Below, in pieces: positions 1 through 64,000 of a stretch of DNA of 64,000 nucleotides; the first letter of the stretch is position 1; the number at the start of each line of letters is the position of its first letter. The stretch is from contig NZ_CP019436.1 in the NCBI RefSeq assembly GCF_002201895.1, positions 447,456-511,455 on the forward strand, given 5' to 3'. The position numbers were made by a program, and so were the translations under genes. This stretch comes from Methanopyrus sp. SNP6 (GTDB lineage Archaea; JAADCQ01; Methanopyri; Methanopyrales; Methanopyraceae). Below the pieces are notes generated by a model, which searched no databases, had not been told where the DNA came from, and saw only the letters and a list, made by a program, of their open reading frames with translations.

Positions 1-293
1 GTCTTCGGCTCCAGGAGGTGTGCCTGTATACCCAATATGTTCGCCTGCTTCTCGACGACACTCCAAGCGCTGATTTTCTCACCGTCCACCGTCGGGGCCA
101 CGTGAGCTCCCTCTACCTCCCACCCGTACTCATCTTCGAGTCTCTTCAGACCGAACGCCACCGCGAAACTGTCCTTACCACCCGACATAGCCACCAGGAC
201 TCTGGAACCCGGACGCGGGTGACCTGACCTCCTAACGCATTCCTCAATTTTGTCCTCGATTACCTGTGCAGGGTCGCTGAACGCGTGTGACAA
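1..293 (-). CDS. PP-loop (ATP pyrophosphatase) family protein, N-terminal part, cut by window edge
   Basis: The minus strand reads as coding from the window edge. It contains the PP-loop ATP-binding motif S-G-G-K-D-S about 45 residues in, followed by an alternating helix/strand pattern typical of the TtcA/TilS/Ncs6 type of tRNA-thiolation ATPases. These enzymes adenylate a tRNA base or partner before sulfur transfer; the exact subfamily cannot be set from this fragment. I chose TTG at 293 because GGGG lies about 10 bases upstream. The frame stays open and coding-like further up to position 383, where a TGA (384-386) interrupts it; a GTG lies at 414-416 beyond that. The true start is therefore uncertain (see findings). 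Confidence 0.7.
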   Translation of the reverse strand, partial: MSHAFSDPAQVIEDKIEECVRRSGHPRPGSRVLVAMSGGKDSFAVAFGLKRLEDEYGWEVEGAHVAPTVDGEKISAWSVVEKQANILGIQAHLLEPK

Positions 294-2069
294 CTTAAGA
301 AACCCCGCTAGCACTTTGAGACGACGACTGGCGACGAAATGCGCAGCGTTGTGAATCCCGTCAGGAACGTCGTTCCAGTATCCTCAAGCGGTGCTTTTTG
401 GTCCGTCGCTACTCACTTAGAGGCTTTAAGGTAGTTTCTGTTTCCCCACACCTCTCCGCTAGTCCCAGTGCACGCACCCGCTAGTCCCAAATCGCGTCGC
501 CTACTAACGTGCTCAACACCAGCCCTCCGAGCCACGAGAAAGCGTTTCCGACCACGTTAGTCCAACGCCTCGGGTCGGCGAAACTATCGAGCGAATGCAC
601 GGATACACCCACCGGGCAACGGTAAGATCGTGTAAAGGGCGTGACGTACCGTTATATCAATTATCGTATCGATATTCATACCCTTCAATAAACCGTACAA
701 TCCACCCGACAACGATCTTGGCAACTCAAAGAGCTCACTTATCAAACGTTTCGTGGATTCCTAAATTAACGGAATTTCAACGCTTAAATGTACTGTTTCC
801 AATACTTCTTCAATAACTGTGTCCGGCCTGCCCCACAAAGGTTCACCTGATAAGAGTCTCACAAATAAATTTACTAGTGATCGAACATTAGATCAAACCA
901 GTCAAGATAGCAATCATATTAGTTCGCATATTAGTACATATACCAGAGTCGCACAGCTTAGTCTATCTATATGACCCATTTAGCTAACTCCCGGAAGCAT
1001 GTAACAATAACTTGATTGGTCTGGCGTGAATTATATCTGACTTTTCTAGTATATGTTCGAGTTTGAACGCTTCACGGCAGGGTTGGAAATAGTTTCAGCT
1101 CAAGAAGTTGCTACAGATAATAAACTTAATGAAATTTAAAAATTCTAACAGTTTGCGATTGTACCTATTTATTTCCACATTAGAGAGTTTGATAAATGCG
1201 GTTACTAGCTCATTGGAATTAGTACCATATACTACTAGCGAAAATCTGTAGACGTAGAATGTTGCAAAATCTCCATTAACATTAATTCCGAAGATAAAAT
1301 CCAGCACATGTAATACCCATTCGATAGCGTATTTAGAAATAATCTTGACATATTTAGAAGTACGTTCTTTTAATGCTTTAGACATTAGAAGTGGACAGGA
1401 GGTAAATGGGAGAACCTGAGGTTCAGCTCTTGTATCCACGAATGCGTAGGTCCTTCTTCCCTTAACTATGTTAAGTCTAAAATGGTGCCGACGTCGAAAT
1501 CCGTTGATGTAGGTATTAATGGTATATTGGATGAGAGCTTAAATACTGTGTACGTGTGTTTCGGGTGTAACGTTATACTTTCGATAAGTTGAGAACCGAT
1601 TTCAAATATTAACTTATTATCTTCGATAGACATGAAGCTTGATGCCCTATCACTAGTTTTGGAGTATGGTGGAATTTTGATAATATAAGGTATAAAGACG
1701 GAAGTTTTTGATCGTATAATGATCGTACAGTATAATTAAGGTTCAAAGTTTGGATAACCCCTTTAGTAGTGGTAACTGGGATACATTCTTTCTTCACTGT
1801 TAATAACGCTGATTTTTCTAACAATAGGATTCGATCATGTGTATCGCGCACGTAAAAGCACGAGGAGGGTGTTGACACCATCAGAATAGTGTTAGTGATA
1901 GTGAAGAAGAGACCGTGGTAGTGGTAACGAAACGAGTTAGATCCTCTCTAACCGGTGGAGTATCTCGTTGGAGCGAAGCGGAGAATGACAAGAGGACTCC
2001 TCGTGCTGCGGTACCACGTTGATCACTAAAAGGCTTACTGTCCTTGGGAATACGGCGCCGTGGGTACAC
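294..2069. other. AT-rich stretch without a convincing gene
   Basis: This 1.8-kb stretch is clearly richer in A/T than the flanking genes, especially from about 620 to 1880, and shows no protein I recognise. Short open frames exist on the minus strand at 1095-1439 and 1609-1881, but neither has a good ribosome-binding site or a family match. The segment just after tmcA (about 1881-2069, minus strand) is purine-rich and could be the transcript tail of tmcA. I see no insertion-sequence ends, direct repeats or RNA gene. It may be a degenerate or recently acquired segment, or a regulatory or structural region. Confidence 0.5.
1095..1439 (-). CDS. possible AT-rich orphan protein, 114 codons
   Basis: This open frame in the AT-rich stretch starts with GTG at 1439; an inner ATG at 1383 would give a protein of about 95 residues. 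The translation is rich in Lys, Ile, Phe and Asn with a hydrophobic stretch in the middle, so it is not nonsense, but I recognise no domain. No ribosome-binding site is visible before either start. Similar AT-rich orphans occur elsewhere in the window (22152-22772, 50760-51617), which are better supported by length. It could equally be a chance frame in low-GC DNA. Confidence 0.25.
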   Translation of the reverse strand: MDTRAEPQVLPFTSCPLLMSKALKERTSKYVKIISKYAIEWVLHVLDFIFGINVNGDFATFYVYRFSLVVYGTNSNELVTAFIKLSNVEINRYNRKLLEFLNFIKFIICSNFLS

Positions 2070-4637
2070 TCACAACTCCAACCTGTCCTCCCGACGTATG
2101 ATGACTTCTCTCGGTTCCCCCTCTTCGACTTCCACGATAACGGTACCCGTGAGTCCCTTGTCGGCCAATCGCTCTACAGCCTTCCGGATACCCTCGACCG
2201 CGGCGCTTCGTCGTAGGTCCTCCTTGTATTCCTCGTACAGGAGACCTACTAGGTCCCTGAGAGATCGCATGAGATCGGGTACTTCCTCACCCAGGAAGTT
2301 CGCGACATCCTCCCACTCCCAACGCTGTAAACACTTGGTGATGAGCAGCAATTCCTCCTCCTCGGACAGCTCCGGCCTGTCCTCGGTGTCCAAGAAGTAC
2401 GCTTTCGCCAGTTCCCGTACCGCGTCGGCAGCGATCTCGTACGTGTGGACCATATCTGCGTACTTTTCGAGCCGTTTAAGTTGACCCTCGGTTAGCGTCG
2501 GCTGGTACTTCAAGGACGACATGGGTTCGAAGAGCAGTCGGGCCACCTCAGGCTCAAGGTCTCGATGTGTTTCGCCTAGCCAGTTTGCCAGTTTGATCCT
2601 GAACTCGAAGTTCGCTCGGTTGATGATCTCCTCGGCTTCCTCGGAGATCGGCCGGATAACGGCGACGGAGTATTCTCCGCTTACGGGGTTACGGTTGGGG
2701 CTGATGTGCACAGGAACAAAACCGTTACGCAACCAGAATCGGGTAAGTTCTTCGTTGGCTCCGAACCCCGTTCCTATCCAATCGTAGTTCTTCTTTTTCG
2801 CTATTTTTACCAGTTCCTTCATGGCTCGAGAGCCAAGGCCATGCCTCATGACGTCAGGATGTGTCGCTATCCTTACGATCCTGAGTCCCTTCATTCGCGG
2901 GAACTCCAGCGCGTCGTGGTGTTGAACCATCAAATCTGGGATCACGTTGCCCGGCGGTCGGTAACCGCGACGCATTTTGGTGATCACGTCTCTGGGTATG
3001 GAGCCTTCACGGGCTACCTGGAGCGCGGTGACGATCTTACCGGTCTCGGTTTTGAGGGCGTAGGCCTCGTGGTGTGGAGCGTCGGCGAGCACCATCACGT
3101 CGCTGGGCCGGTTACGATAATGTGCCATCACATAGATTCCGATGAATTGACGTAGCTCATCTTCACCCTCAGGATCCTCGAACCAGTACCTCAGGTCCGG
3201 CTTCTCTAGCTCGACCTTCATTTCCTTCACGCATTTCAGGTCACTCTCGTCGAGATCCGCGGGCTCGGCGTCCAGGAGGAGCGTGTCGAATAACCATCGT
3301 TCGATGGGGTCGTCCGGATCGTAGCGGATCGGCTCGTGCATCTTGAACTCTATCAAGCGAACGTCCTGTCTCCTGCGGACGTTCTGGAGGAACCTCACCG
3401 AGAATCCGCGGCCCGCACCTTCGTAGCCGTGGATGGTGGAAGAGTAGACCACCTTGTCGTTGTTGTCCAGGATCCTCTCCAGGATGGGAACGTGAATCGA
3501 TGCGGCTTCGTCGACTACCATCAGGTCGCACTCGATCTCGGAGGCTTCGGACGGTTGCTCGTACTCGACCACGAAATCGTCGGTTTCTACGTACACGATG
3601 TTCCCTTTGTCGTCCCGTTCCACATCGTACTCGACACCGAGCTCACGCAATGCTTTGAGTAAGAACTCGAAGAGTACGGCGACGTTCTCGGGCTCGGACG
3701 CCGTAACCACGACGTCGTACACGTCGGTCGTGACGCCCGCACCTGTCACGGCGATTCCGAGAAGCGCCGACTTGCCCCGCCCTCGGTCCGCCGTGAGGAT
3801 CAGGGCGGTCTTGCCGTTCGACTCCAACAGCTCTTCGAACCTAATCAGGGCCCGAAATTGATCCTCGGTCGCACACATCCGGTAGAGATCGTCGGGGAGC
3901 ACGGCGTCGTCCGGTGGATCGAGATATGGCCGTTCTCGACGTTTGACCTTCACTTCGAGGTCGACATCTTCCGACGGTTCAGGATCTGCGGTCCACTCAT
4001 CCGTGTTTACTATCCAAATGCCGTCATGCTCCTTCAGCTTCCTTATGAACCGCCGGTTGAAACGCTTGCCGACGTGGTCGAGCGTGTAAGGCGGTGTCAC
4101 TAAGCTCTTGTGGAAGGCAGTCCACATGTTCCTCCAGCGGTCGAAGGGCGGGGTCTGGAAGATTACGAGACCACCTCCTCGAACTGTTTCGACGAGACGA
4201 CCGATAGCGTCCGGATCCAGGTCGTAGGATAGGTCAATCACCATGAGATCCCAGGTAGTACCGAGCGCCCGTTTGGAGCTGCCGAAAGTGAGTGCCTCTA
4301 ACTCGTACTCGAAGTTTGCTTCCTCGGCGAATCCCTCGAAGACGCGGCGAAACTTCTCGTAACGCTCATAAGCGTACGTGTCCTCTTTGAGGCTGTCAGT
4401 CACATACAGGACGGAAATGGGCCTATCCCGGACGTCGAAAAGGACGTCCGCGGCTCCCGCCGTCACGACACCCGCAGCCTCCGCTTTCCCTTCATCACCC
4501 TGGAACACGATCATCCTTCGGTGTCTGTGGACTAAGGCCTCGGCGAGGGCTTCCTCCCCAACGTCTAGCACGATCTCATCGACGTCCGCGAAGTCCAGTA
4601 CTCCCTCGTCGAAGAACACTTCCACTTTGTCCGGCAT
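2070..4637 (-). CDS. tmcA: tRNA(Met) cytidine acetyltransferase TmcA
   Basis: TmcA acetylates cytidine N4 in RNA using acetyl-CoA and ATP; in archaea it modifies many tRNA and rRNA sites and supports growth at high temperature. The protein has the family order: an N-terminal DUF1726-like domain, a RecD-like helicase module with a Walker A motif D-R-G-R-G-K-S near residue 287, and a GNAT acetyltransferase domain with the acetyl-CoA loop H-G-L-G-S near residue 596, then a C-terminal RNA-binding region. Length (855 residues) fits archaeal members. ATG at 4637 has GAGGGGG about 8 bases upstream. A GTG at 4658 in the same frame also has a GGGGG site and would add 7 residues. Confidence 0.93.
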   Translation of the reverse strand: MPDKVEVFFDEGVLDFADVDEIVLDVGEEALAEALVHRHRRMIVFQGDEGKAEAAGVVTAGAADVLFDVRDRPISVLYVTDSLKEDTYAYERYEKFRRVFEGFAEEANFEYELEALTFGSSKRALGTTWDLMVIDLSYDLDPDAIGRLVETVRGGGLVIFQTPPFDRWRNMWTAFHKSLVTPPYTLDHVGKRFNRRFIRKLKEHDGIWIVNTDEWTADPEPSEDVDLEVKVKRRERPYLDPPDDAVLPDDLYRMCATEDQFRALIRFEELLESNGKTALILTADRGRGKSALLGIAVTGAGVTTDVYDVVVTASEPENVAVLFEFLLKALRELGVEYDVERDDKGNIVYVETDDFVVEYEQPSEASEIECDLMVVDEAASIHVPILERILDNNDKVVYSSTIHGYEGAGRGFSVRFLQNVRRRQDVRLIEFKMHEPIRYDPDDPIERWLFDTLLLDAEPADLDESDLKCVKEMKVELEKPDLRYWFEDPEGEDELRQFIGIYVMAHYRNRPSDVMVLADAPHHEAYALKTETGKIVTALQVAREGSIPRDVITKMRRGYRPPGNVIPDLMVQHHDALEFPRMKGLRIVRIATHPDVMRHGLGSRAMKELVKIAKKKNYDWIGTGFGANEELTRFWLRNGFVPVHISPNRNPVSGEYSVAVIRPISEEAEEIINRANFEFRIKLANWLGETHRDLEPEVARLLFEPMSSLKYQPTLTEGQLKRLEKYADMVHTYEIAADAVRELAKAYFLDTEDRPELSEEEELLLITKCLQRWEWEDVANFLGEEVPDLMRSLRDLVGLLYEEYKEDLRRSAAVEGIRKAVERLADKGLTGTVIVEVEEGEPREVIIRREDRLEL

Positions 4638-4745
4638 TCCGAGCCCCCTCTGCCGCACTATTCCCCCTTGATGGTGGGATTCGACTTAAAGCCCGAGACG
4701 GTACGCTCCACCTGGGGATGAAGACGGACCTCGGGCCGAAGTCCA

Positions 4746-5477
4746 ATGGGGAGGGTCCGCGCTACTGACCCGCTTTTCCTCGGGGGACCAGGGTTGATCC
4801 CAAGGATCATGGTGGGGACCTCCCCGTTCCTAGGAGCTGGTCAGTTCGGGCATCGGGCCTTCCTATACCGACGCACCTTCTACCATTGCCCTGAAAACAT
4901 CGTCACACTGCTAGAGTACTGCGCCGAAGAGCTCGGAGTTACGGGTGTCCAAGCCCTAGCGGATCCAGTCATTATCGAGGCGCTGAGGGACGTGGATCCA
5001 GATCTGGACGTCGTGGCGGTAGTGGGACTGAGGAACTTGGAGGAGGAGCTCGAGATGCTGGAAGACCTGAACCTTCGTGCGGTGCTCCTTCACGCTAGCT
5101 GTGTCGATGGTGAGGACGTCGGAGAAGTGTCTGCCAAGCTGAATGAAATCAGAGACCGATTAGATGTTCCGGTCGGGATCGCAACGCACCGACCGGATGA
5201 GACGCTCCCTAGGTGGGAAGACAGAAAAACGGCAGACGTGTACATGGTTCCTATGAACCCAGTTGGGGCGTTCATGGGTGACCAGAAAGTCGTCGAAGAG
5301 CTCTTGGCCGAAACTGATCGAACTGTGATAGCGAAGAAAGTATTGGCGGCGGGGTCATTACCGCCGGAGGAAGGACTACCGTACGCAGCGCGTTACGCGG
5401 ACGCCGTGGCTGTGGGAATCGCGGGGAAGGAGGAAGCGGAGGAGACTCTAAGGACCGCTAAGAGGTACTTCGAGTGA
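4746..5477 (+). CDS. conserved archaeal TIM-barrel-like protein
   Basis: The 243-residue product alternates strands and helices like a TIM barrel, with short glycine- and asparagine-containing loops at strand ends (for example V-G-T-S-P-F near residue 23 and V-P-M-N-P near 174). A clear catalytic signature is not visible, so no reaction is assigned. A later ATG at 4809 would begin at the V-G-T-S-P-F strand; I kept the first ATG because the strand would otherwise lack its lead-in residues. It stands alone, divergent from tmcA and convergent with selB. Confidence 0.75.
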   Translation: MGRVRATDPLFLGGPGLIPRIMVGTSPFLGAGQFGHRAFLYRRTFYHCPENIVTLLEYCAEELGVTGVQALADPVIIEALRDVDPDLDVVAVVGLRNLEEELEMLEDLNLRAVLLHASCVDGEDVGEVSAKLNEIRDRLDVPVGIATHRPDETLPRWEDRKTADVYMVPMNPVGAFMGDQKVVEELLAETDRTVIAKKVLAAGSLPPEEGLPYAARYADAVAVGIAGKEEAEETLRTAKRYFE

Positions 5478-5560
5478 TGAACCCCTCGGGAGCGGACCTT
5501 ATGAAGAGACGTTCCAGCGCTGATACTTCGAGAGCACCCTTAAAGGGTAAGGAGGTTAGA

Positions 5561-6940
5561 TTAGAGAACTATTTTGACGTTCCGAACCCGCTCCAGAACG
5601 ACCCGCTCTCCCGTCTTAACCTCTCCCTCGAAGTCTACGAGTACGGCCCCACGCGTACCGTGAGTATCAACGATTTTCCCTTCGACTCCTCCTTCCGTAC
5701 TGACTTTCTCGCCCACTAGGCGCTCGGCGTGCTCCTTGTTTAGAGCTAATCCATCGACGACAGCTAAACCCTTCCCCATATGGTCAGCCCTAGTAACGCG
5801 CCCACGTCGTCTGGAGACGCGCTTGAATGTCTCGCGCTTCGAGGTACCTTCCACGAGCCCGGAACCCGCTATACGGAGCGTTGTCGGCGGTAAGTCCAAC
5901 TTAACGAGGATCGTCCTGTCTCCCTCTTTAACGGCAACGGGCTCGTTGAGCTTCGCATACAGGTAACTCGATTCGCCGGGTCGTAGGGAGTCTAGGAGGA
6001 ACCCATCGTCGTGAGGCACGACCCGGGCCGGTACGGACCTCATTCCGACGTGTATGTGCAGCATCGTCTTCTGCCCGATAGATTGAGAGAACAAAGGATC
6101 CATTTCCACCTTCAAGTCGAGGTATCTAGTGACCCGCAGGGAACCCTGCTCGGCTAGTTGGAAGCCACGTTCGATCTCTTCCTCTCGGACCCCTCGTAGT
6201 GCTATTCCGACCCGATCACCCGCACGCGCTTCCTGCTTGTCCCTCCCGAAACTCTGGATGGACTTTACTTCAACGGTCTTACCGATCGGGTACAGTGTCA
6301 GTTCATCCCCGACTTCGACGCGCCCGGTTAGTACGGTACCGGTTACCACGGTCCCAGCGCCTTTGACGTGGAACGCGTGGTCTATCGGCATTCTAAACGG
6401 GGAATCCAGATCACGATCTGGAGGCTCCAGCACCTCGAGCAACGCGTCTTTCAGGTTCTCGATGCCCTCACCTGTCTTCGCGGAGACTGGTATTATTGGG
6501 GCATCTTCTAGGGCGGTTCCCTGAAGTACTCGTTTGATTTCCTCTATCCGACGCTCGACAGTCTTTTCGTCCACCAAATCCACCTTATTAAGGGCGACGA
6601 CCCCGCGGTCGATACCCAGGTGGTTAAGTACCACCAAGTGTTCCCCGGTCTGTACCTGAGGACCCTCATCGGCCGCTACAACCAGGATCGCGGCATCTAT
6701 TATTTCGGCCCCGGCCACCACGGTTCTGATGAGATCGGCGTGGCCCGGGGCGTCTACCAGTGTGACGGTGTAATCACCGAGCTCGAAGCTGGAGAACCCC
6801 AGGTCTATCGTGATACCACGCTCCTTCTCCTCCGGGTGTTTATCCAACGCCGCCGTGGAAGGCTTCTCGGTCAGCTGCGCTGCGAGTGCCGTCTTGCCGT
6901 GGTCGATGTGCCCGAACAGTCCAACATGTACTATAGGCAC
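5561..6940 (-). CDS. selB: selenocysteine-specific elongation factor SelB
   Basis: SelB is the EF-Tu-like GTPase that delivers Sec-tRNA to the ribosome at UGA codons marked by a SECIS element. The G1 loop reads G-H-I-D-H-G-K-T at residues 10-17, followed by D-A-P-G-H (G3) and N-K-V-D (G4), then EF-Tu domains 2 and 3 and a C-terminal domain IV beta-barrel. At 459 residues it matches archaeal SelB, which lacks the winged-helix SECIS-binding tail of the bacterial protein. The H-I-D-H-G P-loop and the length argue against EF-1A or eIF2-gamma. tRNA-Sec (46365-46453) and a selenoprotein gene (30796-30924) in the same window support the call. Confidence 0.93.
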   Translation of the reverse strand: MPIVHVGLFGHIDHGKTALAAQLTEKPSTAALDKHPEEKERGITIDLGFSSFELGDYTVTLVDAPGHADLIRTVVAGAEIIDAAILVVAADEGPQVQTGEHLVVLNHLGIDRGVVALNKVDLVDEKTVERRIEEIKRVLQGTALEDAPIIPVSAKTGEGIENLKDALLEVLEPPDRDLDSPFRMPIDHAFHVKGAGTVVTGTVLTGRVEVGDELTLYPIGKTVEVKSIQSFGRDKQEARAGDRVGIALRGVREEEIERGFQLAEQGSLRVTRYLDLKVEMDPLFSQSIGQKTMLHIHVGMRSVPARVVPHDDGFLLDSLRPGESSYLYAKLNEPVAVKEGDRTILVKLDLPPTTLRIAGSGLVEGTSKRETFKRVSRRRGRVTRADHMGKGLAVVDGLALNKEHAERLVGEKVSTEGGVEGKIVDTHGTRGAVLVDFEGEVKTGERVVLERVRNVKIVL

Positions 6941-6949
6941 GGCGCTGCA

Positions 6950-7600
6950 TCACCACCCTTCGTCGAAGAAATATCGCACCTTCGCCCGATTAAAAAGCGA
7001 CGAGGCCCCTGCTACTGCAGCCGCTGTGAAAATGTCTTCACCTCCTAACCCACCCTTTGCCAGCAGCACGTAGGCGACTACTATCGGGATAGGTAGGACG
7101 GCATCGATGGCACAGACACGGCGGAAGGTGTTCCGAACGGACACCACGATATCGATGGGCATTCCCATGAGGACCCAGTGATAATGCCGCTTCCTGAGGG
7201 CGATGACGCAAGGTAGGGTCACCAAGGCTATGAGCGTACCGTAGACCAACGCCTTGAACTCTGTGATATCCATAAAATAAAACACCTTACGTCGGAGGGC
7301 GGTGAATGCCATTAAAAGGCCGGGTATGGACGCGATCTCCGTGAACTGCAACCCTAGGATCGCGAACGAAAGTTTGAGAGACCTCTTAACGCGTATGATC
7401 TCCGCACCCACGGGCGGAGAACTGCTGCGAGCTTTCGCATCGAATATACGGATCCACAGCAGCATGTTGGCGAACAGTAAGGCCACACCGAAAGCGAGTA
7501 GGTATTTCATCCTTCCGCACGCTACGATCAGGTACGCTGTCCCGTAGGAGAACGCTAGGACGAGAAGGTACGTCCACAGTTCTGCCGTCGCCGGATTCAA
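6950..7600 (-). CDS. polytopic membrane protein of unknown function
   Basis: This 216-residue protein has about five or six hydrophobic helices spread along its length and short charged loops; no enzymatic motif stands out. It starts with TTG at 7600, preceded by GGTGAGCG, only 6 bases after the stop of the methanogenesis marker 8 gene and 9 bases before selB, so the three genes are probably co-transcribed. I do not recognise the family. The context suggests a methanogen-specific membrane protein but gives no function. Confidence 0.75.
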   Translation of the reverse strand: MNPATAELWTYLLVLAFSYGTAYLIVACGRMKYLLAFGVALLFANMLLWIRIFDAKARSSSPPVGAEIIRVKRSLKLSFAILGLQFTEIASIPGLLMAFTALRRKVFYFMDITEFKALVYGTLIALVTLPCVIALRKRHYHWVLMGMPIDIVVSVRNTFRRVCAIDAVLPIPIVVAYVLLAKGGLGGEDIFTAAAVAGASSLFNRAKVRYFFDEGW

Positions 7601-7606
7601 CGTCGC

Positions 7607-8428
7607 TCACCCAAGGTGACGTACTTCGAGCTTGAGGTCCCCGAGAAGTTCTCGGACGTTAAGCCACAGAGCCTCGGCTCCGGCGGGAGTGATCCCGTAG
7701 ACTGGAATCTGGCTACCGGCTTTTAATATGTACCTACGTCCGACCGCACGTCGCACGGTCTTCGAGGCGCAGCCGGTGATTATATCGCAATACTGCACCA
7801 GTCGTTCGGCATCCTCCTCGTCGGTTCCCGTAGTGTGTACCGCGGCTATCAGTACATCGTCACCGAACTCCTCTCGAATGGTCTCAGCGTCTCCGGCGTC
7901 CGCGACGGTTACGGCGACGAACCTTCGCCTCCCCTCCAGCGCTATCTCGACACCTTCACGTTGATCGATTTTCCCTAGTACCGAGCAGCCGGATTCCTCT
8001 AACCTGTCTACGACCTCGGGGATGGGATCCGTATCCCGGATCCCAGAGATTTCGCCGCAAAGACCCTGAACGATCGTCGGCTTGTCGGTGACGACCGTAC
8101 CGGCACAGTCAGAGACTATTACGGCAGCGTCGATGAGCCTATGTTGTAGACACGTCATCAGTGTCTCGGAAACCCCGAACGGGGTGTAGCGACGGCAAGA
8201 TCGGATCCTACGCTTCGGGGTGAACATACCCACCTCGTTGACCTTGTTAAGGACGTGGCGTTCGGCCGTCTCCCTAGTTAACTTGCTGAAGCCCTCCCGG
8301 CGACGCATCAGGGGACATCGCTCGATCAAGGGGTCACCTTCGGCGTGGACCTTCACGTTCCCGTCCTTCCAGATCACCCGTACCGGTGTCTTCCCCAGGC
8401 ACTCCATCACGTGCTCGTACTTCGTCAC
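7607..8428 (-). CDS. methanogenesis marker protein 8 (DUF2099)
   Basis: The 273-residue protein resembles DUF2099, a family found almost only in methanogens and known as methanogenesis marker 8; its biochemical role is not established. Recognisable features are an early C-P-L motif, a Cys-rich segment around residues 80-110, the family-like V-Q-G-L-C-G stretch, and a C-terminal alternation suggesting a Rossmann-like half. It starts with ATG at 8428 and leads a minus-strand group with the membrane protein and selB. The divergent trmO starts 23 bases away, so a promoter must be squeezed between or inside the genes. Confidence 0.75.
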   Translation of the reverse strand: MTKYEHVMECLGKTPVRVIWKDGNVKVHAEGDPLIERCPLMRRREGFSKLTRETAERHVLNKVNEVGMFTPKRRIRSCRRYTPFGVSETLMTCLQHRLIDAAVIVSDCAGTVVTDKPTIVQGLCGEISGIRDTDPIPEVVDRLEESGCSVLGKIDQREGVEIALEGRRRFVAVTVADAGDAETIREEFGDDVLIAAVHTTGTDEEDAERLVQYCDIITGCASKTVRRAVGRRYILKAGSQIPVYGITPAGAEALWLNVRELLGDLKLEVRHLG

Positions 8429-8451
8429 CTCGACACCCTCCGGGGGACGAT

Positions 8452-8907
8452 GTGCCGTTGCGTCTGATACCGATAGGGTTGGTCGTCAAGAGTACGGACG
8501 AAGAGGGAATCGTGAGAGTAAGGGAGAGATACAGGAAGTGCCTCGAGGGGTTGGAGGGATTCTCCCACGTCTGGATACTGTGGTGGGGGCATGAAGCAGA
8601 TCGGACCGTTACGAGGGTGAGACCAGTTCACGGGAGAGTCCCCGAGCTCGTCGGCGTTTTCGCCTGTAGGAGCCCTGACCGGCCGAATCCCGTGCTCCTG
8701 ACGCTTTGTCGGATACTGGAGGTCCGTCTGAGCTCCGGCGAGCTTCGAGTCTCCGGCCTAGACGCCCGAACTGGGTCGCCAGTAGTCGATATGAAACCAT
8801 ACCTACCTGACTACGACGAGCCCGATGGGGAGGTGTCGGTACCTGAGTGGGTCGAGAGAGTCACACAGGGTCGCCGGCCTCCTCGAACTCGAGGTTACCA
8901 TCGATGA
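8452..8907 (+). CDS. trmO: TrmO-like tRNA t6A37 methyltransferase (UPF0066)
   Basis: This 151-residue protein belongs to the TrmO/YaeB/UPF0066 family, SAM-dependent beta-barrel enzymes that N6-methylate threonylcarbamoyladenosine at tRNA position 37. Typical features are the opening strand I-P-I-G, the [10 protein letters not shown] segment, R-S-P-D-R-P-N-P (SAM-binding and catalytic region), and the D-x-K-P-Y-L-P-D-Y-D motif. GTG at 8452 is chosen because GGGGG precedes it and it sits right before the family's first strand. The 3' end overlaps glyS by 47 bases, convergently. Confidence 0.88.
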
Positions 8908-10576
8908 GCCCGCGTAGTACGTCCGCTAGCTTTCCGACCTCTACGCGGACTTGCTCGGTCGTGTCCCTGTCCCTAATAGTCACCGTATCATCCTCGAGTG
9001 TTTCGTGGTCCACGGTGACGCAGTACGGAACACCGATCTCGTCGGCACGAGCGTATCGTCTGCCTATCGAACCGGAGTCGTCGTACTCGACTGTAAATCC
9101 TTCCTCACGTAGCATACTGGCCACGCGTCGGGCGTACTCGACCATGTCGCTGCGCTTCAGCAGTGGGAATACTCCCACCTCGATCGGCGCCAACCAGGCC
9201 GGGAACCTGAACACGCCTTCCTCCGGGTCGAAGTTGTGTTCGAGGACACAATACAGGATACGATCGATACCGTAGGAAGGTTCGATCACGTGCGGGTAGA
9301 ACCACTCGCCCGTGACCCTCTCCTTGATAATCTCGTAGCACTCCTGGGGCACCTCCACCTCCTCGCCGTCGACTTCGACAGTGAGGCCTCCCTTCAGCTC
9401 ATCCTCGCTCTCCGCGGTGATTCGACGTAGCGCTTCCGCGATCTTCGGAGCGTCCGACATGAACTTCGGTCCGAGCTCTTCCATCACGGGTTCCGGGCGG
9501 TAGATGACCTTGGGCTCCTCCAGCTCGCGGAAGGCCCGTAGGTTCTCTCCACTGTGTTCCGAGTGCTTCTTAAGGTCATAATCCGTCCTGTCCGCGATCC
9601 CGACGACTTCAACCCATCCGAACCGCTCCAGCTTCACCTCCACGTCCCAGCAGTCGCTGGCGTAGTGTGCCCGCTCTTCTGGGAGATGCTGACGCGATCG
9701 AATGGCTTCGTCCGGAATCCCCATCTCGTTGAGCATACGCTTGGTGAGACCAAGGAAGTAGCCGATTGGTTGACTGACCATGCCTTCCTCAACGGCCTCA
9801 CGAACGGACATCTCCAGCATCTCACCGTCCTCTTTCCGTTGTTCCTCTATGGGATAGAACTTGAGGACTTCGTCCGCGTAGCGTTCGAACCCGGGGTACT
9901 CCTTCTCCTCGGGGTCGAAGAAGACTTCAGCCTCGGCCTGAGTGAACTCGCGGAGACGGATCACACCCTGTCGCGGGCTGATTTCGTTTCGGTACGCGCG
10001 ACCTATCTGCACGACACCGAAGGGAAGCTTCTGTCGCGCCCACCTGTAAAGGTCTTTGAACTGGATAAAGATAGCTTGGGCGGTCTCCGGACGCAGATAT
10101 CCCGTTCGACCTTCCTTGGGACCGATGTTCGTATCGAACATCAGGTTGAACTCGGTGACCTCGGCGAGCTTCCCACCGCACTCGGGACATCGTAGGTCGT
10201 GCTCACGGATCAAGTCCTCCAACTCCTCGGGCGACATTCCCTCGGCGTCGACTCCAAGCTCCTCCTCGACCAAGTGATCGGCGCGGAAGAACTCACCACA
10301 CTCGCTGCAATGAGTCATGGGATCTATGAAGTGCTCGACGTGACCGGAAGCCTCGAACACCTCACTTATGAGCAGGTTGGGGGCTTCGATCTCCATGAAA
10401 CCTTCCTTATGAACGTAATACTCGCGCCACTTCTCCTCGATTTTCCGCTTTAGAAGTGCTCCCAGGGGACCGTAGTCGTAAAAGCCCCGGGCTCCCCCGT
10501 AGATACGGAACGCGGGCAGTATGAACCCGCGTCGGCGTGCGATCTCCATGATGCGTTCGTAGATGTCCTCGGTCAA
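8861..10576 (-). CDS. glyS: glycyl-tRNA synthetase (class II)
   Basis: GlyRS charges tRNA-Gly with glycine using ATP in the cytoplasm. The 571-residue protein is the homodimeric archaeal/eukaryotic type: an N-terminal class II core with the Y-D-Y-G-P-L-G motif, a Zn-binding insertion with C-S-E-C and C-P-E-C pairs, motif 2 (A-Y-R-N-E-I-S-P-R), motif 3 (Y-G-I-D-R-I-L-Y), and a C-terminal anticodon-binding domain. It begins with ATG at 10576, 15 bases after the next gene's stop, so it is likely downstream in an operon with trm1 and the hexulose-phosphate-synthase-like gene. Confidence 0.96.
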
Positions 10577-10591
10577 TTCCGTGCCCCCACC

Positions 10592-11572
10592 TCATATCTC
10601 GTAGACTGCTTCCACTACCCCGTACAGCTTGAGTACATGTTCCTCGGCTACGAGGATCGTCTTCACACTCTCCTTGACGATACTCTCGAGGTCCTCCCGA
10701 TCGAACTCCTCCGCTCCCAGGACCAGGGTGAGATCGCGCCCGTCATCCTCGAACTTCGGTACGAGATCCGAGTCATCGTCACCGACGGTACGCAAGCTGG
10801 GCTCGTTTCGGACCCATTCCACGAGCTGGATAGCCGCGTTCAAGACTTCGGAGACGCGTTCAGGATCCTTGACGACGAGTCCAACGGTACTGTGTTTACG
10901 AATACCAAGCAACGCCTCACGTTGGTCTTCGTCGGGTCTGAAATCGTAAGGTTCCACACTGGCGGCTTCTACGACAGCCTCCGCGGCCTTCGAGGGATCC
11001 TCGGAGGACGTGATGTATCCGCCAACGATCACTAAGTCCACGCCATCCAGCTCTTCTATCTTCCTCGGGGTGAGGCTACCTGCGACCGCGGTTCTCGCGG
11101 GACACCGGTCGACCCCGAACTTGTGGAGTAGCTCTTCCCCAGTGATCGGCTCGTCGATAGCCGCGTGGAGCAGGAGGTAGTCCGGGAGTTCCTCAAGTCC
11201 CTCCAACTTCGACAGAACGTTTACGGGATTGACACCGATAGTGTCCACTAACGCCCCCGCGCAAAGCTCGTGTGCTCTGGTGACGAACGATCGGATCGTC
11301 TCCTCGGGAGCCGCACCCAGTACGCATCCCAAGTTCGCCCCATGTTTAATCGATAGCTCCGCCTCCAGTGCCCCTACGTCCATCGTTTTCGTGTCGGCGA
11401 CTATTGGGCGTTCCGGAAACTCCTCGGCCAACCGTTCGATCGCCCGCGATCCTTCGGCCTTGATGAGCGGTGTTCCGACCTCAAGTATGTGAATACCGGC
11501 CTCCACGCTCGCCTCGGCTATTTCGATGGCCTTGGGTAGAGATGTAAGGTCCAACGCTACTTGCGTAAGCAT
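10592..11572 (-). CDS. 3-hexulose-6-phosphate synthase-like protein with C-terminal extension
   Basis: Residues 1-210 look like the orotidine-decarboxylase/hexulose-6-phosphate synthase barrel: an early Lys/Glu-rich strand, the V-A-D-T-K-T-M-D motif with paired catalytic Asp and Lys, a V-D-T-I-G-V strand and the V-V-G-G-Y-I phosphate loop. In methanogens such enzymes make or break hexulose 6-phosphate to supply ribulose 5-phosphate, since the oxidative pentose pathway is absent. The last 110 residues are an uncharacterised alpha/beta extension with an acidic linker around residues 260-275. It overlaps the end of trm1 by 16 bases, implying translational coupling. Confidence 0.8.
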   Translation of the reverse strand: MLTQVALDLTSLPKAIEIAEASVEAGIHILEVGTPLIKAEGSRAIERLAEEFPERPIVADTKTMDVGALEAELSIKHGANLGCVLGAAPEETIRSFVTRAHELCAGALVDTIGVNPVNVLSKLEGLEELPDYLLLHAAIDEPITGEELLHKFGVDRCPARTAVAGSLTPRKIEELDGVDLVIVGGYITSSEDPSKAAEAVVEAASVEPYDFRPDEDQREALLGIRKHSTVGLVVKDPERVSEVLNAAIQLVEWVRNEPSLRTVGDDDSDLVPKFEDDGRDLTLVLGAEEFDREDLESIVKESVKTILVAEEHVLKLYGVVEAVYEI

Positions 11573-12708
11573 CCGCTGTCCCCCGCCACCTCTGTGAGGA
11601 CGGCTTCGAACTCTTCCGGACCCGCATCGGTTTTCACGACGGCTCTCTTTGAATAGTGTGGACGTACTGCGTTGAATCCCTCCTCACGGAGCCCTTCAAG
11701 TACCGAGGTCAGGCTCGGCACCCTGGATAAGCCCAACCTCGACGCCCATCGGTGGATATCGTAAGCCCAAGGATTCGTCCCGACCTCCTCCGCCACAGTC
11801 TCCAAGAGTTCCGAAGCCTCCTCGAACCCGAGTTCGCGGGCGTCCGAAGCCCCACGTTCGGCCCGCTCTCTGTCCGCGAAGTCGGGCAACCACAGTGGTC
11901 CCAACCTTACTACGCTCCCAGACCCGCAGCGCGGACACTCACGATCGAACTCACGCTCTGAGGTGTACCCACACTCACGACAGTGCAGAAGGTGACCGAG
12001 CTGTTTTAACGCTCGATCGGCTCGGCGGGCTCCTCTTTGGATCTCTCCGATTACGCGCACGTGGTGGCGCTGGAAGAACGCAATATGGGGTTCGAACGCG
12101 AGGTCGTACTTCGCACACGTTCGGACGATGTACGAAATCAGCGTACGGATAGCAACTTCCTGGTAGAACTCGACGCGCTCGACCTCTACCCAATACTTCC
12201 TACGGGCCGAGCTCGGGTAGCGCCCGGCGAGGGCCGAGACATCGGTGGCAGAGACCCCTATCACGCCACGGTTTCGGACCGTTCTAACGGCAGCATCCAA
12301 GAACGGAACCGGGGGCCCGAACGGATCGATATCGACGTAATCGAAACGACCTGACAGCTCATCTTCGTGCATCAAGGCATTCGCATCACGGTTCTCGACC
12401 CTGCAGACGTCCTCGACGTCGTTCAACCGGACGTTCTCCTCGATCAGCTCGACCGCACGGGGGTTGAGATCGTTAAGGACGGTTACCTCAGGGTTCAACT
12501 CGACTGCGATGCGGATCCCGCGAGCGCCTACTCCCGCCAGCGGATCACACACGATCTTCGGGTCGTATTGTACCAGCGAGGATACCGTTAAATCGCGGCT
12601 CAGTTGCATTGCGGGGTTGTAGAACACTGGGTCTCTGGAGGAAGGTTGCCCGCGGGTCTTCGGGACTTTCAGCAGCGTGCGGCCTTCGGTGATTGTCTCG
12701 AGCTCCAT
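11557..12708 (-). CDS. trm1: tRNA (guanine26-N2)-dimethyltransferase Trm1
   Basis: Trm1 makes m2(2)G at position 26 of tRNA using SAM. The protein shows the family N-terminus (Y-N-P-A-M-Q-L-S-R-D), SAM motif I (D-P-L-A-G-V-G-A-R-G), the D-P-F-G-P-P motif IV, and a Zn-ribbon with C-R-E-C and C-P-R-C around residues 240-265, followed by the usual C-terminal domain. At 383 residues the length is normal. It starts with ATG at 12708 and precedes the hexulose-phosphate-synthase-like gene and glyS. A second, shorter Trm1-like protein is encoded at 39595-40485. Confidence 0.94.
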   Translation of the reverse strand: MELETITEGRTLLKVPKTRGQPSSRDPVFYNPAMQLSRDLTVSSLVQYDPKIVCDPLAGVGARGIRIAVELNPEVTVLNDLNPRAVELIEENVRLNDVEDVCRVENRDANALMHEDELSGRFDYVDIDPFGPPVPFLDAAVRTVRNRGVIGVSATDVSALAGRYPSSARRKYWVEVERVEFYQEVAIRTLISYIVRTCAKYDLAFEPHIAFFQRHHVRVIGEIQRGARRADRALKQLGHLLHCRECGYTSEREFDRECPRCGSGSVVRLGPLWLPDFADRERAERGASDARELGFEEASELLETVAEEVGTNPWAYDIHRWASRLGLSRVPSLTSVLEGLREEGFNAVRPHYSKRAVVKTDAGPEEFEAVLTEVAGDSGCLRK

Positions 12709-12742
12709 CGACCTATCCCTAGCCCTGCCCCTGAAGGTGCGC

Positions 12743-13015
12743 TCACTTCAGTATCACTTCGGTACCCAAGGCCTGGCCCGGGAGACCACGCTCAAACCGG
12801 ACACGTACGGCCCCGTTGTTGCCGTGAGTGTCGACCACCTTACCACGAATCACCCTACCCGTCTCAGGGTGCTTCCAGATGACTTCCCTACCGATCAACT
12901 GGGCCGCCTCTGATCTGTTCTCGACACCCTCAAACTCTATTATGCACTGCCTGGGATCCTGCGTGTGCCTTCCCACGCGGTAGTTCACAATCACACCTCG
13001 CTTGACCTCACTCAC
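12743..13015 (-). CDS. rpl35ae: large ribosomal subunit protein eL33 (L35Ae)
   Basis: The 90-residue basic protein matches the archaeal/eukaryotic ribosomal protein L35Ae (eL33), a small beta-barrel of the large subunit. Its hallmarks are G-V-I-V-N-Y-R-V-G at the start, a central A-A-Q-L-I-G-R-x-V strand, the V-D-T-H-G-N-N-G-A-V-R-V-R-F segment and a C-terminal L-G-T-E-V. It begins with GTG at 13015. Only 27 bases separate it from the divergent DegT gene, so at least one of the two promoters must lie inside the other gene. Confidence 0.95.
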   Translation of the reverse strand: MSEVKRGVIVNYRVGRHTQDPRQCIIEFEGVENRSEAAQLIGREVIWKHPETGRVIRGKVVDTHGNNGAVRVRFERGLPGQALGTEVILK

Positions 13016-13042
13016 GACTATTTACCCCCTGGGGGAGACCAG

Positions 13043-14227
13043 TTGTCCAAGCTCGCCATCGATGGAGGCAGACCGGTTAGGGAGGATCCTATACCGATAG
13101 CTCAACCTATCCTGGGTGATGAGGAGGCTCGTGCCGTCACGGAAGTCCTTCGGTCGGGCCAGCTCGCTCAAGGACCACGCGTTGAGGAGTTCGAGCGTGA
13201 GTTCGCCAAGTTCGTCGGATGTGAACACTGCATCGCGACGAGTTCGGGCACGACCGCACTGCAGCTCGCCCTGGAGTCCGCCGGGCTCGGTCCGGGCGAC
13301 CTCGCGATCGTTCCGTCTTTTACGTTTATCGCTACTGCGAACGCCGCCTTGCACGTGGGCGCCCACGTCGCGTTCGTAGACATCGATCTGGAAACGTACT
13401 GTATGGATCCATACTCCCTTGAGGAGGTCGTGAAGCTCCTGAAAGACCGCGTGCTACGCCCCCGCACCGTAGTAGTGGTCCCAGTGCATCTCTACGGTCA
13501 CCCAGCCGACATGGATCCGATCTTGGAGATCGCGGAGGAACACGATCTCATCGTAATCGAAGACGCGGCACAGGCCCACGGAGCCGAGTACAAAGGTAAG
13601 AGGGCAGGATCCTTGGGAGACGCCGCCTGCTTCAGTTTCTATCCGACCAAGAACATGACAACGGGAGAGGGAGGGGCAATCACCACGGACGACGAGGAAC
13701 TGGCCGAGCGGGCCAGGATGCTCCGCTCACACGGTGAGCGCGAACGCTACGACCACGTGGAGATAGGGTACAATTTCCGGATGACGGACATCGCCGCGGC
13801 TATCGGGACCGTTCAGCTCCGGAGGCTGGAGGAGTTCAACGAGCAGAGGAGGGAGAACGCTCGCTACTACCTCAAGGAGCTGGCCGATTTAGAACCCCTT
13901 ATCGAGCTACCGACCGAGAAGTCCTGGGCGAAACACGTTTACCATCAGTTCACGATCAGGGTTAACGTGAAGGAGTTATCCTGTACGCGAGACGAGTTCG
14001 CGGAGGCGCTTCGCGCCGAGGGAGTTGATTGTGCCGTACATTACCCGACTCCGCTGCACCGACAACCCGCGTACCTTAGGCGCGGTTACTACGCCACGGA
14101 GCTTCCGAAATCGGAGCGTGCGGCCGAGACCGTACTATCCATCCCGGTACACCCAGGTCTGTCGGAGAAGGACCGTCAGGACGTTGTGGAAGCTGTGGAG
14201 AAAGTCGTTTCCGCGTTTTCCCGATAG
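13043..14227 (+). CDS. DegT/DnrJ/EryC1/StrS-family sugar aminotransferase
   Basis: This PLP-dependent enzyme family transaminates keto-sugar nucleotides in the making of amino sugars for cell-surface glycans. The product (394 residues) has the expected substrate region near the N-terminus, the T-S-S-G-T-T-A-L cofactor loop, the D-A-A-Q-A-H-G motif, and the PLP lysine in S-F-Y-P-T-K-N near residue 203. Start is TTG at 13043, six bases after a GGGGGAGA site. The sugar substrate cannot be deduced. No sugar biosynthesis genes are adjacent, but the next gene lies 21 bases downstream on the same strand. Confidence 0.9.
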   Translation: MSKLAIDGGRPVREDPIPIAQPILGDEEARAVTEVLRSGQLAQGPRVEEFEREFAKFVGCEHCIATSSGTTALQLALESAGLGPGDLAIVPSFTFIATANAALHVGAHVAFVDIDLETYCMDPYSLEEVVKLLKDRVLRPRTVVVVPVHLYGHPADMDPILEIAEEHDLIVIEDAAQAHGAEYKGKRAGSLGDAACFSFYPTKNMTTGEGGAITTDDEELAERARMLRSHGERERYDHVEIGYNFRMTDIAAAIGTVQLRRLEEFNEQRRENARYYLKELADLEPLIELPTEKSWAKHVYHQFTIRVNVKELSCTRDEFAEALRAEGVDCAVHYPTPLHRQPAYLRRGYYATELPKSERAAETVLSIPVHPGLSEKDRQDVVEAVEKVVSAFSR

Positions 14228-14248
14228 GTTCACACGAGGGGAACGCGC

Positions 14249-16507
14249 TTGCCGCGCGAGAAGTGTCCTAAATGTGATGGGAAGGGAAAGATCCCAGTCG
14301 GAGAGACCGAATGTCCCAGATGTGGCGGTAGCGGATTCGTGGGCGACGTGGACATCAGCGAACACTTCAAAGGGGCTGCTCAGCACGCCGTCGAAGGGTA
14401 TGATCTCACAAGCTCACGTGACGTCCCATGCCCGAAGTGTCAGGGTAAGGGTACGATAACCGTCTACGAGGAATGCGACAGGTGCGGTGGTACCGGTTAC
14501 ATCGTGAAGTGTCGAGAGTGTGGGAAGGAATTGGATCCAGACGTCGAAGAGGACCTATGCGAGGAGTGCTGGAAGAAAGTCAAGCAGATCCGCAGGGAGA
14601 AGATGCCGAAGGTGAAGGTCCTCTCGCCGGCGTGTGGGTACGAGGACGTCGAAGAGGGCGAGCTGTACAAAGGTAAAGTAAGTCGTGTCGAGAAGTACGG
14701 AGTTTTCATCGAATTAAACGACAGAACCCTTGGACTACTACACCGTCGTGACATGGGCGACAAGGAGCCTCAGGACTTCTCGATCGGTGACGAGGTGGTA
14801 GTGAAGGTCACGGACGTGCGACCGGAGGACGGTGAGATCGACTTCACGATCGAAGGTATCGACCCACGGCCCGACAGATACCGAGAGGAGGTCGTGGAGA
14901 AAAAGCTGAAGCGCGTACTCGTACGCGACATCGACGAATCGAAGATCGGTGAGACCGTACTGATCAAAGGTAAGATCATCCACGTACAGCAGACACCCGG
15001 ACCGACCGTATTCACGTTACGGGACGAAAGCGGTAGCATCTGGATGGCCGCCTTTGAGGGACCGGGGATCAGGGCCTATCCGGACATCGAGGCGGGTGAT
15101 TACGTCCGGGTGATCGGCGAGGTCACCACGCACGACGGCCAGCTCCAAGTCGAGATCCTCGACATGGAGAAACTCGTAGGGACGGAGAGAATCGAGATCA
15201 AACGAGCCATCGACGAGGCGCTCGATCGGGAGGCCGAGCCGCCCGAGGATCTGAAACCTATGGTGGACAGCGAGATCATCGAGCGTCTGTGGCCGCGGAT
15301 GCGCGAAGTGGCGAAGGAGATTAAGCGGGCCGTACTCGAAGGTCGGCCCATCCTGATCCGGCACCACGCGGACGCCGACGGTATTTCGGGAGGAGTAGCG
15401 CTGGAGGAAGCTATACTACCGATCCTAAGAGAAAACAACCCGGACCCGGAGGCGGAGTACCACTTCTACAAGCGGTTCCCGAACAAGGCACCTATATACA
15501 CCCTTGAGGATGCCTCACGGGACCTGAACCACGCATTGGAGGACGTCCACAGGTACAGCCATCAGGTACCCCTCCTGGTACTCTTGGACATCGGATGCAC
15601 AGAGGAGGACGTGCCCGCCATCGAGGAAATGAAGGCCTACGGCGTCGACGTCCTAGTCATCGACCACCATTACCCGGGCGAAGCCGTAGGAGAGAACCCG
15701 GAGGACGGACTGGAGGAGTTCCCGATCGACGAACACGTGAAAGTACACGTGAACCCCTACGCGGCTGGTGGTGATGGCAAGAACATCCCGGCAGGTGCTC
15801 TAGCCGTAGAGATCGCCCGGCTCATCAATCCGGAGGTGGAGGACAGGATCAAGCATCTCCCGGCGGTAGCGTGTCTTGGAGATCACGCCGAGTCTCCCGA
15901 GGCTGAGCAGTACCTCGAGATCGCCGAAGAGGCCGGCTTCGACAGGGAGTGGCTGAGGAAGATCGCGGATAGCGTCGACTTCCAGGCGTTCCAACTACGT
16001 CACACCCCGGGGAGGCACCTGATGAACGATGTTCTCGGCACTACAGGGGACGAGCATCGGCATCGACGGCTGGTGGAGAACCTCTACAGGCAGCATAAAA
16101 TCGCCTGCGAGCGGCAGTTGGAAGCCGCGCTAAATGGGATCAAGGAGTATGAGGCGGACGGCGTGAAGGTGGTCACCTTGGACGTGGATAAGTACGCCCG
16201 CAAGTTCGAGTACCCCGGCCCGGGCAAGACGTGCGGGCTCGTCCACGACCTGAAGGTCGAGGAGGAAGGCGACGATGCGAAGGTAGTGACAATCGCATAC
16301 GGACCGGACTTCGCGGTGATCAGGGCCACGGAGAACTTAGGGATAAACCTCAACGATATCGTATCGGAACTGGAGGAAGAGATGCCGGAAGCCGCGGTGG
16401 AGGGTGGAGGTCACGAGACAGCCGGCTCGATATCGTTCGTGGAAGCACATCGAAACAAGGTCCTTAAGGCGCTGGTCGAAAAGATTCTGAGGGACGCCAC
16501 TTCTTAG
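14249..16507 (+). CDS. archaeal RecJ-like DHH protein with DnaJ-type zinc fingers (COG1107 type)
   Basis: A 752-residue multidomain protein. Residues 5-100 carry repeated C-x-x-C-x-G-x-G motifs like the DnaJ central zinc domain; about 130-205 is an S1-like RNA-binding barrel; about 230-310 is an OB-fold; then a DHH phosphoesterase domain with H-A-D-A-D-G near residue 373 and I-D-H-H-Y further on, and a C-terminal DHHA1-like part ending in a G-G-G-H-E motif. The architecture matches COG1107, archaeal RecJ-related nucleases whose substrate is not settled. TTG at 14249 follows GAGGGGA. The gene converges with the sortase and overlaps it by 4 bases. Confidence 0.88.
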   Translation: MPREKCPKCDGKGKIPVGETECPRCGGSGFVGDVDISEHFKGAAQHAVEGYDLTSSRDVPCPKCQGKGTITVYEECDRCGGTGYIVKCRECGKELDPDVEEDLCEECWKKVKQIRREKMPKVKVLSPACGYEDVEEGELYKGKVSRVEKYGVFIELNDRTLGLLHRRDMGDKEPQDFSIGDEVVVKVTDVRPEDGEIDFTIEGIDPRPDRYREEVVEKKLKRVLVRDIDESKIGETVLIKGKIIHVQQTPGPTVFTLRDESGSIWMAAFEGPGIRAYPDIEAGDYVRVIGEVTTHDGQLQVEILDMEKLVGTERIEIKRAIDEALDREAEPPEDLKPMVDSEIIERLWPRMREVAKEIKRAVLEGRPILIRHHADADGISGGVALEEAILPILRENNPDPEAEYHFYKRFPNKAPIYTLEDASRDLNHALEDVHRYSHQVPLLVLLDIGCTEEDVPAIEEMKAYGVDVLVIDHHYPGEAVGENPEDGLEEFPIDEHVKVHVNPYAAGGDGKNIPAGALAVEIARLINPEVEDRIKHLPAVACLGDHAESPEAEQYLEIAEEAGFDREWLRKIADSVDFQAFQLRHTPGRHLMNDVLGTTGDEHRHRRLVENLYRQHKIACERQLEAALNGIKEYEADGVKVVTLDVDKYARKFEYPGPGKTCGLVHDLKVEEEGDDAKVVTIAYGPDFAVIRATENLGINLNDIVSELEEEMPEAAVEGGGHETAGSISFVEAHRNKVLKALVEKILRDATS

Positions 16508-16992
16508 CCTACACGTACGCATTTCACGATGAGTCGCTCGCGCGCCGTGGAAAGAGGTGTGCAAGTGACCAACCACAGCTCGTCCTTACTCGACACATCC
16601 GGGTCGATGACATAATCCGGAGGCACTACCACTTTATCGTACACCTCGTACACGTACTTGGATCCGAACCAATACACTACAACCTTGTCACCTCTCCTTA
16701 ACTCGTCGAGATGCAAGAAAGGAGACCCAAAGAGGGTGCGATGACCGTAGAACACCGTGATCCCCTTTTTACCGGGCGGGGGCGTCGTGATCTCGTAGTA
16801 TACACCGTAATCGGGTGAAGTGGTGTTGATTCGCTCACGGAGACCCAACTTCGGAATGACCAACTCACATTCGGGTATCGACACGGATTCATGGTACATG
16901 AGGTAAGCGACTTCCTTAGCCGCGAGGTATCCCAAGTACGTCGTGGATGGAGCGAGCAGGAGAATTCCCGAAATCAAGTACCGAAACCTCAC
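16504..16992 (-). CDS. archaeal sortase family transpeptidase
   Basis: The 162-residue product has an N-terminal membrane anchor (residues 5-28) and a sortase barrel. All three catalytic residues are visible: His in F-Y-G-H-R near residue 84, Cys in L-V-T-C-T-P near 143, and Arg in T-A-R-E-R near 150. Sortases cleave a C-terminal sorting motif of secreted proteins and join them to a cell-surface or pilin amine. It starts with GTG at 16992, overlapping the stop of the preceding secreted-protein gene in a GTGA, so the two are translationally coupled. It is the last gene of a six-gene operon. Subclass cannot be fixed, though the compact size is like class D/E enzymes. Confidence 0.88.
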   Translation of the reverse strand: MRFRYLISGILLLAPSTTYLGYLAAKEVAYLMYHESVSIPECELVIPKLGLRERINTTSPDYGVYYEITTPPPGKKGITVFYGHRTLFGSPFLHLDELRRGDKVVVYWFGSKYVYEVYDKVVVPPDYVIDPDVSSKDELWLVTCTPLSTARERLIVKCVRVG

Positions 16993-17822
16993 TTGCTGAG
17001 ACCCCTGTAGACCAGGTATAACCCGACCACAGCCGCCAGCACCACCGCCGAGATCAGGAATAAGGATTCACCGGTTTTGTATTGGCCCGCCGTGACGGAC
17101 TCCCTCGCACCAGCACCTCCGGGACCACCGGCGCCAGTTTCACCAGCGGCAGAACTGCCTGAACCTACCGAGGTTCCGGCTCCAGTGCCGGCCCCCTTAC
17201 CGTACTCCATGACGTATCTGATCTCCGGGAATGGGCCGTACGTCCTGCCGTTGATCGTCACTTTGCCGTCTTTGACACCGATTCTCCAGACCGGAACGTT
17301 GTCGTTCACTTTAGCGGGCCTCGGGTCGACTTCGACCAGCCTGCCGTCCGAAAGGACGACTACCCCGCTGAACTCCATCTCGGGGGCGCTGTTAGCGTTG
17401 GCCTTTAACTCCATGGAGACCGAGATCCGTTCGTAGGAGCACTCACTCATGTTGAACGGCCAACCAGCGTTCACCATGAGTGGGAAACCTCCCTCTAGGG
17501 GAACGTTTTTCGCCACGATCTTGGTATACGCCCTCGATCCGGAGATCTTGACATCTTTGACCTCGGCGCCTTGGATACCTATGTCCGATTCCCTAGGTTT
17601 TTTGGCGTCTTTACCCACCGCTTGTACTTCGATTATGAGCTTCGAGATCACTACCGGGGATTGCGATTGTCCTTGCCGACCAGCAGGTTGGCCAGCAGGT
17701 TGCTCCGGAGTTCCACCAACCTGAGCTACTGTGAGGGAATTACTTACTGACTCAGCATATGTGATGTACGAGCACAATAGTAACATTAACGATATTATTA
17801 TCATCATCGAGGGTGTTTTCAA
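16989..17822 (-). CDS. secreted surface protein, likely sortase substrate
   Basis: The 277-residue protein has a signal peptide (hydrophobic residues 6-24), a Pro/Gln-rich linker, a beta-rich domain (about residues 55-205), a long Gly/Ala/Ser/Thr-rich spacer (about 208-245) and a C-terminal tail made of Q-Y-K-T-G-E, a hydrophobic helix and a short basic end (R-G-L-S-K). That tail has the layout of a sortase sorting signal, with K-T-G in place of the classic L-P-x-T-G ending. TTG at 17822 follows GGGGGAG. The adjacent sortase supports the reading; it is not proven that the motif is cleaved. The partner could alternatively be a simple membrane-anchored protein. Confidence 0.75.
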   Translation of the reverse strand: MKTPSMMIIISLMLLLCSYITYAESVSNSLTVAQVGGTPEQPAGQPAGRQGQSQSPVVISKLIIEVQAVGKDAKKPRESDIGIQGAEVKDVKISGSRAYTKIVAKNVPLEGGFPLMVNAGWPFNMSECSYERISVSMELKANANSAPEMEFSGVVVLSDGRLVEVDPRPAKVNDNVPVWRIGVKDGKVTINGRTYGPFPEIRYVMEYGKGAGTGAGTSVGSGSSAAGETGAGGPGGAGARESVTAGQYKTGESLFLISAVVLAAVVGLYLVYRGLSK

Positions 17823-17843
17823 GGTCGCTCCCCCACAGTGTGC

Positions 17844-18956
17844 TTATGTCTCCGGCAGTATCCAAACCCCTCCTTTGACACTCGATGCTATTAACACCTT
17901 AGGTTGAGCCGCATCTTTCGGTATTTCAACGATTACAAGTAAGTTCTCCCAGCTCCGGATACCCTCCCTCCTCTCGATGCTCATTAACTGACGGATGAAA
18001 CCTCCTCCTCGGCGTGCCTTTTCCACGGCCATGGCCTTTACTAGGTCGCGAAGGTCCACGAGAGCTACAGGGGACAGGTGTGGTGACGTGACGGTTGTTT
18101 CGAGCCCAGGATAATTTTTAAGCTTGTAGGAAACGTTTGTCCTACCGGCTACGGCGTACGCTCTTCCGGTAACAAGACCCGCTGGGAATATCACTTTTCT
18201 GAGGGCTAAATCCGAACTGCCAGTGCGGTACAACGTCTCCAACGCGGACGCCGATACTAGATCGATTTTGAAATTATCCGGTAACCCACCTTTAATTAGC
18301 ATGATGTACCTTACCACAGCTCCACTTATTTGGTTTGGTCCCTTATACGCCTCCTTACTTTTAACTTTAGCGATCTTCTTAATGGCCCAGTTCGTGATAG
18401 AAAGAGTTACCCTATCACCCACCCTTATAGGGCCTGTCTTATTTGGATCTGCCCAAATCGCTATTAACACTGTTTCGGGCCGTTTCACTTGAACTTTCAT
18501 CAGTTGGTCGACACCCATCGTCTTTATTTTGTTCAATGCATCCTTAACGGTAAGCAATTGAGGACCCTGAGGCGTAACTAATTCCACCCTTCCATTCTTT
18601 TGATTAGCCTTAATCTGATTAGCTAAATATCTCCTCCACTCTACCGTTGCAGCACCCACTACATCAATTGCTTGTAACTGCTCTGGAGTCTCTGCTGAAA
18701 GTATCTGCTGCTGCAATTTAGTCCGTGTTGGTGAAGATGCAAGTGGTCCTGTGAAATATGTGTTCAACTCTTTCAACTTTTGAGCACGAAGTTTTTCCAA
18801 CTGCTCTACATATGGTTTATATACGAAAAAGTAGTACGCTCCACCACCGGCGGCCAGGAAAACCAATCCTATGACGATGGCTCCGATCACGGCGTGGCGT
18901 CTCTCTTCCGGAATCTCTAAGAAGTTCGTAGGCTTCACCGGCGGCCGCGGAAGCAC
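17844..18956 (-). CDS. membrane-anchored protein, DUF515-like
   Basis: The 370-residue protein has a cytoplasmic N-terminus of about 25 residues, one transmembrane helix (about 26-50), a charged coiled-coil-prone segment and a large extracytoplasmic region with beta-rich blocks near 150-370. It resembles DUF515, a methanogen family of unknown function; the G-D-R-V-T-L segment recalls SAF-type domains of pilus assembly proteins, which is only a hint. The stretch from about 18120 to 18800 is noticeably AT-richer than its neighbours. It starts with GTG at 18956, 4 bases after the archaetidylserine synthase stop and 21 bases before the sortase substrate gene. Confidence 0.6.
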   Translation of the reverse strand: MLPRPPVKPTNFLEIPEERRHAVIGAIVIGLVFLAAGGGAYYFFVYKPYVEQLEKLRAQKLKELNTYFTGPLASSPTRTKLQQQILSAETPEQLQAIDVVGAATVEWRRYLANQIKANQKNGRVELVTPQGPQLLTVKDALNKIKTMGVDQLMKVQVKRPETVLIAIWADPNKTGPIRVGDRVTLSITNWAIKKIAKVKSKEAYKGPNQISGAVVRYIMLIKGGLPDNFKIDLVSASALETLYRTGSSDLALRKVIFPAGLVTGRAYAVAGRTNVSYKLKNYPGLETTVTSPHLSPVALVDLRDLVKAMAVEKARRGGGFIRQLMSIERREGIRSWENLLVIVEIPKDAAQPKVLIASSVKGGVWILPET

Positions 18957-18960
18957 TCTC

Positions 18961-19665
18961 TCACCCCCTCATTATGTACCACGAAAGTAGCACCGTCACC
19001 GTGACCGAGGTGACAACTTCCAGCCCCCGTTTTATTTCATCCGGTGGAATCAAGGGCGAGAACAAGAGCACGAGGAACGAGAGACCCCCCACGGCCAAGA
19101 TCGCCGGATGGGGACGCTTGAGGCTCTGGAACTTGACCGACGAAATCATCAGTGGAGTCGAAGTACCCAGTATAATGGTGTTGAGGATGTACCACAGGTA
19201 TGACGGACCCAGGTCGACGGTTAGGAAATAGAGGCAGCTCGTAATCGTTCCAACCCACGGGACTGGAAGGCCGAGGTAGTACTCATTAGGGTCGTACCCG
19301 TCGACGCACATCGCGTTGAACCTGGCGAGTCGGAGGGCACCGCAGCAAACCATCAGGACAGCGAGCAAGTAACACACCGGAGACGGCACGAGGCCGGCGG
19401 TGACGACCAGCACGGCCGGTGCTACCGCGAACGAGACCAAGTCTGCCAACGAGTCCAAGTTCATCCCGAACTCGGACTCCTCTCCAATCCTCCTGGCTAC
19501 GAACCCGTCCAACGAGTCCGCGATGAAAGAGAGGATGATGAACCTGGCGGCCGCGCCCGGGAACCCCGAGATCGATGCCAAGAGCGAAAGCGTTCCGAAG
19601 ACCACGTTGGTCAGCGATATCACGCACGCGGGTGTGATAAGCTCCGAGATCTTCCAACGCTCCAC
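18961..19665 (-). CDS. pssA: archaetidylserine synthase (CDP-alcohol phosphatidyltransferase)
   Basis: This integral membrane enzyme of 234 residues has the CDP-alcohol phosphatidyltransferase signature D-G-x2-A-R-x8-G-x3-D-x3-D (starting D-G-F-V-A-R-R, ending D-S-L-A-D, near residues 52-75) and about six or seven membrane helices. In archaea this type joins CDP-archaeol to L-serine, giving archaetidylserine. The neighbouring decarboxylase gene fixes serine as the likely alcohol rather than inositol or glycerol phosphate. GTG at 19665 follows a GAGGTGA site, and the gene lies 6 bases after the decarboxylase stop. Confidence 0.9.
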   Translation of the reverse strand: MERWKISELITPACVISLTNVVFGTLSLLASISGFPGAAARFIILSFIADSLDGFVARRIGEESEFGMNLDSLADLVSFAVAPAVLVVTAGLVPSPVCYLLAVLMVCCGALRLARFNAMCVDGYDPNEYYLGLPVPWVGTITSCLYFLTVDLGPSYLWYILNTIILGTSTPLMISSVKFQSLKRPHPAILAVGGLSFLVLLFSPLIPPDEIKRGLEVVTSVTVTVLLSWYIMRG

Positions 19666-19671
19666 GTTACT

Positions 19672-20325
19672 TCACCTCTTCACTTTGATCACGGGAGTCT
19701 CGCCGGCCTTTACACTGTCCCCCTTACGTACGAGTAAGTCCTCCACATTATTTCGGGGAACGGCCAGGTCGACCCTTGACCCGAATCGGATCATGCCGAT
19801 CGGTTCCCCCCTGTTCACATCGTCTCCCTCCTGCACGTACAGGTCGATCCTGCGGGCGACCGCCCCCGATACTAGACGGACGACGAACGGGGGGTCGCCC
19901 TCGAACAGCAGCACCGCACGGTTGTTCTCGGTGGCCGAGTCTTTCCGGAAAGCCGGACGGAACCGTCCTTTTAAAATCTCGACCTCCGCGACCCTTCCGT
20001 CGAGCGGAGCGCGGTTCACGTGCACGTCGAGCGGCGACATGAACACGGACACCGTTATCGGATCGTCTAAGTACGAGCTCAACTCGTCGTCGGATGCCTC
20101 TCCGGCTTCCATCACGTAACCCAGCAGTCTACCGTCCGCGGGTGATACCGCGAGGGAGGGGTCAGAAGGAGGTTCACGCGGTGGGTTACGGAAGAAGAAC
20201 GCTAGGAACGCCGCGGTTCCGAGGCAGAGGAGGGATAAGGTACGAGACCATGGGAACAGTGCTGCACCGAGGGCCGCCGGTGGTGTTACGAACTTCCACC
20301 ACCCGGGCGCCATCAAATCGCTCAC
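19672..20325 (-). CDS. asd: archaetidylserine decarboxylase (phosphatidylserine decarboxylase type)
   Basis: The enzyme converts archaetidylserine to archaetidylethanolamine with a pyruvoyl cofactor made by self-cleavage. The short PSD type is evident: an N-terminal membrane segment, the S-P-A-D-G-R motif, the S-P-L-D-V-H-V-N-R-x-P motif, and the self-cleavage site G-S in R-F-G-S-R-V-D near the C-terminus. Start is GTG at 20325, overlapping the methyltransferase stop in a GTGA; an ATG four codons later (20313) is possible. About 217 residues, usual for this family. It directly precedes pssA. Confidence 0.9.
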   Translation of the reverse strand: MSDLMAPGWWKFVTPPAALGAALFPWSRTLSLLCLGTAAFLAFFFRNPPREPPSDPSLAVSPADGRLLGYVMEAGEASDDELSSYLDDPITVSVFMSPLDVHVNRAPLDGRVAEVEILKGRFRPAFRKDSATENNRAVLLFEGDPPFVVRLVSGAVARRIDLYVQEGDDVNRGEPIGMIRFGSRVDLAVPRNNVEDLLVRKGDSVKAGETPVIKVKR

Positions 20326-20870
20326 ACCCGCTCGCAGACGAATACGAACCCTGGGACGATGTGCACCCACTTCAGGTGCTTTTCCAGCACGCGGAGTGGG
20401 ACCTCGTGATGGAGTAATTTAGTGAAGTATCCAGGCCAGTGCGTCAGCTGCACGAACCTGCCTGAAGTCTTAAGAATCGTCGCGCAGGATCGGAGGAAAT
20501 CGAGGGGCTCGGGCACGGTTTTGACTGGGACCGTTGACAGTACGGCGTCGACGTTATCTACGAGCTCTGGTAACTCGCGTGCGTCCGCGACTACGAACTC
20601 GATGGAGTCCTCCACTCCGTACTCCTTCGCGTTCCTCCGGGCCATGTCGATCATCTCGGGATCGACGTCGACGGCCAGCACTTCACACCCCACCTCTGCT
20701 GCCGCGATGGCGACGACTCCGTTCCCAGTACCCGCGTCCACTACGAAATCTCCTTCCTCAACACCCGCAGCTCGGACCATGAATTCAGCGGTTTCCCGGC
20801 GGGTAGGAGCCGGCGCACCTACTCGGAGCGGTTCGCGGAGCGCCTTTCTGACGAACGCCCATACGCTCAT
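20322..20870 (-). CDS. SAM-dependent methyltransferase linked to lipid genes
   Basis: A class I methyltransferase of 182 residues. Motif I is D-A-G-T-G-N-G-V-V-A, followed by the acidic ribose-binding strand A-V-D-V-D and a motif IV-like D-A-V-L-S-T-V-P. ATG at 20870 follows GGGGGGATACC and is the plausible start. It is the first gene of the operon with archaetidylserine decarboxylase and synthase and overlaps the former by 4 bases. The C-terminal half has hydrophobic and aromatic patches, resembling lipid N-methyltransferases, so methylation of archaetidylethanolamine is a reasonable inference; a nucleic acid or quinone substrate cannot be excluded. Confidence 0.8.
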   Translation of the reverse strand: MSVWAFVRKALREPLRVGAPAPTRRETAEFMVRAAGVEEGDFVVDAGTGNGVVAIAAAEVGCEVLAVDVDPEMIDMARRNAKEYGVEDSIEFVVADARELPELVDNVDAVLSTVPVKTVPEPLDFLRSCATILKTSGRFVQLTHWPGYFTKLLHHEVPLRVLEKHLKWVHIVPGFVFVCERV

Positions 20871-20893
20871 GGTATCCCCCCAGGGGTGGTGAT

Positions 20894-21520
20894 GTGGGAG
20901 TTCGCGAAGTCTTAAGACGCTTGGCGGCCGCTCTGAGGTCCGAACCCAAGGAGCTGGACATCGGGATATACGGAGCCCCCAACGTGGGTAAAACGACGCT
21001 GGCGAATCGCATCGCCCAGGATTGGGAGGCGGAGGAATTCGGCCAAGTGTCGGAGATCCCTCACGAGACTCGGAAATCTGTGCGTCGAGAGGTGGTGATA
21101 GAGGTAGGATCAACAACGGTTAAATTCAACATCGTGGACACACCCGGCATCGCCACGAAGGTGGATTACCGTAAGTTCTTGGAGTATGGGTTCGACGTGC
21201 AAGAGGCGAAACAGAGGGCCAAAGAGGCAACTCGAGGGGTGGTGGAAGCAATCAAGCTCCTAAAGGACATCGACGGGGCGCTGGTCGTTGTCGACTCCAC
21301 CAAGGATCCTCTGAGTCAAGTCAACGTAACCCTGATAGGCAACCTGGAGGCCAACGGCGTACCATTCTTGGTCGTTGCGAACAAGATAGATCTTAAGGAA
21401 GCCGACCCTGAAGCCGTCAGGAAAGCGTTCTCGGAATACTCCGTAGTCGCCGTCTCCGCGAAGACCGGGGAGAACATGACTGAGCTGTACGAAGCCATGG
21501 TTAGGGAGTTTACGAGTTGA
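20894..21520 (+). CDS. Era-like GTP-binding protein (archaeal OapA type)
   Basis: A 208-residue GTPase: G1 loop Y-G-A-P-N-V-G-K-T-T near residue 27, D-T-P-G (G3), A-N-K-I-D (G4) and S-A-K (G5). It lacks the KH domain of true bacterial Era. In many archaea such a GTPase is encoded with a DUF2073 protein and a small Zn-ribbon protein, and in haloarchaea this trio was named origin-associated proteins; the function is unknown. Both partners follow here. GTG at 20894 follows GGGGTGG. The gene diverges from the lipid methyltransferase with only 23 bases between. Confidence 0.88.
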   Translation: MGVREVLRRLAAALRSEPKELDIGIYGAPNVGKTTLANRIAQDWEAEEFGQVSEIPHETRKSVRREVVIEVGSTTVKFNIVDTPGIATKVDYRKFLEYGFDVQEAKQRAKEATRGVVEAIKLLKDIDGALVVVDSTKDPLSQVNVTLIGNLEANGVPFLVVANKIDLKEADPEAVRKAFSEYSVVAVSAKTGENMTELYEAMVREFTS

Positions 21521-21879
21521 CGGACGGCGAGGTTAAAGTGGAGGTACTAGCCAAATCGGCTTTGGAGAGGATGTCGACGGAAGAAGTCGTAGACTACGTC
21601 ATTGAAAAAACCAGGGGTGGGTCCGTGATCGTACTTGAGGGACAGTTGGACCCGGAGACGCTAACACAGATTATTCGTGAGACTATGGAGAATGTGGATC
21701 TAGAAGAGTTCACAGGTGTGGACATCTACGTGGTGCCACCGAAGGCGAAGACGGATAAAGGACTTTTCGACAGACTGCTAGGGCGACAGTCCGAGGAGGG
21801 CATGACCGTGATCTCACCCGCGGACGTTCTGAAGGATATGAAAAAGGGGAAGGATTTCATCACGCTAAAACTCGGATGA
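21517..21879 (+). CDS. DUF2073 family protein (archaeal OapB type)
   Basis: This 120-residue protein matches DUF2073, a small archaeal family of unknown function. It shows the conserved opening E-V-L-x-x-x-A-L-E-R-M-S-x-x-E, an L-E-G-x-L-D-P-E segment that looks like a nucleotide- or protein-binding loop, and the V-I-S-P-A-D region near the end. It starts with TTG at 21517 and overlaps the GTPase stop in a TTGA, so it is made together with the GTPase. No metal or catalytic signature is visible. Confidence 0.85.
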   Translation: MTDGEVKVEVLAKSALERMSTEEVVDYVIEKTRGGSVIVLEGQLDPETLTQIIRETMENVDLEEFTGVDIYVVPPKAKTDKGLFDRLLGRQSEEGMTVISPADVLKDMKKGKDFITLKLG

Positions 21880-21892
21880 CGGGAGATTTGCT

Positions 21893-22147
21893 ATGCCCCA
21901 TGTATGTATAAGATGCGGTGAAGTGTACGGTAAGGTTACGAAAGAGCTCATACGCCGGGGTTGCTTAAAATGTGGGTGTAGACTGTTTAAGCGGATATCC
22001 GAAGATGATGAAGATAACCCAGCAACGATCGTTGTCGAACGTGATGGCGTTTACACAATTAACATTGAAAACATTGACGATGTTGTAACTGTATATAAAT
22101 CAGGTAGATTCTTTATAGTGCTTCCGGAGCAAAAGTACGGGGATTAG
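21893..22147 (+). CDS. Zn-ribbon protein (archaeal OapC type)
   Basis: An 84-residue protein with a two-pair zinc ribbon: C-I-R-C at residues 5-8 and C-L-K-C-G-C near 25-30, followed by a beta-rich tail. It is the usual third member of the Era-like GTPase/DUF2073/Zn-ribbon group. ATG at 21893 follows GGGAG. From about codon 20 on, base composition shifts toward A/T, continuing through the next gene, which is odd inside one operon. Confidence 0.8.
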   Translation: MPHVCIRCGEVYGKVTKELIRRGCLKCGCRLFKRISEDDEDNPATIVVERDGVYTINIENIDDVVTVYKSGRFFIVLPEQKYGD

Positions 22148-22151
22148 GCAA

Positions 22152-22772
22152 TTGAAGACCACGGAAAGACCTGAACTAAAAGTTAAAATACTTAGAGCGG
22201 CCGCAGTTTCCCACGAGAACATTAGTGAAGAAATGGATTCATACTGTGCAATACTAGGGGATCCAGAAAGCATTGACGACATCGTGTATGAGGTAATGCG
22301 TCTATCTAATTTTGAAATTATCGACAACAGTGTAGTGAAAACTAGGTACGGAATAGTGGTCTGGAGGTACGGAATCGTACTAATAAAATCTACGCCTGAG
22401 ATCACTTCATTAATAAAGCGAATAGTGAGCGACACGAACCTCATGTCCGTAGTATTCAAGGCTAAAGATGGGAACTTTCTAATAGCAGGACCGGACATTG
22501 TCTTGAAAAAAATTCTGAGTAATGCTAGGGCTAAAATGAAGGTTAAAGTGACCAAGCGTGCTAGAGGTATAGCTTTCATTGAAACTTCTACCGTGGTATT
22601 TGATGTGATGCCTAGATTCTTAAAAGATATAATTAACGCGCTTCTCGGTATAGAAGAGGAAATATTCAGTATTTTGGTCTTAAACGTTGAAAATCCTGAA
22701 GAGTTTGAGAAGATCATCGATAAAGGACCGAATGTATATTGGAGAAGGATTGGAGAAGATAAGGAGACATAA
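22152..22772 (+). CDS. AT-rich protein of unknown function in the GTPase-MreB operon
   Basis: This 206-residue protein starts with TTG at 22152, 4 bases after the Zn-ribbon stop. The translation has regular alpha/beta alternation and no membrane segment, signal peptide or known motif; I do not recognise the family. Its codons are much more A/T-rich than those of flanking genes such as the GTPase and the 3' part of mreB. Operon position between the Zn-ribbon protein and MreB suggests a shared process. An acquired or fast-evolving gene is the likeliest reading. Confidence 0.65.
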   Translation: MKTTERPELKVKILRAAAVSHENISEEMDSYCAILGDPESIDDIVYEVMRLSNFEIIDNSVVKTRYGIVVWRYGIVLIKSTPEITSLIKRIVSDTNLMSVVFKAKDGNFLIAGPDIVLKKILSNARAKMKVKVTKRARGIAFIETSTVVFDVMPRFLKDIINALLGIEEEIFSILVLNVENPEEFEKIIDKGPNVYWRRIGEDKET

Positions 22773-22788
22773 AGGGGGTTATAAGCGC

Positions 22789-23970
22789 TTGCCATTGTGG
22801 AAGAGAAAGAAGGAAGAGAAGGCAAAGAAAGAGGAAAAGATTGAAGAAGAGAAGGAGAGGAATGATGAAAAGAAAACTTCCGAACAACCAACATCTATTC
22901 AAGAAGCACTTAGTGAAGAACCCGAAATAGAGATAGACGAGGGGCTTGAAGCACTAGGTATAGATTTAGGTACTATGAACACAGTGGTTGCAAAACCGGC
23001 CGAAGAGGAGTTTTTAGTGAAGCAATTTCCGTCCGTAGTGGCCGTAAAGAAAGGTACGAATCAGGTTTTGGCTATAGGTGAAGAAGCTCGTCGAATGCTC
23101 GGACGGACTCCTGAGGACATTATCGCCGTGCGTCCGATGCGTCACGGTGTGATCGAGTCCTTGGAGTACGCTAAGTTCGTAGTTCAGTACGCGATCGAGG
23201 TTGGATCGGATAACAGTCCGGAGCAAATCGAGCGCGTCGCTGTAGGAGTACCGGGTGATGCATCAGAGGTGGAGAGAGGAGCCATTAAAGAAGCGACCTC
23301 GGATGTCGGGATAGACGAGGACAACGTGATCGTGATCAATGAAGCCCTAGCGGCAGCCATCGGAGCCGGACTGCCGATCGCGGAGCCGGACGGGACTATG
23401 GTGATCGACATCGGAGCTGGTTCCACCGATATCGCCGTCATATCACTGGGTGGGATCACCGATCAGGAGACTATGAGGGTCGGTGGGGATAACATCGACC
23501 AGAACGTCGTCGATCTTGTAGAAGAGGAGTTCGGAGTACGGATCGGTATCCACGAAGCCGAACGGGCGAAGGTGGAGGTAGGTAAAGTCTTCACTGAAAC
23601 CGAAGACATCGAGGACAAGGAGATTGAAGTAGTTGGTAAGGATATCGAAACGAACAAGCCTAAGGAAATCACGATCGACTCCGAGCTGGTGGCTAAAGCC
23701 GCGGAGCCCGTAGTACAGGAGATCATCAGGGCTATCGAGAGGATCCTCGACAGGTTACCACCGGAGCTTGTTCCGGGTGTGTATGAGAACACCATGCTCG
23801 TCGGGGGCACTTCGCTAATGCGAGGCCTCCGAGCTAGGATCGAGGAGGAAACCGACGTACCGGCCGAGCTCGTAGACGATCCCCTGACGGTAGTAGCGAA
23901 GGGTGCCGCAATCGTAGCTGCGGAGCCGAAGACCTTGGAGCCCGAGGTAAGACTCAAGGCTCTGAAGTAA
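22789..23970 (+). CDS. mreB: MreB/actin-like ATPase with N-terminal charged extension
   Basis: The actin-fold core shows phosphate-1 motif G-I-D-L-G-T-M-N-T near residue 57, phosphate-2 motif D-I-G-A-G-S-T-D-I, and the adenosine motif L-V-G-G-T-S-L near the end, all as in MreB. MreB polymers guide cell-wall synthesis and rod shape in bacteria; a few pseudomurein-containing methanogens have homologues. Unlike ordinary MreB, about 55 Lys/Glu-rich residues precede the core and look like a coiled coil or membrane-binding tail. TTG at 22789 follows AAGGGGGT. An ATG at 22687 would place the start inside the previous gene and is less likely. Confidence 0.88.
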   Translation: MPLWKRKKEEKAKKEEKIEEEKERNDEKKTSEQPTSIQEALSEEPEIEIDEGLEALGIDLGTMNTVVAKPAEEEFLVKQFPSVVAVKKGTNQVLAIGEEARRMLGRTPEDIIAVRPMRHGVIESLEYAKFVVQYAIEVGSDNSPEQIERVAVGVPGDASEVERGAIKEATSDVGIDEDNVIVINEALAAAIGAGLPIAEPDGTMVIDIGAGSTDIAVISLGGITDQETMRVGGDNIDQNVVDLVEEEFGVRIGIHEAERAKVEVGKVFTETEDIEDKEIEVVGKDIETNKPKEITIDSELVAKAAEPVVQEIIRAIERILDRLPPELVPGVYENTMLVGGTSLMRGLRARIEEETDVPAELVDDPLTVVAKGAAIVAAEPKTLEPEVRLKALK

Positions 23971-24005
23971 AGTGCCAGACCGTAAAACGGCCGGGAAGGC
24001 TCCTG

Positions 24006-24716
24006 TTGCGTCTTCGGGTAGACCTGCATACCCACACGGTGTACTCAGATGGTCATGGGACTCCGATGGAGAACGCATTAGCGGCGGAAGAGCGGGGACT
24101 TGAGACTGTCGCATTAACCGATCACGGCCCCGCATCACCCGACGGTCTCACGGATCGGTCCTTCAGACGTCTCGTGGCGGAAGCCAGGGAGGTAGAAAAA
24201 CTCTGCTCGGTTCGGGTGTACGTGGGTGTGGAGGCGAACATCGTGTCGATGTCGGGAGAGATAGATGCGACACCGGCGATGCTCAGCGAGTCCGACATCG
24301 TGTTGGCCGCTATCCACAATCCTCATCTGATATTGATGAACCCGGGAAGTGCGGAAGAACTGCGCCGCGCGATCGTACACGCGACGATCAAGTGCATAGA
24401 GAGCGGAGAGGTGCAAATAATCGCGCATCCGGTATGGATCCTAGAGCAACTCCGATGTTACATAACCGCACAGGAGGCGGAAGAAATCGCTCGAGTAGCC
24501 GCCGATCACAACGTCGGACTGGAGCTCAACGCGCGGCATCTCCCAAGGGACTTCACGTTGTATCAAGTCGCTATTAGGGTGGGAGCACCGATCACGTTCG
24601 GTAGCGACGCCCACGCACCTGAGGAAGTGGGACGGTTCAAGCCGCTTCAGAAGCTGGCCAAAAGGCTCGGTATCGAACCGCAGGACGTACACCCGGAGGA
24701 GTTGGGGATCGTCTGA
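24006..24716 (+). CDS. PHP-domain phosphoesterase
   Basis: A 236-residue PHP-type metal-dependent phosphoesterase. Motifs: D-L-H-T-H-T-V-Y-S-D-G at the N-terminus, L-T-D-H-G near residue 38, I-I-A-H-P near 139 and G-S-D-A-H near 199, which together provide the trinuclear metal site. The stand-alone form with this length resembles histidinol-phosphatase-like or YcdX-like proteins; the substrate is unknown. TTG at 24006 is the only start before the first motif. It lies 35 bases after mreB and abuts a methyltransferase gene. Confidence 0.88.
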   Translation: MRLRVDLHTHTVYSDGHGTPMENALAAEERGLETVALTDHGPASPDGLTDRSFRRLVAEAREVEKLCSVRVYVGVEANIVSMSGEIDATPAMLSESDIVLAAIHNPHLILMNPGSAEELRRAIVHATIKCIESGEVQIIAHPVWILEQLRCYITAQEAEEIARVAADHNVGLELNARHLPRDFTLYQVAIRVGAPITFGSDAHAPEEVGRFKPLQKLAKRLGIEPQDVHPEELGIV

Positions 24717-25849
24717 TCCTGAAAACCTTAAGCGTCGACTGGGAGGCAGTCAAAGACGCGCTGGACGACACCGAGGAACCGGAAGAGCTTTCTGAGCTAT
24801 TGGATCCTCCGGAACTCGCCGCAGCCTTACCGTACTCCAGATGCGATAACCCGCGAGAATTCCTCAGGAGGCTCGAAGTTCGTCTCGACCCCATTTCTTT
24901 AGCGTTAACAGAGATACACGGCAGGATCGCGAGGAAAGTGCAAGAGTGGAAACCGTTCGTGTGCCCCGATATCCGTGCAGCCCGCGAGTTCACGCGAGAG
25001 ATAGTGGCCAAGGCTAAAGCCGACTTCCTAGCGAAGCGAGCCGGAGGGTCCGAAGCGCTGGACTTGTGCGCGGGACCAGGCGGAGACACGTTGGCCTTGT
25101 CGGAGCACTACGACGTGACAGCCGTGGACCATGAGGTATCTCGGATCGAGGCGCTGAATATCAACGCTCGGCTCCACGCGAGGCACGCCGTCGAAGCTAT
25201 CGAGCTGGACGTTGTGGAGGCCGAGCTCGATGCGGATGTTGTTCACGCGGATCCGGGCAGATCCGGCGCCAAAGACCCGAGGCATACCGAGCCCCCCGCG
25301 ACGGAGCTGCGAGACAAGTTCTCGGAAGTCCCATACATGATCGAGGTGCCGCCCGCCGTGAAGCCTAGACCGGGAACCGTAGTTTTCAGTGCGGGGGGAG
25401 AGGTCCGTTCCGTCTGCTGGACCAACCTGACCGAGGAAGTTGCGGCCGTGATAGCAGAGACTTCAGCTGTTCTTGAAGGACTTCCACGGAAGCCCACGGA
25501 AGCGTTGGAACTCGAAAAGGTGCGCTACGTTATCGAGCAGGATCCCGCCGTCCGTAAAGCGAATCTTTCGTGGAAGCTCGCCGAGAACCTCAACGTTCAT
25601 CCGACAGTTGTCGAAGGTGAGGAGACAGTGCTGGCGTCGGAAGATCCACCGGACTTAATGGTCGATCACGTGGTCAGGGTAGTGGAGATTGGAGAAAAAG
25701 GCGATGGTCCGCCTATAATACGGTCTTTTGGTGTCAAACTGAACCCGAGACGGCTGGTAGAATTGCGTAAAACGTACAAGGGATACGATATCGTGTACGT
25801 GACGAAGGTCGGTGTCCTGGCTGGGAGGGTGGTCTATGAAAGGGAGTGA
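24716..25849 (+). CDS. class I SAM methyltransferase with THUMP-like C-terminal domain
   Basis: The protein (about 377 residues) has a helical N-terminal part, a SAM-binding fold with D-L-C-A-G-P-G-G-D-T near residue 120 and A-V-D-H-E, an H-A-D-P-G-R-S motif IV, and a C-terminal part resembling the THUMP-like domain seen in an archaeal/bacterial RNA methyltransferase group. The first canonical start is TTG at 24800, but some 25 preceding codons read as coding with no ATG, GTG or TTG; ATC at 24716 has GGGG about 8 bases upstream and is a possible unusual start. Its stop overlaps the htpX start region. Confidence 0.72.
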   Translation: MLKTLSVDWEAVKDALDDTEEPEELSELLDPPELAAALPYSRCDNPREFLRRLEVRLDPISLALTEIHGRIARKVQEWKPFVCPDIRAAREFTREIVAKAKADFLAKRAGGSEALDLCAGPGGDTLALSEHYDVTAVDHEVSRIEALNINARLHARHAVEAIELDVVEAELDADVVHADPGRSGAKDPRHTEPPATELRDKFSEVPYMIEVPPAVKPRPGTVVFSAGGEVRSVCWTNLTEEVAAVIAETSAVLEGLPRKPTEALELEKVRYVIEQDPAVRKANLSWKLAENLNVHPTVVEGEETVLASEDPPDLMVDHVVRVVEIGEKGDGPPIIRSFGVKLNPRRLVELRKTYKGYDIVYVTKVGVLAGRVVYERE

Positions 25850-26795
25850 GTTGCTCACCGGTGCCGTGCTTCTAGGTTCGGCCGCGCTCCTAATGGTCGG
25901 TAGACTGAATAACCGAGGGTTCTTCTCGTGGCTTCGTACCGTAGGTATCTTGGGTCTGTTAGTCGGAATACTGTCCTTGGCACTGGCCGTTCTGACGGGG
26001 AGCGCGATCGCTGGGCTGGTTGTTGGAGTCATCACTGCCACGATGATGTACATGTTCTCCTCCCGTATAGTACGCATCCAGATGGGGGCCGTAGACGCCG
26101 AGGAGTTCCTCCGGTACAAGCCGGAGTACGCGGACAAGCTACGCAGAGTGCAGGAGATGGTGTCGAAGCTAGCGTCCAAGGCTGGGCTTCCAGAACCCGA
26201 GCTGGTGGTAGTTCCGGAGGAGACTGGTGTCGGCATGTACCCCAACGCCTTCGCCACTGGACGCCAATCGAAGCCCACAGTGGGAGTTACGGAAGGTCTC
26301 CTGAAGCACCTGGATGACGAGGAGATATACGAGGTACTGGGTCACGAGCTCGCTCACGTGAAGAACCGCGACACGCTCGTAATGACCGTAGCTGCAGCCG
26401 TGAGCACCGCTATCGCGTACGCGTTCGACCCGTGGCTAAATGCCATACACGCCGAAGATTGGGAGGATGTAGCCTTCCTGGTACTAGCGGGCACGTTGGC
26501 CTCGCTGATCTCGACGCTGCTCGTGGCCGCCATAAGCCGGTCGAGGGAGTACTTGGCCGACGAGGAAGGAGCGAAACTCTCGGAGAATCCTATGGGACTG
26601 GCCGAAGCCTTGGAGAAAATCGAAGCGATAATCAAATCCAACCCAACGCCCGCCAAGTCGTTGTCAGAAGTCTCAACGGCGCACCTGTGGATCGAGAACC
26701 CGTTCCGCGGAGGTCTGCTCCGACTGTTCAGCACTCATCCGCCGGTCGAGAAGAGGGTCGAACGTCTCAGGCGCCTCGCGAGAGAGTTGCAATGA
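25836..26795 (+). CDS. htpX: HtpX-like membrane zinc metalloprotease (M48)
   Basis: HtpX proteases degrade damaged membrane proteins. The 319-residue product has two N-terminal membrane helices (about 5-30 and 35-62), the zinc motif H-E-L-A-H near residue 169 with a downstream Glu in R-E-Y-L-A-D-E, two more membrane helices between them, and the C-terminal T-H-P-P-V-E-K-R motif typical of M48. ATG at 25836 follows GGGAGGG and overlaps the methyltransferase 3' end by 14 bases. Confidence 0.93.
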   Translation: MKGSELLTGAVLLGSAALLMVGRLNNRGFFSWLRTVGILGLLVGILSLALAVLTGSAIAGLVVGVITATMMYMFSSRIVRIQMGAVDAEEFLRYKPEYADKLRRVQEMVSKLASKAGLPEPELVVVPEETGVGMYPNAFATGRQSKPTVGVTEGLLKHLDDEEIYEVLGHELAHVKNRDTLVMTVAAAVSTAIAYAFDPWLNAIHAEDWEDVAFLVLAGTLASLISTLLVAAISRSREYLADEEGAKLSENPMGLAEALEKIEAIIKSNPTPAKSLSEVSTAHLWIENPFRGGLLRLFSTHPPVEKRVERLRRLARELQ

Positions 26796-27042
26796 CCGCA
26801 ATCGACCCAGGCATCCTCGAGGTAACGCCGTACATCCAAGGGGCACCATCTACCTTTCGGACGCGGCGGAGGAGCCACTTCTTGACCTTAGCCGCCTCGG
26901 GATGTTCGGGTTTCACTTCGGGCACGTAGAGCGGAATGTCCAGACGTTCCGCAGCCAATCTCAGTAGTCCAGAACCATAGGACCTTTCGAGTTTCGAGAG
27001 TGGGTCGTCGGTTCGGCACCCGGTCACACGCAGGAGAATCAT
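26767..27042 (-). CDS. small conserved-looking protein of unknown function
   Basis: This 91-residue frame overlaps the 3' end of htpX by 29 bases convergently. The translation is mixed charged/hydrophobic with strand-helix alternation and a W-L-L-R-R-V-R-K segment; no family is recognised. ATG at 27042 is part of an ATGA that closes a short upstream frame (27039-27224), which hints at coupling, but no ribosome-binding site is visible. The composition fits the host genes, so I favour a real gene over a shadow, weakly. Confidence 0.45.
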   Translation of the reverse strand: MILLRVTGCRTDDPLSKLERSYGSGLLRLAAERLDIPLYVPEVKPEHPEAAKVKKWLLRRVRKVDGAPWMYGVTSRMPGSIAVIATLSRGA

Positions 27043-27313
27043 CTCGAGGCGGCGAACGCCACATCTGGAAGCTCCAGCAACACTAGAGCTCCTCCGCACC
27101 GACCTCGAGAGGAAGGGCCAGAGCCCGAAGTGGCAACACACAGATCGGATACAACAAACTGCAGTACGTGGGCGAGCTCATGCGTGTACGTGGTCCGGAC
27201 AGTGTTACAATTAGCAGAGATCATCGAAGAATCAGGCTTAACAGTCGACGGGAGTTCGTGCTCGGATCACGGAGTACTGGAGCGATCTGATATATGATAT
27301 ATGAGCAGGATCG

Positions 27314-28132
27314 TCAGCACTGTCTGACCCGAACACCACTTTCGGCCAGGTACTCCTTCACCCCTTCGATCGTGAATTTCCCATAGTGGAAGATAGAAGC
27401 CGCGAGGGCTGCGTCGGCGTCGGTCTTCTTGAAGACCTCTACTATATGCTTCGGGTGACCGCAACCCCCTGAGGCTATTACTGGAATGTTCACTGCGTTA
27501 CACACCTCTCTAGTCAGTTCGATGTCGTAACCTTCCTGGGTACCGTCGGCGTCGATACTTGTCAAGAGTATCTCGCCCGCGCCCAGCTCCTCCGCTCTCT
27601 TAGCCCAGGTTATAGCATCGAGATCTACGGGCTCGCGACCTCCACGGACGTAGACTCGGAACCAGTATTCTCCGTTATCACCAGAAAAGACGTGATCCGC
27701 CACATGTTCATGCTCCGGCTTCAGAGGTTCCCGTTTAGCGTCGATCGCCACTACTACGCACTGCGATCCGAAAATATCAGCGGCCTCCGAGATTAACTCC
27801 GGGTTCTCCACCGCAGCGGTGTTCACGGAAACTTTATCGGCTCCGGCGGTCAATGCCCTACGGAAGTCCTCGACGTCGGATATTCCGCCACCTACGGTCA
27901 TGGGAATGAACACCGTCTCCGCGGTGCGACGCACCACGTCCACCATTAACCGGCGACCTTCAGGGGAGGCCGAGATATCCAGGAACACGATCTCATCGGC
28001 ACCGTGACGGTAATAGTGATGGGCCAACTTAGCGGGATCGCCAGCGTCGCGCAGTCCACGAAACCGTACGCCTTTCACGACGCGTCCGTCCTTGACGTCG
28101 AGGCAGGGTATGATGCGCTTAGCTAAGGCCAT
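27314..28132 (-). CDS. hisF: imidazole glycerol phosphate synthase, cyclase subunit HisF
   Basis: HisF uses ammonia from the HisH glutaminase to close the imidazole ring, yielding imidazole glycerol phosphate and AICAR in histidine biosynthesis. The 272-residue barrel has the first catalytic aspartate in [13 protein letters not shown], the second in A-I-D-A-K, and phosphate loops such as V-G-G-G-I and A-S-G-G-C-G. ATG at 28132 follows GGAG. HisH is not next to it. The gene is alone on the minus strand, divergent from the DUF434 gene. Confidence 0.96.
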
Positions 28133-28201
28133 TGGAGTCTCCGCCCACACCCCGGTTCCTCCTCATCGGGGTCGGCGTGGGGTAGCATCGTCATCGACGG
28201 G

Positions 28202-28915
28202 GTGGTATTCGAGATGATGGTCAGGGACCTCCTGGATTCTATCGAAAAATACCTTTTGGTGACGCGGAAGATGGTGAACGCGGGGATACCTAAAGATCGA
28301 GCGTTGAACACCGTACAGCGCACTTGGGGACTCACCAATAGGGAGAAGAAGGCGCTATACCGTATCGTGTGGTCTAGGTTGGAATCGTTACTCAGAGCCG
28401 GCAAAAGGGTCCCGACGCCGCTTCTTAGAGGGCAGGACTTGATAATCGACGGGTACAACGTACTAGTCGGGCTGGTGTCCCTGGACGCCGAGGAAGCCGT
28501 ACTCTGCGACGACGACGTGGTGCGTGACTTACGGATGTCCCCCAAGTTGGATGAGGAAGAAGTGCATACTGCACTTGAAATGTTGGAGACGTACCTGCGT
28601 CGCGTTGAACCGCGCTCGGTGAGGATACTCTTCGACGCTCCCGTGAGCGGTAGTGGTGAGCTAGCCGCACGAGTCGAGCGGTACCTGAAGGACTCGTTGA
28701 ACGTCCCGGTACGTGCCTCAGCCGTCAAAGGTGTGGACGAAAAGCTGGTGAGAACCCAAGGAGTGCCCGTAACGTCCGACTCCGGCATTATAGACCGTGT
28801 GTCCGCGTATCACGACGCCGTCAGAGAAGTGGCGGTCGCAGAAGGTATAGCCTTATGGATCCCGCCGGGACCGTCCGAGCCCAAGTTCGTACGTGCCCCC
28901 GTCCCGGGAGGGTAA
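28202..28915 (+). CDS. DUF434 family protein with nuclease-like C-terminal half
   Basis: The 237-residue product has a helical N-terminal domain with R-K-M and R-x-K-K-A-L-Y-R features typical of DUF434, and a C-terminal alpha/beta domain starting with I-I-D-G-Y-N-V near residue 80 that resembles the NYN/PIN nuclease fold (acidic residues D-G-Y-N, F-D-A-P and S-D-S-G). Function is not known; a role in RNA metabolism is inferred from the fold only. GTG at 28202 is used. A candidate C/D box RNA follows immediately. Confidence 0.78.
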   Translation: MVFEMMVRDLLDSIEKYLLVTRKMVNAGIPKDRALNTVQRTWGLTNREKKALYRIVWSRLESLLRAGKRVPTPLLRGQDLIIDGYNVLVGLVSLDAEEAVLCDDDVVRDLRMSPKLDEEEVHTALEMLETYLRRVEPRSVRILFDAPVSGSGELAARVERYLKDSLNVPVRASAVKGVDEKLVRTQGVPVTSDSGIIDRVSAYHDAVREVAVAEGIALWIPPGPSEPKFVRAPVPGG

Positions 28916-28982
28916 GGATGATGATCACGGGACCGGGATCGAGGGTAATCCGATGAGAGTAAGCGGCCACACCTGACTTAGG
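28912..28982 (+). ncRNA. candidate C/D box guide RNA
   Basis: Between two genes lies ATGATGA (box C, 28918-28924), a degenerate D'-like CGAG (28940-28943), a C'-like CGATGA (28951-28956) and CTGA (box D, 28973-28976). The 5' TAAG and 3' CTTA just outside boxes C and D can pair as a short terminal stem. Spacings (15, 7 and 16 bases; 59 bases from C to D) fit archaeal 2'-O-methylation guides, which are abundant in hyperthermophiles. The D' box is poor and the target is not identified, so this is a candidate only. Confidence 0.35.
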
Positions 28983-28992
28983 GGAACCGCGA

Positions 28993-29451
28993 ATGGTTCG
29001 GAGAACAGAGGTTTCAGAACGCATGGAGGACTATTTGGAAGCCCTATACCTACTTTCGAGACGCGGCTCCGACCGACATGTGAGGATATCGGAACTCAGC
29101 GAGTACCTGGAAGTGTCCAAACCGACGGCGTTGGAAATGATCAGGAAGTTAGCAGATCGCGGCTTGGTGGAGTACGAACGAGGTCTGGTAAAACTCACGG
29201 AGAAAGGTCGAGAGATCGGCAAGGAGGTGTGGGACAGGCACAGGGAGATAGCGTCATTCTTCCGGTTCTTGGGTGTAGATCCGAAGATAGCGGAACGTGA
29301 CGCATGCGCCATAGAGCACTCATTACATCCACAGTCTTTCCGGAGACTACGAAAACTGTTCCATTTCTTGAAAGAGGCTACCGGAGAACCGGCCGTGCGC
29401 GAGATCCTTGATAAAGTGCGAGGGGGAGACGAAGATTCAGACGAAGTTTGA
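28993..29451 (+). CDS. DtxR/MntR-family metal-dependent regulator
   Basis: A 152-residue transcription regulator: winged helix at residues 5-65 with the opening E-D-Y-L-E-A-L-Y and recognition helix S-K-P-T-A-L-E-M-I, then the dimerisation and metal domain with A-C-x-x-E-H residues (near 100-106) that bind Mn2+ or Fe2+ in this family. There is no SH3-like third domain, as in MntR. The next gene overlaps its 3' end, so the unknown protein there may belong to the same regulon. Which metal it senses cannot be told. Confidence 0.88.
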   Translation: MVRRTEVSERMEDYLEALYLLSRRGSDRHVRISELSEYLEVSKPTALEMIRKLADRGLVEYERGLVKLTEKGREIGKEVWDRHREIASFFRFLGVDPKIAERDACAIEHSLHPQSFRRLRKLFHFLKEATGEPAVREILDKVRGGDEDSDEV

Positions 29452-30061
29452 CGTTGATCGTAAGACGCTGAAGGCCGGACTCAGGAAGCTCCGGTCACTG
29501 GTTAAGGTCAAGATTCGGCTAGCCAAGGAGCACGGTACTGTAGAAGTAGACCAACCTCCTCTCCCCATCGTAAAAAGCTGGTACGGGGAGGTTCTGGAGA
29601 CTGTTGACGACGCCGAGAACTTCTTCGAAAGGGAACTCCGACGCATGTATAAGGTCAAGCTCGAGGAAGTACCTAGAGTGGTGTTCTGCGCTTTCGACGT
29701 AATCGAAGGAGTCAAGCATGAGTTCGAGCCTGAAAAGTATTTATACAGGTCCGGGGCAGTACCCGCGGGAGTTCAGGCGTTGACACTGGATATCATGACA
29801 GATGATCACAGGGAGAACGCCGTTTACATAGGAGAGCCTAGTCCGGAAGTGAGCCGCGACCGTTGGGCGGGCCGTGTGGTGTCTGTCCTCTCGAGGCTGT
29901 TGCCGGAGTGTGTAGAGGTTGGGTTGCTCGAAGATATCAGGGAGTTAGAGGGCGTAAGGGTGAGGATCGGGAAGTTCACCCTACTGAACTACGTTACCGG
30001 TGCGGCAATGGCGCTCTCGGGGGCTAGGGTCGAGCCCGAGTATCGAAGGGTAGCTCAGTGA
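29408..30061 (+). CDS. unknown protein coupled to the DtxR regulator
   Basis: The protein of about 208-217 residues is soluble, with a charged helical N-terminus and alpha/beta segments after residue 60; I recognise no family. It overlaps the regulator gene by up to 44 bases. TTG at 29408 is the only canonical start but has no ribosome-binding site, whereas an in-frame ATT at 29435 lies six bases after a strong GGGGGAG. The true start may therefore be the unusual ATT. The conserved spacing to the regulator suggests a related function, perhaps in metal homeostasis, which is inference. Confidence 0.7.
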   Translation: MIKCEGETKIQTKFDVDRKTLKAGLRKLRSLVKVKIRLAKEHGTVEVDQPPLPIVKSWYGEVLETVDDAENFFERELRRMYKVKLEEVPRVVFCAFDVIEGVKHEFEPEKYLYRSGAVPAGVQALTLDIMTDDHRENAVYIGEPSPEVSRDRWAGRVVSVLSRLLPECVEVGLLEDIRELEGVRVRIGKFTLLNYVTGAAMALSGARVEPEYRRVAQ

Positions 30062-30375
30062 GCCTTCTTAACTCTGGCTACCTCATGATGCAGCGGAGTG
30101 AAGTAATGGTCGAACGGGTCCCTACTGGAAATTCTGTAGTCCCTAGGAATCTCCCCCTCGTGTCTGGACTTTCTTCTTCTCACTTCGAGCAATCAAGTTC
30201 ACCCCCAACATTTTATCCTCTCGGCATATCCTCTCGATGAACATACGTAGGCAATCCAGCGGTAATTATTGATTTCGGCCGAGGGGTGGGAGTGATTGAG
30301 CGCATATCGTGCACACTACCAGACTTGGCGACCGTAATCATTATATATGATCCCAGAGGTTGAGTCGGTGGGAGC
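30062..30375. other. intergenic region before tRNA-Gln
   Basis: No gene is visible here. The only clear signal is the TATA box of tRNA-Gln at its right end (30342-30347). The remainder is mixed composition with a pyrimidine-rich segment around 30160-30230. A transcript tail of the preceding gene may end in it. Confidence 0.5.
30342..30347 (+). promoter_or_regulatory. TATA box of tRNA-Gln
   Basis: TATATA flanked by T-rich and AT-rich bases lies 34 bases upstream of the mature tRNA 5' end, so transcription would start roughly 8-10 bases before the tRNA, the normal archaeal spacing. It is one of few AT-only hexamers in the local high-GC DNA. Confidence 0.7.
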
Positions 30376-30451
30376 AGGGCCGTGGGGTAGCGGTCTATCC
30401 TGCGGGGCTTTGGACCCCGCGACCCCGGTTCAAATCCGGGCGGCCCTACCA
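30376..30451 (+). tRNA. tRNA-Gln (anticodon TTG), CCA encoded
   Basis: A full cloverleaf folds: acceptor AGGGCCG/CGGCCCT (7 bp), anticodon stem CGGGG/CCCCG with loop CTTTGGA giving anticodon TTG, and T-arm CCCGG/CCGGG with loop TTCAAAT. The discriminator is A (30448) and the CCA end is encoded (30449-30451). In archaea this tRNA is first charged with Glu and amidated to Gln by GatDE. Confidence 0.95.
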
Positions 30452-30493
30452 TATCGAATCGTTTTGAGAACCATAACAATAGGGGGAGACTCT

Positions 30494-30763
30494 TTGGACG
30501 CGCTGCTGGAGATTTGCATACTGAATGCACTGGCAGTGGTGGCCTTCGCTGTACTCGCCTGGGCAGCTTTTAGGTACGCACTTTCCTCATGGCTTATCAT
30601 GGCGATTATCGTCACGGGGATTCTCGGGTCAGCATGCGTTGACTACGTCATGATCAGCGTCGGGGTGTACGATGGCCCGTGGGAAACAGCGTTCGCGAGC
30701 GTTGTGTACGCGGTGGGATGGTGGATAGGAAGACCCGGACCGTCCAGCCCGGGGTCCCGTTAG
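30494..30763 (+). CDS. small membrane protein of unknown function
   Basis: An 89-residue protein with two or three hydrophobic helices and a C-terminal G-R-P-G-P tail. TTG at 30494 follows AGGGGGAG by six bases, a strong site. Its last codons run antisense through the SECIS hairpin of the hydrogenase operon, so the two transcripts converge and overlap. I recognise no family. It could be a small component linked to neighbouring metal or energy genes, but nothing shows this. Confidence 0.55.
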   Translation: MDALLEICILNALAVVAFAVLAWAAFRYALSSWLIMAIIVTGILGSACVDYVMISVGVYDGPWETAFASVVYAVGWWIGRPGPSSPGSR

Positions 30764-30776
30764 GGTTCCCCCGGGC
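30747..30776 (-). promoter_or_regulatory. archaeal SECIS element of vhuU
   Basis: On the minus strand, 19 bases after the vhuU stop, a perfect hairpin forms: GCCCGGGG pairs with CCCCGGGC, interrupted by an asymmetric bulge GAA opposite A, then CCC pairs with GGG around the loop TAAC. This is the archaeal SECIS design (long GC stem, GAA/A internal bulge, 3-bp upper stem, small loop) and it lies in the 3' untranslated region, as archaeal SECIS elements do. It directs decoding of the UGA at 30862-30864 as selenocysteine. Confidence 0.93.
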
Positions 30777-30795
30777 CATCATCCGGCCGGGGCGT

Positions 30796-30924
30796 TCAAT
30801 CCTCACCCTTTCGCTCTATCCGGAACTTCACGCGATCCAGCACGTGGGCGGCGCACGACAGTCAAATGTCGTAGCTCCTGATCACCATTTCCAGGTAATT
30901 CAACACATCCCGCTTCTCGGCCAT
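30796..30924 (-). CDS. vhuU: selenocysteine-containing hydrogenase subunit VhuU
   Basis: This 42-residue gene is read through an in-frame TGA at 30862-30864 (codon 21). The product contains the series D-I-U-L-S-C-A-A-H, matching the hydrogenase large-subunit C-terminal motif D-P-C-x-x-C-x-x-H with selenocysteine as a Ni ligand and Ile for Pro. In Methanococcus the same piece is a separate subunit, VhuU, completing the NiFe site of the F420-non-reducing hydrogenase. ATG at 30924 lies 13 bases after the vhuA stop and follows GGGGGA. The SECIS hairpin lies just downstream. Standard gene finding misses it because TGA appears as a stop. Confidence 0.93.
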
Positions 30925-30937
30925 CGGACGGTTCCCC

Positions 30938-32242
30938 CTAAGCTAGTTCCACGATTTCATCTTCTAACTTTTTCGCGGTCTTCTTCAATGCGAGCTCGAT
31001 CGCAGGGACGTTGTGAGTGGTAGCGACTATCAGGTTGGCCTCCTTCACGCGACCCTCGTCGTCGGTCACGTAGTGATGGATGAGCGTACCACGTGGCGCC
31101 TCGACGATACCGACTCCTTCTCCTGCCTTAGGCTCGTAGTCCTCCTTACACTCGTCCTCATCGGTGATCACATCGTCTTCGAGAAGCATCTTGGCCTCCT
31201 CGCATGCTGCCACTAGTTCCACGAGCCGGGCCCAGTTGATGGTGAGAGAGTAGTTCACACACTCCCCGAACTCGCCGACGTATTCTTCGTAGAGCTCTTG
31301 GGCGCGCTCAGTCTTCATCCCCGAGCAGACGTTGAGTCGTGCACCCGGTCCTACCCTGTAAATGCCGTCGGGGTACCCGACGTCCTTTAGGTACGGGTGT
31401 TTGACGTAAGAGTACTCGATCGTGCGCTCCGCGATCACGTCCTGGTACTCCTCCGGTTCGAAGCGAGTGACTTCTTCCCCGTTCGGATCCACTACCCTCA
31501 CTTCGCCGTCGTAGAACTCGTGCTTGTCACCGTCTGAGACGAGACCCATGTGATAAGTCTCGATGTTCCCGAGAGTCTCGAGCAGATCGATGTCATGCTT
31601 CTCCCGGTACTCCTCCAGCGTCTCTTTGATCGCTTCGATGCCGACCTTGGCGCCCTCGTACGCCATCTCGATCATCTCTTCGGCACGACTGAGTAAGTCA
31701 TCACGTGACTCCGGATCTACTGGGGAGGAGACGCCGCCCGGAATCCCTGTTACGGGGTGTATGGCTTTACCTCCTGTAGCCTCCACGATATCCTGGCCGT
31801 AGCGACGCAGTTCGATTGCTATTTTCCCGACCTCCGGGTTGTCTTCGACGATTTTCACCACGTTACGCTGGAGCGGATCCGCGTCCGGTCCAACTACGTA
31901 GTCTGGTGCCGCCAGGAAGTAGAAGTGAAGCGCGTGACTGTGGATCATGTTCCCGATGTGCATCAGCCACCGAATCTTGTGCCCTCCTTCGGGTGGCTCG
32001 GCGTCGAAGCATGAGTCCACGGCCTTGCAGGCCGCTAAGTGGTGGGCTGTCTGGCAGATACCGCAGATCCTGGACACGATGTAGGGAACGTCCTCCGCGG
32101 GGCGGCCTTGGACGAACTTTTCGAACCCTCGGACTGCGAGGACAGCGAACTTAACATCTGCCACCTCGCCGTTCTCGACCTCGATGATAACTTCACCGTG
32201 CCCTTCTACCCTGGTCAGGGGATGAATCTTGATCTCGGCCAC
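30938..32242 (-). CDS. vhuA: F420-non-reducing hydrogenase large subunit VhuA
   Basis: The NiFe hydrogenase large subunit oxidises H2 and passes electrons via VhuG and VhuD to heterodisulfide reductase. The N-terminal Ni motif R-I-C-G-I-C-Q-T-A-H sits near residues 57-66, after R-V-E-G-H-G. The protein ends at residue 434 with the helix before the usual C-terminal D-P-C-x-x-C-x-x-H, which is absent; it is supplied by the separate vhuU gene 13 bases downstream. This split also removes the need for C-terminal maturation cleavage of VhuA. It starts with ATG at 32242, 3 bases after vhuG. Confidence 0.94.
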   Translation of the reverse strand: MAEIKIHPLTRVEGHGEVIIEVENGEVADVKFAVLAVRGFEKFVQGRPAEDVPYIVSRICGICQTAHHLAACKAVDSCFDAEPPEGGHKIRWLMHIGNMIHSHALHFYFLAAPDYVVGPDADPLQRNVVKIVEDNPEVGKIAIELRRYGQDIVEATGGKAIHPVTGIPGGVSSPVDPESRDDLLSRAEEMIEMAYEGAKVGIEAIKETLEEYREKHDIDLLETLGNIETYHMGLVSDGDKHEFYDGEVRVVDPNGEEVTRFEPEEYQDVIAERTIEYSYVKHPYLKDVGYPDGIYRVGPGARLNVCSGMKTERAQELYEEYVGEFGECVNYSLTINWARLVELVAACEEAKMLLEDDVITDEDECKEDYEPKAGEGVGIVEAPRGTLIHHYVTDDEGRVKEANLIVATTHNVPAIELALKKTAKKLEDEIVELA

Positions 32243-32245
32243 CAG

Positions 32246-33163
32246 TTACTCCCCCTTCGAACCGAAGATCACGTCACGATGACCCTTCAGTAGAGACGCA
32301 GCCATGGAGAACATGTAGAGCTTCCCGGGTAGGTCGACGAGTCCCTTCAAAATCTCCTCGACGTCGACGCCGGTCTCGAAAGACACCGAAGCGATCGCAT
32401 CGAGGGACGCCGCACCCTGATCCAGTGCCTGCTTCGTCGGTCCGTTACACCCACGGCACGGTAGTCCTCGGGACGGACAGGCCGCTTCACATCCGGCGAC
32501 CGTGGCCGGTCCCATACACGGATAGCCCTGTTCGAGCAGGCACTTGTCCGGGTCGGGTCGGCCCTGACCGGTGCGGAACTTGATATCCTCGATCGGGATG
32601 TCCTCCTTCTCGCGGGGACATTCCTCGCACAGGTTCGTCGTCGGGAGTTTGGGCTGCCGGTCCTCGATGATGGCGGTGATGACTTCGGCAATGCTCTCCG
32701 GCTTGGGAGGGCAGCCCGGCAGCATGTAGTCGACGTCGATTACCTCGGGCAGCGGACGCACGTAGTCGAAGATCTCCGGAACGACCTCCTCCGGAGTCTC
32801 GCCTTCGTCGTCGGTGGTCGGGGTCTCCTTGAAAACCCACTCGAGGACGTCGTCTATGTGGTACAGGTTGGCCAACCCGTGGACTCCACCGTAGCAGGCA
32901 CATGTCCCCACGGCGACGACGATGTTAGCGGCCTCACGGAGTTCTTCCGCGACCTCGAGATCCTCCTCGTTCCGGATGCTTCCCTCGATCACCGCCACGT
33001 CCACGTGCTCCGGAATCTCCTTCTGGTCTACTAGTACGTAGCAGTAATCGATCTCGATGGCATCCTCTAGGAGATCGAGTAACCTCTCGTGGAGGTCGAG
33101 CAGTGACACGTGACACCCGACGCAGGAGGAGAGTTGAGCCGTCGCGATCGTCGCCTTGCTCAT
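32246..33163 (-). CDS. vhuG: F420-non-reducing hydrogenase small subunit VhuG
   Basis: The small subunit carries the iron-sulfur clusters that take electrons from the NiFe site. It has C-V-G-C at residues 14-17, G-T-C-A-C-Y-G-G and P-G-C-P-P-K-P-E for the proximal cluster, and a Cys-rich C-terminal part with C-P-R-E, C-M-G-P and C-R-G-C for the further clusters. The 305-residue size fits. It leads the operon vhuG-vhuA-vhuU; the VhuD subunit that links to heterodisulfide reductase is not in this window. The promoter is likely the AT-rich element at 33194-33202. Confidence 0.94.
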   Translation of the reverse strand: MSKATIATAQLSSCVGCHVSLLDLHERLLDLLEDAIEIDYCYVLVDQKEIPEHVDVAVIEGSIRNEEDLEVAEELREAANIVVAVGTCACYGGVHGLANLYHIDDVLEWVFKETPTTDDEGETPEEVVPEIFDYVRPLPEVIDVDYMLPGCPPKPESIAEVITAIIEDRQPKLPTTNLCEECPREKEDIPIEDIKFRTGQGRPDPDKCLLEQGYPCMGPATVAGCEAACPSRGLPCRGCNGPTKQALDQGAASLDAIASVSFETGVDVEEILKGLVDLPGKLYMFSMAASLLKGHRDVIFGSKGE

Positions 33164-33193
33164 CCCGCACTCCCCCGGCGGTGGTCCGAGCGT

Positions 33194-33202
33194 GATTTAA
33201 TA
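33194..33202 (-). promoter_or_regulatory. probable TATA element of the vhu operon
   Basis: On the minus strand the sequence TATTAAATC lies about 31-39 bases before the vhuG ATG, giving a short leader if transcription starts about 25 bases downstream. It is the only AT-rich element in the GC-rich gap between vhuG and cbiM. The same block may serve cbiM in the other direction. Confidence 0.5.
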
Positions 33203-33260
33203 CCGGATTGGGATTGAAGGATCGAATGCTACCCAACAGCTTCGACCGGGGGGTCCCGGA

Positions 33261-33860
33261 ATAGCACATATCCACATACCTGATGGGCTGATACCGTTGT
33301 GGTGGTGCGCCGTATTTTACGCTATGGCGGCCATACCGGTAGGTTTAGGGGCGCTGAGAACTCGATCCGAGGGCCGTAAAACCATTCTAGTCGGACTGCT
33401 GGCGAGTTTGTCGTTCGTGTTCATGCAAGTGCCGATAGGTCACGCTCATGTGAACTTAACTGGACTAATCGGAATTCTGCTGGGGCCTTGGAGTTCCGCC
33501 GTGGCCGTTTTCATTGTCAACTTAGCGTGTGCCCTAATGGGACACGGAGGAATAACCATTGTCGGGCTGAACACCCTAATCAACTGGGGAGAAGCGGCCG
33601 GCGTGTGGGCGTTTTACAGGCTTCTCAGGAAGAGACTGAACTACGGTGACGCCGCGGGGATTGCCACGTTCTCCGTCCTAGCCACATCGTCGGTGATTCC
33701 ATCGTTTGTCATAGCTTGGGTCACTGATAAACCCGTACTTCCGTTCATCCTCACACTGACTACGGCTTGGATAGTTACGGCGGTTATCGAAGCCGTAATT
33801 ACGGCATCGGTAGTTAAGACTCTCGCACAAATGAAACCGGACTGGGTGAGAGATTTGTGA
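33261..33860 (+). CDS. cbiM: cobalt/nickel ECF transporter substrate-binding subunit CbiM, unusual start
   Basis: CbiM is the membrane S-component that binds Co2+ or Ni2+ through its N-terminal histidines. The frame reads H-I-H-I-P-D-G-L-I-P-L-W at its start, the family's metal-binding N-terminus, followed by about six membrane helices. No ATG, GTG or TTG lies upstream of that motif within the open frame (which opens at 33201). An ATA at 33261 lies six bases after GGGGGGT and gives a protein of about 199 residues; an ATC at 33270 is another option. The canonical TTG at 33297 would remove the metal motif. The partner genes cbiQ and cbiO follow. Confidence 0.85.
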   Translation: MAHIHIPDGLIPLWWCAVFYAMAAIPVGLGALRTRSEGRKTILVGLLASLSFVFMQVPIGHAHVNLTGLIGILLGPWSSAVAVFIVNLACALMGHGGITIVGLNTLINWGEAAGVWAFYRLLRKRLNYGDAAGIATFSVLATSSVIPSFVIAWVTDKPVLPFILTLTTAWIVTAVIEAVITASVVKTLAQMKPDWVRDL

Positions 33861-34549
33861 AGTTCACCGAAGCGTTGGAGTGGTCGCTGACGGCTGAGAC
33901 CGTGCTCCACCGTATACACCCATGGTCGAAGTTGGTCGGGCTAATGACGACGATTTTCGCCTCGATGTTATTGTACGATCCCTTGGGTATCGCCGTCCTC
34001 TCCGTGCCTTATCTGATCGGGTGCCTCCTAGCCCGAATTCCCGTCCGTATCCTGGCGCGGCTGTCGGTACCCTCGCTAGCGTTCCTAGGCGCCGTCCTAC
34101 TCTTAATGCTGCCCTCAGGCGTTCCCGGCCGTGAAGTGTTATTATACGCGGTTCGCGGTGCAACAGACTTGCTAGCCATACTTGTGACTACACTCACGAC
34201 ACCATTCAACGCGCTGTGGTCGGCTCTCGTTGTGGTGTTCCCACCCACACTGGCGGAAACAGGTCTCATCTTCCATCGCTCGGTGTACCGGGCGCTCGAA
34301 GAGTTAGAAGGCACGTTGAACGCGATCCGAATCCGAGGGTGGAGGCTCAAGTCTATCAACGTACTGGGGGCCGTTATCGCGACCCTCTTGATTCGAAGCC
34401 ACCAGAGCGCAGAACTCGTGCAGGTGAGCGTAGAGGTACGCGGAGCGAAGGGCAGGGTGCGACCGTTGAAAAAATTCGAGTTCATGCGGGTAGACTTCGG
34501 ATGGTTAGCCATGGTGTTTTGCTCCGTGGTACTATCGGGGGTGATCTGA
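33857..34549 (+). CDS. cbiQ: ECF transporter transmembrane subunit CbiQ
   Basis: The 230-residue T-component couples the CbiO ATPase to CbiM. It has five or so membrane helices, an early H-P-W-S-K-L motif and the two cytoplasmic coupling motifs typical of the family (A-I-R-I-R-G and a later A-L/V-E-V-R-G-A). GTG at 33857 overlaps the cbiM stop in a GTGA-like junction, so translation is coupled. The unusual C-terminus is short. Confidence 0.9.
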   Translation: MKFTEALEWSLTAETVLHRIHPWSKLVGLMTTIFASMLLYDPLGIAVLSVPYLIGCLLARIPVRILARLSVPSLAFLGAVLLLMLPSGVPGREVLLYAVRGATDLLAILVTTLTTPFNALWSALVVVFPPTLAETGLIFHRSVYRALEELEGTLNAIRIRGWRLKSINVLGAVIATLLIRSHQSAELVQVSVEVRGAKGRVRPLKKFEFMRVDFGWLAMVFCSVVLSGVI

Positions 34550-34550
34550 G

Positions 34551-35384
34551 ATCGGATATGCCGTTAAGATCAAATGCTTAACTCACGAGTATCCCGACGG
34601 CACTTGTGGTGTGTGCGGGTTGAGTTTACGAGTGAAAGAAGGTGAATCCGTGGTTGTACTCGGACCGAACGGTTCCGGGAAGACGACTTTACTGCACCAT
34701 ATTCTCGGTTTATTAACTCCCACCGAGGGACACATCCGGGTCCTAGGTCACGACCTGCCTGACGGGGTACGGGAAGTTCGAAAACGTATAGGAGTGGTCT
34801 TCCAGGACGTCGACGACCAGCTCATCATGCCGACAGTGCTAGAAGACGTAGCCTTCGGGCTAGTAAACCGCGGCATGTCGCGCGAAGAAGCGTTCGAGCG
34901 AGCCCGTGAGATCCTGGAACGGTTAGGCATTGAAGATCTGGAGGATCGGCCGCCGCAGTTCCTCAGCGGCGGACAGAAAAGGTTGGTAGCTTTGGCGGGA
35001 GCCGTAGCTCCGGAGCCTGACCTCCTGATTCTCGACGAACCCACCTCAGGACTCGACTTCCGCGCCACCAGACTATTCGTGCGACTCATCAAAGAGCTCA
35101 AGGAGGAGCTGGGGTTCACGATGATACTGACGACATTCGATGTAGACATCGCGGTGGCGTTGGCGGAGCGCGTCGTGATGATCCGAGAGGGGAAGACCGT
35201 AGCCGAAGGGTCTCCAGAAGATCTCCTCACGGACGTCGACCTGATAAAGGAATCCGGACTGAAACCACCAGAGCACGTGGAACTGCTCCGAAAGCTAGGG
35301 ATCGAGGATCCGCCGCTCGACATAAGCGAGGCGGAGGAGCTCCTAGTGACCATGCTGGGGGAGAAGAGCCGTGGAAATCCGTAA
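34551..35384 (+). CDS. cbiO: ECF transporter ATP-binding subunit CbiO, unusual start, altered H-loop
   Basis: The ABC ATPase powering metal uptake: Walker A G-P-N-G-S-G-K-T-T, signature L-S-G-G-Q-K-R, Walker B L-L-I-L-D-E-P. The H-loop reads T-T-F-D-V-D where T-H-D is usual, so the switch His is Phe. Homology begins at a typical N-terminus (K-I-K-C-L-T-H-E-Y-P-D-G-T) about 16 codons before the first canonical start, GTG 34611. Upstream, only ATC (34551, seven bases after GGGGGTG) or GTT (34563) is available; an ATG at 34558 is in another frame and ends after seven codons. A non-standard start or a frameshift is implied. Confidence 0.82.
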   Translation: MGYAVKIKCLTHEYPDGTCGVCGLSLRVKEGESVVVLGPNGSGKTTLLHHILGLLTPTEGHIRVLGHDLPDGVREVRKRIGVVFQDVDDQLIMPTVLEDVAFGLVNRGMSREEAFERAREILERLGIEDLEDRPPQFLSGGQKRLVALAGAVAPEPDLLILDEPTSGLDFRATRLFVRLIKELKEELGFTMILTTFDVDIAVALAERVVMIREGKTVAEGSPEDLLTDVDLIKESGLKPPEHVELLRKLGIEDPPLDISEAEELLVTMLGEKSRGNP

Positions 35385-36045
35385 GCTACGGCACCCCGAG
35401 GTCGACCTGGAGGGTGAAGTGGTCCTGTTGCCTCTCGGGAGCACCGAGCAACACGGTCTACACCTACCCTTGGGCACCGACCATCTCGTCGCGGAGGCGC
35501 TCTGCCGAGAGGTGTCGAAGCGGACCGGAGCACCGTGGTATCCGGTTATACCCTACGGTGTATCGCGCCACCACATGGGGTTCCCGGGCACGGTATCACT
35601 GAGAACGGAGACCATGGTCGCCCTGCTCACGGACGTACACAGGTCGTTCCTGCATCACGGAGCCGCGGCCACCTTAGCCGTCAACGGACACGGGGGAAAC
35701 GAAGCCGCGCTAGGTACCGTCGCAGAAGAGGAAGAGCGGTTTCATTGGATCAGTTGGTGGAAGTTAGTCCCGACCGATGAACTCGAAACCGACTGGGGAG
35801 GTCATGCGGACGAGCTGGAGACCTCGGTGATGATGTACTTGTACCCGGAGCTGGTTGGGGAGGAGCGTAAAGTCGACGGGAGACCGACGAAGCCTTGGGA
35901 GTTCCCGGACTATCACGAGATCTCGGAAACTGGAACGAAGGGAGACCCACGCCCCGCTACGGCGGACAAGGGGAAGAGAATCTTCAAGACTGTCGTCGAG
36001 CAGCTGGCAGAGATAGTGGAGGAACTGAGGGAAATGTACGGATGA
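35371..36045 (+). CDS. creatininase-family amidohydrolase (ArfB-like)
   Basis: The 224-residue protein has the creatininase metal motifs G-S-T-E-Q-H-G-L-H-L-P-L-G-T-D near residues 25-40, the central V-N-G-H-G-G-N strand and H-A-D-E-L-E-T-S near residue 148. In methanogens ArfB of this family deformylates a pyrimidine intermediate of F420 and riboflavin biosynthesis; that assignment is plausible but paralogues (such as MftE-like proteins) exist. It starts with GTG at 35371, overlapping cbiO by 14 bases. Confidence 0.8.
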   Translation: MEIRKLRHPEVDLEGEVVLLPLGSTEQHGLHLPLGTDHLVAEALCREVSKRTGAPWYPVIPYGVSRHHMGFPGTVSLRTETMVALLTDVHRSFLHHGAAATLAVNGHGGNEAALGTVAEEEERFHWISWWKLVPTDELETDWGGHADELETSVMMYLYPELVGEERKVDGRPTKPWEFPDYHEISETGTKGDPRPATADKGKRIFKTVVEQLAEIVEELREMYG

Positions 36046-36212
36046 TTTGGCTCGACTTCACGTCGGGAACCACGCTGATCACCGGAACTACTTCAGACGC
36101 TCATGGTGTCCGGAAGACACGCGACCGTCTGCAGGCCGGCTTGATGCTGTACACTGACCGACGTTCCGTGACCGCACTGGATCATGTGGAGGCGCTGAAG
36201 GTACTGAAATGA
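36042..36212 (+). CDS. possible small protein overlapping the creatininase stop
   Basis: A 56-codon frame starting in an ATGA overlap with the preceding gene. The translation has a compact mixed composition; it carries no motif I recognise. The frame then continues into a second short frame (36209-36463) through another ATGA, with more Arg-rich, less protein-like content. This could be a small real protein, or the first part of a decayed gene covering 36042-36560. Confidence 0.35.
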   Translation: MIWLDFTSGTTLITGTTSDAHGVRKTRDRLQAGLMLYTDRRSVTALDHVEALKVLK

Positions 36213-36583
36213 ATCGGAACCGCCAAAGGTCATCGTGGAAGGAGTTCCGACGGTTCCAAGGGATACCAGGGCCGCTTCAAGCGGACTGTGGTCGTGAACT
36301 GTCGAACCCGCAATCCCTAGTTCTAGCTGACCGTGGAGGTCCGATCATGGTGGACGCAAGCGACGTCGTCACTGCGATGGCGTTCCCACGTAGGGTTCTC
36401 CGCGGGCGCTACTGTGATGTGGGGAACTCAATCCTCATGGACGTTCCTCACGGACGTGGGTGACGAAGACGACATTCAAAGAGCGGCTGGTGATGACAGG
36501 GAGGGTCTCGAAGAGCCCGTTACGCAGCATATCTCGCCCTCCCACGGCATTGTTACCGGATAAGTAACGTTTCCTGCGTGGCG
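36213..36583. other. region without a clear gene
   Basis: Two short overlapping plus-strand frames (36209-36463 and 36333-36563) cover the region but neither shows a family or a consistent codon pattern. Switching frames near 36440 gives a longer mixed translation, as a decayed gene might. I see no RNA gene or repeat. Confidence 0.4.
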
Positions 36584-36901
36584 CTAAGCGAGCCGCTGGG
36601 ATACTTGCTCGTAGAGTTCTTGGACGCGTTCCTGAGCCTTTTCGTCCAGCTTTAACTCCGCGAGTTTTTTCGTCCGTTCCCACCCGGGATACTTCGACGT
36701 GCCGAGCCTACGAGACCTTCGGAGAGTGTACACCACGACCTCCATCGTACCATCCTCGCCCTCCTCGGTGACGACCTCGTACCGACCTCCAGTGTGCACG
36801 ATCCCTTGCATCTGCTTGATAACGGCCGCCACATCGTCCGGAAGTTCCTCCAGTTCCTCCTTCCGGGCGTACTTAGCGAGCACGTCGAACGCTTCCTCCA
36901 A
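36584..36901 (-). CDS. small acidic protein of unknown function
   Basis: A 105-residue, charged, soluble protein with two helical parts flanking a beta-hairpin (about residues 38-62). I know no family for it. TTG at 36901 follows GGAAGAGGG-like purines; codon use matches neighbours, and it sits divergently 44 bases from rnhB. A DNA- or RNA-associated role would be a guess. Confidence 0.65.
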   Translation of the reverse strand: MEEAFDVLAKYARKEELEELPDDVAAVIKQMQGIVHTGGRYEVVTEEGEDGTMEVVVYTLRRSRRLGTSKYPGWERTKKLAELKLDEKAQERVQELYEQVSQRLA

Positions 36902-36945
36902 CCCTCTTCCACCCCCCGCTGGAGCGAGGCTTAGGGGTTCAAAAG

Positions 36946-37578
36946 ATGAGCGGTGTAATGGGTATCGACGAGGCCGGACGTGGACCCGTGTTCGGTCCTA
37001 TGGTCGTGACCGGTGTACTGGCTCCGGAGCGAGAGCTCGGCCTAGGCGCGAGAGATTCGAAGGAACTCACACGGAGTGCGCGTCGTAGACTGATCCGTGC
37101 GTTGATGTCGGATGAACGATTAAGGGTGGACCTGAGGATAGTATGGCCGTGGGAGATAGACGAAGAAGGCGTGGTGAAGGCGGAGTTCGAAGCTATCGGG
37201 GAGCTAGTACGCCGTGCTATGCCTGACGAGGTGATCCTGGACAAACCCGGGAACTACTCATCAGAGCGACTACGAAGGGAGCTCGACTTGCCCGAAGAAA
37301 TCAACCTAATCGCCGAAGAGCGTGCGGATGCGAAGTACGAAGTAGTTTCAGCGGCCTCGATCGTAGCCAAGACGTACCGCGACTGGATAGTAAGGCTCCT
37401 GGAGCTGGAGTACGGAGAGGTCGGGTCTGGGTACCCTTCGGATCCCCGTACCGTGGATCGCCTTCGTCGGGAACTACGTCGGGGTGGCGAGTTGCTGAAG
37501 TACTTCAGGCGGTCGTGGGAGACGTACAAGCGCGTTGAGAGCGAAGTGAAGCAGCGAAAGCTCGAGGACTTCTTCTGA
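36946..37578 (+). CDS. rnhB: ribonuclease HII
   Basis: RNase HII cuts the RNA strand of RNA-DNA hybrids, removing misincorporated ribonucleotides and primers. The 210-residue enzyme has the catalytic G-I-D-E-A-G-R-G-P start, R-D-S-K-E-L, and D-A-K-Y-E-V-V-S-A-A-S-I-V-A-K, giving the D-E-D-D carboxylates. ATG at 36946 is used. A radical SAM gene follows 15 bases later. Confidence 0.95.
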   Translation: MSGVMGIDEAGRGPVFGPMVVTGVLAPERELGLGARDSKELTRSARRRLIRALMSDERLRVDLRIVWPWEIDEEGVVKAEFEAIGELVRRAMPDEVILDKPGNYSSERLRRELDLPEEINLIAEERADAKYEVVSAASIVAKTYRDWIVRLLELEYGEVGSGYPSDPRTVDRLRRELRRGGELLKYFRRSWETYKRVESEVKQRKLEDFF

Positions 37579-37593
37579 GCGCATGGAGGGGGG

Positions 37594-38259
37594 TTGAGAC
37601 TGCGAATAGCAGGCCTGAGACCCGTGAGCTGCTCCGATGGTTTACCGGGTGAGGTGTGTGCAGTCCTTTGGACTCAAGGGTGTCCGTTACGATGCCCATG
37701 GTGCCACAACCCGGAGACCCGAGATCCGAATGGGGGAAAGAAGGCCGATGTTAAGACCATCCTACGAGACGTGGAGAAGTACGCTGTTTACCTTGATGCA
37801 CTGATAGTGAGCGGAGGGGAACCACTCCTGCAACCGTACGAGGAGCTGAAAGCGCTGGCACGTGGTGCTCGGGACTTGGGTCTCAATGTCGTCCTAGATA
37901 CCTCCGGGTTCCCCCCGGATCGCCTCGGGAGAGTCATCTCAAGCTTCGATAGAGTGGCACTGGACCTGAAAGCGCCTCTGCACGGTGATGAGTACATAGA
38001 AGCGACTGGCGGCGGCATGACGGCTTCAGACTTCCTGAAAGCGGCCCGGATAGTACGCCGGCGATGTGACCTGGAACTGAGGATCACGGTGCATCCATGG
38101 CTTGACGACGTACCGAAGGTCGTGGAGGCCGTCCGGAAGGCGTCCCCCGACGTTGTGGTCGTTCAGCGATACGTCGGGGACAAGGAGGTCGAGATCGACC
38201 CCGAAGAACTCGCCGAGAAGCTCCGAGAGAGTTGTGAGAACGTCGTGGTACGGGTGTGA
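37594..38259 (+). CDS. radical SAM activating enzyme (NrdG/PflA type)
   Basis: A 221-residue radical SAM protein: C-P-L-R-C-P-W-C near residues 30-37 binds the 4Fe-4S cluster; S-G-G-E-P follows as the SAM-binding motif. The W-x-Q-G-C-P-L-R-C-P-W-C-H-N-P pattern is typical of activators of anaerobic ribonucleotide reductase or glycyl-radical enzymes. No NrdD is in this window, so the partner is not known. TTG at 37594 follows GGAGGGG. Its stop overlaps tgtA in a GTGA. Confidence 0.88.
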   Translation: MRLRIAGLRPVSCSDGLPGEVCAVLWTQGCPLRCPWCHNPETRDPNGGKKADVKTILRDVEKYAVYLDALIVSGGEPLLQPYEELKALARGARDLGLNVVLDTSGFPPDRLGRVISSFDRVALDLKAPLHGDEYIEATGGGMTASDFLKAARIVRRRCDLELRITVHPWLDDVPKVVEAVRKASPDVVVVQRYVGDKEVEIDPEELAEKLRESCENVVVRV

Positions 38260-39644
38260 TCGACTTGAACGTCACATTCGAAGTTAAGGATCGAGACGTG
38301 GCAGGCCGGCTCGGGCGTTTTGAGGTCAATGGCAGGAGACTGAAGACGCCCGCCCTGCTGCCCGTAGTTAACCCTAACAAACCCACCTTGGAACCACGAG
38401 AGATCTCCAAGTTAGGTTTCGACGGTGTGATCACGAACGCCTACATTATCCGGAAGCACGAGCACCTACGCGAGAAGGCGCTCGAAAAAGGCGTCCACGG
38501 ACTCCTCGGGTTCGACGGGTTCGTGATGACGGATTCTGGCTCGTTCCAGCTGGCGGAGTACGGCGATGTCGAAGTATCCAACGAGGAGATCGTGAGGTTC
38601 CAAGCGAAGATCGGGTCAGATGTGGGCACTATCCTCGACGTGCCGACTCCACCCGACGCCCCGAGGTCCCGAGTCGAACGTGATCTCGAAACCACACTGA
38701 AAAGGGCCCGCGAAGCGGTGGAGCTCGACGAGCGCCCTCCGTTAGCCTTCACCGTCCAAGGGTCCACATACGAAGACCTTAGGAGACTGTGCGCGGAAAA
38801 ACTGGCGGAGCTGCCGGCGGCGGTGTATCCAGTTGGAGGCGTTGTACCGCTGCTGGAGGAGTACAGGTTCGTGGACGTGGTACGAGTGGTCCTGGCCGCG
38901 AAGTCCTCGCTGCCTCCACATCGTCCTGTACATCTCTTCGGTTGCGGTCATCCGCTGGCGATTCCACTAGCCGTCGCGATGGGGTGCGATCTGTTCGACT
39001 CCGCATCTTACGCTATTTACGCCAGATCGGATCGGTACATGTCCATCCTAGGCACCCTGAAGTTAGAGGAGCTGGAGACCTTCCCGTGTTCCTGCCCAGT
39101 GTGTACGCGACACGATCCGGACGACGTCCGCGAGATGAAACCGCGAGAGCGTACCCGGGTGTTGGCTACGCATAACCTCTACGAGCTGCGTAGGGTGATA
39201 GAGACCACTAGGCAGGCTATAGTGTCGGGAGAGCTATGGGAGCTGGCCGAATCGGTATGTCGAGCACATCCGCGTGCCTGGGCGGGGATGGTGGAGCTGG
39301 CGCGACGTGGAGGAGAGCTGGAACGATGGTGCCCGGCCGTAAAGCGTAGCGTGTTCGTATGCGATGAAGTCTCGAAGGGACGTCCCGAGCTATGGCTCTA
39401 CCGTCAACGGCTCCGAGACAGGTTCGGTGAGCTCTCTGGGCGTAAAGTGGTGAAAGGGATAAGCAGACCCTACGCGGAAATCGTCGAGTGGTTAGAACCA
39501 TGGGAGCTGGCGTTCGCCGACGAGTGGCTAGGGGTGGTACCTGGAGAACTGTCATGGTCGTACCCTTGTCACTGTCTCGTGGAGCCTAACGGGGATGATG
39601 AAGGTGAGGACCGACGGAGGGGTGAAGAGGGTCGCAGGCGCTGA
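38256..39644 (+). CDS. tgtA: archaeal tRNA-guanine transglycosylase (archaeosine synthesis)
   Basis: ArcTGT swaps guanine 15 of tRNA for preQ0, the first tRNA step toward archaeosine. It has the catalytic Asp region M-T-D-S-G-S-F-Q, the nucleophile region D-V-P-T-P-P-D, the G-G-V and G-C-G-H-P-L-A-I-P motifs, and the Zn site C-S-C-P-V-C. At 462 residues it ends before the C-terminal PUA-type domain of full-length family members, which may be encoded elsewhere. GTG at 38256 overlaps the radical SAM stop. The 3' end overlaps the Trm1-like gene by about 50 bases. Confidence 0.93.
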   Translation: MIDLNVTFEVKDRDVAGRLGRFEVNGRRLKTPALLPVVNPNKPTLEPREISKLGFDGVITNAYIIRKHEHLREKALEKGVHGLLGFDGFVMTDSGSFQLAEYGDVEVSNEEIVRFQAKIGSDVGTILDVPTPPDAPRSRVERDLETTLKRAREAVELDERPPLAFTVQGSTYEDLRRLCAEKLAELPAAVYPVGGVVPLLEEYRFVDVVRVVLAAKSSLPPHRPVHLFGCGHPLAIPLAVAMGCDLFDSASYAIYARSDRYMSILGTLKLEELETFPCSCPVCTRHDPDDVREMKPRERTRVLATHNLYELRRVIETTRQAIVSGELWELAESVCRAHPRAWAGMVELARRGGELERWCPAVKRSVFVCDEVSKGRPELWLYRQRLRDRFGELSGRKVVKGISRPYAEIVEWLEPWELAFADEWLGVVPGELSWSYPCHCLVEPNGDDEGEDRRRGEEGRRR

Positions 39645-40485
39645 GTTCGTCCTTTATAAGGAAGGAGGATCGGAGTTCTACGTGCCGGACCCGGAACGTT
39701 ACTCACAGGATGGCCTTCCAACCCGTGATGCACCGGTAGCGTTCGCACCGAACGCCGCCGTGAACCGATCTATACTCGTCCTGTTCCACCGCGTACGTCC
39801 TGTGAAGAGGTTTGGAGACGTGTTCTGTGGTGTCGGCGCCAGGGCCATCCGCCTTCACATTGAAGCTGGGATGGAGTGGTCCGTACTATCTGATGTGAAC
39901 CCCATTGCGTGTCAGATCGCGATGATCAACGTCCGGAGGCTCGGACTACCATCGGAGGTTAGGTGTATGGACGCCGTTGCCACACTTTCTACCTTCGACT
40001 TCGATGCCGTTGACCTGGACGTGTTCGGGACCCCTATACCGTTCGCCCAAGCCGCGTTCCAATGCGTACGCGACGGTTACGTGCACGTCACCGCCACAGA
40101 CCTCGAATCGTTGTATACCCAGGCGGCCCGCCGCAAATATCTCCTTGAAGGACCGCTACCTCGGCGGAACACAGATCTAGAGGTGCGAGCTGTAGTAGGA
40201 GCCTTAGCGCGCTTAGCGGCTTCGGTTGACGTCGGGGTCGAGCCGATGTACTGCCTCGTCGAACCAGGAGTTAGAATTCGAGTGGGATTAGAGTGTCGTA
40301 GGGGCCGGTCCAGAGCGAACGAAACTCTGGATATGCTAGACTACGTCGACGGGGTAGGACCTATCTGGAGAGGTAATCTTCACGACGAAGATGTCATCGA
40401 GGAGATGCTGGAAGAGCTCGACCGTACGGGTTGGAGCGAAAAACACGCCCGGAAGGTCCGGGAATCCCTGGAAGTAACATTTTGA
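39595..40485 (+). CDS. Trm1-like tRNA methyltransferase paralogue lacking the Zn-ribbon
   Basis: This 296-residue protein is clearly related to Trm1 but differs from the bona fide enzyme at 11557-12708. It keeps the N-terminal family segment (F-A-P-N-A-A-V-N-R), SAM motif I (D-V-F-C-G-V-G-A-R-A) and motif IV as D-V-F-G-T-P instead of D-P-F-G-P-P. It lacks the C-terminal Zn-ribbon and following domain. It overlaps the end of the archaeosine enzyme gene, implying coupled expression. It probably methylates a tRNA (or rRNA) guanine at another site; the target is unknown. Confidence 0.85.
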   Translation: MMKVRTDGGVKRVAGAEFVLYKEGGSEFYVPDPERYSQDGLPTRDAPVAFAPNAAVNRSILVLFHRVRPVKRFGDVFCGVGARAIRLHIEAGMEWSVLSDVNPIACQIAMINVRRLGLPSEVRCMDAVATLSTFDFDAVDLDVFGTPIPFAQAAFQCVRDGYVHVTATDLESLYTQAARRKYLLEGPLPRRNTDLEVRAVVGALARLAASVDVGVEPMYCLVEPGVRIRVGLECRRGRSRANETLDMLDYVDGVGPIWRGNLHDEDVIEEMLEELDRTGWSEKHARKVRESLEVTF

Positions 40486-40516
40486 GTAGAAGCGGACAGT
40501 CGGTGGGTGTCTCGAG

Positions 40517-42136
40517 TTGAACGAGGTGATCAGGGAAGTGGAGAAAGTCCGAGAAGCTCGAATTGCACGGACGCTAGCCACCCAGCACCCTGACGCAACG
40601 AAGTTCGTGAGGGTGCAGGAGGAGCCTGAAGAGGCCGTAGAGTGTCTGGCCGAGTTCGACGCGGAGGAATACATGGTAGACTTCGAGGGCAAGCTAACGC
40701 CGTACCTGCAGCCCATTCAGGTCCTCATGGAACTGCACGACGCCGGCGTTCGGGTGGGAGAGGAACGTTTCGTAATCGTTAGGGTACCTAGCGCGACGAA
40801 GGAGAACGTACTGCGCCAAGTTCAGGCTCTGCTAGGTGTAATGGAAGCCAACTCGGAGCTGCTCAAGGAGGACCCAGACGCCCGCGGGATCTTCGAGGTA
40901 GTACACCCTATGACGTCCTCGCCCGAAGAGCTAGTGGAAACAGTGGATAGAATCTCCTACGCGCGTAGGTTCGCATCCCGTGAGCTAGACGTACCACTTA
41001 AGGCGGGAAACCTCCGAATCATCCCACTTATTGAGGAGGTTCCAGAACTACTCGACATTCGCAACATCCTAACGGGCTACGTGGAAGGAATGCGTGAGAT
41101 CGGGATGGACGTCAGCTACCTCAGGGTGTTCATCGGACGCTCCGACCCCGCGCTATCCTACGGACATCTCCCGGCGGTCCTCGCTTGCAAACTGGCTATC
41201 TTCGAAGTGTACGAGCTGTCGGACGAACTAGGTGTCCCGATGGCGCCTATCTTAGGAGGCGGGTGTCTACCGTTCCGCGGCCATATTAGACCGGGAATGG
41301 AAGACGAGTTCGTAGAGGAGTACGCGGGCACCGCCACGTACACCGTACAATCCGGATTCCGATACGATCACGATCGGGAAAAGGCCGTTGCATCTATCCG
41401 CCGGATTAACGAGCTCGCCGCGAACGACCCACTCCAACTCTCCGGGGACGACATCGAGTACCTAGTCTTAGCCACCGCGATCTTCGTGAAGCACTACCTC
41501 AGCGTGTTTTTCCGCTGCATAGGTACGCTGAACATAGTCGCAGATATGATCCCCAACACGAGGGACCGATTAGCACGAAAGGGACCCGTAGGGTACGCGC
41601 GGGACATTCCCGAACCTGACCGTGTCGGGGTACAGTGTAAGAGCCTTGGGGATGTGGGTCGTAAGTTATACCGCGAACTGCGCCGAATGAGAGTCGAGAA
41701 GCTGCCTGAACTGCCACGCGCGATCAAATTCACGGGAGCCTGCTACACCGTCGGGATGCCACCGGAGCTCATCGGAACAGGAAGAGGGCTCGCGGAGATC
41801 GAGGAGCGGCTAGGTGAAGACGCCCTGGACGCGGTGATCTCACGATTGTATCCCATGCTACGCGAGGATTTGCAGTTCGCGGTGGAGTACACATTCCTCG
41901 AGACAGCCGGATCCGTCCTACCGTCGTCCGGAGTGGCGATGGTTAACACCGACCTGGAGTACTGCGTTGAGTATCTCGACCTGGAACCCCCATCCGATTT
42001 CGAGTACCAGAATCTGGTACACACGTTGGAACCGTACCTCAGGTACGTAGTCTCGGAGGGCGGTGTAGAGGAAGTCAACCCGTTCGTGAGGGACCTCTTA
42101 CTCGAGATGGGACGGATGCGTGGATCACTCGGATGA
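40517..42136 (+). CDS. ppcA: phosphoenolpyruvate carboxylase, archaeal type
   Basis: PpcA adds bicarbonate to PEP, giving oxaloacetate for biosynthesis in methanogens. The protein, at 539 residues, is the short archaeal type, not the 900-residue bacterial one. Signatures: A-T-Q-H-P-D-A near residue 22, the E-V-V-H-P-M-T segment, the G-G-G-C-L-P-F-R-G-H loop, and later Arg/Lys-rich sites of the barrel. TTG at 40517 is used. Its 3' end overlaps the next, convergent gene by 12 bases. Confidence 0.94.
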   Translation: MNEVIREVEKVREARIARTLATQHPDATKFVRVQEEPEEAVECLAEFDAEEYMVDFEGKLTPYLQPIQVLMELHDAGVRVGEERFVIVRVPSATKENVLRQVQALLGVMEANSELLKEDPDARGIFEVVHPMTSSPEELVETVDRISYARRFASRELDVPLKAGNLRIIPLIEEVPELLDIRNILTGYVEGMREIGMDVSYLRVFIGRSDPALSYGHLPAVLACKLAIFEVYELSDELGVPMAPILGGGCLPFRGHIRPGMEDEFVEEYAGTATYTVQSGFRYDHDREKAVASIRRINELAANDPLQLSGDDIEYLVLATAIFVKHYLSVFFRCIGTLNIVADMIPNTRDRLARKGPVGYARDIPEPDRVGVQCKSLGDVGRKLYRELRRMRVEKLPELPRAIKFTGACYTVGMPPELIGTGRGLAEIEERLGEDALDAVISRLYPMLREDLQFAVEYTFLETAGSVLPSSGVAMVNTDLEYCVEYLDLEPPSDFEYQNLVHTLEPYLRYVVSEGGVEEVNPFVRDLLLEMGRMRGSLG

Positions 42137-43186
42137 CGGGGACGGATTCAAGTGTACGGCTTCGAAGATCTCCTTGACCAGATCAGGACTCACACCGAGA
42201 GCCACGCAATGGTGGTTCCCTAGCGGCTCGAACTCCTCCTCCACTAACAATCTAGCTTGAACGCGACACTGGTCGTCGCGCCATCGGGTCTCCACGATGG
42301 AAGCTCCGACGGCGTACGGGTACCGGGCTAACATGCACTTGCCTGTCGGTAGAACACCTTTCACGGCGTGTGGTGCGCCGGTTTCCATGTGATCTACCAC
42401 CTCGAATTCTCTGAGCAACTCCAACGGACAGGCACAATGGGCGAGACGCGTCCCGTATCGGTCCAGTTCGATCACGTTCCCGATGAAGGGGCGTATGCGC
42501 GCGGGTGTTAGCAGGGTCGTGACCAGAGCGGCGGGATCACCCTCACAACAGTAAGGCACGTCCAACGCGGAGAAGTACAAACAGGGAACCGCACCGAACT
42601 CCTCGTAGAGGGAGAAGCAGTCCCCCGTGATCGCGTCGGCCCCGTGTCGTGAGAGTACGGCATGCAATTTACCTGCCAAGTCCAGGAAGTCGTGGTTCAA
42701 TTCCGACGGATCGATATCGTGGGCACGGAGGTTCTCCTCGAAGGATCCGTCAGGATCGACCGATTTCACGTCCTCGAGGTCTATCTCGACCGTCCGGAGG
42801 TACGGGAGGTCGGAGGGATCTGGACCTCTGATCCAGCTACATTTCCCTCCAACGACCAGGATACGGGTCCCCACGAGACGCTTGAAGGCACGCATCGCCT
42901 CCTCCGCACGGCCGACGTGAAGCGTCGATACGCCGACTTCGAGCGCGGCCGCCAGGGAGTTGTAGGAGTGCCAGTGGAGGAGGAGCACCGCCGGAGACCG
43001 CTCGAGGAGCGCCTCTATCGCGTCCTCCGTACCGCCGGTAGCTACCAGCGCCACGGTAGGTGAGTTAGGGACGTCTTCGGGGTCTGTGACGACCATGGGC
43101 TCGAGGTTGAACCTCTCAGCGAGCCGTTCAGCTCGTCGCAGTACATCTCGATCGGCTAAAGTGGAGGCCAGGATCGTGAATTTCAA
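42125..43186 (-). CDS. L-fucose/arabinose isomerase-fold protein
   Basis: A 353-residue protein resembling the fucose/arabinose isomerase fold: an N-terminal periplasmic-binding-protein-like half, then G-D-C-F-S-L-Y-E-E and C-E-G-D-P-A-A-L-V-T-T-L-L segments that in the family include a metal-binding Glu. A sugar isomerase function is not assured; many such archaeal proteins are uncharacterised. It starts with ATG at 43186, overlapping the MoxR-VWA stop in an ATGA-type 4-base overlap. Confidence 0.7.
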   Translation of the reverse strand: MKFTILASTLADRDVLRRAERLAERFNLEPMVVTDPEDVPNSPTVALVATGGTEDAIEALLERSPAVLLLHWHSYNSLAAALEVGVSTLHVGRAEEAMRAFKRLVGTRILVVGGKCSWIRGPDPSDLPYLRTVEIDLEDVKSVDPDGSFEENLRAHDIDPSELNHDFLDLAGKLHAVLSRHGADAITGDCFSLYEEFGAVPCLYFSALDVPYCCEGDPAALVTTLLTPARIRPFIGNVIELDRYGTRLAHCACPLELLREFEVVDHMETGAPHAVKGVLPTGKCMLARYPYAVGASIVETRWRDDQCRVQARLLVEEEFEPLGNHHCVALGVSPDLVKEIFEAVHLNPSPSSE

Positions 43187-45639
43187 GGCCCTATCCCCTT
43201 GGCTCTGCGGTACTCGTTGAGAGTCACCAGCGTGAGCTCCTCCGGGTCGGTAATGTGATGTGAGCGGCCGCCCGATATCCCGGCGATATGTTCTATCAAC
43301 CGGATACCCTCCTCTGGCAGCTTAATTCCGATCACAGAGATAGTCACTCCCATTCGACTCGCTGCGGTGGCTTCGGATAGCGCCTTCGTCTCCGGATCGG
43401 GCTCCCCTTTGGTGGGCACCCCGTCCGTCAGTAGGATCATATGCCAATCTCGGTCTGGCCTTCCACAGCGTCTGAAAAGCTCAGTGCCCACACGGATCGC
43501 CTCGCCGATGTCCGTGGCACCACCGGGCTTCAGCGACATCACCTTGGTGATGATCCCCTCCACGTCCGATGTGATGTCCACAATGATCTTCGCCTTGGTG
43601 TTGAACCCTACGATGCCCACTCGGTCTCCGGCCTTCACGCTGAAGTGAGCGAGAGCTATCGCGGCGCGCTTAGCAGCGTCGATGCGGTCCCCCGACATGC
43701 TTCCGGAGGTATCTATGACGTACACGATGTCAAGACCTACCTCCTCCTCCCTATCGAACGAGCGCAGATCTTCGGGGAGGATCTCACGACGTCCGCGGCG
43801 AACGGCGGTCCGGAGTGACCCACGTACATCGAGATTCGTATAAGGATCCCCGCGACGGTACTCTCGGGGGTAGCCCCTACCCCCAGTCCCCCGCTCACTC
43901 AGACGTTTAGCCGCATGATGTCCGAACTCAGTACCTTCAAAGGCTTCGAGCTCCTCGATCAGCGCGGAGAACGCCGCGAGTTCCCTACCTTTCAGTGTCA
44001 GGCTCACACCTCCCTGGTAAGACGGGCGCACGAACCCTAGTTCTTGGAGGACCTCCAATCTCTTCCGGATTTCCTCTTCAAGCTCGTCTATGAGCGAGTA
44101 ATCGTGCTGCTGTGAGGCGATCTCATCGTAGGACCACCCCGTAATCTCCTCGATGAACCTCCGACCGTATTTCCCCTTGACGTATGCCGCACTAGTGACC
44201 AGGGACTCCGCCAGCTGATCGGGTCGGATGTATTCTACGCCTCGGTTGAGCAGTTGGCGGAGGACACGGGCCGCGAAGACGTACTCCGGTTCCCCTTCGA
44301 CGTACCTGCGCTGGTCATCCTTCGTGAGGGCTCGGAATCGAAGCCTCCTGTGGTACTCATCGCCCAGAGCCTCACCATCCGCAGCTGAGTCTGCGACTGA
44401 GGTCGTTGGACTCTCACTTCTCGAAACAGTACGGGAATCCAGCCGACTTCGCTTTTCACCTCTAAACTTCGTCTCGTCCGGACGCTCCCGAGTGAGCCTC
44501 GGCTTCTGTCGACGGCTTCTTCGACGTCCCTCAGGGGCACCAGTCGACGCCCCCTCATCGGGTTTCGACTTTCCCGGGATCCCGTCCGTGTCCGGCACTT
44601 CGGTCTTCCCGTATCCCTCGAGCACCTCCTGGATGATCTCCTTGATGACGTCCTCCTCCGATTTAACGTGTTGGACCCTCGGACTCAGCTTGATTCGCTT
44701 GCGGAGGACTGAGGGAGCAACCTCGATAACATCCTGCAGCTCGACCTTCGATCTCCCCTGCAATACCGCGTTAGTTTGCGCCCGCTCGTATAGACCGATG
44801 GTGGCGCGGACGCTGGCGGGCCTCTCAATGTCGTCGCGATCTCGAGTGGCCCGGACCAGGTCGACTATGAACTCGAGGACGTACTCAGGGACCTTCACTC
44901 CGAAGTCTTCTCCCCGCTCGACGACGATGCGTTTCTCGGTCTCTTTAGACTTGGGGTACGTCATCTTCACGGTGTCGAAGCGATCTAGGAGGACCTCGGA
45001 GAGTTCCTCGGCTCCCGCGTATTCGTGCGGGTTCATGGTGGCGATCATGACGAAGTTGGCTGGATAGTCGACCTCATAACCCGCGATCGTAGCGCGCTGC
45101 TCCTCTAAGACTTGGAGCAGCGCGTTCTGGAGCTTCTCAGGACATCGGTTGATCTCGTCGAAAAACACTACGCCACGGTTACCCCGGAGTAACTTCCCTG
45201 GAGTGAATGCCCGAGGATCGGTCGGTCCGTACTCGAGGGCCGCGATGGGATCGATGTCTCCGAGCAGATCCTCCGGAGTGAGGTCAGGACTCCCCTGAAT
45301 CCGTACGAACCGCTCACGCCCTGGAATTGTCTCGGTCTCGAGCTCGTCTCCATCGCGAGCCCGGCACAAGGGACATACTGGCTCTTTCGGATGGCAGTTG
45401 AAGGGACACCCCTTCACAGCCTCAGCTGGGGGTAGGAGGTCCGCGACGGCGCGAGCGAGGGTCGTCTTGCCGATACCGGGTGGACCCTCGATCAGCACGT
45501 GTCGTCCTGCGACGAGTGCGGAGAGAACCTGCATCTTGACATCTCTCTGCCCGAGAATCTGAGGGAGGGGGTCCTCGCCTTTACCGAGCTTCTCCAGGAC
45601 TACCTCACGCAGTTCCTCGTACACTTCCTTGACGGTCAA
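43183..45639 (-). CDS. MoxR-type AAA+ ATPase fused to VWA domain (Mg-chelatase-like)
   Basis: An 818-residue fusion of two usually separate partners. Residues 1-330: AAA+ domain with Walker A G-P-P-G-I-G-K-T-T near 54, Walker B V-V-F-F-D-E-I-N-R and a Cys-rich insert (C-P-F-N-C, C-P-L-C). About 340-460: disordered Arg/Lys/Glu linker. About 470-600: helical winged region. About 640 on: VWA domain with the MIDAS D-T-S-G-S-M-S. Similar proteins are Mg/Co/Ni chelatase-like or MoxR-VWA chaperones that insert metals or remodel complexes. TTG at 45639 follows GGAGGGG and overlaps the nth stop in a TTGA. Confidence 0.9.
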   Translation of the reverse strand: MTVKEVYEELREVVLEKLGKGEDPLPQILGQRDVKMQVLSALVAGRHVLIEGPPGIGKTTLARAVADLLPPAEAVKGCPFNCHPKEPVCPLCRARDGDELETETIPGRERFVRIQGSPDLTPEDLLGDIDPIAALEYGPTDPRAFTPGKLLRGNRGVVFFDEINRCPEKLQNALLQVLEEQRATIAGYEVDYPANFVMIATMNPHEYAGAEELSEVLLDRFDTVKMTYPKSKETEKRIVVERGEDFGVKVPEYVLEFIVDLVRATRDRDDIERPASVRATIGLYERAQTNAVLQGRSKVELQDVIEVAPSVLRKRIKLSPRVQHVKSEEDVIKEIIQEVLEGYGKTEVPDTDGIPGKSKPDEGASTGAPEGRRRSRRQKPRLTRERPDETKFRGEKRSRLDSRTVSRSESPTTSVADSAADGEALGDEYHRRLRFRALTKDDQRRYVEGEPEYVFAARVLRQLLNRGVEYIRPDQLAESLVTSAAYVKGKYGRRFIEEITGWSYDEIASQQHDYSLIDELEEEIRKRLEVLQELGFVRPSYQGGVSLTLKGRELAAFSALIEELEAFEGTEFGHHAAKRLSERGTGGRGYPREYRRGDPYTNLDVRGSLRTAVRRGRREILPEDLRSFDREEEVGLDIVYVIDTSGSMSGDRIDAAKRAAIALAHFSVKAGDRVGIVGFNTKAKIIVDITSDVEGIITKVMSLKPGGATDIGEAIRVGTELFRRCGRPDRDWHMILLTDGVPTKGEPDPETKALSEATAASRMGVTISVIGIKLPEEGIRLIEHIAGISGGRSHHITDPEELTLVTLNEYRRAKGIGP

Positions 45640-46286
45640 GCTTGTTCCCCTCCGTACGGGCAAAAACGACGGACAAAGCACAACTCGCACTTGGGTTTTC
45701 TAGGACGGCATATCTCGCGTCCGAATTGTATGAGTGCGAGGTGCGCTTTACCGCGTTCGCCCTCGGGAACCTTCTCGTGCACAGCCTCTTGAACTTCGAA
45801 GTACTCCTTCGAGTCGGTCAGACCAAGCCTCCTTGAAATCCTAGCTACGTGTGTATCGACCGGACAAACGTCATGGCCGCCCGCGAATAGCAACACTACG
45901 TCGGCTGTCTTCGGACCGACCCCTGGCAGACGCATCAACTCCTGTCGCGCTTCTTCCGTAGGCTTCCGAACGACCTCCTCAAGATCCAGTCCATCCGTAA
46001 GAATACGTTCACAACACTCCCTGATCATTTTGGCCTTCTGACGGTAGAGTCCGGCGTCGCGGAGTGTCTCAACGAGATCCTTCAGATTCGCTTCTACGAC
46101 GTCCTTCGGAGTCTTGAATTTCCGCAGGAACCTCTCCGCTACTCTATCCGTCACGTCGTCCCTGGTCCGTTGAGATATGATGGCTTGAATAAGGGCCCGA
46201 AAGGGATCACGCCGTATTTTCAGCCTTTCCATGATGGGATGATCCTCGTAGTGCTTTACGATTTCCATCACGGTGTTGGAGTCCAT
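45636..46286 (-). CDS. nth: endonuclease III (DNA glycosylase)
   Basis: EndoIII removes oxidised pyrimidines and nicks the resulting AP site in base-excision repair. The 216-residue enzyme has the helix-hairpin-helix L-P-G-V-G-P-K-T-A with the catalytic Lys, the V-D-T-H-V Asp, and the 4Fe-4S motif C-x6-C-x2-C-x5-C near the C-terminus. ATG at 46286 follows AGGGAGA; ATG 46304 is an alternative. The gene overlaps the MoxR-VWA gene by 4 bases. tRNA-Sec lies just upstream on the other strand. Confidence 0.93.
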   Translation of the reverse strand: MDSNTVMEIVKHYEDHPIMERLKIRRDPFRALIQAIISQRTRDDVTDRVAERFLRKFKTPKDVVEANLKDLVETLRDAGLYRQKAKMIRECCERILTDGLDLEEVVRKPTEEARQELMRLPGVGPKTADVVLLFAGGHDVCPVDTHVARISRRLGLTDSKEYFEVQEAVHEKVPEGERGKAHLALIQFGREICRPRKPKCELCFVRRFCPYGGEQA

Positions 46287-46364
46287 AGGTCTCCCTGGCC
46301 TCATTCCCGGCAAAATCCTTAAACTCGGTATCGAGGTGAGCATTACCGAAGCCCGGCACCGAAA

Positions 46365-46453
46365 GGCCGCCGCCACCGGGGTGGTCCCCGGGCCGGACTT
46401 CAGATCCGGCGCGCCCCGAGCGGGGCGCGGGGTTCAATTCCCCGCGGCGGCCG
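46365..46453 (+). tRNA. tRNA-Sec (selenocysteine, anticodon TCA)
   Basis: The fold is the archaeal 9+4 type: acceptor GGCCGCCGC/GCGGCGGCC (9 bp), long D-stem CCGGGG/CCCCGG with loop TGGT, anticodon stem CCGGA/TCCGG with loop CTTCAGA, so the anticodon is TCA, a long variable arm GCGCCCC/GGGGCGC with loop GAGC, and a 4-bp T-stem GGGG/CCCC with loop TTCAATT. The discriminator is G; no CCA is encoded. It is charged with Ser, phosphorylated by PSTK and converted to Sec by SepSecS, then delivered by SelB. Confidence 0.97.
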
Positions 46454-46480
46454 CGGTCGTTCGTTATAACATCCATAACG

Positions 46481-47746
46481 TTACCCTAGGCTGGGGGGTA
46501 GCGCCGACTTCACGTGTTCCACGATCCTCCGAACGCGAGACTCGTCGTCTCTCGTCTCCGGACGCATGTACACCCTAACGGTCGGTATCTCGGAAAGCGT
46601 GCGCTCCTTCAACGTTGCCACGATGTCGGAAACCTCGGATAACGGGACGTCACCGTTACGCGTCCTCACGATCACCTCGTCGGAAGAGGGATCGTACGGA
46701 ACCACCTTCGAGGAATCCAACAGCACTCCGAAGGGTTCTCCCAGGTGTTCCTCGGAGGTTTCCACGGCCACCTTGAAGAGCTCGCCATGTTTCGGTTCCA
46801 CGGCCGCCTGGTACTCAGCCACACACTTGTACAAGCGCCGGTTCTTCAAGGATTTCACGAATTTACGGCTCTCGGGATTTTCCTCCAACGCGCGTAGTAG
46901 AGTGGAGTCGTCCATGCTTTGAAACGTGGACAGTGCGTCTTCGCTTCGACTCAACCGATCCGGGTCGAATATACGGAGGTCCAGGTCGTCGTCTTCGACG
47001 GCAACATGCATCGCCCAGAGCAACATCGCATCGCCGGCACGGCATGTTTTGTGGAAGTACACCGCCCTGTACATGTGGTATCGGGATATCAGCACGGACT
47101 CCGCCGCTTCCAATCCCTTCTCATGCACGACCACTGGATCACCCAACTCCAGGGTGTGCAGGAGCCTGTCGAGTTCGATTCGGCCGTACTCCACGCTGGC
47201 GTGAAGGGAATCACGCATGAGGTAGTCCAGGCGGTCTACGCCGAGGTTCCCGGCTATCACGGAGTGGAGTACGCTAGTCCATCCATCACCGGGTCCGAAT
47301 GCCACTTCCAAGGTAACCTCGACGTCCATGGCGTCGGCCCTCTCCAGCACGACCTTAGCTACGGCACGACCGATGTCCTCATGATCGACCCCGAGCTCTT
47401 CCTCCAGCAGTGGTTCCGGGACATGCGAAAAGGGAGGGTGACCCACATCATGCAACAGACCGGCCAGCCCTAGCACCTCCTCGATGTAGGATCTCGAGAA
47501 CTTACCGACGTCCGGCACGTTACGCTTGAGCTCTTCCCAGTGAATCTCCATCACACGGTCACACAGGTACTTCACGCCCAAGCTGTGTTCGAGCCTCGTG
47601 TGGGTGGCACCAGGGTACACCAGCTCCGCGAGACCCAACTGCCGAACTCTCCTCAACCGTTGGACTTCGGGTGAGTCCAGTACGCGCTCCTCAACCCCCT
47701 GCAGCTCGACGAATCCGTGGACCGGTATCCTGATGATCCGGCCCAT
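46481..47746 (-). CDS. HD-domain phosphohydrolase (dNTPase-like)
   Basis: A 421-residue HD protein related to SAMHD1/dGTPase-type enzymes: G-A-T-H-T-R-L-E-H-S-L-G near residue 46, then L-L-H-D-V-G-H-P-P-F-S-H near 95, and D-Y-L-M-R-D near 175. Such proteins hydrolyse dNTPs or related nucleotides. It starts with ATG at 47746 and overlaps the DUF447 gene by 56 bases. The C-terminal 200 residues are an accessory domain without a recognised motif. Confidence 0.9.
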   Translation of the reverse strand: MGRIIRIPVHGFVELQGVEERVLDSPEVQRLRRVRQLGLAELVYPGATHTRLEHSLGVKYLCDRVMEIHWEELKRNVPDVGKFSRSYIEEVLGLAGLLHDVGHPPFSHVPEPLLEEELGVDHEDIGRAVAKVVLERADAMDVEVTLEVAFGPGDGWTSVLHSVIAGNLGVDRLDYLMRDSLHASVEYGRIELDRLLHTLELGDPVVVHEKGLEAAESVLISRYHMYRAVYFHKTCRAGDAMLLWAMHVAVEDDDLDLRIFDPDRLSRSEDALSTFQSMDDSTLLRALEENPESRKFVKSLKNRRLYKCVAEYQAAVEPKHGELFKVAVETSEEHLGEPFGVLLDSSKVVPYDPSSDEVIVRTRNGDVPLSEVSDIVATLKERTLSEIPTVRVYMRPETRDDESRVRRIVEHVKSALPPSLG

Positions 47747-48413
47747 CCTCTTTCCCCCGCAGCTCTCGTTCTACTCTCTCGACGGCCCACTGGTACTCCT
47801 CACTCCAAATCGTCCTCTTGACGACATCCAGGGCCCTTTTGCAGGCGTCCACGTGGTCCTCATCTAAGTGGATTCGAGTCAACTCTACGAGTGCTTCCAG
47901 CAGGGCGGATTCGCCTCGGACTAGAGCTCGGGGACGGGGATGAAGGAGCCCCCATCCTACAACCCGCAACTCCGCTGTCAGCGGTCTCCCTTCGTGTATC
48001 TCCTTAGCTTCCAGCTCGAGGTAAGCCCTGGTTCCCTCCGCGACCTTAGCCCCGTTCCCGACGGTCTCGACAGCTAACTCATTCGACAGCGCCTTCAGAA
48101 ATCGGATGGGATCAGGCACTACACACGCGGTGAGCTCTTCGGTCCGAACGAAGTTCTCGTAGGTACGAGAGCCTGGGTACAGGTTCACGACGATGGAATC
48201 CCCGTGCACGCGCAGTCCCACGGGTGCTACGTTTTCACCCGCAGGCCCGTCGGTCACCGCGAGAACTTCGTTGACGGCATCTCTGCGCAGTCCGAAGAAC
48301 TCTAAGGGAGGTTCGATCTCCTCGCTTAAGATCTTCTCGGCGATCCGCCGTGCCTCCTCTGGAGTACTTACACGGAACAGCTCGGGACAGGAGAGTACCC
48401 TAGCGAGGTACAC
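47691..48413 (-). CDS. DUF447 family protein (methanopterin-gene associate)
   Basis: The 240-residue protein resembles DUF447, a split-barrel flavin-binding-like family: N-V-A-P-V-G-L-R near residue 58 and Y-P-G-S-R-T-Y-E-N-F follow the family pattern. In bacteria with tetrahydromethanopterin, a DUF447 gene and a CitG-like gene occur in the pterin cofactor cluster; both are adjacent here, which suggests a role in methanopterin synthesis. GTG at 48413 lies two bases after the CitG-like stop and follows GGGGATGAGG. TTG at 48440 is an alternative start. Confidence 0.75.
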   Translation of the reverse strand: MYLARVLSCPELFRVSTPEEARRIAEKILSEEIEPPLEFFGLRRDAVNEVLAVTDGPAGENVAPVGLRVHGDSIVVNLYPGSRTYENFVRTEELTACVVPDPIRFLKALSNELAVETVGNGAKVAEGTRAYLELEAKEIHEGRPLTAELRVVGWGLLHPRPRALVRGESALLEALVELTRIHLDEDHVDACKRALDVVKRTIWSEEYQWAVERVERELRGKEDGPDHQDTGPRIRRAAGG

Positions 48414-48415
48414 CG

Positions 48416-49309
48416 TTAGGGCCTCATCCCCAGATAGCAAGCGTACCCTAGCCCCGCCGCCAAAAGATCGGCCGTCGAGCCTGGGTTTATACCATCCTTG
48501 TGTAACTCACGGTCGAGCTCGTAGAGGGCCCAAGTTTCGGTCACAGGCCTATCACCAGCGATCCGCAGGATTTCCTGTGCAGCCTCTGAAACCCGTAAAG
48601 CCACTCTGAATCCGTGCTTCCTCCAAATCAGCGTATCCGGCCGCGTGGCAAGCTCTTCTAGGAACGTCCGAACCACCGCCTCGTTGATGTCGTATTTCTC
48701 GCGCAATTCTATCACGTGAAGGCCTATTCGAAGACTGCGCTCGAGTCCGCGTACCCAATCCTCGGCTACCGCGTCACGGTGTGCGGCCGCCTGCAGCGCC
48801 TCGTACATCGTTATCCCTTTTTCCAGCACGTCCTCCGGGCGTGAAACGTCCGGGACTCCCGATCCTCGGACCCTGCGCATCCCGCCGGCACCGGCCAATT
48901 TGATAGCACGGTACAAGTAGTACGCGTCTCGCTCCTCGGTCTCCTTCGCCAACTTCAAGGCCTCACGCCGAACGTCGTTGGGGTCCAAGGAAGCACGGGC
49001 GAGAGCTGAAGCGAGCAGGACGTCGAGGATCAGGATACCTAGATTAGTGTTCCCACCGGTGTGAGCCGACATGGAGTGTCGAACCGCCTCGTAAAGGTAG
49101 CGCCCGAGCGGGACGCGCTCTCTCCTAGCTGCCATCTCCGCAACTTTTCGGAGTACCGGCTGCGCAGCGACGGCGCTGGCCAAGAAGTGCTCGAACCTGG
49201 TGTCGTCGAAATCCCTGGTCCTGTGGACGTTTCCGGGCTTAGGCCAACTTGAGACCTCCAGAAGCGCTCCTAGTGTTAAGCTGACGGCAATACGCTCCGG
49301 CTCGTTCAC
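48416..49309 (-). CDS. CitG-like triphosphoribosyl-dephospho-CoA synthase family protein
   Basis: An all-helical 297-residue protein of the CitG/MdcB family with P-K-P-G-N-V-H-R near residue 25 and the H-T-G-G-N-T-N-L-G-I motif near 90, the ATP-binding site of this family. In methanogens no citrate lyase exists, so the product is not the citrate lyase prosthetic group. The adjacent DUF447 gene points to methanopterin biosynthesis. GTG at 49309 overlaps the PAP2 stop in a GTGA. Confidence 0.82.
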   Translation of the reverse strand: MNEPERIAVSLTLGALLEVSSWPKPGNVHRTRDFDDTRFEHFLASAVAAQPVLRKVAEMAARRERVPLGRYLYEAVRHSMSAHTGGNTNLGILILDVLLASALARASLDPNDVRREALKLAKETEERDAYYLYRAIKLAGAGGMRRVRGSGVPDVSRPEDVLEKGITMYEALQAAAHRDAVAEDWVRGLERSLRIGLHVIELREKYDINEAVVRTFLEELATRPDTLIWRKHGFRVALRVSEAAQEILRIAGDRPVTETWALYELDRELHKDGINPGSTADLLAAGLGYACYLGMRP

Positions 49310-49767
49310 CAAGTGACGAACCACCCCATTGCGTAGCCGAGGAAGAACCCAGCCACCACGTCCGACGGGTAATGAGCTCGAGAGAGCACTCTGGATATCG
49401 CCACGATGATGGCCACTACGACGACTACGATCCCCAAATTAGGGGACAGCTTCCAGAACACCGGAATTAGCGAAGCCACTCTGGTGGTATGGGTGCTGGG
49501 GAAGGAGTACCCCCACGGGGTTCTACCTTCTCTCTCGGGCCTGGGTCTACCGACGACCACCTTCAAAATTTCGCTGGATACTGTTGAAAGCACCAGCGCT
49601 TCGAGCACCTGAAAACCCAGCAGACGGTCGAACAGCATTAAGATCAGGGAAGAGGGGAACAAGATCCAACCACTGAAAATTAAACCGATGAGCTCAAAAG
49701 CTACGTGGGGTCGCTTCGGGATCTTCTCGATCACGCGGTGGTCGAACCGCACTATGATTTCAGCCAC
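49306..49767 (-). CDS. PAP2-family membrane phosphatase
   Basis: A 153-residue membrane protein with about five helices and the acid-phosphatase signatures: K-V-V-V-G-R-P, then P-S-T-H-T-T-R, then S-R-V-L-S-R-A-H-Y-P-S-D. In archaea such enzymes dephosphorylate polyprenyl diphosphate carriers or lipid phosphates at the outer membrane face. GTG at 49767 follows GGAGGTG and overlaps hemB by 16 bases. Confidence 0.88.
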   Translation of the reverse strand: MAEIIVRFDHRVIEKIPKRPHVAFELIGLIFSGWILFPSSLILMLFDRLLGFQVLEALVLSTVSSEILKVVVGRPRPEREGRTPWGYSFPSTHTTRVASLIPVFWKLSPNLGIVVVVVAIIVAISRVLSRAHYPSDVVAGFFLGYAMGWFVTW

Positions 49768-50744
49768 CGCACCACCTCCGGGGCGAAGTACGTGAGTATC
49801 AAATCCGCCCCAGCTCTCTTGATGCACGTGATGGACTCCAGCACAGCGGCTCGGTAATCCACGTACCCCGCCTCGGCCGCCGCCTTGATCATCGCGTATT
49901 CACCGCTAACCTGATAGGCCGCGATGGGGTGGTTGAACCTCCGCCGGGCCTCGCGCACAACGTCCAGGTAGGGCATCGCCGGCTTAATCATCAAGATGTC
50001 CGCTCCCTCCTCGACGTCTAACTCCAGCTCGCGGATCGCCTGGCGGAAGCACCTGGGATCCATCTGGTAAGTGCTTCTATCTCCGAACTCCGGTGCTGAG
50101 TCCGCCGCATCCCGGAACGGGCCGTAGAACGCGCTGTGATACTTGGCCGCATAAGACATGATCATGACATCGCCGAAACCCTCACTCTCAAGCGCCTCTC
50201 TGATCACCTTTACCCGGCCGTCCATCATGTCGGATGGGGCGACGATGTCGGCCCCAGCTTCGGCGTGGGAAAGTGCCACCTCCGCCAGGACCTCCAGGGT
50301 AGGGTCGTTCAGCACCTTACCTGTATCCTCGTCAACGAGGCCGCAATGACCGTGGGTGGTGTACTGGCAAAGGCAAACGTCAGTAACCACAACGATGTCG
50401 TCACCGTACTCTTCCTTAAGCGCTCGCACGGTCCTTTGGACTATACCTTCAGGATCTGCGGCAACTCGACCTTCAGGATCCTTCTCTCTCGGAATTCCGA
50501 AAAGTATGAACGCCCGTAGACCCAAGTCCAGGAGTTCTCCGACTGTTTCGACGGCGGTTTCCACGGAGTGGTACCGTTGACCGGGCATTGAGGGAATTTC
50601 GTGGGTCTTCCCGTCCTCACGCACAAAGATCGGGTAGATTAGATCGTCTGGGCTCACTCCCGTTTCGGCGACGAGGTCACGGATCGCCTCGGACTTACGA
50701 TACCTGCGCATGCGGACAGTCGGATACAATCTGTCTCTCCCCAC
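49752..50744 (-). CDS. hemB: delta-aminolevulinic acid dehydratase
   Basis: HemB joins two 5-aminolevulinates to porphobilinogen, on the path to F430, cobamides and siroheme. The 330-residue barrel has the Cys-rich Zn-site loop C-L-C-Q-Y-T-T-H-G-H-C-G, the active Lys in Y-A-A-K-Y-H-S-A-F-Y-G, and the second Lys in K-P-A-M-P-Y-L-D-V. GTG at 50744 is taken as start. hemA lies 840 bases away across an AT-rich orphan gene. Confidence 0.96.
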   Translation of the reverse strand: MGRDRLYPTVRMRRYRKSEAIRDLVAETGVSPDDLIYPIFVREDGKTHEIPSMPGQRYHSVETAVETVGELLDLGLRAFILFGIPREKDPEGRVAADPEGIVQRTVRALKEEYGDDIVVVTDVCLCQYTTHGHCGLVDEDTGKVLNDPTLEVLAEVALSHAEAGADIVAPSDMMDGRVKVIREALESEGFGDVMIMSYAAKYHSAFYGPFRDAADSAPEFGDRSTYQMDPRCFRQAIRELELDVEEGADILMIKPAMPYLDVVREARRRFNHPIAAYQVSGEYAMIKAAAEAGYVDYRAAVLESITCIKRAGADLILTYFAPEVVRWLKS

Positions 50745-50759
50745 GGGGAGTGCTTCAAA

Positions 50760-51617
50760 TTGATACGCGGGAGGAAGGAGTCCCGTGAAACGGCATTCGG
50801 CGTGGTGGACGTGTTCAAAGAGGCGTTCATAAAGTGGTCGGAGGGATGGGCGCGGCTGAAGGAGTTCGACCGGGAGGAAATGTTAAGTGCTTATTCTAGC
50901 TTCTTTCGGAGTCGATTCGGGGTGAATTTTAAGGAAAGGAATATTGTGAAACTCTTGAATCTTATTTATGGAATAGCCGTCGAGTACAGGAATATACTTG
51001 ACATGGGTGAGAAGACTTTGACTGGTAAATTACGTACATATTTTATCCCCACCATAATGGTAATTATGGTAAAACAGTTCTATGGAAGGGTCAAAAGAAG
51101 AGAAGCAATGAAATACGTACGAGACGCGTTACAGTTTTACAAAACAGCGTATGAGCTGTCAGGTAGGGAGGAAGGATTTGAGGAAATACTGGTCGGATCC
51201 TTATTACCTATTGAAGTACGTGAGGGAGAAAAGTTGCCGAAATTCTTCGAAGAATCATTTAAGGATAGCACTATTAGGAAGTTTTTAGGGCTAGAAGGTG
51301 AGTCTAATTCGATAAAATCTGGACTTGGATGTGTATTTATTCCATCGTGGCAATTCCGCGAGTTAAGAGCCGAGATAAAATTCGGGAAAGGGTTCGGTAG
51401 AGACGATGGTTATGTAGAGTATGTAGTGCACAGAGCAGGGACGTTTCGTGAGTGTTTGCTCATGGTCCCACAGCTGAGACTCGTACTCGTGGAGAACGTC
51501 GATGCTCCCGACAAGCGGGTATTCTTACCGTTCGATATGTTAGAGCTCGTACCGCCGGATCCAGCGGCGAGGATGAAACTGGAGAGCCTAGCCGTTAAGC
51601 TCACTCGCCCGTCTTAG
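50760..51617 (+). CDS. AT-rich orphan protein between hemB and hemA
   Basis: The 285-residue product is helical, Lys/Arg/Glu-rich in its first two thirds, and has no signal peptide or known motif. The coding sequence from about 50880 to 51440 is much more A/T-rich than hemA and hemB on either side, and the gene runs against them. TTG at 50760 is the start; the 3' end overlaps hemA by 30 bases. It may be a recently acquired gene inserted between two haem-pathway genes. I do not recognise its family. Confidence 0.65.
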   Translation: MIRGRKESRETAFGVVDVFKEAFIKWSEGWARLKEFDREEMLSAYSSFFRSRFGVNFKERNIVKLLNLIYGIAVEYRNILDMGEKTLTGKLRTYFIPTIMVIMVKQFYGRVKRREAMKYVRDALQFYKTAYELSGREEGFEEILVGSLLPIEVREGEKLPKFFEESFKDSTIRKFLGLEGESNSIKSGLGCVFIPSWQFRELRAEIKFGKGFGRDDGYVEYVVHRAGTFRECLLMVPQLRLVLVENVDAPDKRVFLPFDMLELVPPDPAARMKLESLAVKLTRPS

Positions 51618-52802
51618 GGCCCTGTACGCCACTCTACGATACTCGTCCGGTAGCTCCATAATCGCGGACGTCAGGACGTTAATCAGTCGCTTGGTGTAAG
51701 CCTCTGCGAAATCTTGGAGGACGTTTTCCGGATCTCCAGTCTTCAACCTCCTCAGTGCGCGTTCGAGCTCTCGATCCTTAATCTCATGCAGTGACTTCGC
51801 GACGTCGGCCACGAGGCGTCGCTCCTTCATCCTTTCAAGCTCTTCTTCCACGACCGAGAGTTCCTCCTCGATGAGCTTCTCCACCTTTGGGATCTCCTTA
51901 CGCCGCCTCTCGAGATTCTCCAGCGCGATCACTCGGAGATCGTCGATGGTACGTACCTCGACGTCTTCGAGGTTCTCCACTCCCTTTTCGACGTCTCTAG
52001 GATTAGCGATATCGATTATCAGGATCGGGGACTGGCGGCCCCTCTTACGCAAGGCTTCTCTAACGTCGTCGACGTGGATCACGGGATGCGGGGCGGCCGT
52101 CGCTGAAACTACGACATCCGACCGGGCGAGATGATCCACGAGCTCGTCGAACCGTACCGCCTCTCCACCTAGCTCCCTCGCGAGCTCAACGGCTCGCTTG
52201 TAGGTGCGGTTCGCTACGAGAACGGCTCTGACGCCCCTATCGACTAGGGACTTGGCCACGGTCTTTCCCATCTCACCGGCACCGACCACGAGGACGGTCT
52301 TATCGTGTAGGGAACCCAGCTCCCGCTCCGCCAGCTCGGCGGCGGCAGATCCTATAGACACCGCACCTTCACTGATCCGAGTCTCCTCCCGGGCTCGTTT
52401 GCCCAGGTTGATCGCCCTCCGGAAGACTATCTTGAGGACTTCATCCAACGTACCCAACCGTGCGGCACGGTCGTACGCCTCTTTCACCTGACGTAGGATT
52501 TCCTGCTCCCCCACCATCATCGACTCCAGCCCGCAGGCTACACGGAATAGGTGCCTCACGGCTTCCGAACCTCGCTTAATCCAGGCATCGTCGTGTACGA
52601 GATCCCGAAGATCTTCGGCACGATCCCCCGCCCCAGAGGTGTACACCTCGACGCGGTTACATGTCTGGAGGAGGACACAGCCGGAGAGTCCGAAGGACTC
52701 GACGATGTCCTTCACAGCTTCATCGGACTCGAACCTGGCCTTCTCCAGCTCCTCTACTTCCGCCTCCTTGTGGGTGATGCCGACGCACACCAGGTCCTCC
52801 AT
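51588..52802 (-). CDS. hemA: glutamyl-tRNA reductase
   Basis: HemA reduces glutamyl-tRNA with NADPH to glutamate-1-semialdehyde, the first step of tetrapyrrole synthesis. The protein (404 residues) has the catalytic Cys in L-L-Q-T-C-N-R-V-E-V-Y near residue 48, the S-I-G-S-A-A motif, the NADPH-binding V-V-G-A-G-E-M-G-K and a C-terminal helical dimerisation domain. ATG at 52802. Confidence 0.96.
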   Translation of the reverse strand: MEDLVCVGITHKEAEVEELEKARFESDEAVKDIVESFGLSGCVLLQTCNRVEVYTSGAGDRAEDLRDLVHDDAWIKRGSEAVRHLFRVACGLESMMVGEQEILRQVKEAYDRAARLGTLDEVLKIVFRRAINLGKRAREETRISEGAVSIGSAAAELAERELGSLHDKTVLVVGAGEMGKTVAKSLVDRGVRAVLVANRTYKRAVELARELGGEAVRFDELVDHLARSDVVVSATAAPHPVIHVDDVREALRKRGRQSPILIIDIANPRDVEKGVENLEDVEVRTIDDLRVIALENLERRRKEIPKVEKLIEEELSVVEEELERMKERRLVADVAKSLHEIKDRELERALRRLKTGDPENVLQDFAEAYTKRLINVLTSAIMELPDEYRRVAYRALRRASELNG

Positions 52803-52887
52803 CTACCTCCCTCCTCGCGGTTGTCGGTCAACGTGGTCGCACGATGTTAATTAGCGACCGGTTCCATCGTGGCGGGGGGAGAATTCC

Positions 52888-53136
52888 GTGTCGAAGTCTG
52901 AAGCCCTGGCCCACCTTTCCATCATGGAGGCAACCTACAACGTGAAGATAAAGAACAAGGAGGAAGCCGCCGAGGCGATCGCGGAGAAGGCGATGGAGTT
53001 CGGAGTCGAACCCATCCACATCTGCACCGCCCTCAACACCTGGCTGGCCCGCATGATGTCGGAGGGAGAAATCGAGGAGGGTGACGAGATAGAGATCCCA
53101 CGGGAGCTCATCGAAGGTATTGAAGTGAAAGGCTAA
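52888..53136 (+). CDS. small conserved-looking methanogen protein
   Basis: An 82-residue, acidic protein with helix-rich composition and no membrane or metal motif. GTG at 52888 follows GGGGGGAGA. It converges with nep1 (overlap of 4 bases). I do not know its family; its good ribosome-binding site and codon use make a real gene likely. Confidence 0.7.
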   Translation: MSKSEALAHLSIMEATYNVKIKNKEEAAEAIAEKAMEFGVEPIHICTALNTWLARMMSEGEIEEGDEIEIPRELIEGIEVKG

Positions 53137-53828
53137 CCCAAGATTCCGGCGGCCAGCTCGAAGGCCGTGACGATTCGTGCCGCCACTGTCCACGCGTCCA
53201 GGGATTCGTCGTATATTCGGACGACGTCGTCCGTGCGATCGTAGAACTCCTCCGAGAAGTCCCCCTTCGGGAAGCCACCTACTACGACCCCTATCCTTTC
53301 CACGCCGGCGTCCAGGAGCCCGGCCATATAGCCAACTGGTTCGATCAGATCGCCTCGTTCGGAAAGTAACACGTTGACCTCGTTGGCCTCAAGCACGTCC
53401 CACACACTGACATCCAGAACCTCTATCAGCGGCTCATCGGAATCCGGAGGCGCCTGACCCTCCTTGAGAACCTGTTCCATGAGTCCGATGAACCGATACT
53501 GATCCCTCGGTAGCCTGACGTCTCCACGGAACCATATGACGAGGTCATGCCTGGTGTGTACGTACACGTCTAAGGCGTTCTCCCGAGATGCGGGGGAGTC
53601 CAGTACGTGAAGCAGCGTCACGTGAACTATGTCGGGGCGACCACGGCGGTCACGCTCCGGGAGCCGTTTATCCTGCATAGCTACGTGGTGCTTGCTCGCT
53701 ATGAGGAGGCATTCCCCCGGCTTTTTCCCACGCCGTTTCGCCCACCTCACCACGTGTTGATGGCCTCTGAGTTTGGGCGGGATGAACTCCAGCTCCGACT
53801 CCGCTAGCACGAAACAGAGACGTGGCAT
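53133..53828 (-). CDS. nep1: rRNA pseudouridine N1-methyltransferase Nep1
   Basis: Nep1/Emg1 is a SPOUT methyltransferase that methylates pseudouridine in 16S rRNA helix 35 and helps small-subunit assembly. The 231-residue protein has the family's R-P-D-I-V-H-V-T-L-L motif, an extended N-terminal extension with H-Q-H-V-V-R, and the trefoil-knot part with V-V-G-G-F-P-K-G near the C-terminus. ATG at 53828 is chosen; longer starts add Asp/Arg-rich residues not in the family. Confidence 0.9.
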   Translation of the reverse strand: MPRLCFVLAESELEFIPPKLRGHQHVVRWAKRRGKKPGECLLIASKHHVAMQDKRLPERDRRGRPDIVHVTLLHVLDSPASRENALDVYVHTRHDLVIWFRGDVRLPRDQYRFIGLMEQVLKEGQAPPDSDEPLIEVLDVSVWDVLEANEVNVLLSERGDLIEPVGYMAGLLDAGVERIGVVVGGFPKGDFSEEFYDRTDDVVRIYDESLDAWTVAARIVTAFELAAGILG

Positions 53829-53843
53829 GCGGGGGCTACCCCC

Positions 53844-54538
53844 GTGGTGTCCCTCGTCATCACGGATATCGACGGCACGATCACGGGAGACGATAGAGCC
53901 GTCCACCTAAAGTGCGTCCGGTACCTGCGGGAACTACAGAAACGCGGGATACTGGTTGGTATCGCCACCGGTAACACCCTTTATTACTCCAGATCGGCGG
54001 CAACCCTCCTCGGCTTCGAGGGTCCGTTGATCGCGGAGAACGGAGGGATAGTCGCCGTGGACGACGAGGAGATCAGCACGGTACCGGAAGAGGACGTCGA
54101 GTTAATCCAAGAAGCGTACCGAGAGCTCCGCCGGCGACTCGGTGTGAGGCGTACCGAGCCACCCGGGCTCCGCCGAACCGAGGTCGCTATCTACCGTGAT
54201 GTACCCGTCGAGGAAATCGAACGCGTGTTGGACGGGCTCGGGTACTCCGACCGTGTCGAGGTAGTGGACACGGGCTTCGCGTATCATTTGAAGTCCAAGC
54301 AGGTGGACAAAGGGAAGGGGCTCTTAGTCATCTGTGAGCGGCTCGGTATCGACCCGAACGACGTGGTAGCCATAGGAGACGGGGATAACGACGCTCCACT
54401 GTTGAAAGCTTCGGGGTTGGGTGTGGCACCAGCGAACGCCACTGAGAATGTCAAGCGAATCGCGGACGTGGTACTCGACGCAGAGGACGGTGATGGAGTC
54501 GCCACCTTCCTACGGAACCTCCTCGAGGAGGTGGACGC

Positions 54539-54542
<4 letters not shown>
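53844..54542 (+). CDS. phosphoglycolate phosphatase, archaeal type
   Basis: A 232-residue HAD-family phosphatase with motif I D-I-D-G-T-I-T, motif II A-T-G-N-T, the Lys in K-S-K-Q-V-D-K-G and motif III I-G-D-G-D-N-D-A. The C2B-capped form resembles the archaeal phosphoglycolate phosphatase (TA0175 type). GTG at 53844. The next gene overlaps its stop by 4 bases. Confidence 0.85.
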
Positions 54543-57474
<2,932 letters not shown>

Positions 57475-58200
57475 TTGCACTCCACGCGAGTGGTGGTTGA
57501 AGAGACCGACGTAACCATACGGGCGGACTCGAAGGAGTCAGCATCATCGGCGGCAAAGGCCGTGAAATTACACCGCTCCGAGCTCGACAGGTACGTCGCC
57601 AGAGACCCTGCTTTCGTGACGGCTAAAGTACCGGTGAGAACGCTTGAGGATGCTCCAGAGGTCGCGAAGCTGATGTCAAAAGCTGCGGAACCGTTCGAAG
57701 TGGGTCCTATGGCGGCAGTGGCGGGAGCTATCGCCGAGTTAGCAGCCCGAGCCGCGGAGCCGACGGTAATCGTGGACAACGGAGGCGATGTACAGGTCAG
57801 GGCCAGGAGATCCGTAGTCGTCGGCCTGTACGTCTCGGACAGCCATCCTCTCTCCGGCAAAATCGGGTTCGAGGTTGAGGGAGTACTAGGGATCTGCACT
57901 AGCTCCGGCAAATTCGGTCACTCTTACAGCGTCGGGGAGGCGGACGCCGTCACGGTGTTCGCGGAGCGAGCTTCGCTCGCAGATGCCGCCGCTACGGCTA
58001 TCTGTAACCTTACCTCCGGTGACGATCCGGAGGCCGCGGTACAGCGCGCCCTCGAGTTCGCCGACGACTTTACCGGGGACTTGATCGAGGCCGCCGTCGT
58101 TATTCGAGAGGACTTCGTCGGGATTTCCGGTCGTCCACCCAAGATCGTGTCGCTGAAGGGTGGTCGGATTAAACCGTCACGCCTCGAACCGACCATCTAG
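57475..58200 (+). CDS. UPF0280 (ApbE-related) family protein
   Basis: A 241-residue protein of the UPF0280 family, distantly related to ApbE-type flavin transferases. The segments G-P-M-A-A-V-A-G-A-I near residue 76 and V-D-N-G-G-D near 101 match the family, the first resembling the ApbE cofactor loop. The substrate is unknown. TTG at 57475 has a very strong GGAGGTGAG site six bases before it. The gene runs toward engB with only two bases between the stops. Confidence 0.85.
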   Translation: MHSTRVVVEETDVTIRADSKESASSAAKAVKLHRSELDRYVARDPAFVTAKVPVRTLEDAPEVAKLMSKAAEPFEVGPMAAVAGAIAELAARAAEPTVIVDNGGDVQVRARRSVVVGLYVSDSHPLSGKIGFEVEGVLGICTSSGKFGHSYSVGEADAVTVFAERASLADAAATAICNLTSGDDPEAAVQRALEFADDFTGDLIEAAVVIREDFVGISGRPPKIVSLKGGRIKPSRLEPTI

Positions 58201-58202
58201 CT

Positions 58203-58862
58203 CTACTTCGTGCGGAAAAACCGGGCGAACTCTGGATACCCGGCTCTCCTTACCTTCTCCTGCAAAGCTTCCAAGAACTCGACGAGACCTTCTCCCGTCT
58301 TGGCCGAGATTGGAAACAAGGTGTCGAGCCACTGGCGCCATGGGGGAAAGAGGCCTAACGCCTCGGCGACGGCGTCCATGTGTTCCTCGAACTCAATCGG
58401 TTTGATCTTATCTATCTTGTTCGCCGCGACCACAGGGTCCAATCCTACCTCGTTCAGGAACTGTAGCATCTCACGGTCGATGGGTATTTCGCCCCTACGC
58501 TCCCAGCGTTCCGCTATCTCCGGAAGAGCCTTGGCGTCCACCACGTGGATCGCGAACAAGATATTGTCCTTCTCTTCCAGATATCGAACGATGAGATCCT
58601 TAACGCGCTCTTGATACCCTCTGGGAATCCCACTCATGAACCCGAATCCGGGCATGTCGACTAGAACGAGCTCGCCGTCTAGCTCGTGGAATACGGGTTT
58701 ACGGGTAACACCGGGACGCTTACCTACTCGGGCGTCGACGGCTCCTCTGGTTATCGCCCTGATTAAGCTGGACTTACCAACGTTCGAGCGACCTACGAGC
58801 ACGATTTCGGGCAGATCCCGCTCTTCGAGCGGATCCTTCGGCACGTAGCTGTGAACCACCAA
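58203..58862 (-). CDS. engB: EngB-type ribosome-biogenesis GTPase
   Basis: EngB (YihA) GTPases help assemble the large ribosomal subunit. The 219-residue protein has G-R-S-N-V-G-K-S-S near residue 24, D-M-P-G-F-G, A-N-K-I-D-K and S-A-K-T-G in order. ATG at 58862, 7 bases after secG, so the two are probably co-transcribed. Confidence 0.92.
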   Translation of the reverse strand: MVVHSYVPKDPLEERDLPEIVLVGRSNVGKSSLIRAITRGAVDARVGKRPGVTRKPVFHELDGELVLVDMPGFGFMSGIPRGYQERVKDLIVRYLEEKDNILFAIHVVDAKALPEIAERWERRGEIPIDREMLQFLNEVGLDPVVAANKIDKIKPIEFEEHMDAVAEALGLFPPWRQWLDTLFPISAKTGEGLVEFLEALQEKVRRAGYPEFARFFRTK

Positions 58863-58869
58863 GACGCCC

Positions 58870-59031
58870 TTACACCGCCGCCATCGTGTGGGCGATTATC
58901 AGCAGCACGGCCACCGCGAAGCACGCATAGAGTATGTGATCGGGGTCTATTTTGATCCCGGGCGCTTCCTCGTCCCAGAAGCTTAGGATACCTGCACGTG
59001 CCGGTGGTAACTCAGCCCTCTTCTTCTCCAT
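58870..59031 (-). CDS. secG: protein translocase subunit SecG (Sec61-beta)
   Basis: The 53-residue protein has the archaeal Sec61-beta layout: a charged N-terminus, the A-G-I-L-S-F-W-D-E-E-A-P-G-I-K-I-D-P segment and one C-terminal membrane helix. It is the small subunit of the SecYEG channel. ATG at 59031 gives the typical start M-E-K-K; TTG at 59043 and GTG at 59052 are alternatives closer to a GGGGGG site. Confidence 0.9.
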   Translation of the reverse strand: MEKKRAELPPARAGILSFWDEEAPGIKIDPDHILYACFAVAVLLIIAHTMAAV

Positions 59032-59448
59032 CTTCTTACCCAAACCCGCCACCCCCCAGCGCCGTACGATCGCGCCATCTAAATACGCTTGCGCCCGCGG
59101 ATCCCGAGGACGACTTTTTGATTTTCGCGTCGCAGGAAGGGTCACACTTGTATCTATAACCAAATCTTCAAGTCCAGTTTTCCGATGCTCCGTTTTATAC
59201 ACGACTATGTCGAGGTCCCGAGATTGAAGAGTACGTGAAGTAGGAGTAGGAATAGGGAAGAGTGAAGTGCTGGAAGGAGGAATTAGGCCGGATGTTCCGA
59301 TCTATCAGTGGACGTTTCAGTAACACTGTTCAAATATTTTATGAAGAACTTAGGCGCGTCGTATCGAATGATCATAGCGCATGGACCGAAGGGAACGCCC
59401 GTTTAAGGTATGAGTAGTCGCGGAATCTGAGTGAAGCAACGTGGGCCT
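59032..59448. other. intergenic region upstream of secG and downstream of the RNA ligase
   Basis: No gene found. The segment 59220-59290 is unusually purine-rich (GAAGTAGGAGTAGGAATAGG and so on) and 59310-59400 is AT-richer. It contains the secG promoter on the minus strand and the tail of the RNA ligase transcript. Confidence 0.5.
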
Positions 59449-60696
59449 TCACACGGTAGGATCATCCCACTCAGATATCCTATCCGTCACTTCTTCAGCT
59501 TCCCTGACTATTCGAGAGGCTCGCTGCAAATCACCATCTGCCAACGCTTTCAATGCCCTGTACAAGTACGAAGTTTCAATAGCAGCCAGGGCGCGCCGTA
59601 CCTCGTTACGTGCGTATTTTTCAGCAGCTTTTGCGAACCCTTTCAAGGATAGTCTAGAACCTAATTTCATTCCGCGAAGGTACCATTCCGCACGGACTTT
59701 TCGGGCATGAGGTATGCCGGGAACTTCCTTCTCTGGCTTGATTACGATCCCCTCAAGCTCCTCTTCTTCAACCCGATTCATAAGTTTACGTGCCACTTGC
59801 TCTGCCTCTCCGAGATCACATAAAGTGCTAGGAACGGGCTTTATTCGATCACCATCGATTATATCAGCCAGCAACTCATATTGCCGTGTTTTAGGTTTTT
59901 GAATAGTGATTTCACCGTCATACATATCCAGTTCGTATGCGTAGTATACGGGCTCCGAGTCCTCAGGCTCGTACGCGGCAAGATCGTCCAGAACGCTTAG
60001 AATATCTCGAAGTATTTCGACGGCGTCCGCCGGCACGTAGTCCTTGTCATGAGCGATAGCCGTGAGTCGTTCAATCTCTCCGTGTAACCTCTGGAATTCA
60101 TCGTCGTCGGCCAGTTTGACATCGGACAGCCTGCGTTGGATAGTGTAGAGCGTTCTCACGTGACGGCGGACCTTAGACAGCCTGTCGAAGAGTTTTCCGA
60201 GCCAAGCTCTCGGAACCCGCTTGCGGCGGGGATTCAAGGTGTACTTAGACATGAGCCGGACGTGGTAATCTATGTAGTCGAGCGTCTCGTTCCACAGTTC
60301 GAACACCGAGATTCCGAATAGGGACAGCGGCAGTAGTTCGCCCTCGACGATCGTGAGGGAATGCTCCGACGGATCGAGCACCGATTGGACGTACTCCTCG
60401 ACTTCCTCCACTCGGACCCAACTTCTGGTATGGGCTATCACGGGTTCGCCGAGTTCACTTTCGAGCACGCGGCCGAGCACTACCCGCACGTTCGTACCAT
60501 CTTTTTTCTCCTCTATCCGAAGGGATTCGTCCGAACTTACGTGTTCTAGCTCCGTGGTGTACAGTTTTACGGTGTATTCGACGGTTTCGGGCAGCGTGGC
60601 GGGCATCGTACGCGAGAACGTCAAGCGAGCTTTCGGTGGTAGCAGTGGCCGCTCGCCCGAGGGCGTCTCGATCGTCTCAATATCGCTCATGCTCAT
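59449..60696 (-). CDS. ATP-dependent RNA ligase-like nucleotidyltransferase
   Basis: The 415-residue protein belongs to the covalent nucleotidyltransferase (ligase/capping) superfamily. Motif I is E-K-K-D-G-T-N near residue 63 (lysine that takes AMP), motif IV is E-G-I-V-I-K-P near 319 and motif V follows as K-V-R-A-E-W-Y. The middle holds a large helical insertion and the C-terminus is helical, resembling the ligase module of bacterial Pnkp or Rnl-type RNA ligases rather than DNA ligase. ATG at 60696 follows GGGGGACGA and overlaps the upstream gene by 20 bases. Substrate is not known. Confidence 0.82.
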   Translation of the reverse strand: MSMSDIETIETPSGERPLLPPKARLTFSRTMPATLPETVEYTVKLYTTELEHVSSDESLRIEEKKDGTNVRVVLGRVLESELGEPVIAHTRSWVRVEEVEEYVQSVLDPSEHSLTIVEGELLPLSLFGISVFELWNETLDYIDYHVRLMSKYTLNPRRKRVPRAWLGKLFDRLSKVRRHVRTLYTIQRRLSDVKLADDDEFQRLHGEIERLTAIAHDKDYVPADAVEILRDILSVLDDLAAYEPEDSEPVYYAYELDMYDGEITIQKPKTRQYELLADIIDGDRIKPVPSTLCDLGEAEQVARKLMNRVEEEELEGIVIKPEKEVPGIPHARKVRAEWYLRGMKLGSRLSLKGFAKAAEKYARNEVRRALAAIETSYLYRALKALADGDLQRASRIVREAEEVTDRISEWDDPTV

Positions 60697-61363
60697 TTCG
60701 TCCCCCCGACAGCAGGTCGGACGGCGATAATTCTGTGAAGTCCGGGACGACGATCACCTCGTGATCGATCCCAAGTTCCTCGGCCACTTCGGGCAACTCC
60801 TCCTCGAGGACTTCGCCGACGCGGTCATCCTCTTCGCGCACTAGAACGAGGCGTTTGGCCCTAGATTTCCGGACGTATTCCTCGAGCTCCCTTCGGGCCC
60901 GCTCGACGGATTTCACTAGCCCCTCGGGTAGTTTTTCAGGCAGGTTGGGGTTTACCTTCCGATAGTCTTCCGGCACCAGCGGCCCTCCGGTCTGCACGAT
61001 CGGAGCGTCTACGAGCTCTCTCAGGGCTTTACGCTCTCGCCCCCTTACCACTACTAGCACGGAATCCTTGAACAGGTCATCTAGGTCACGCTCTGTCTCC
61101 TCCTCGATGCCGACGAACTCTAAAACTGATCGTAAAATTTCATCCAACGCTTTGGCTACCTCCCGAGCCCTTTCACCGCGTAGCACGTGTTCCGGAGCGG
61201 ACTCGACTAGTGCGTGGTCCAGCTCTACGGCTCGGTGAACGATCCTTCGGACGACCTCTTCGTCCAGCCGAAGCTCGTCGACGTCCGTGACAACCGTTAT
61301 ACGTTCTGACCGCTGGGAGACAGCGCGACTGAGGAGTTCTTCGAGCCTTTCAACCCGTGTCAA
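60677..61363 (-). CDS. acidic protein of unknown function coupled to the RNA ligase
   Basis: A 228-residue very acidic, soluble alpha/beta protein, possibly of the methanogen DUF2100 family. A V-L-V-V-V-R-G segment near residue 102 and a later R-L-V-L-V-R-E strand look like a Rossmann-like fold but no active-site motif is evident. It overlaps the RNA ligase gene, so the two proteins are probably a functional pair. ATG at 61363. Confidence 0.7.
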   Translation of the reverse strand: MTRVERLEELLSRAVSQRSERITVVTDVDELRLDEEVVRRIVHRAVELDHALVESAPEHVLRGERAREVAKALDEILRSVLEFVGIEEETERDLDDLFKDSVLVVVRGRERKALRELVDAPIVQTGGPLVPEDYRKVNPNLPEKLPEGLVKSVERARRELEEYVRKSRAKRLVLVREEDDRVGEVLEEELPEVAEELGIDHEVIVVPDFTELSPSDLLSGGRNEHERY

Positions 61364-61433
61364 CGTGGATCCCCCGATGACGAGTGAGCTGTTAGCCGAA
61401 CACTATTATGGGGAGAGGATGGCTGGCTGAGGG

Positions 61434-62309
61434 TTACCACCATCCCTCCTTCAGGACGCGCACTGGCCTCGCCCCTGTGAGTGAGAAGCCGCTGCGCTCT
61501 ACCTCTACGAGTACCGGGGTGCCCTCGGAGCCACTCCCTTCGACTATATACTCCCCAGGAAGCGTGTTCGCGGCGATGTCGTGACCTATCACTACCTCAA
61601 CGCTACCTTCCTCCTGGACCTCTCTGAGCACGACCCCGAAGGTCCAAGTCCGGCTAAACTTCCTCCTCACCCAAACCGTAGCTGCCGCCACTCCCAGGGC
61701 CGGTAACCCGAACACTATGAACCCCGGTAAGACCCCCTCAAGCGGCAGGACGAGCGCTACTACCGGAGGTACGTTCGTCAGTATCGCGGACAGTACGACG
61801 AACCCTAGGATAATAAGTGTGGAATGCCAGTACGGTCGCCAATGGAGGTCCTCTGAAGGTGAGACGCGGCGGAGCCATCCAAGACTGAAGGCCGTGACGA
61901 ACACTGATATTACGGCCAAGGCTTCCCACAACATCACGGGCGGTGCCACTATCCCCTCCAGGATTACGAAGACTACGGTCGCGAGGAGGGAGAACTGCAG
62001 CACTAAGGCGGGCACGTCCCACGGCATTCTAGGGGCCGCTGCGACCCGCTTACCGCGTATCTCTACGTCTTTGAAGGGTACTTGGGGCAGCTCCGGTAGC
62101 AGTACCTGACCCTCTCTCACCATCTCCATGACCGTCTGGAACTTGGATGCGGACTCTTCGGCCGTCCTGATGAGTTGCGAGGTGAATTTGGCGGAGCGTT
62201 TCGGACCCTCTTTGAGCAGCTTCACTATTATCCAAGGCAAGTTCACGGTCACGTAGCCGACGGCGGCGGTGAACTTCCACACGAACCGCCCGATCCGCTC
62301 AAGCACCAA
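61434..62309 (-). CDS. multi-pass membrane protein (DUF2101-like)
   Basis: A 291-residue protein with a charged N-terminal region after one amphipathic helix, then about five membrane helices (roughly residues 95-210) and a soluble C-terminal domain of about 75 residues with strands. It may be DUF2101, a methanogen membrane protein family. ATG at 62309, two bases upstream of which the UPF0282 gene ends, indicating an operon. Confidence 0.7.
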   Translation of the reverse strand: MVLERIGRFVWKFTAAVGYVTVNLPWIIVKLLKEGPKRSAKFTSQLIRTAEESASKFQTVMEMVREGQVLLPELPQVPFKDVEIRGKRVAAAPRMPWDVPALVLQFSLLATVVFVILEGIVAPPVMLWEALAVISVFVTAFSLGWLRRVSPSEDLHWRPYWHSTLIILGFVVLSAILTNVPPVVALVLPLEGVLPGFIVFGLPALGVAAATVWVRRKFSRTWTFGVVLREVQEEGSVEVVIGHDIAANTLPGEYIVEGSGSEGTPVLVEVERSGFSLTGARPVRVLKEGWW

Positions 62310-62310
62310 G

Positions 62311-63228
62311 TCATTCCTCCCCGCCGAGCTCGTCGCGGTAAGCTTCGAGCAGTCGCTCCTCCTTACCTAGTACTTCAGCGGCGGAGGACACGTTGTCCGA
62401 TTCCTCGTAGACCTCGGACAACCGATCACGGTAGTTCTTGTCGCGGAGCAAATGATGATCGAGGATTATCTGACCGGATTTCGAGGCCAACTTCCGCAGG
62501 TTTTCTACGGCCTTCTTCAGATCGTCCGAGGAGAATCGGAAACCGAGTAAATACGTCGGTGGGCCGCTGATCAGCACCAAATTCGGATCGCGTTTTAGGA
62601 TCCACTCCAACGCAGGCTCGTACACGGGACCCTGGACGTCTGAGGCGTGAACGATCACGCGGTCACGGTGCGTTATCCTCAACCCGAGAACGTACCCTAA
62701 TTTCGTTCCTTCAGGCCCGTGCGGGAGTGGCGGCGAGAACTCAAGAACCGTCTCGCCGAACTCGAACCTCTTACCGTCGGCGAACTCGTAATCGACGCCT
62801 AGCTCATCCAACCCCTCAATCAGTGCCTGAGCTCTACCAGCCTGGCTCCGGTTGATGTCCTCTGTAGGATGCTTCATCAGAATCAGCTTATCTCGGTAAA
62901 GCTCCTCAGCCGTTCCAGGGTCGCAAGCTTCGTACTCCCGGTCGGTGAACGGTGTGTAGTGATCGTAATGGTAGTGCGATATCGTGACCACGTCCGCTCT
63001 GTCGGCAACACGCTGGATACGCCCTCGCACTTCCTCAAGTGCTTCCCACTCCTCATCTGACGGAGGTAAATTGTAGCGTTTCGGAGGAATTGACACCCCA
63101 GGATCCACCAGTACGGTCACGTCCGGCGTCTCGATCAGTGTGGCCATCGACCTCACGCCGAGGCTCTCGAACCCTAGCGGAATTATCCTAACGTTCCCGA
63201 CTTTCAGTCCGGATGACGACACGGTCAA
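62311..63228 (-). CDS. UPF0282 metallo-beta-lactamase-fold protein
   Basis: The 305-residue protein has the MBL metal motif H-Y-H-Y-D-H near residue 86, an earlier D-P-G strand and H-A-S-D near 195, then an extra C-terminal D-H-H segment. It belongs to UPF0282, archaeal MBL hydrolases of unknown substrate. TTG at 63228. It leads into the membrane protein gene. Confidence 0.88.
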   Translation of the reverse strand: MTVSSSGLKVGNVRIIPLGFESLGVRSMATLIETPDVTVLVDPGVSIPPKRYNLPPSDEEWEALEEVRGRIQRVADRADVVTISHYHYDHYTPFTDREYEACDPGTAEELYRDKLILMKHPTEDINRSQAGRAQALIEGLDELGVDYEFADGKRFEFGETVLEFSPPLPHGPEGTKLGYVLGLRITHRDRVIVHASDVQGPVYEPALEWILKRDPNLVLISGPPTYLLGFRFSSDDLKKAVENLRKLASKSGQIILDHHLLRDKNYRDRLSEVYEESDNVSSAAEVLGKEERLLEAYRDELGGEE

Positions 63229-63317
63229 GTACCCCAGGGGTCGTCATCCTTGTTCGTCGGCCTACCTCGATCTCTTCATCCCGGCCTCGGAGTGGTCGCA
63301 GGATCGTCATAGTGAGG

Positions 63318-63737
63318 TCAGCGGTTGTTCGCTTCTTCATCGGCCGTGTATCTCACCTCTACGACCGGTGTTATGTTTCTGCCGGACTTGTCGTAGAACT
63401 CCAAACGGTCCGGAGTGTACGGGTACGCTGCGATCGCGTGGACGGCACCCAACCTCTTGAACAACATCAAATCATCCTCCGAGGGCACCGGATCACCATA
63501 GGGGTGGGAGTGAAACGTTCCGATTACGTCTCGGGTATGAACGGAGAGGAGATCGAAAATCGCTCCGGAATCGGAAGCTTCGAAAGGAACTACGATCAGT
63601 GAATCTATCGTGATAGTTTCCGCGCTCATAGAACCTCCTAGCATTGCGAAAAACTCATCAGGGTGGTTTTTATCGCTTGCCTCGAGGAGGGAGTTCAGAA
63701 GTCTCGCGTCGAACTCTACCCTTTTCACGCCGGACAA
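63318..63737 (-). CDS. JAMM (MPN+) metalloprotease-like protein
   Basis: A 139-residue JAB1/MPN domain with a complete metal site: Glu in E-F-F-A-M-L-G-G near residue 28, H-S-H-P near 76, and the spacing H-x-H-x7-S-x2-D. Such proteases cleave ubiquitin-like modifiers from proteins or activate sulfur carriers. TTG at 63737, with GTG 63728 as alternative. It overlaps the upstream membrane-protein frame by about 68 bases. Confidence 0.88.
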   Translation of the reverse strand: MSGVKRVEFDARLLNSLLEASDKNHPDEFFAMLGGSMSAETITIDSLIVVPFEASDSGAIFDLLSVHTRDVIGTFHSHPYGDPVPSEDDLMLFKRLGAVHAIAAYPYTPDRLEFYDKSGRNITPVVEVRYTADEEANNR

Positions 63738-64000
63738 GCCATCTTCCCTCCGTAGATCTCCTCAGCGGCGAGATTAGAAGGTCGATGATACGGCTAATAC
63801 CGTACCAGCCCATCGCTGCGATCCCAGTGAAGACTAATATGCTGGCGATTATAGTCGTACGTGGTGATGGGAGCATTCGCGCGATCCTCTGCTGAGCTGC
63901 TTTGGTTGGGTCGTAAATCACCCTGAGGTCGGCGATTTCGCGGATCTCCCTCTTTAGACCCGTATACTCCGAAGGCGGAATCTCGACGTCGATCGTGGCT
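63670..64000 (-). CDS. membrane protein, C-terminal part, cut by window edge
   Basis: The minus-strand frame enters from the right window edge and ends at 63670. The visible 110 residues have one clear membrane helix (roughly 46-70) and a basic C-terminal tail. It overlaps the JAMM gene by 68 bases, a long overlap for two real genes, so its last 20 residues are uncertain. Without the N-terminal part the family cannot be named. Confidence 0.5.
   Translation of the reverse strand, partial: ATIDVEIPPSEYTGLKREIREIADLRVIYDPTKAAQQRIARMLPSPRTTIIASILVFTGIAAMGWYGISRIIDLLISPLRRSTEGRWLVRREKGRVRRETSELPPRGKR

Follow-up and report, generated by a model that had tools for sequence, protein, structure and literature searches.

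The vhuG-vhuA-vhuU locus of Methanopyrus sp. SNP6: a split hydrogenase with a selenocysteine subunit and its archaeal SECIS element

The window analysed here, by which we mean the whole stretch of 64,000 nucleotides, covers bases 447456-511455 of the single-contig genome of Methanopyrus sp. SNP6 (1,421,521 bases). It contains a compact group of hydrogenase genes on the minus strand, in which the last gene is only 42 codons long and carries an in-frame TGA. The features of this group are as follows.

32246-33163, minus strand: vhuG, hydrogenase small subunit (open reading frame; Pfam Oxidored_q6, 2e-35; best NCBIfam match VhuG, NF045875)
30938-32242, minus strand: vhuA, NiFe large subunit without the C-terminal nickel-binding motif (open reading frame; NCBIfam NF041785; tree)
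30796-30924, minus strand: vhuU, 42 codons plus a TGA stop, supplying D-I-U-L-S-C-A-A-H (open reading frame; NCBIfam NF041786)
30862-30864, minus strand: in-frame TGA read as selenocysteine (Sec) (kept as TGA in all five Methanopyrus-type genomes)
30796-30798, minus strand: TGA terminator of vhuU (of the five genomes, three have TGA and two TAA)
30738-30788, minus strand: archaeal SECIS element in the vhuU 3' untranslated region (Rfam RF01737; covariation; covariance model)

The vhuA frame runs on the minus strand from a GTG at 32242 to a TAG at 30938-30940, and its product ends in ...KKLEDEIVELA with no DPCxxCxxH motif, in agreement with the preliminary description of this DNA, which had noticed that VhuA (30938-32242) stops short of its C-terminal nickel motif. 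NCBIfam NF041785 is the top-scoring of all models for this protein (559 bits over profile positions 1-416 of 418, not reaching the cut-off of 800), and the vhuG product scores 322 bits against VhuG NF045875, below the cut-off of 450. Because both scores fall under the curated NCBIfam cut-offs, VhuA and VhuG are, as far as their sequences indicate, divergent members. The window VhuA is 97% identical to that of the Methanopyrus relative G001 and only 56% identical to that of the Methanococci genome G025. The divergent neighbour of vhuG is a metal-uptake ECF transporter of the CbiM-CbiQ-CbiO type (33297-35384, plus strand), for which nickel import rather than cobalt import may be proposed since it adjoins nickel enzyme genes.

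A spacer of 13 bases (30925-30937) lies between the vhuA stop and the ATG of vhuU (30922-30924), so that a UxxCxxH motif with a UGA codon sits directly downstream of a VhuA without that motif. The translation is MAEKRDVLNYLEMVIRSYDIULSCAAHVLDRVKFRIERKGED, with UGA as codon 21; the preliminary description had proposed this 42-codon frame, its 13-base distance, its TGA at 30862-30864 and the motif DIULSCAAH, and all its coordinates and counts hold. With the TGA read as Sec, VhuU passes the cut-off of the NCBIfam equivalog NF041786 (81.2 bits against 70) and spans the entire profile (1-45 of 45). A motif pattern search in the genome's own group took in five genomes, and the motif and its TGA are identical in all of them, while neighbouring codons differ synonymously (ATT/ATC/ATA, GCC/GCG). 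The roughly 15 residues past the conserved His are more variable among these five, as one would expect if they formed a propeptide removed by cleavage. The TGA motif has no second copy on either strand of the window, and none of 30 random windows with matching dinucleotide composition contained it. A small membrane-protein-like frame (about 30460-30763, plus strand) converges with vhuU, and its 3' end overlaps the SECIS on the opposite strand; the stretch 30485-30760 (plus strand) of this frame gave no Pfam match.

The SECIS core (30745-30778) consists of a 10-bp stem, a GAA/A bulge (30766-30768 opposite 30755), a CCC/GGG upper stem (30763-30765 paired with 30756-30758) and a UAAC loop; the hairpin's Watson-Crick pairing starts with G30776-C30747, 19 bases past the vhuU stop. 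The hairpin had been described earlier with this distance, bulge and upper stem; it proves to be larger than claimed, extending below the stem into AUGA (30779-30782) opposite GA (30743-30744) and then into an outer stem (30784-30788 with 30738-30742). This extension is already known, since AUGA_GA has been reported in the SECIS of all Methanopyrus "frhA" genes, a group there including VhuU (PMC11227280). Compared with the published euryarchaeal features, namely a GC stem, GAA opposite A, three C-G pairs and a small loop (PMC13188914), the element shows the stem, the GAA/A bulge, three S-S pairs and the apical loop, and lies in the untranslated region of a selenoprotein gene. Each of the five Methanopyrus-type genomes has it after vhuU. 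On neither strand of the window is there another strict SECIS-like hairpin, and the 30 dinucleotide-matched random windows contained none; among the Methanococci, the strict pattern passed over the element after several genes, and the scan gives no SECIS count there.

Covariation supports the structure as well. In an alignment of 12 Methanopyrus sequences, nine pairs are changed on both sides and 86.1% of cells are paired, against 57% or less when the partners are slid, these percentages being slightly low as the VhuD 3' half is one column off. A covariance search, which the preliminary description had suggested as a check, was run with a model trained only on the VhuU and FrhA elements. Exactly five matches with E below 1e-5 were found in this genome, each beside a selenoprotein gene: VhuU at the top with 74.6 bits, FrhA, and the held-out VhuD, SelD and FdhA. 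Two other matches in the genome are weak (E about 0.03). For FdhA (CARLUHAP) the SECIS lies in the 5' region, as is the case for fdhA of M. kandleri AV19 (PMC11881835).

The genome also encodes the machinery for decoding UGA as Sec, partly within the window and partly outside it, together with a further selenoprotein gene of the Vhu system and a maturation protease:

46365-46452, plus strand, window: tRNA-Sec gene (Rfam RF01852, 65.4 bits)
5561-6940, minus strand, window: selB, selenocysteine-specific elongation factor (open reading frame of 459 aa; TIGR00475, 325.7 bits, above cut-off, at 453490-454383 of the genome)
893243-894373 of the genome, outside the window: SepSecS
18120-18977 of the genome, outside the window: SelD with its own TGA (HGUACK)
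241809-242201 of the genome, outside the window: HycI-type maturation protease
854664-855032 of the genome, minus strand, outside the window: VhuD, whose frame holds two internal TGA (CCYEU, AGUKKEEC), ends at a TGA stop and has a SECIS of its own

Of the archaeal Sec-decoding trait, tRNA-Sec, SelB, SepSecS and SelD are all present in this genome, and vhuD lies far from vhuGAU. Another RNA match in the window resembles the C/D-box sRNA sR24 (61373-61432, plus strand, 38.5 bits).

Related genes also occur outside the genus. Around G025, a phylum-level group of 36 genomes was searched, and 35 of them carry the TGA motif, mostly twice. One gene, a short frame of its own (VhuU), reads DPUYSCAAH in 33 genomes, a count taken by hand from the motif-search listing, and the other ends a full-length subunit (FruA) with D-I/M-U-A-S-C-A-x-H in 35 genomes. 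In a midpoint-rooted tree of hydrogenase large subunits, the split VhuA proteins of Methanopyrus, that of the window among them, and those of Methanococci are separated by a single branch (SH-aLRT 98) from the fused Cys-type subunits of both groups; split and fused forms therefore appear to be old paralogues common to both lineages. Such a full-length Cys-type subunit, named beforehand as a possible refutation of the split Sec reading, does exist in this genome (560032-561276, ending in DPCLSCATH). Like its counterpart in Methanococcus, it is an isozyme, and its presence is compatible with the split Sec reading. Compared with the G001 copy, the mvhD of the same Cys-type cluster (genome positions 562251-562620; locus L027, about 5450-5460) contains an additional G that breaks its frame, either by sequencing error or by decay.

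The split arrangement has already been seen experimentally in a relative. In PDB 9SFI, chain g (418 aa) is VhuA-like (E 8e-145 to the window VhuA) and chain M is a separate 27-aa peptide, whose aligned part of 22 letters has X at the Sec position and which matches the beginning of VhuU as read in L069 (G049). Together with the NF041786 match and the covariation, this structure supports the earlier proposal of a split NiFe hydrogenase with VhuU as its Sec subunit.

Two readings would remove the selenoprotein altogether. The fused DPCLSCATH subunit makes it conceivable that vhuU is a pseudogene or a chance frame, inactivated by a nonsense mutation, with the Cys-type paralogue as the working enzyme. 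However, the same TGA persists in five genomes amid synonymous changes and an orthologous one in 33 Methanococci genomes, the SECIS is present in all five, the VhuU model NF041786 is passed, and in this genome the frame break lies in mvhD of the Cys cluster; we regard inactivation as having practically no probability. It could also be argued that the hairpin, being GC-rich, situated at a gene end and named flpD rather than SECIS by its top Rfam match (RF01737 at 30740-30786, minus strand, 53.1 bits, E 4.9e-10, gathering score of 40 bits passed), is mainly a transcription terminator or a separate "flpD RNA" motif. Yet between its GC clamps it carries the GAA/A kink-turn-like motif that M. maripaludis requires for Sec insertion, mutation having shown the two A of GAA to be indispensable there (PMC11881835), and the model matches at the known selenoprotein genes FrhA, VhuD and SelD and 5' of FdhA. 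RF01737 itself looks like a SECIS model under another name, built on flpD/vhuD genes, and the probability that the hairpin is no SECIS is very small. We rejected both readings on the grounds of the conserved TGA with its SECIS and of the SECIS model matches at selenoprotein genes.

A different question concerns the second TGA (30796-30798), which is the same codon on the same messenger as the SECIS and might also be read as Sec, with translation continuing through an open frame for about a dozen codons to a TAA in the SECIS loop region. Against this, two of the five genomes have TAA at that position, and 17 bases separate the codon from the SECIS core, compared with 83 for the Sec codon and a reported archaeal range of 80-1300 bases (PMC2933860), which leaves a second Sec quite unlikely. 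The use of UGA as Sec at 83 bases and as stop at 17 bases is in keeping with that spacing. Whether the second TGA is read through or stops, the tail should be cleaved off either way.

The vhuG-vhuA-vhuU genes thus almost certainly encode a split F420-non-reducing [NiFeSe] hydrogenase (Vhu), in which UGA is read as Sec by means of a 3' SECIS. The sequence, its conservation, the SECIS covariation, the machinery genes and the orthology are established directly. Beyond them we infer Sec insertion in vivo, tail cleavage, the electron partner and selenium switching, along the following lines. The bulk of the fold, with the N-terminal CxxC, would come from VhuA, and the C-terminal UxxCxxH, whose Sec and Cys would complete nickel binding, from VhuU. 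The SECIS would recruit SelB with Sec-tRNA-Sec, so that UGA codon 21 is read as Sec; the HycI-type protease would probably remove the variable tail past the conserved His after nickel insertion, and the mature VhuU would dock into VhuA. Electrons from H2 would then pass via VhuD to heterodisulfide reductase, as in Methanococcus. The steps of tail cleavage and electron transfer are modelled on Methanococcus and on [NiFe] hydrogenases in general. The fused Cys-type paralogue probably does the work under selenium shortage, by analogy with Methanococcus, whose Cys isoforms are induced when selenium is depleted (PMC11097638).

The residue before Sec deserves separate comment. In VhuU it is Ile in all five Methanopyrus-type genomes and Pro in 33 of 33 Methanococci, and the preliminary remark that Ile stands where Pro is usual holds for this subunit; as a general oddity it does not, since in FruA these organisms normally have Ile in front of Sec. 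In FruA/FrhA, Ile, or Met in three genomes, precedes Sec in 35 of 35 Methanococci and in five of five Methanopyrus genomes, whereas the Cys-type F420-reducing enzymes in eight of the same Methanococci genomes keep Pro. One hypothesis is that the change from Pro to Ile/Met before the nickel-bridging residue is an adaptation to selenocysteine, which only Methanopyrus extended to VhuU; we consider this possible but rather doubtful. A fused Mvh-type Cys large subunit from another archaeal lineage (L011, genome G011) has DICQACASH, that is, Ile before the nickel Cys, and because of it the link of Ile with Sec is only suggestive and not strict, the other counter-examples being Pro-Sec in the 33 Methanococci VhuU.

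The split VhuA/VhuU selenoenzyme with its RNA signal is real and already known. VhuU has its own NCBIfam model, and reviews list it in all Sec-using archaea, Methanopyrales included (PMC9312934), or in nearly all of them (PMC13188914), and it is for these reasons that we call it known; the earlier expectation that standard annotation would overlook the gene no longer holds as a general statement, as the NCBI model library contains VhuU. The present analysis confirms that a selenoprotein gene of 42 codons, and its RNA signal with it, can be picked out by reading raw sequence unaided. It also supplies a comparative set of five genomes for a split [NiFeSe] hydrogenase with Ile, not Pro, next to Sec, in three of which one messenger uses UGA as both Sec and stop. 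Both the Ile-for-Pro exchange and the dual UGA are small points, testable in the existing Methanococcus reporter system.

Among the closest known systems is VhuU of the same genus in G001, which has the same DIULSCAAH, the same spacing and a near-identical SECIS, and differs by a few substitutions. Vhu of the Methanococcales (NF041786, NF041785; 9SFI) likewise has a separate Sec subunit of about 45 aa right after VhuA, with UxxCAAH and a SECIS past the stop, and many of those genomes carry a fused Cys isozyme elsewhere. Methanopyrus differs from them in having Ile rather than Pro before Sec (5/5 against 0/33), in a VhuA below the curated cut-off, and in the separation of vhuGAU from vhuD, whereas the M. 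maripaludis operon reads hdrA-vhuDGAUB-fwu (PMC11097638). The Sec-type FruA/FrhA of the same organisms shares D-[I/M]-U-x-S-C-A-x-H and, in Methanopyrus, the GAA/A SECIS, but its large subunit is unsplit and belongs to an F420-reducing enzyme. The fused Cys-type VhcA/MvhA has the same fold and motif position in one polypeptide, with DPCLSCATH and no Sec, and the pairing of a split Sec form with a fused Cys form in Methanopyrus matches the Vhu/Vhc pair of Methanococcus.
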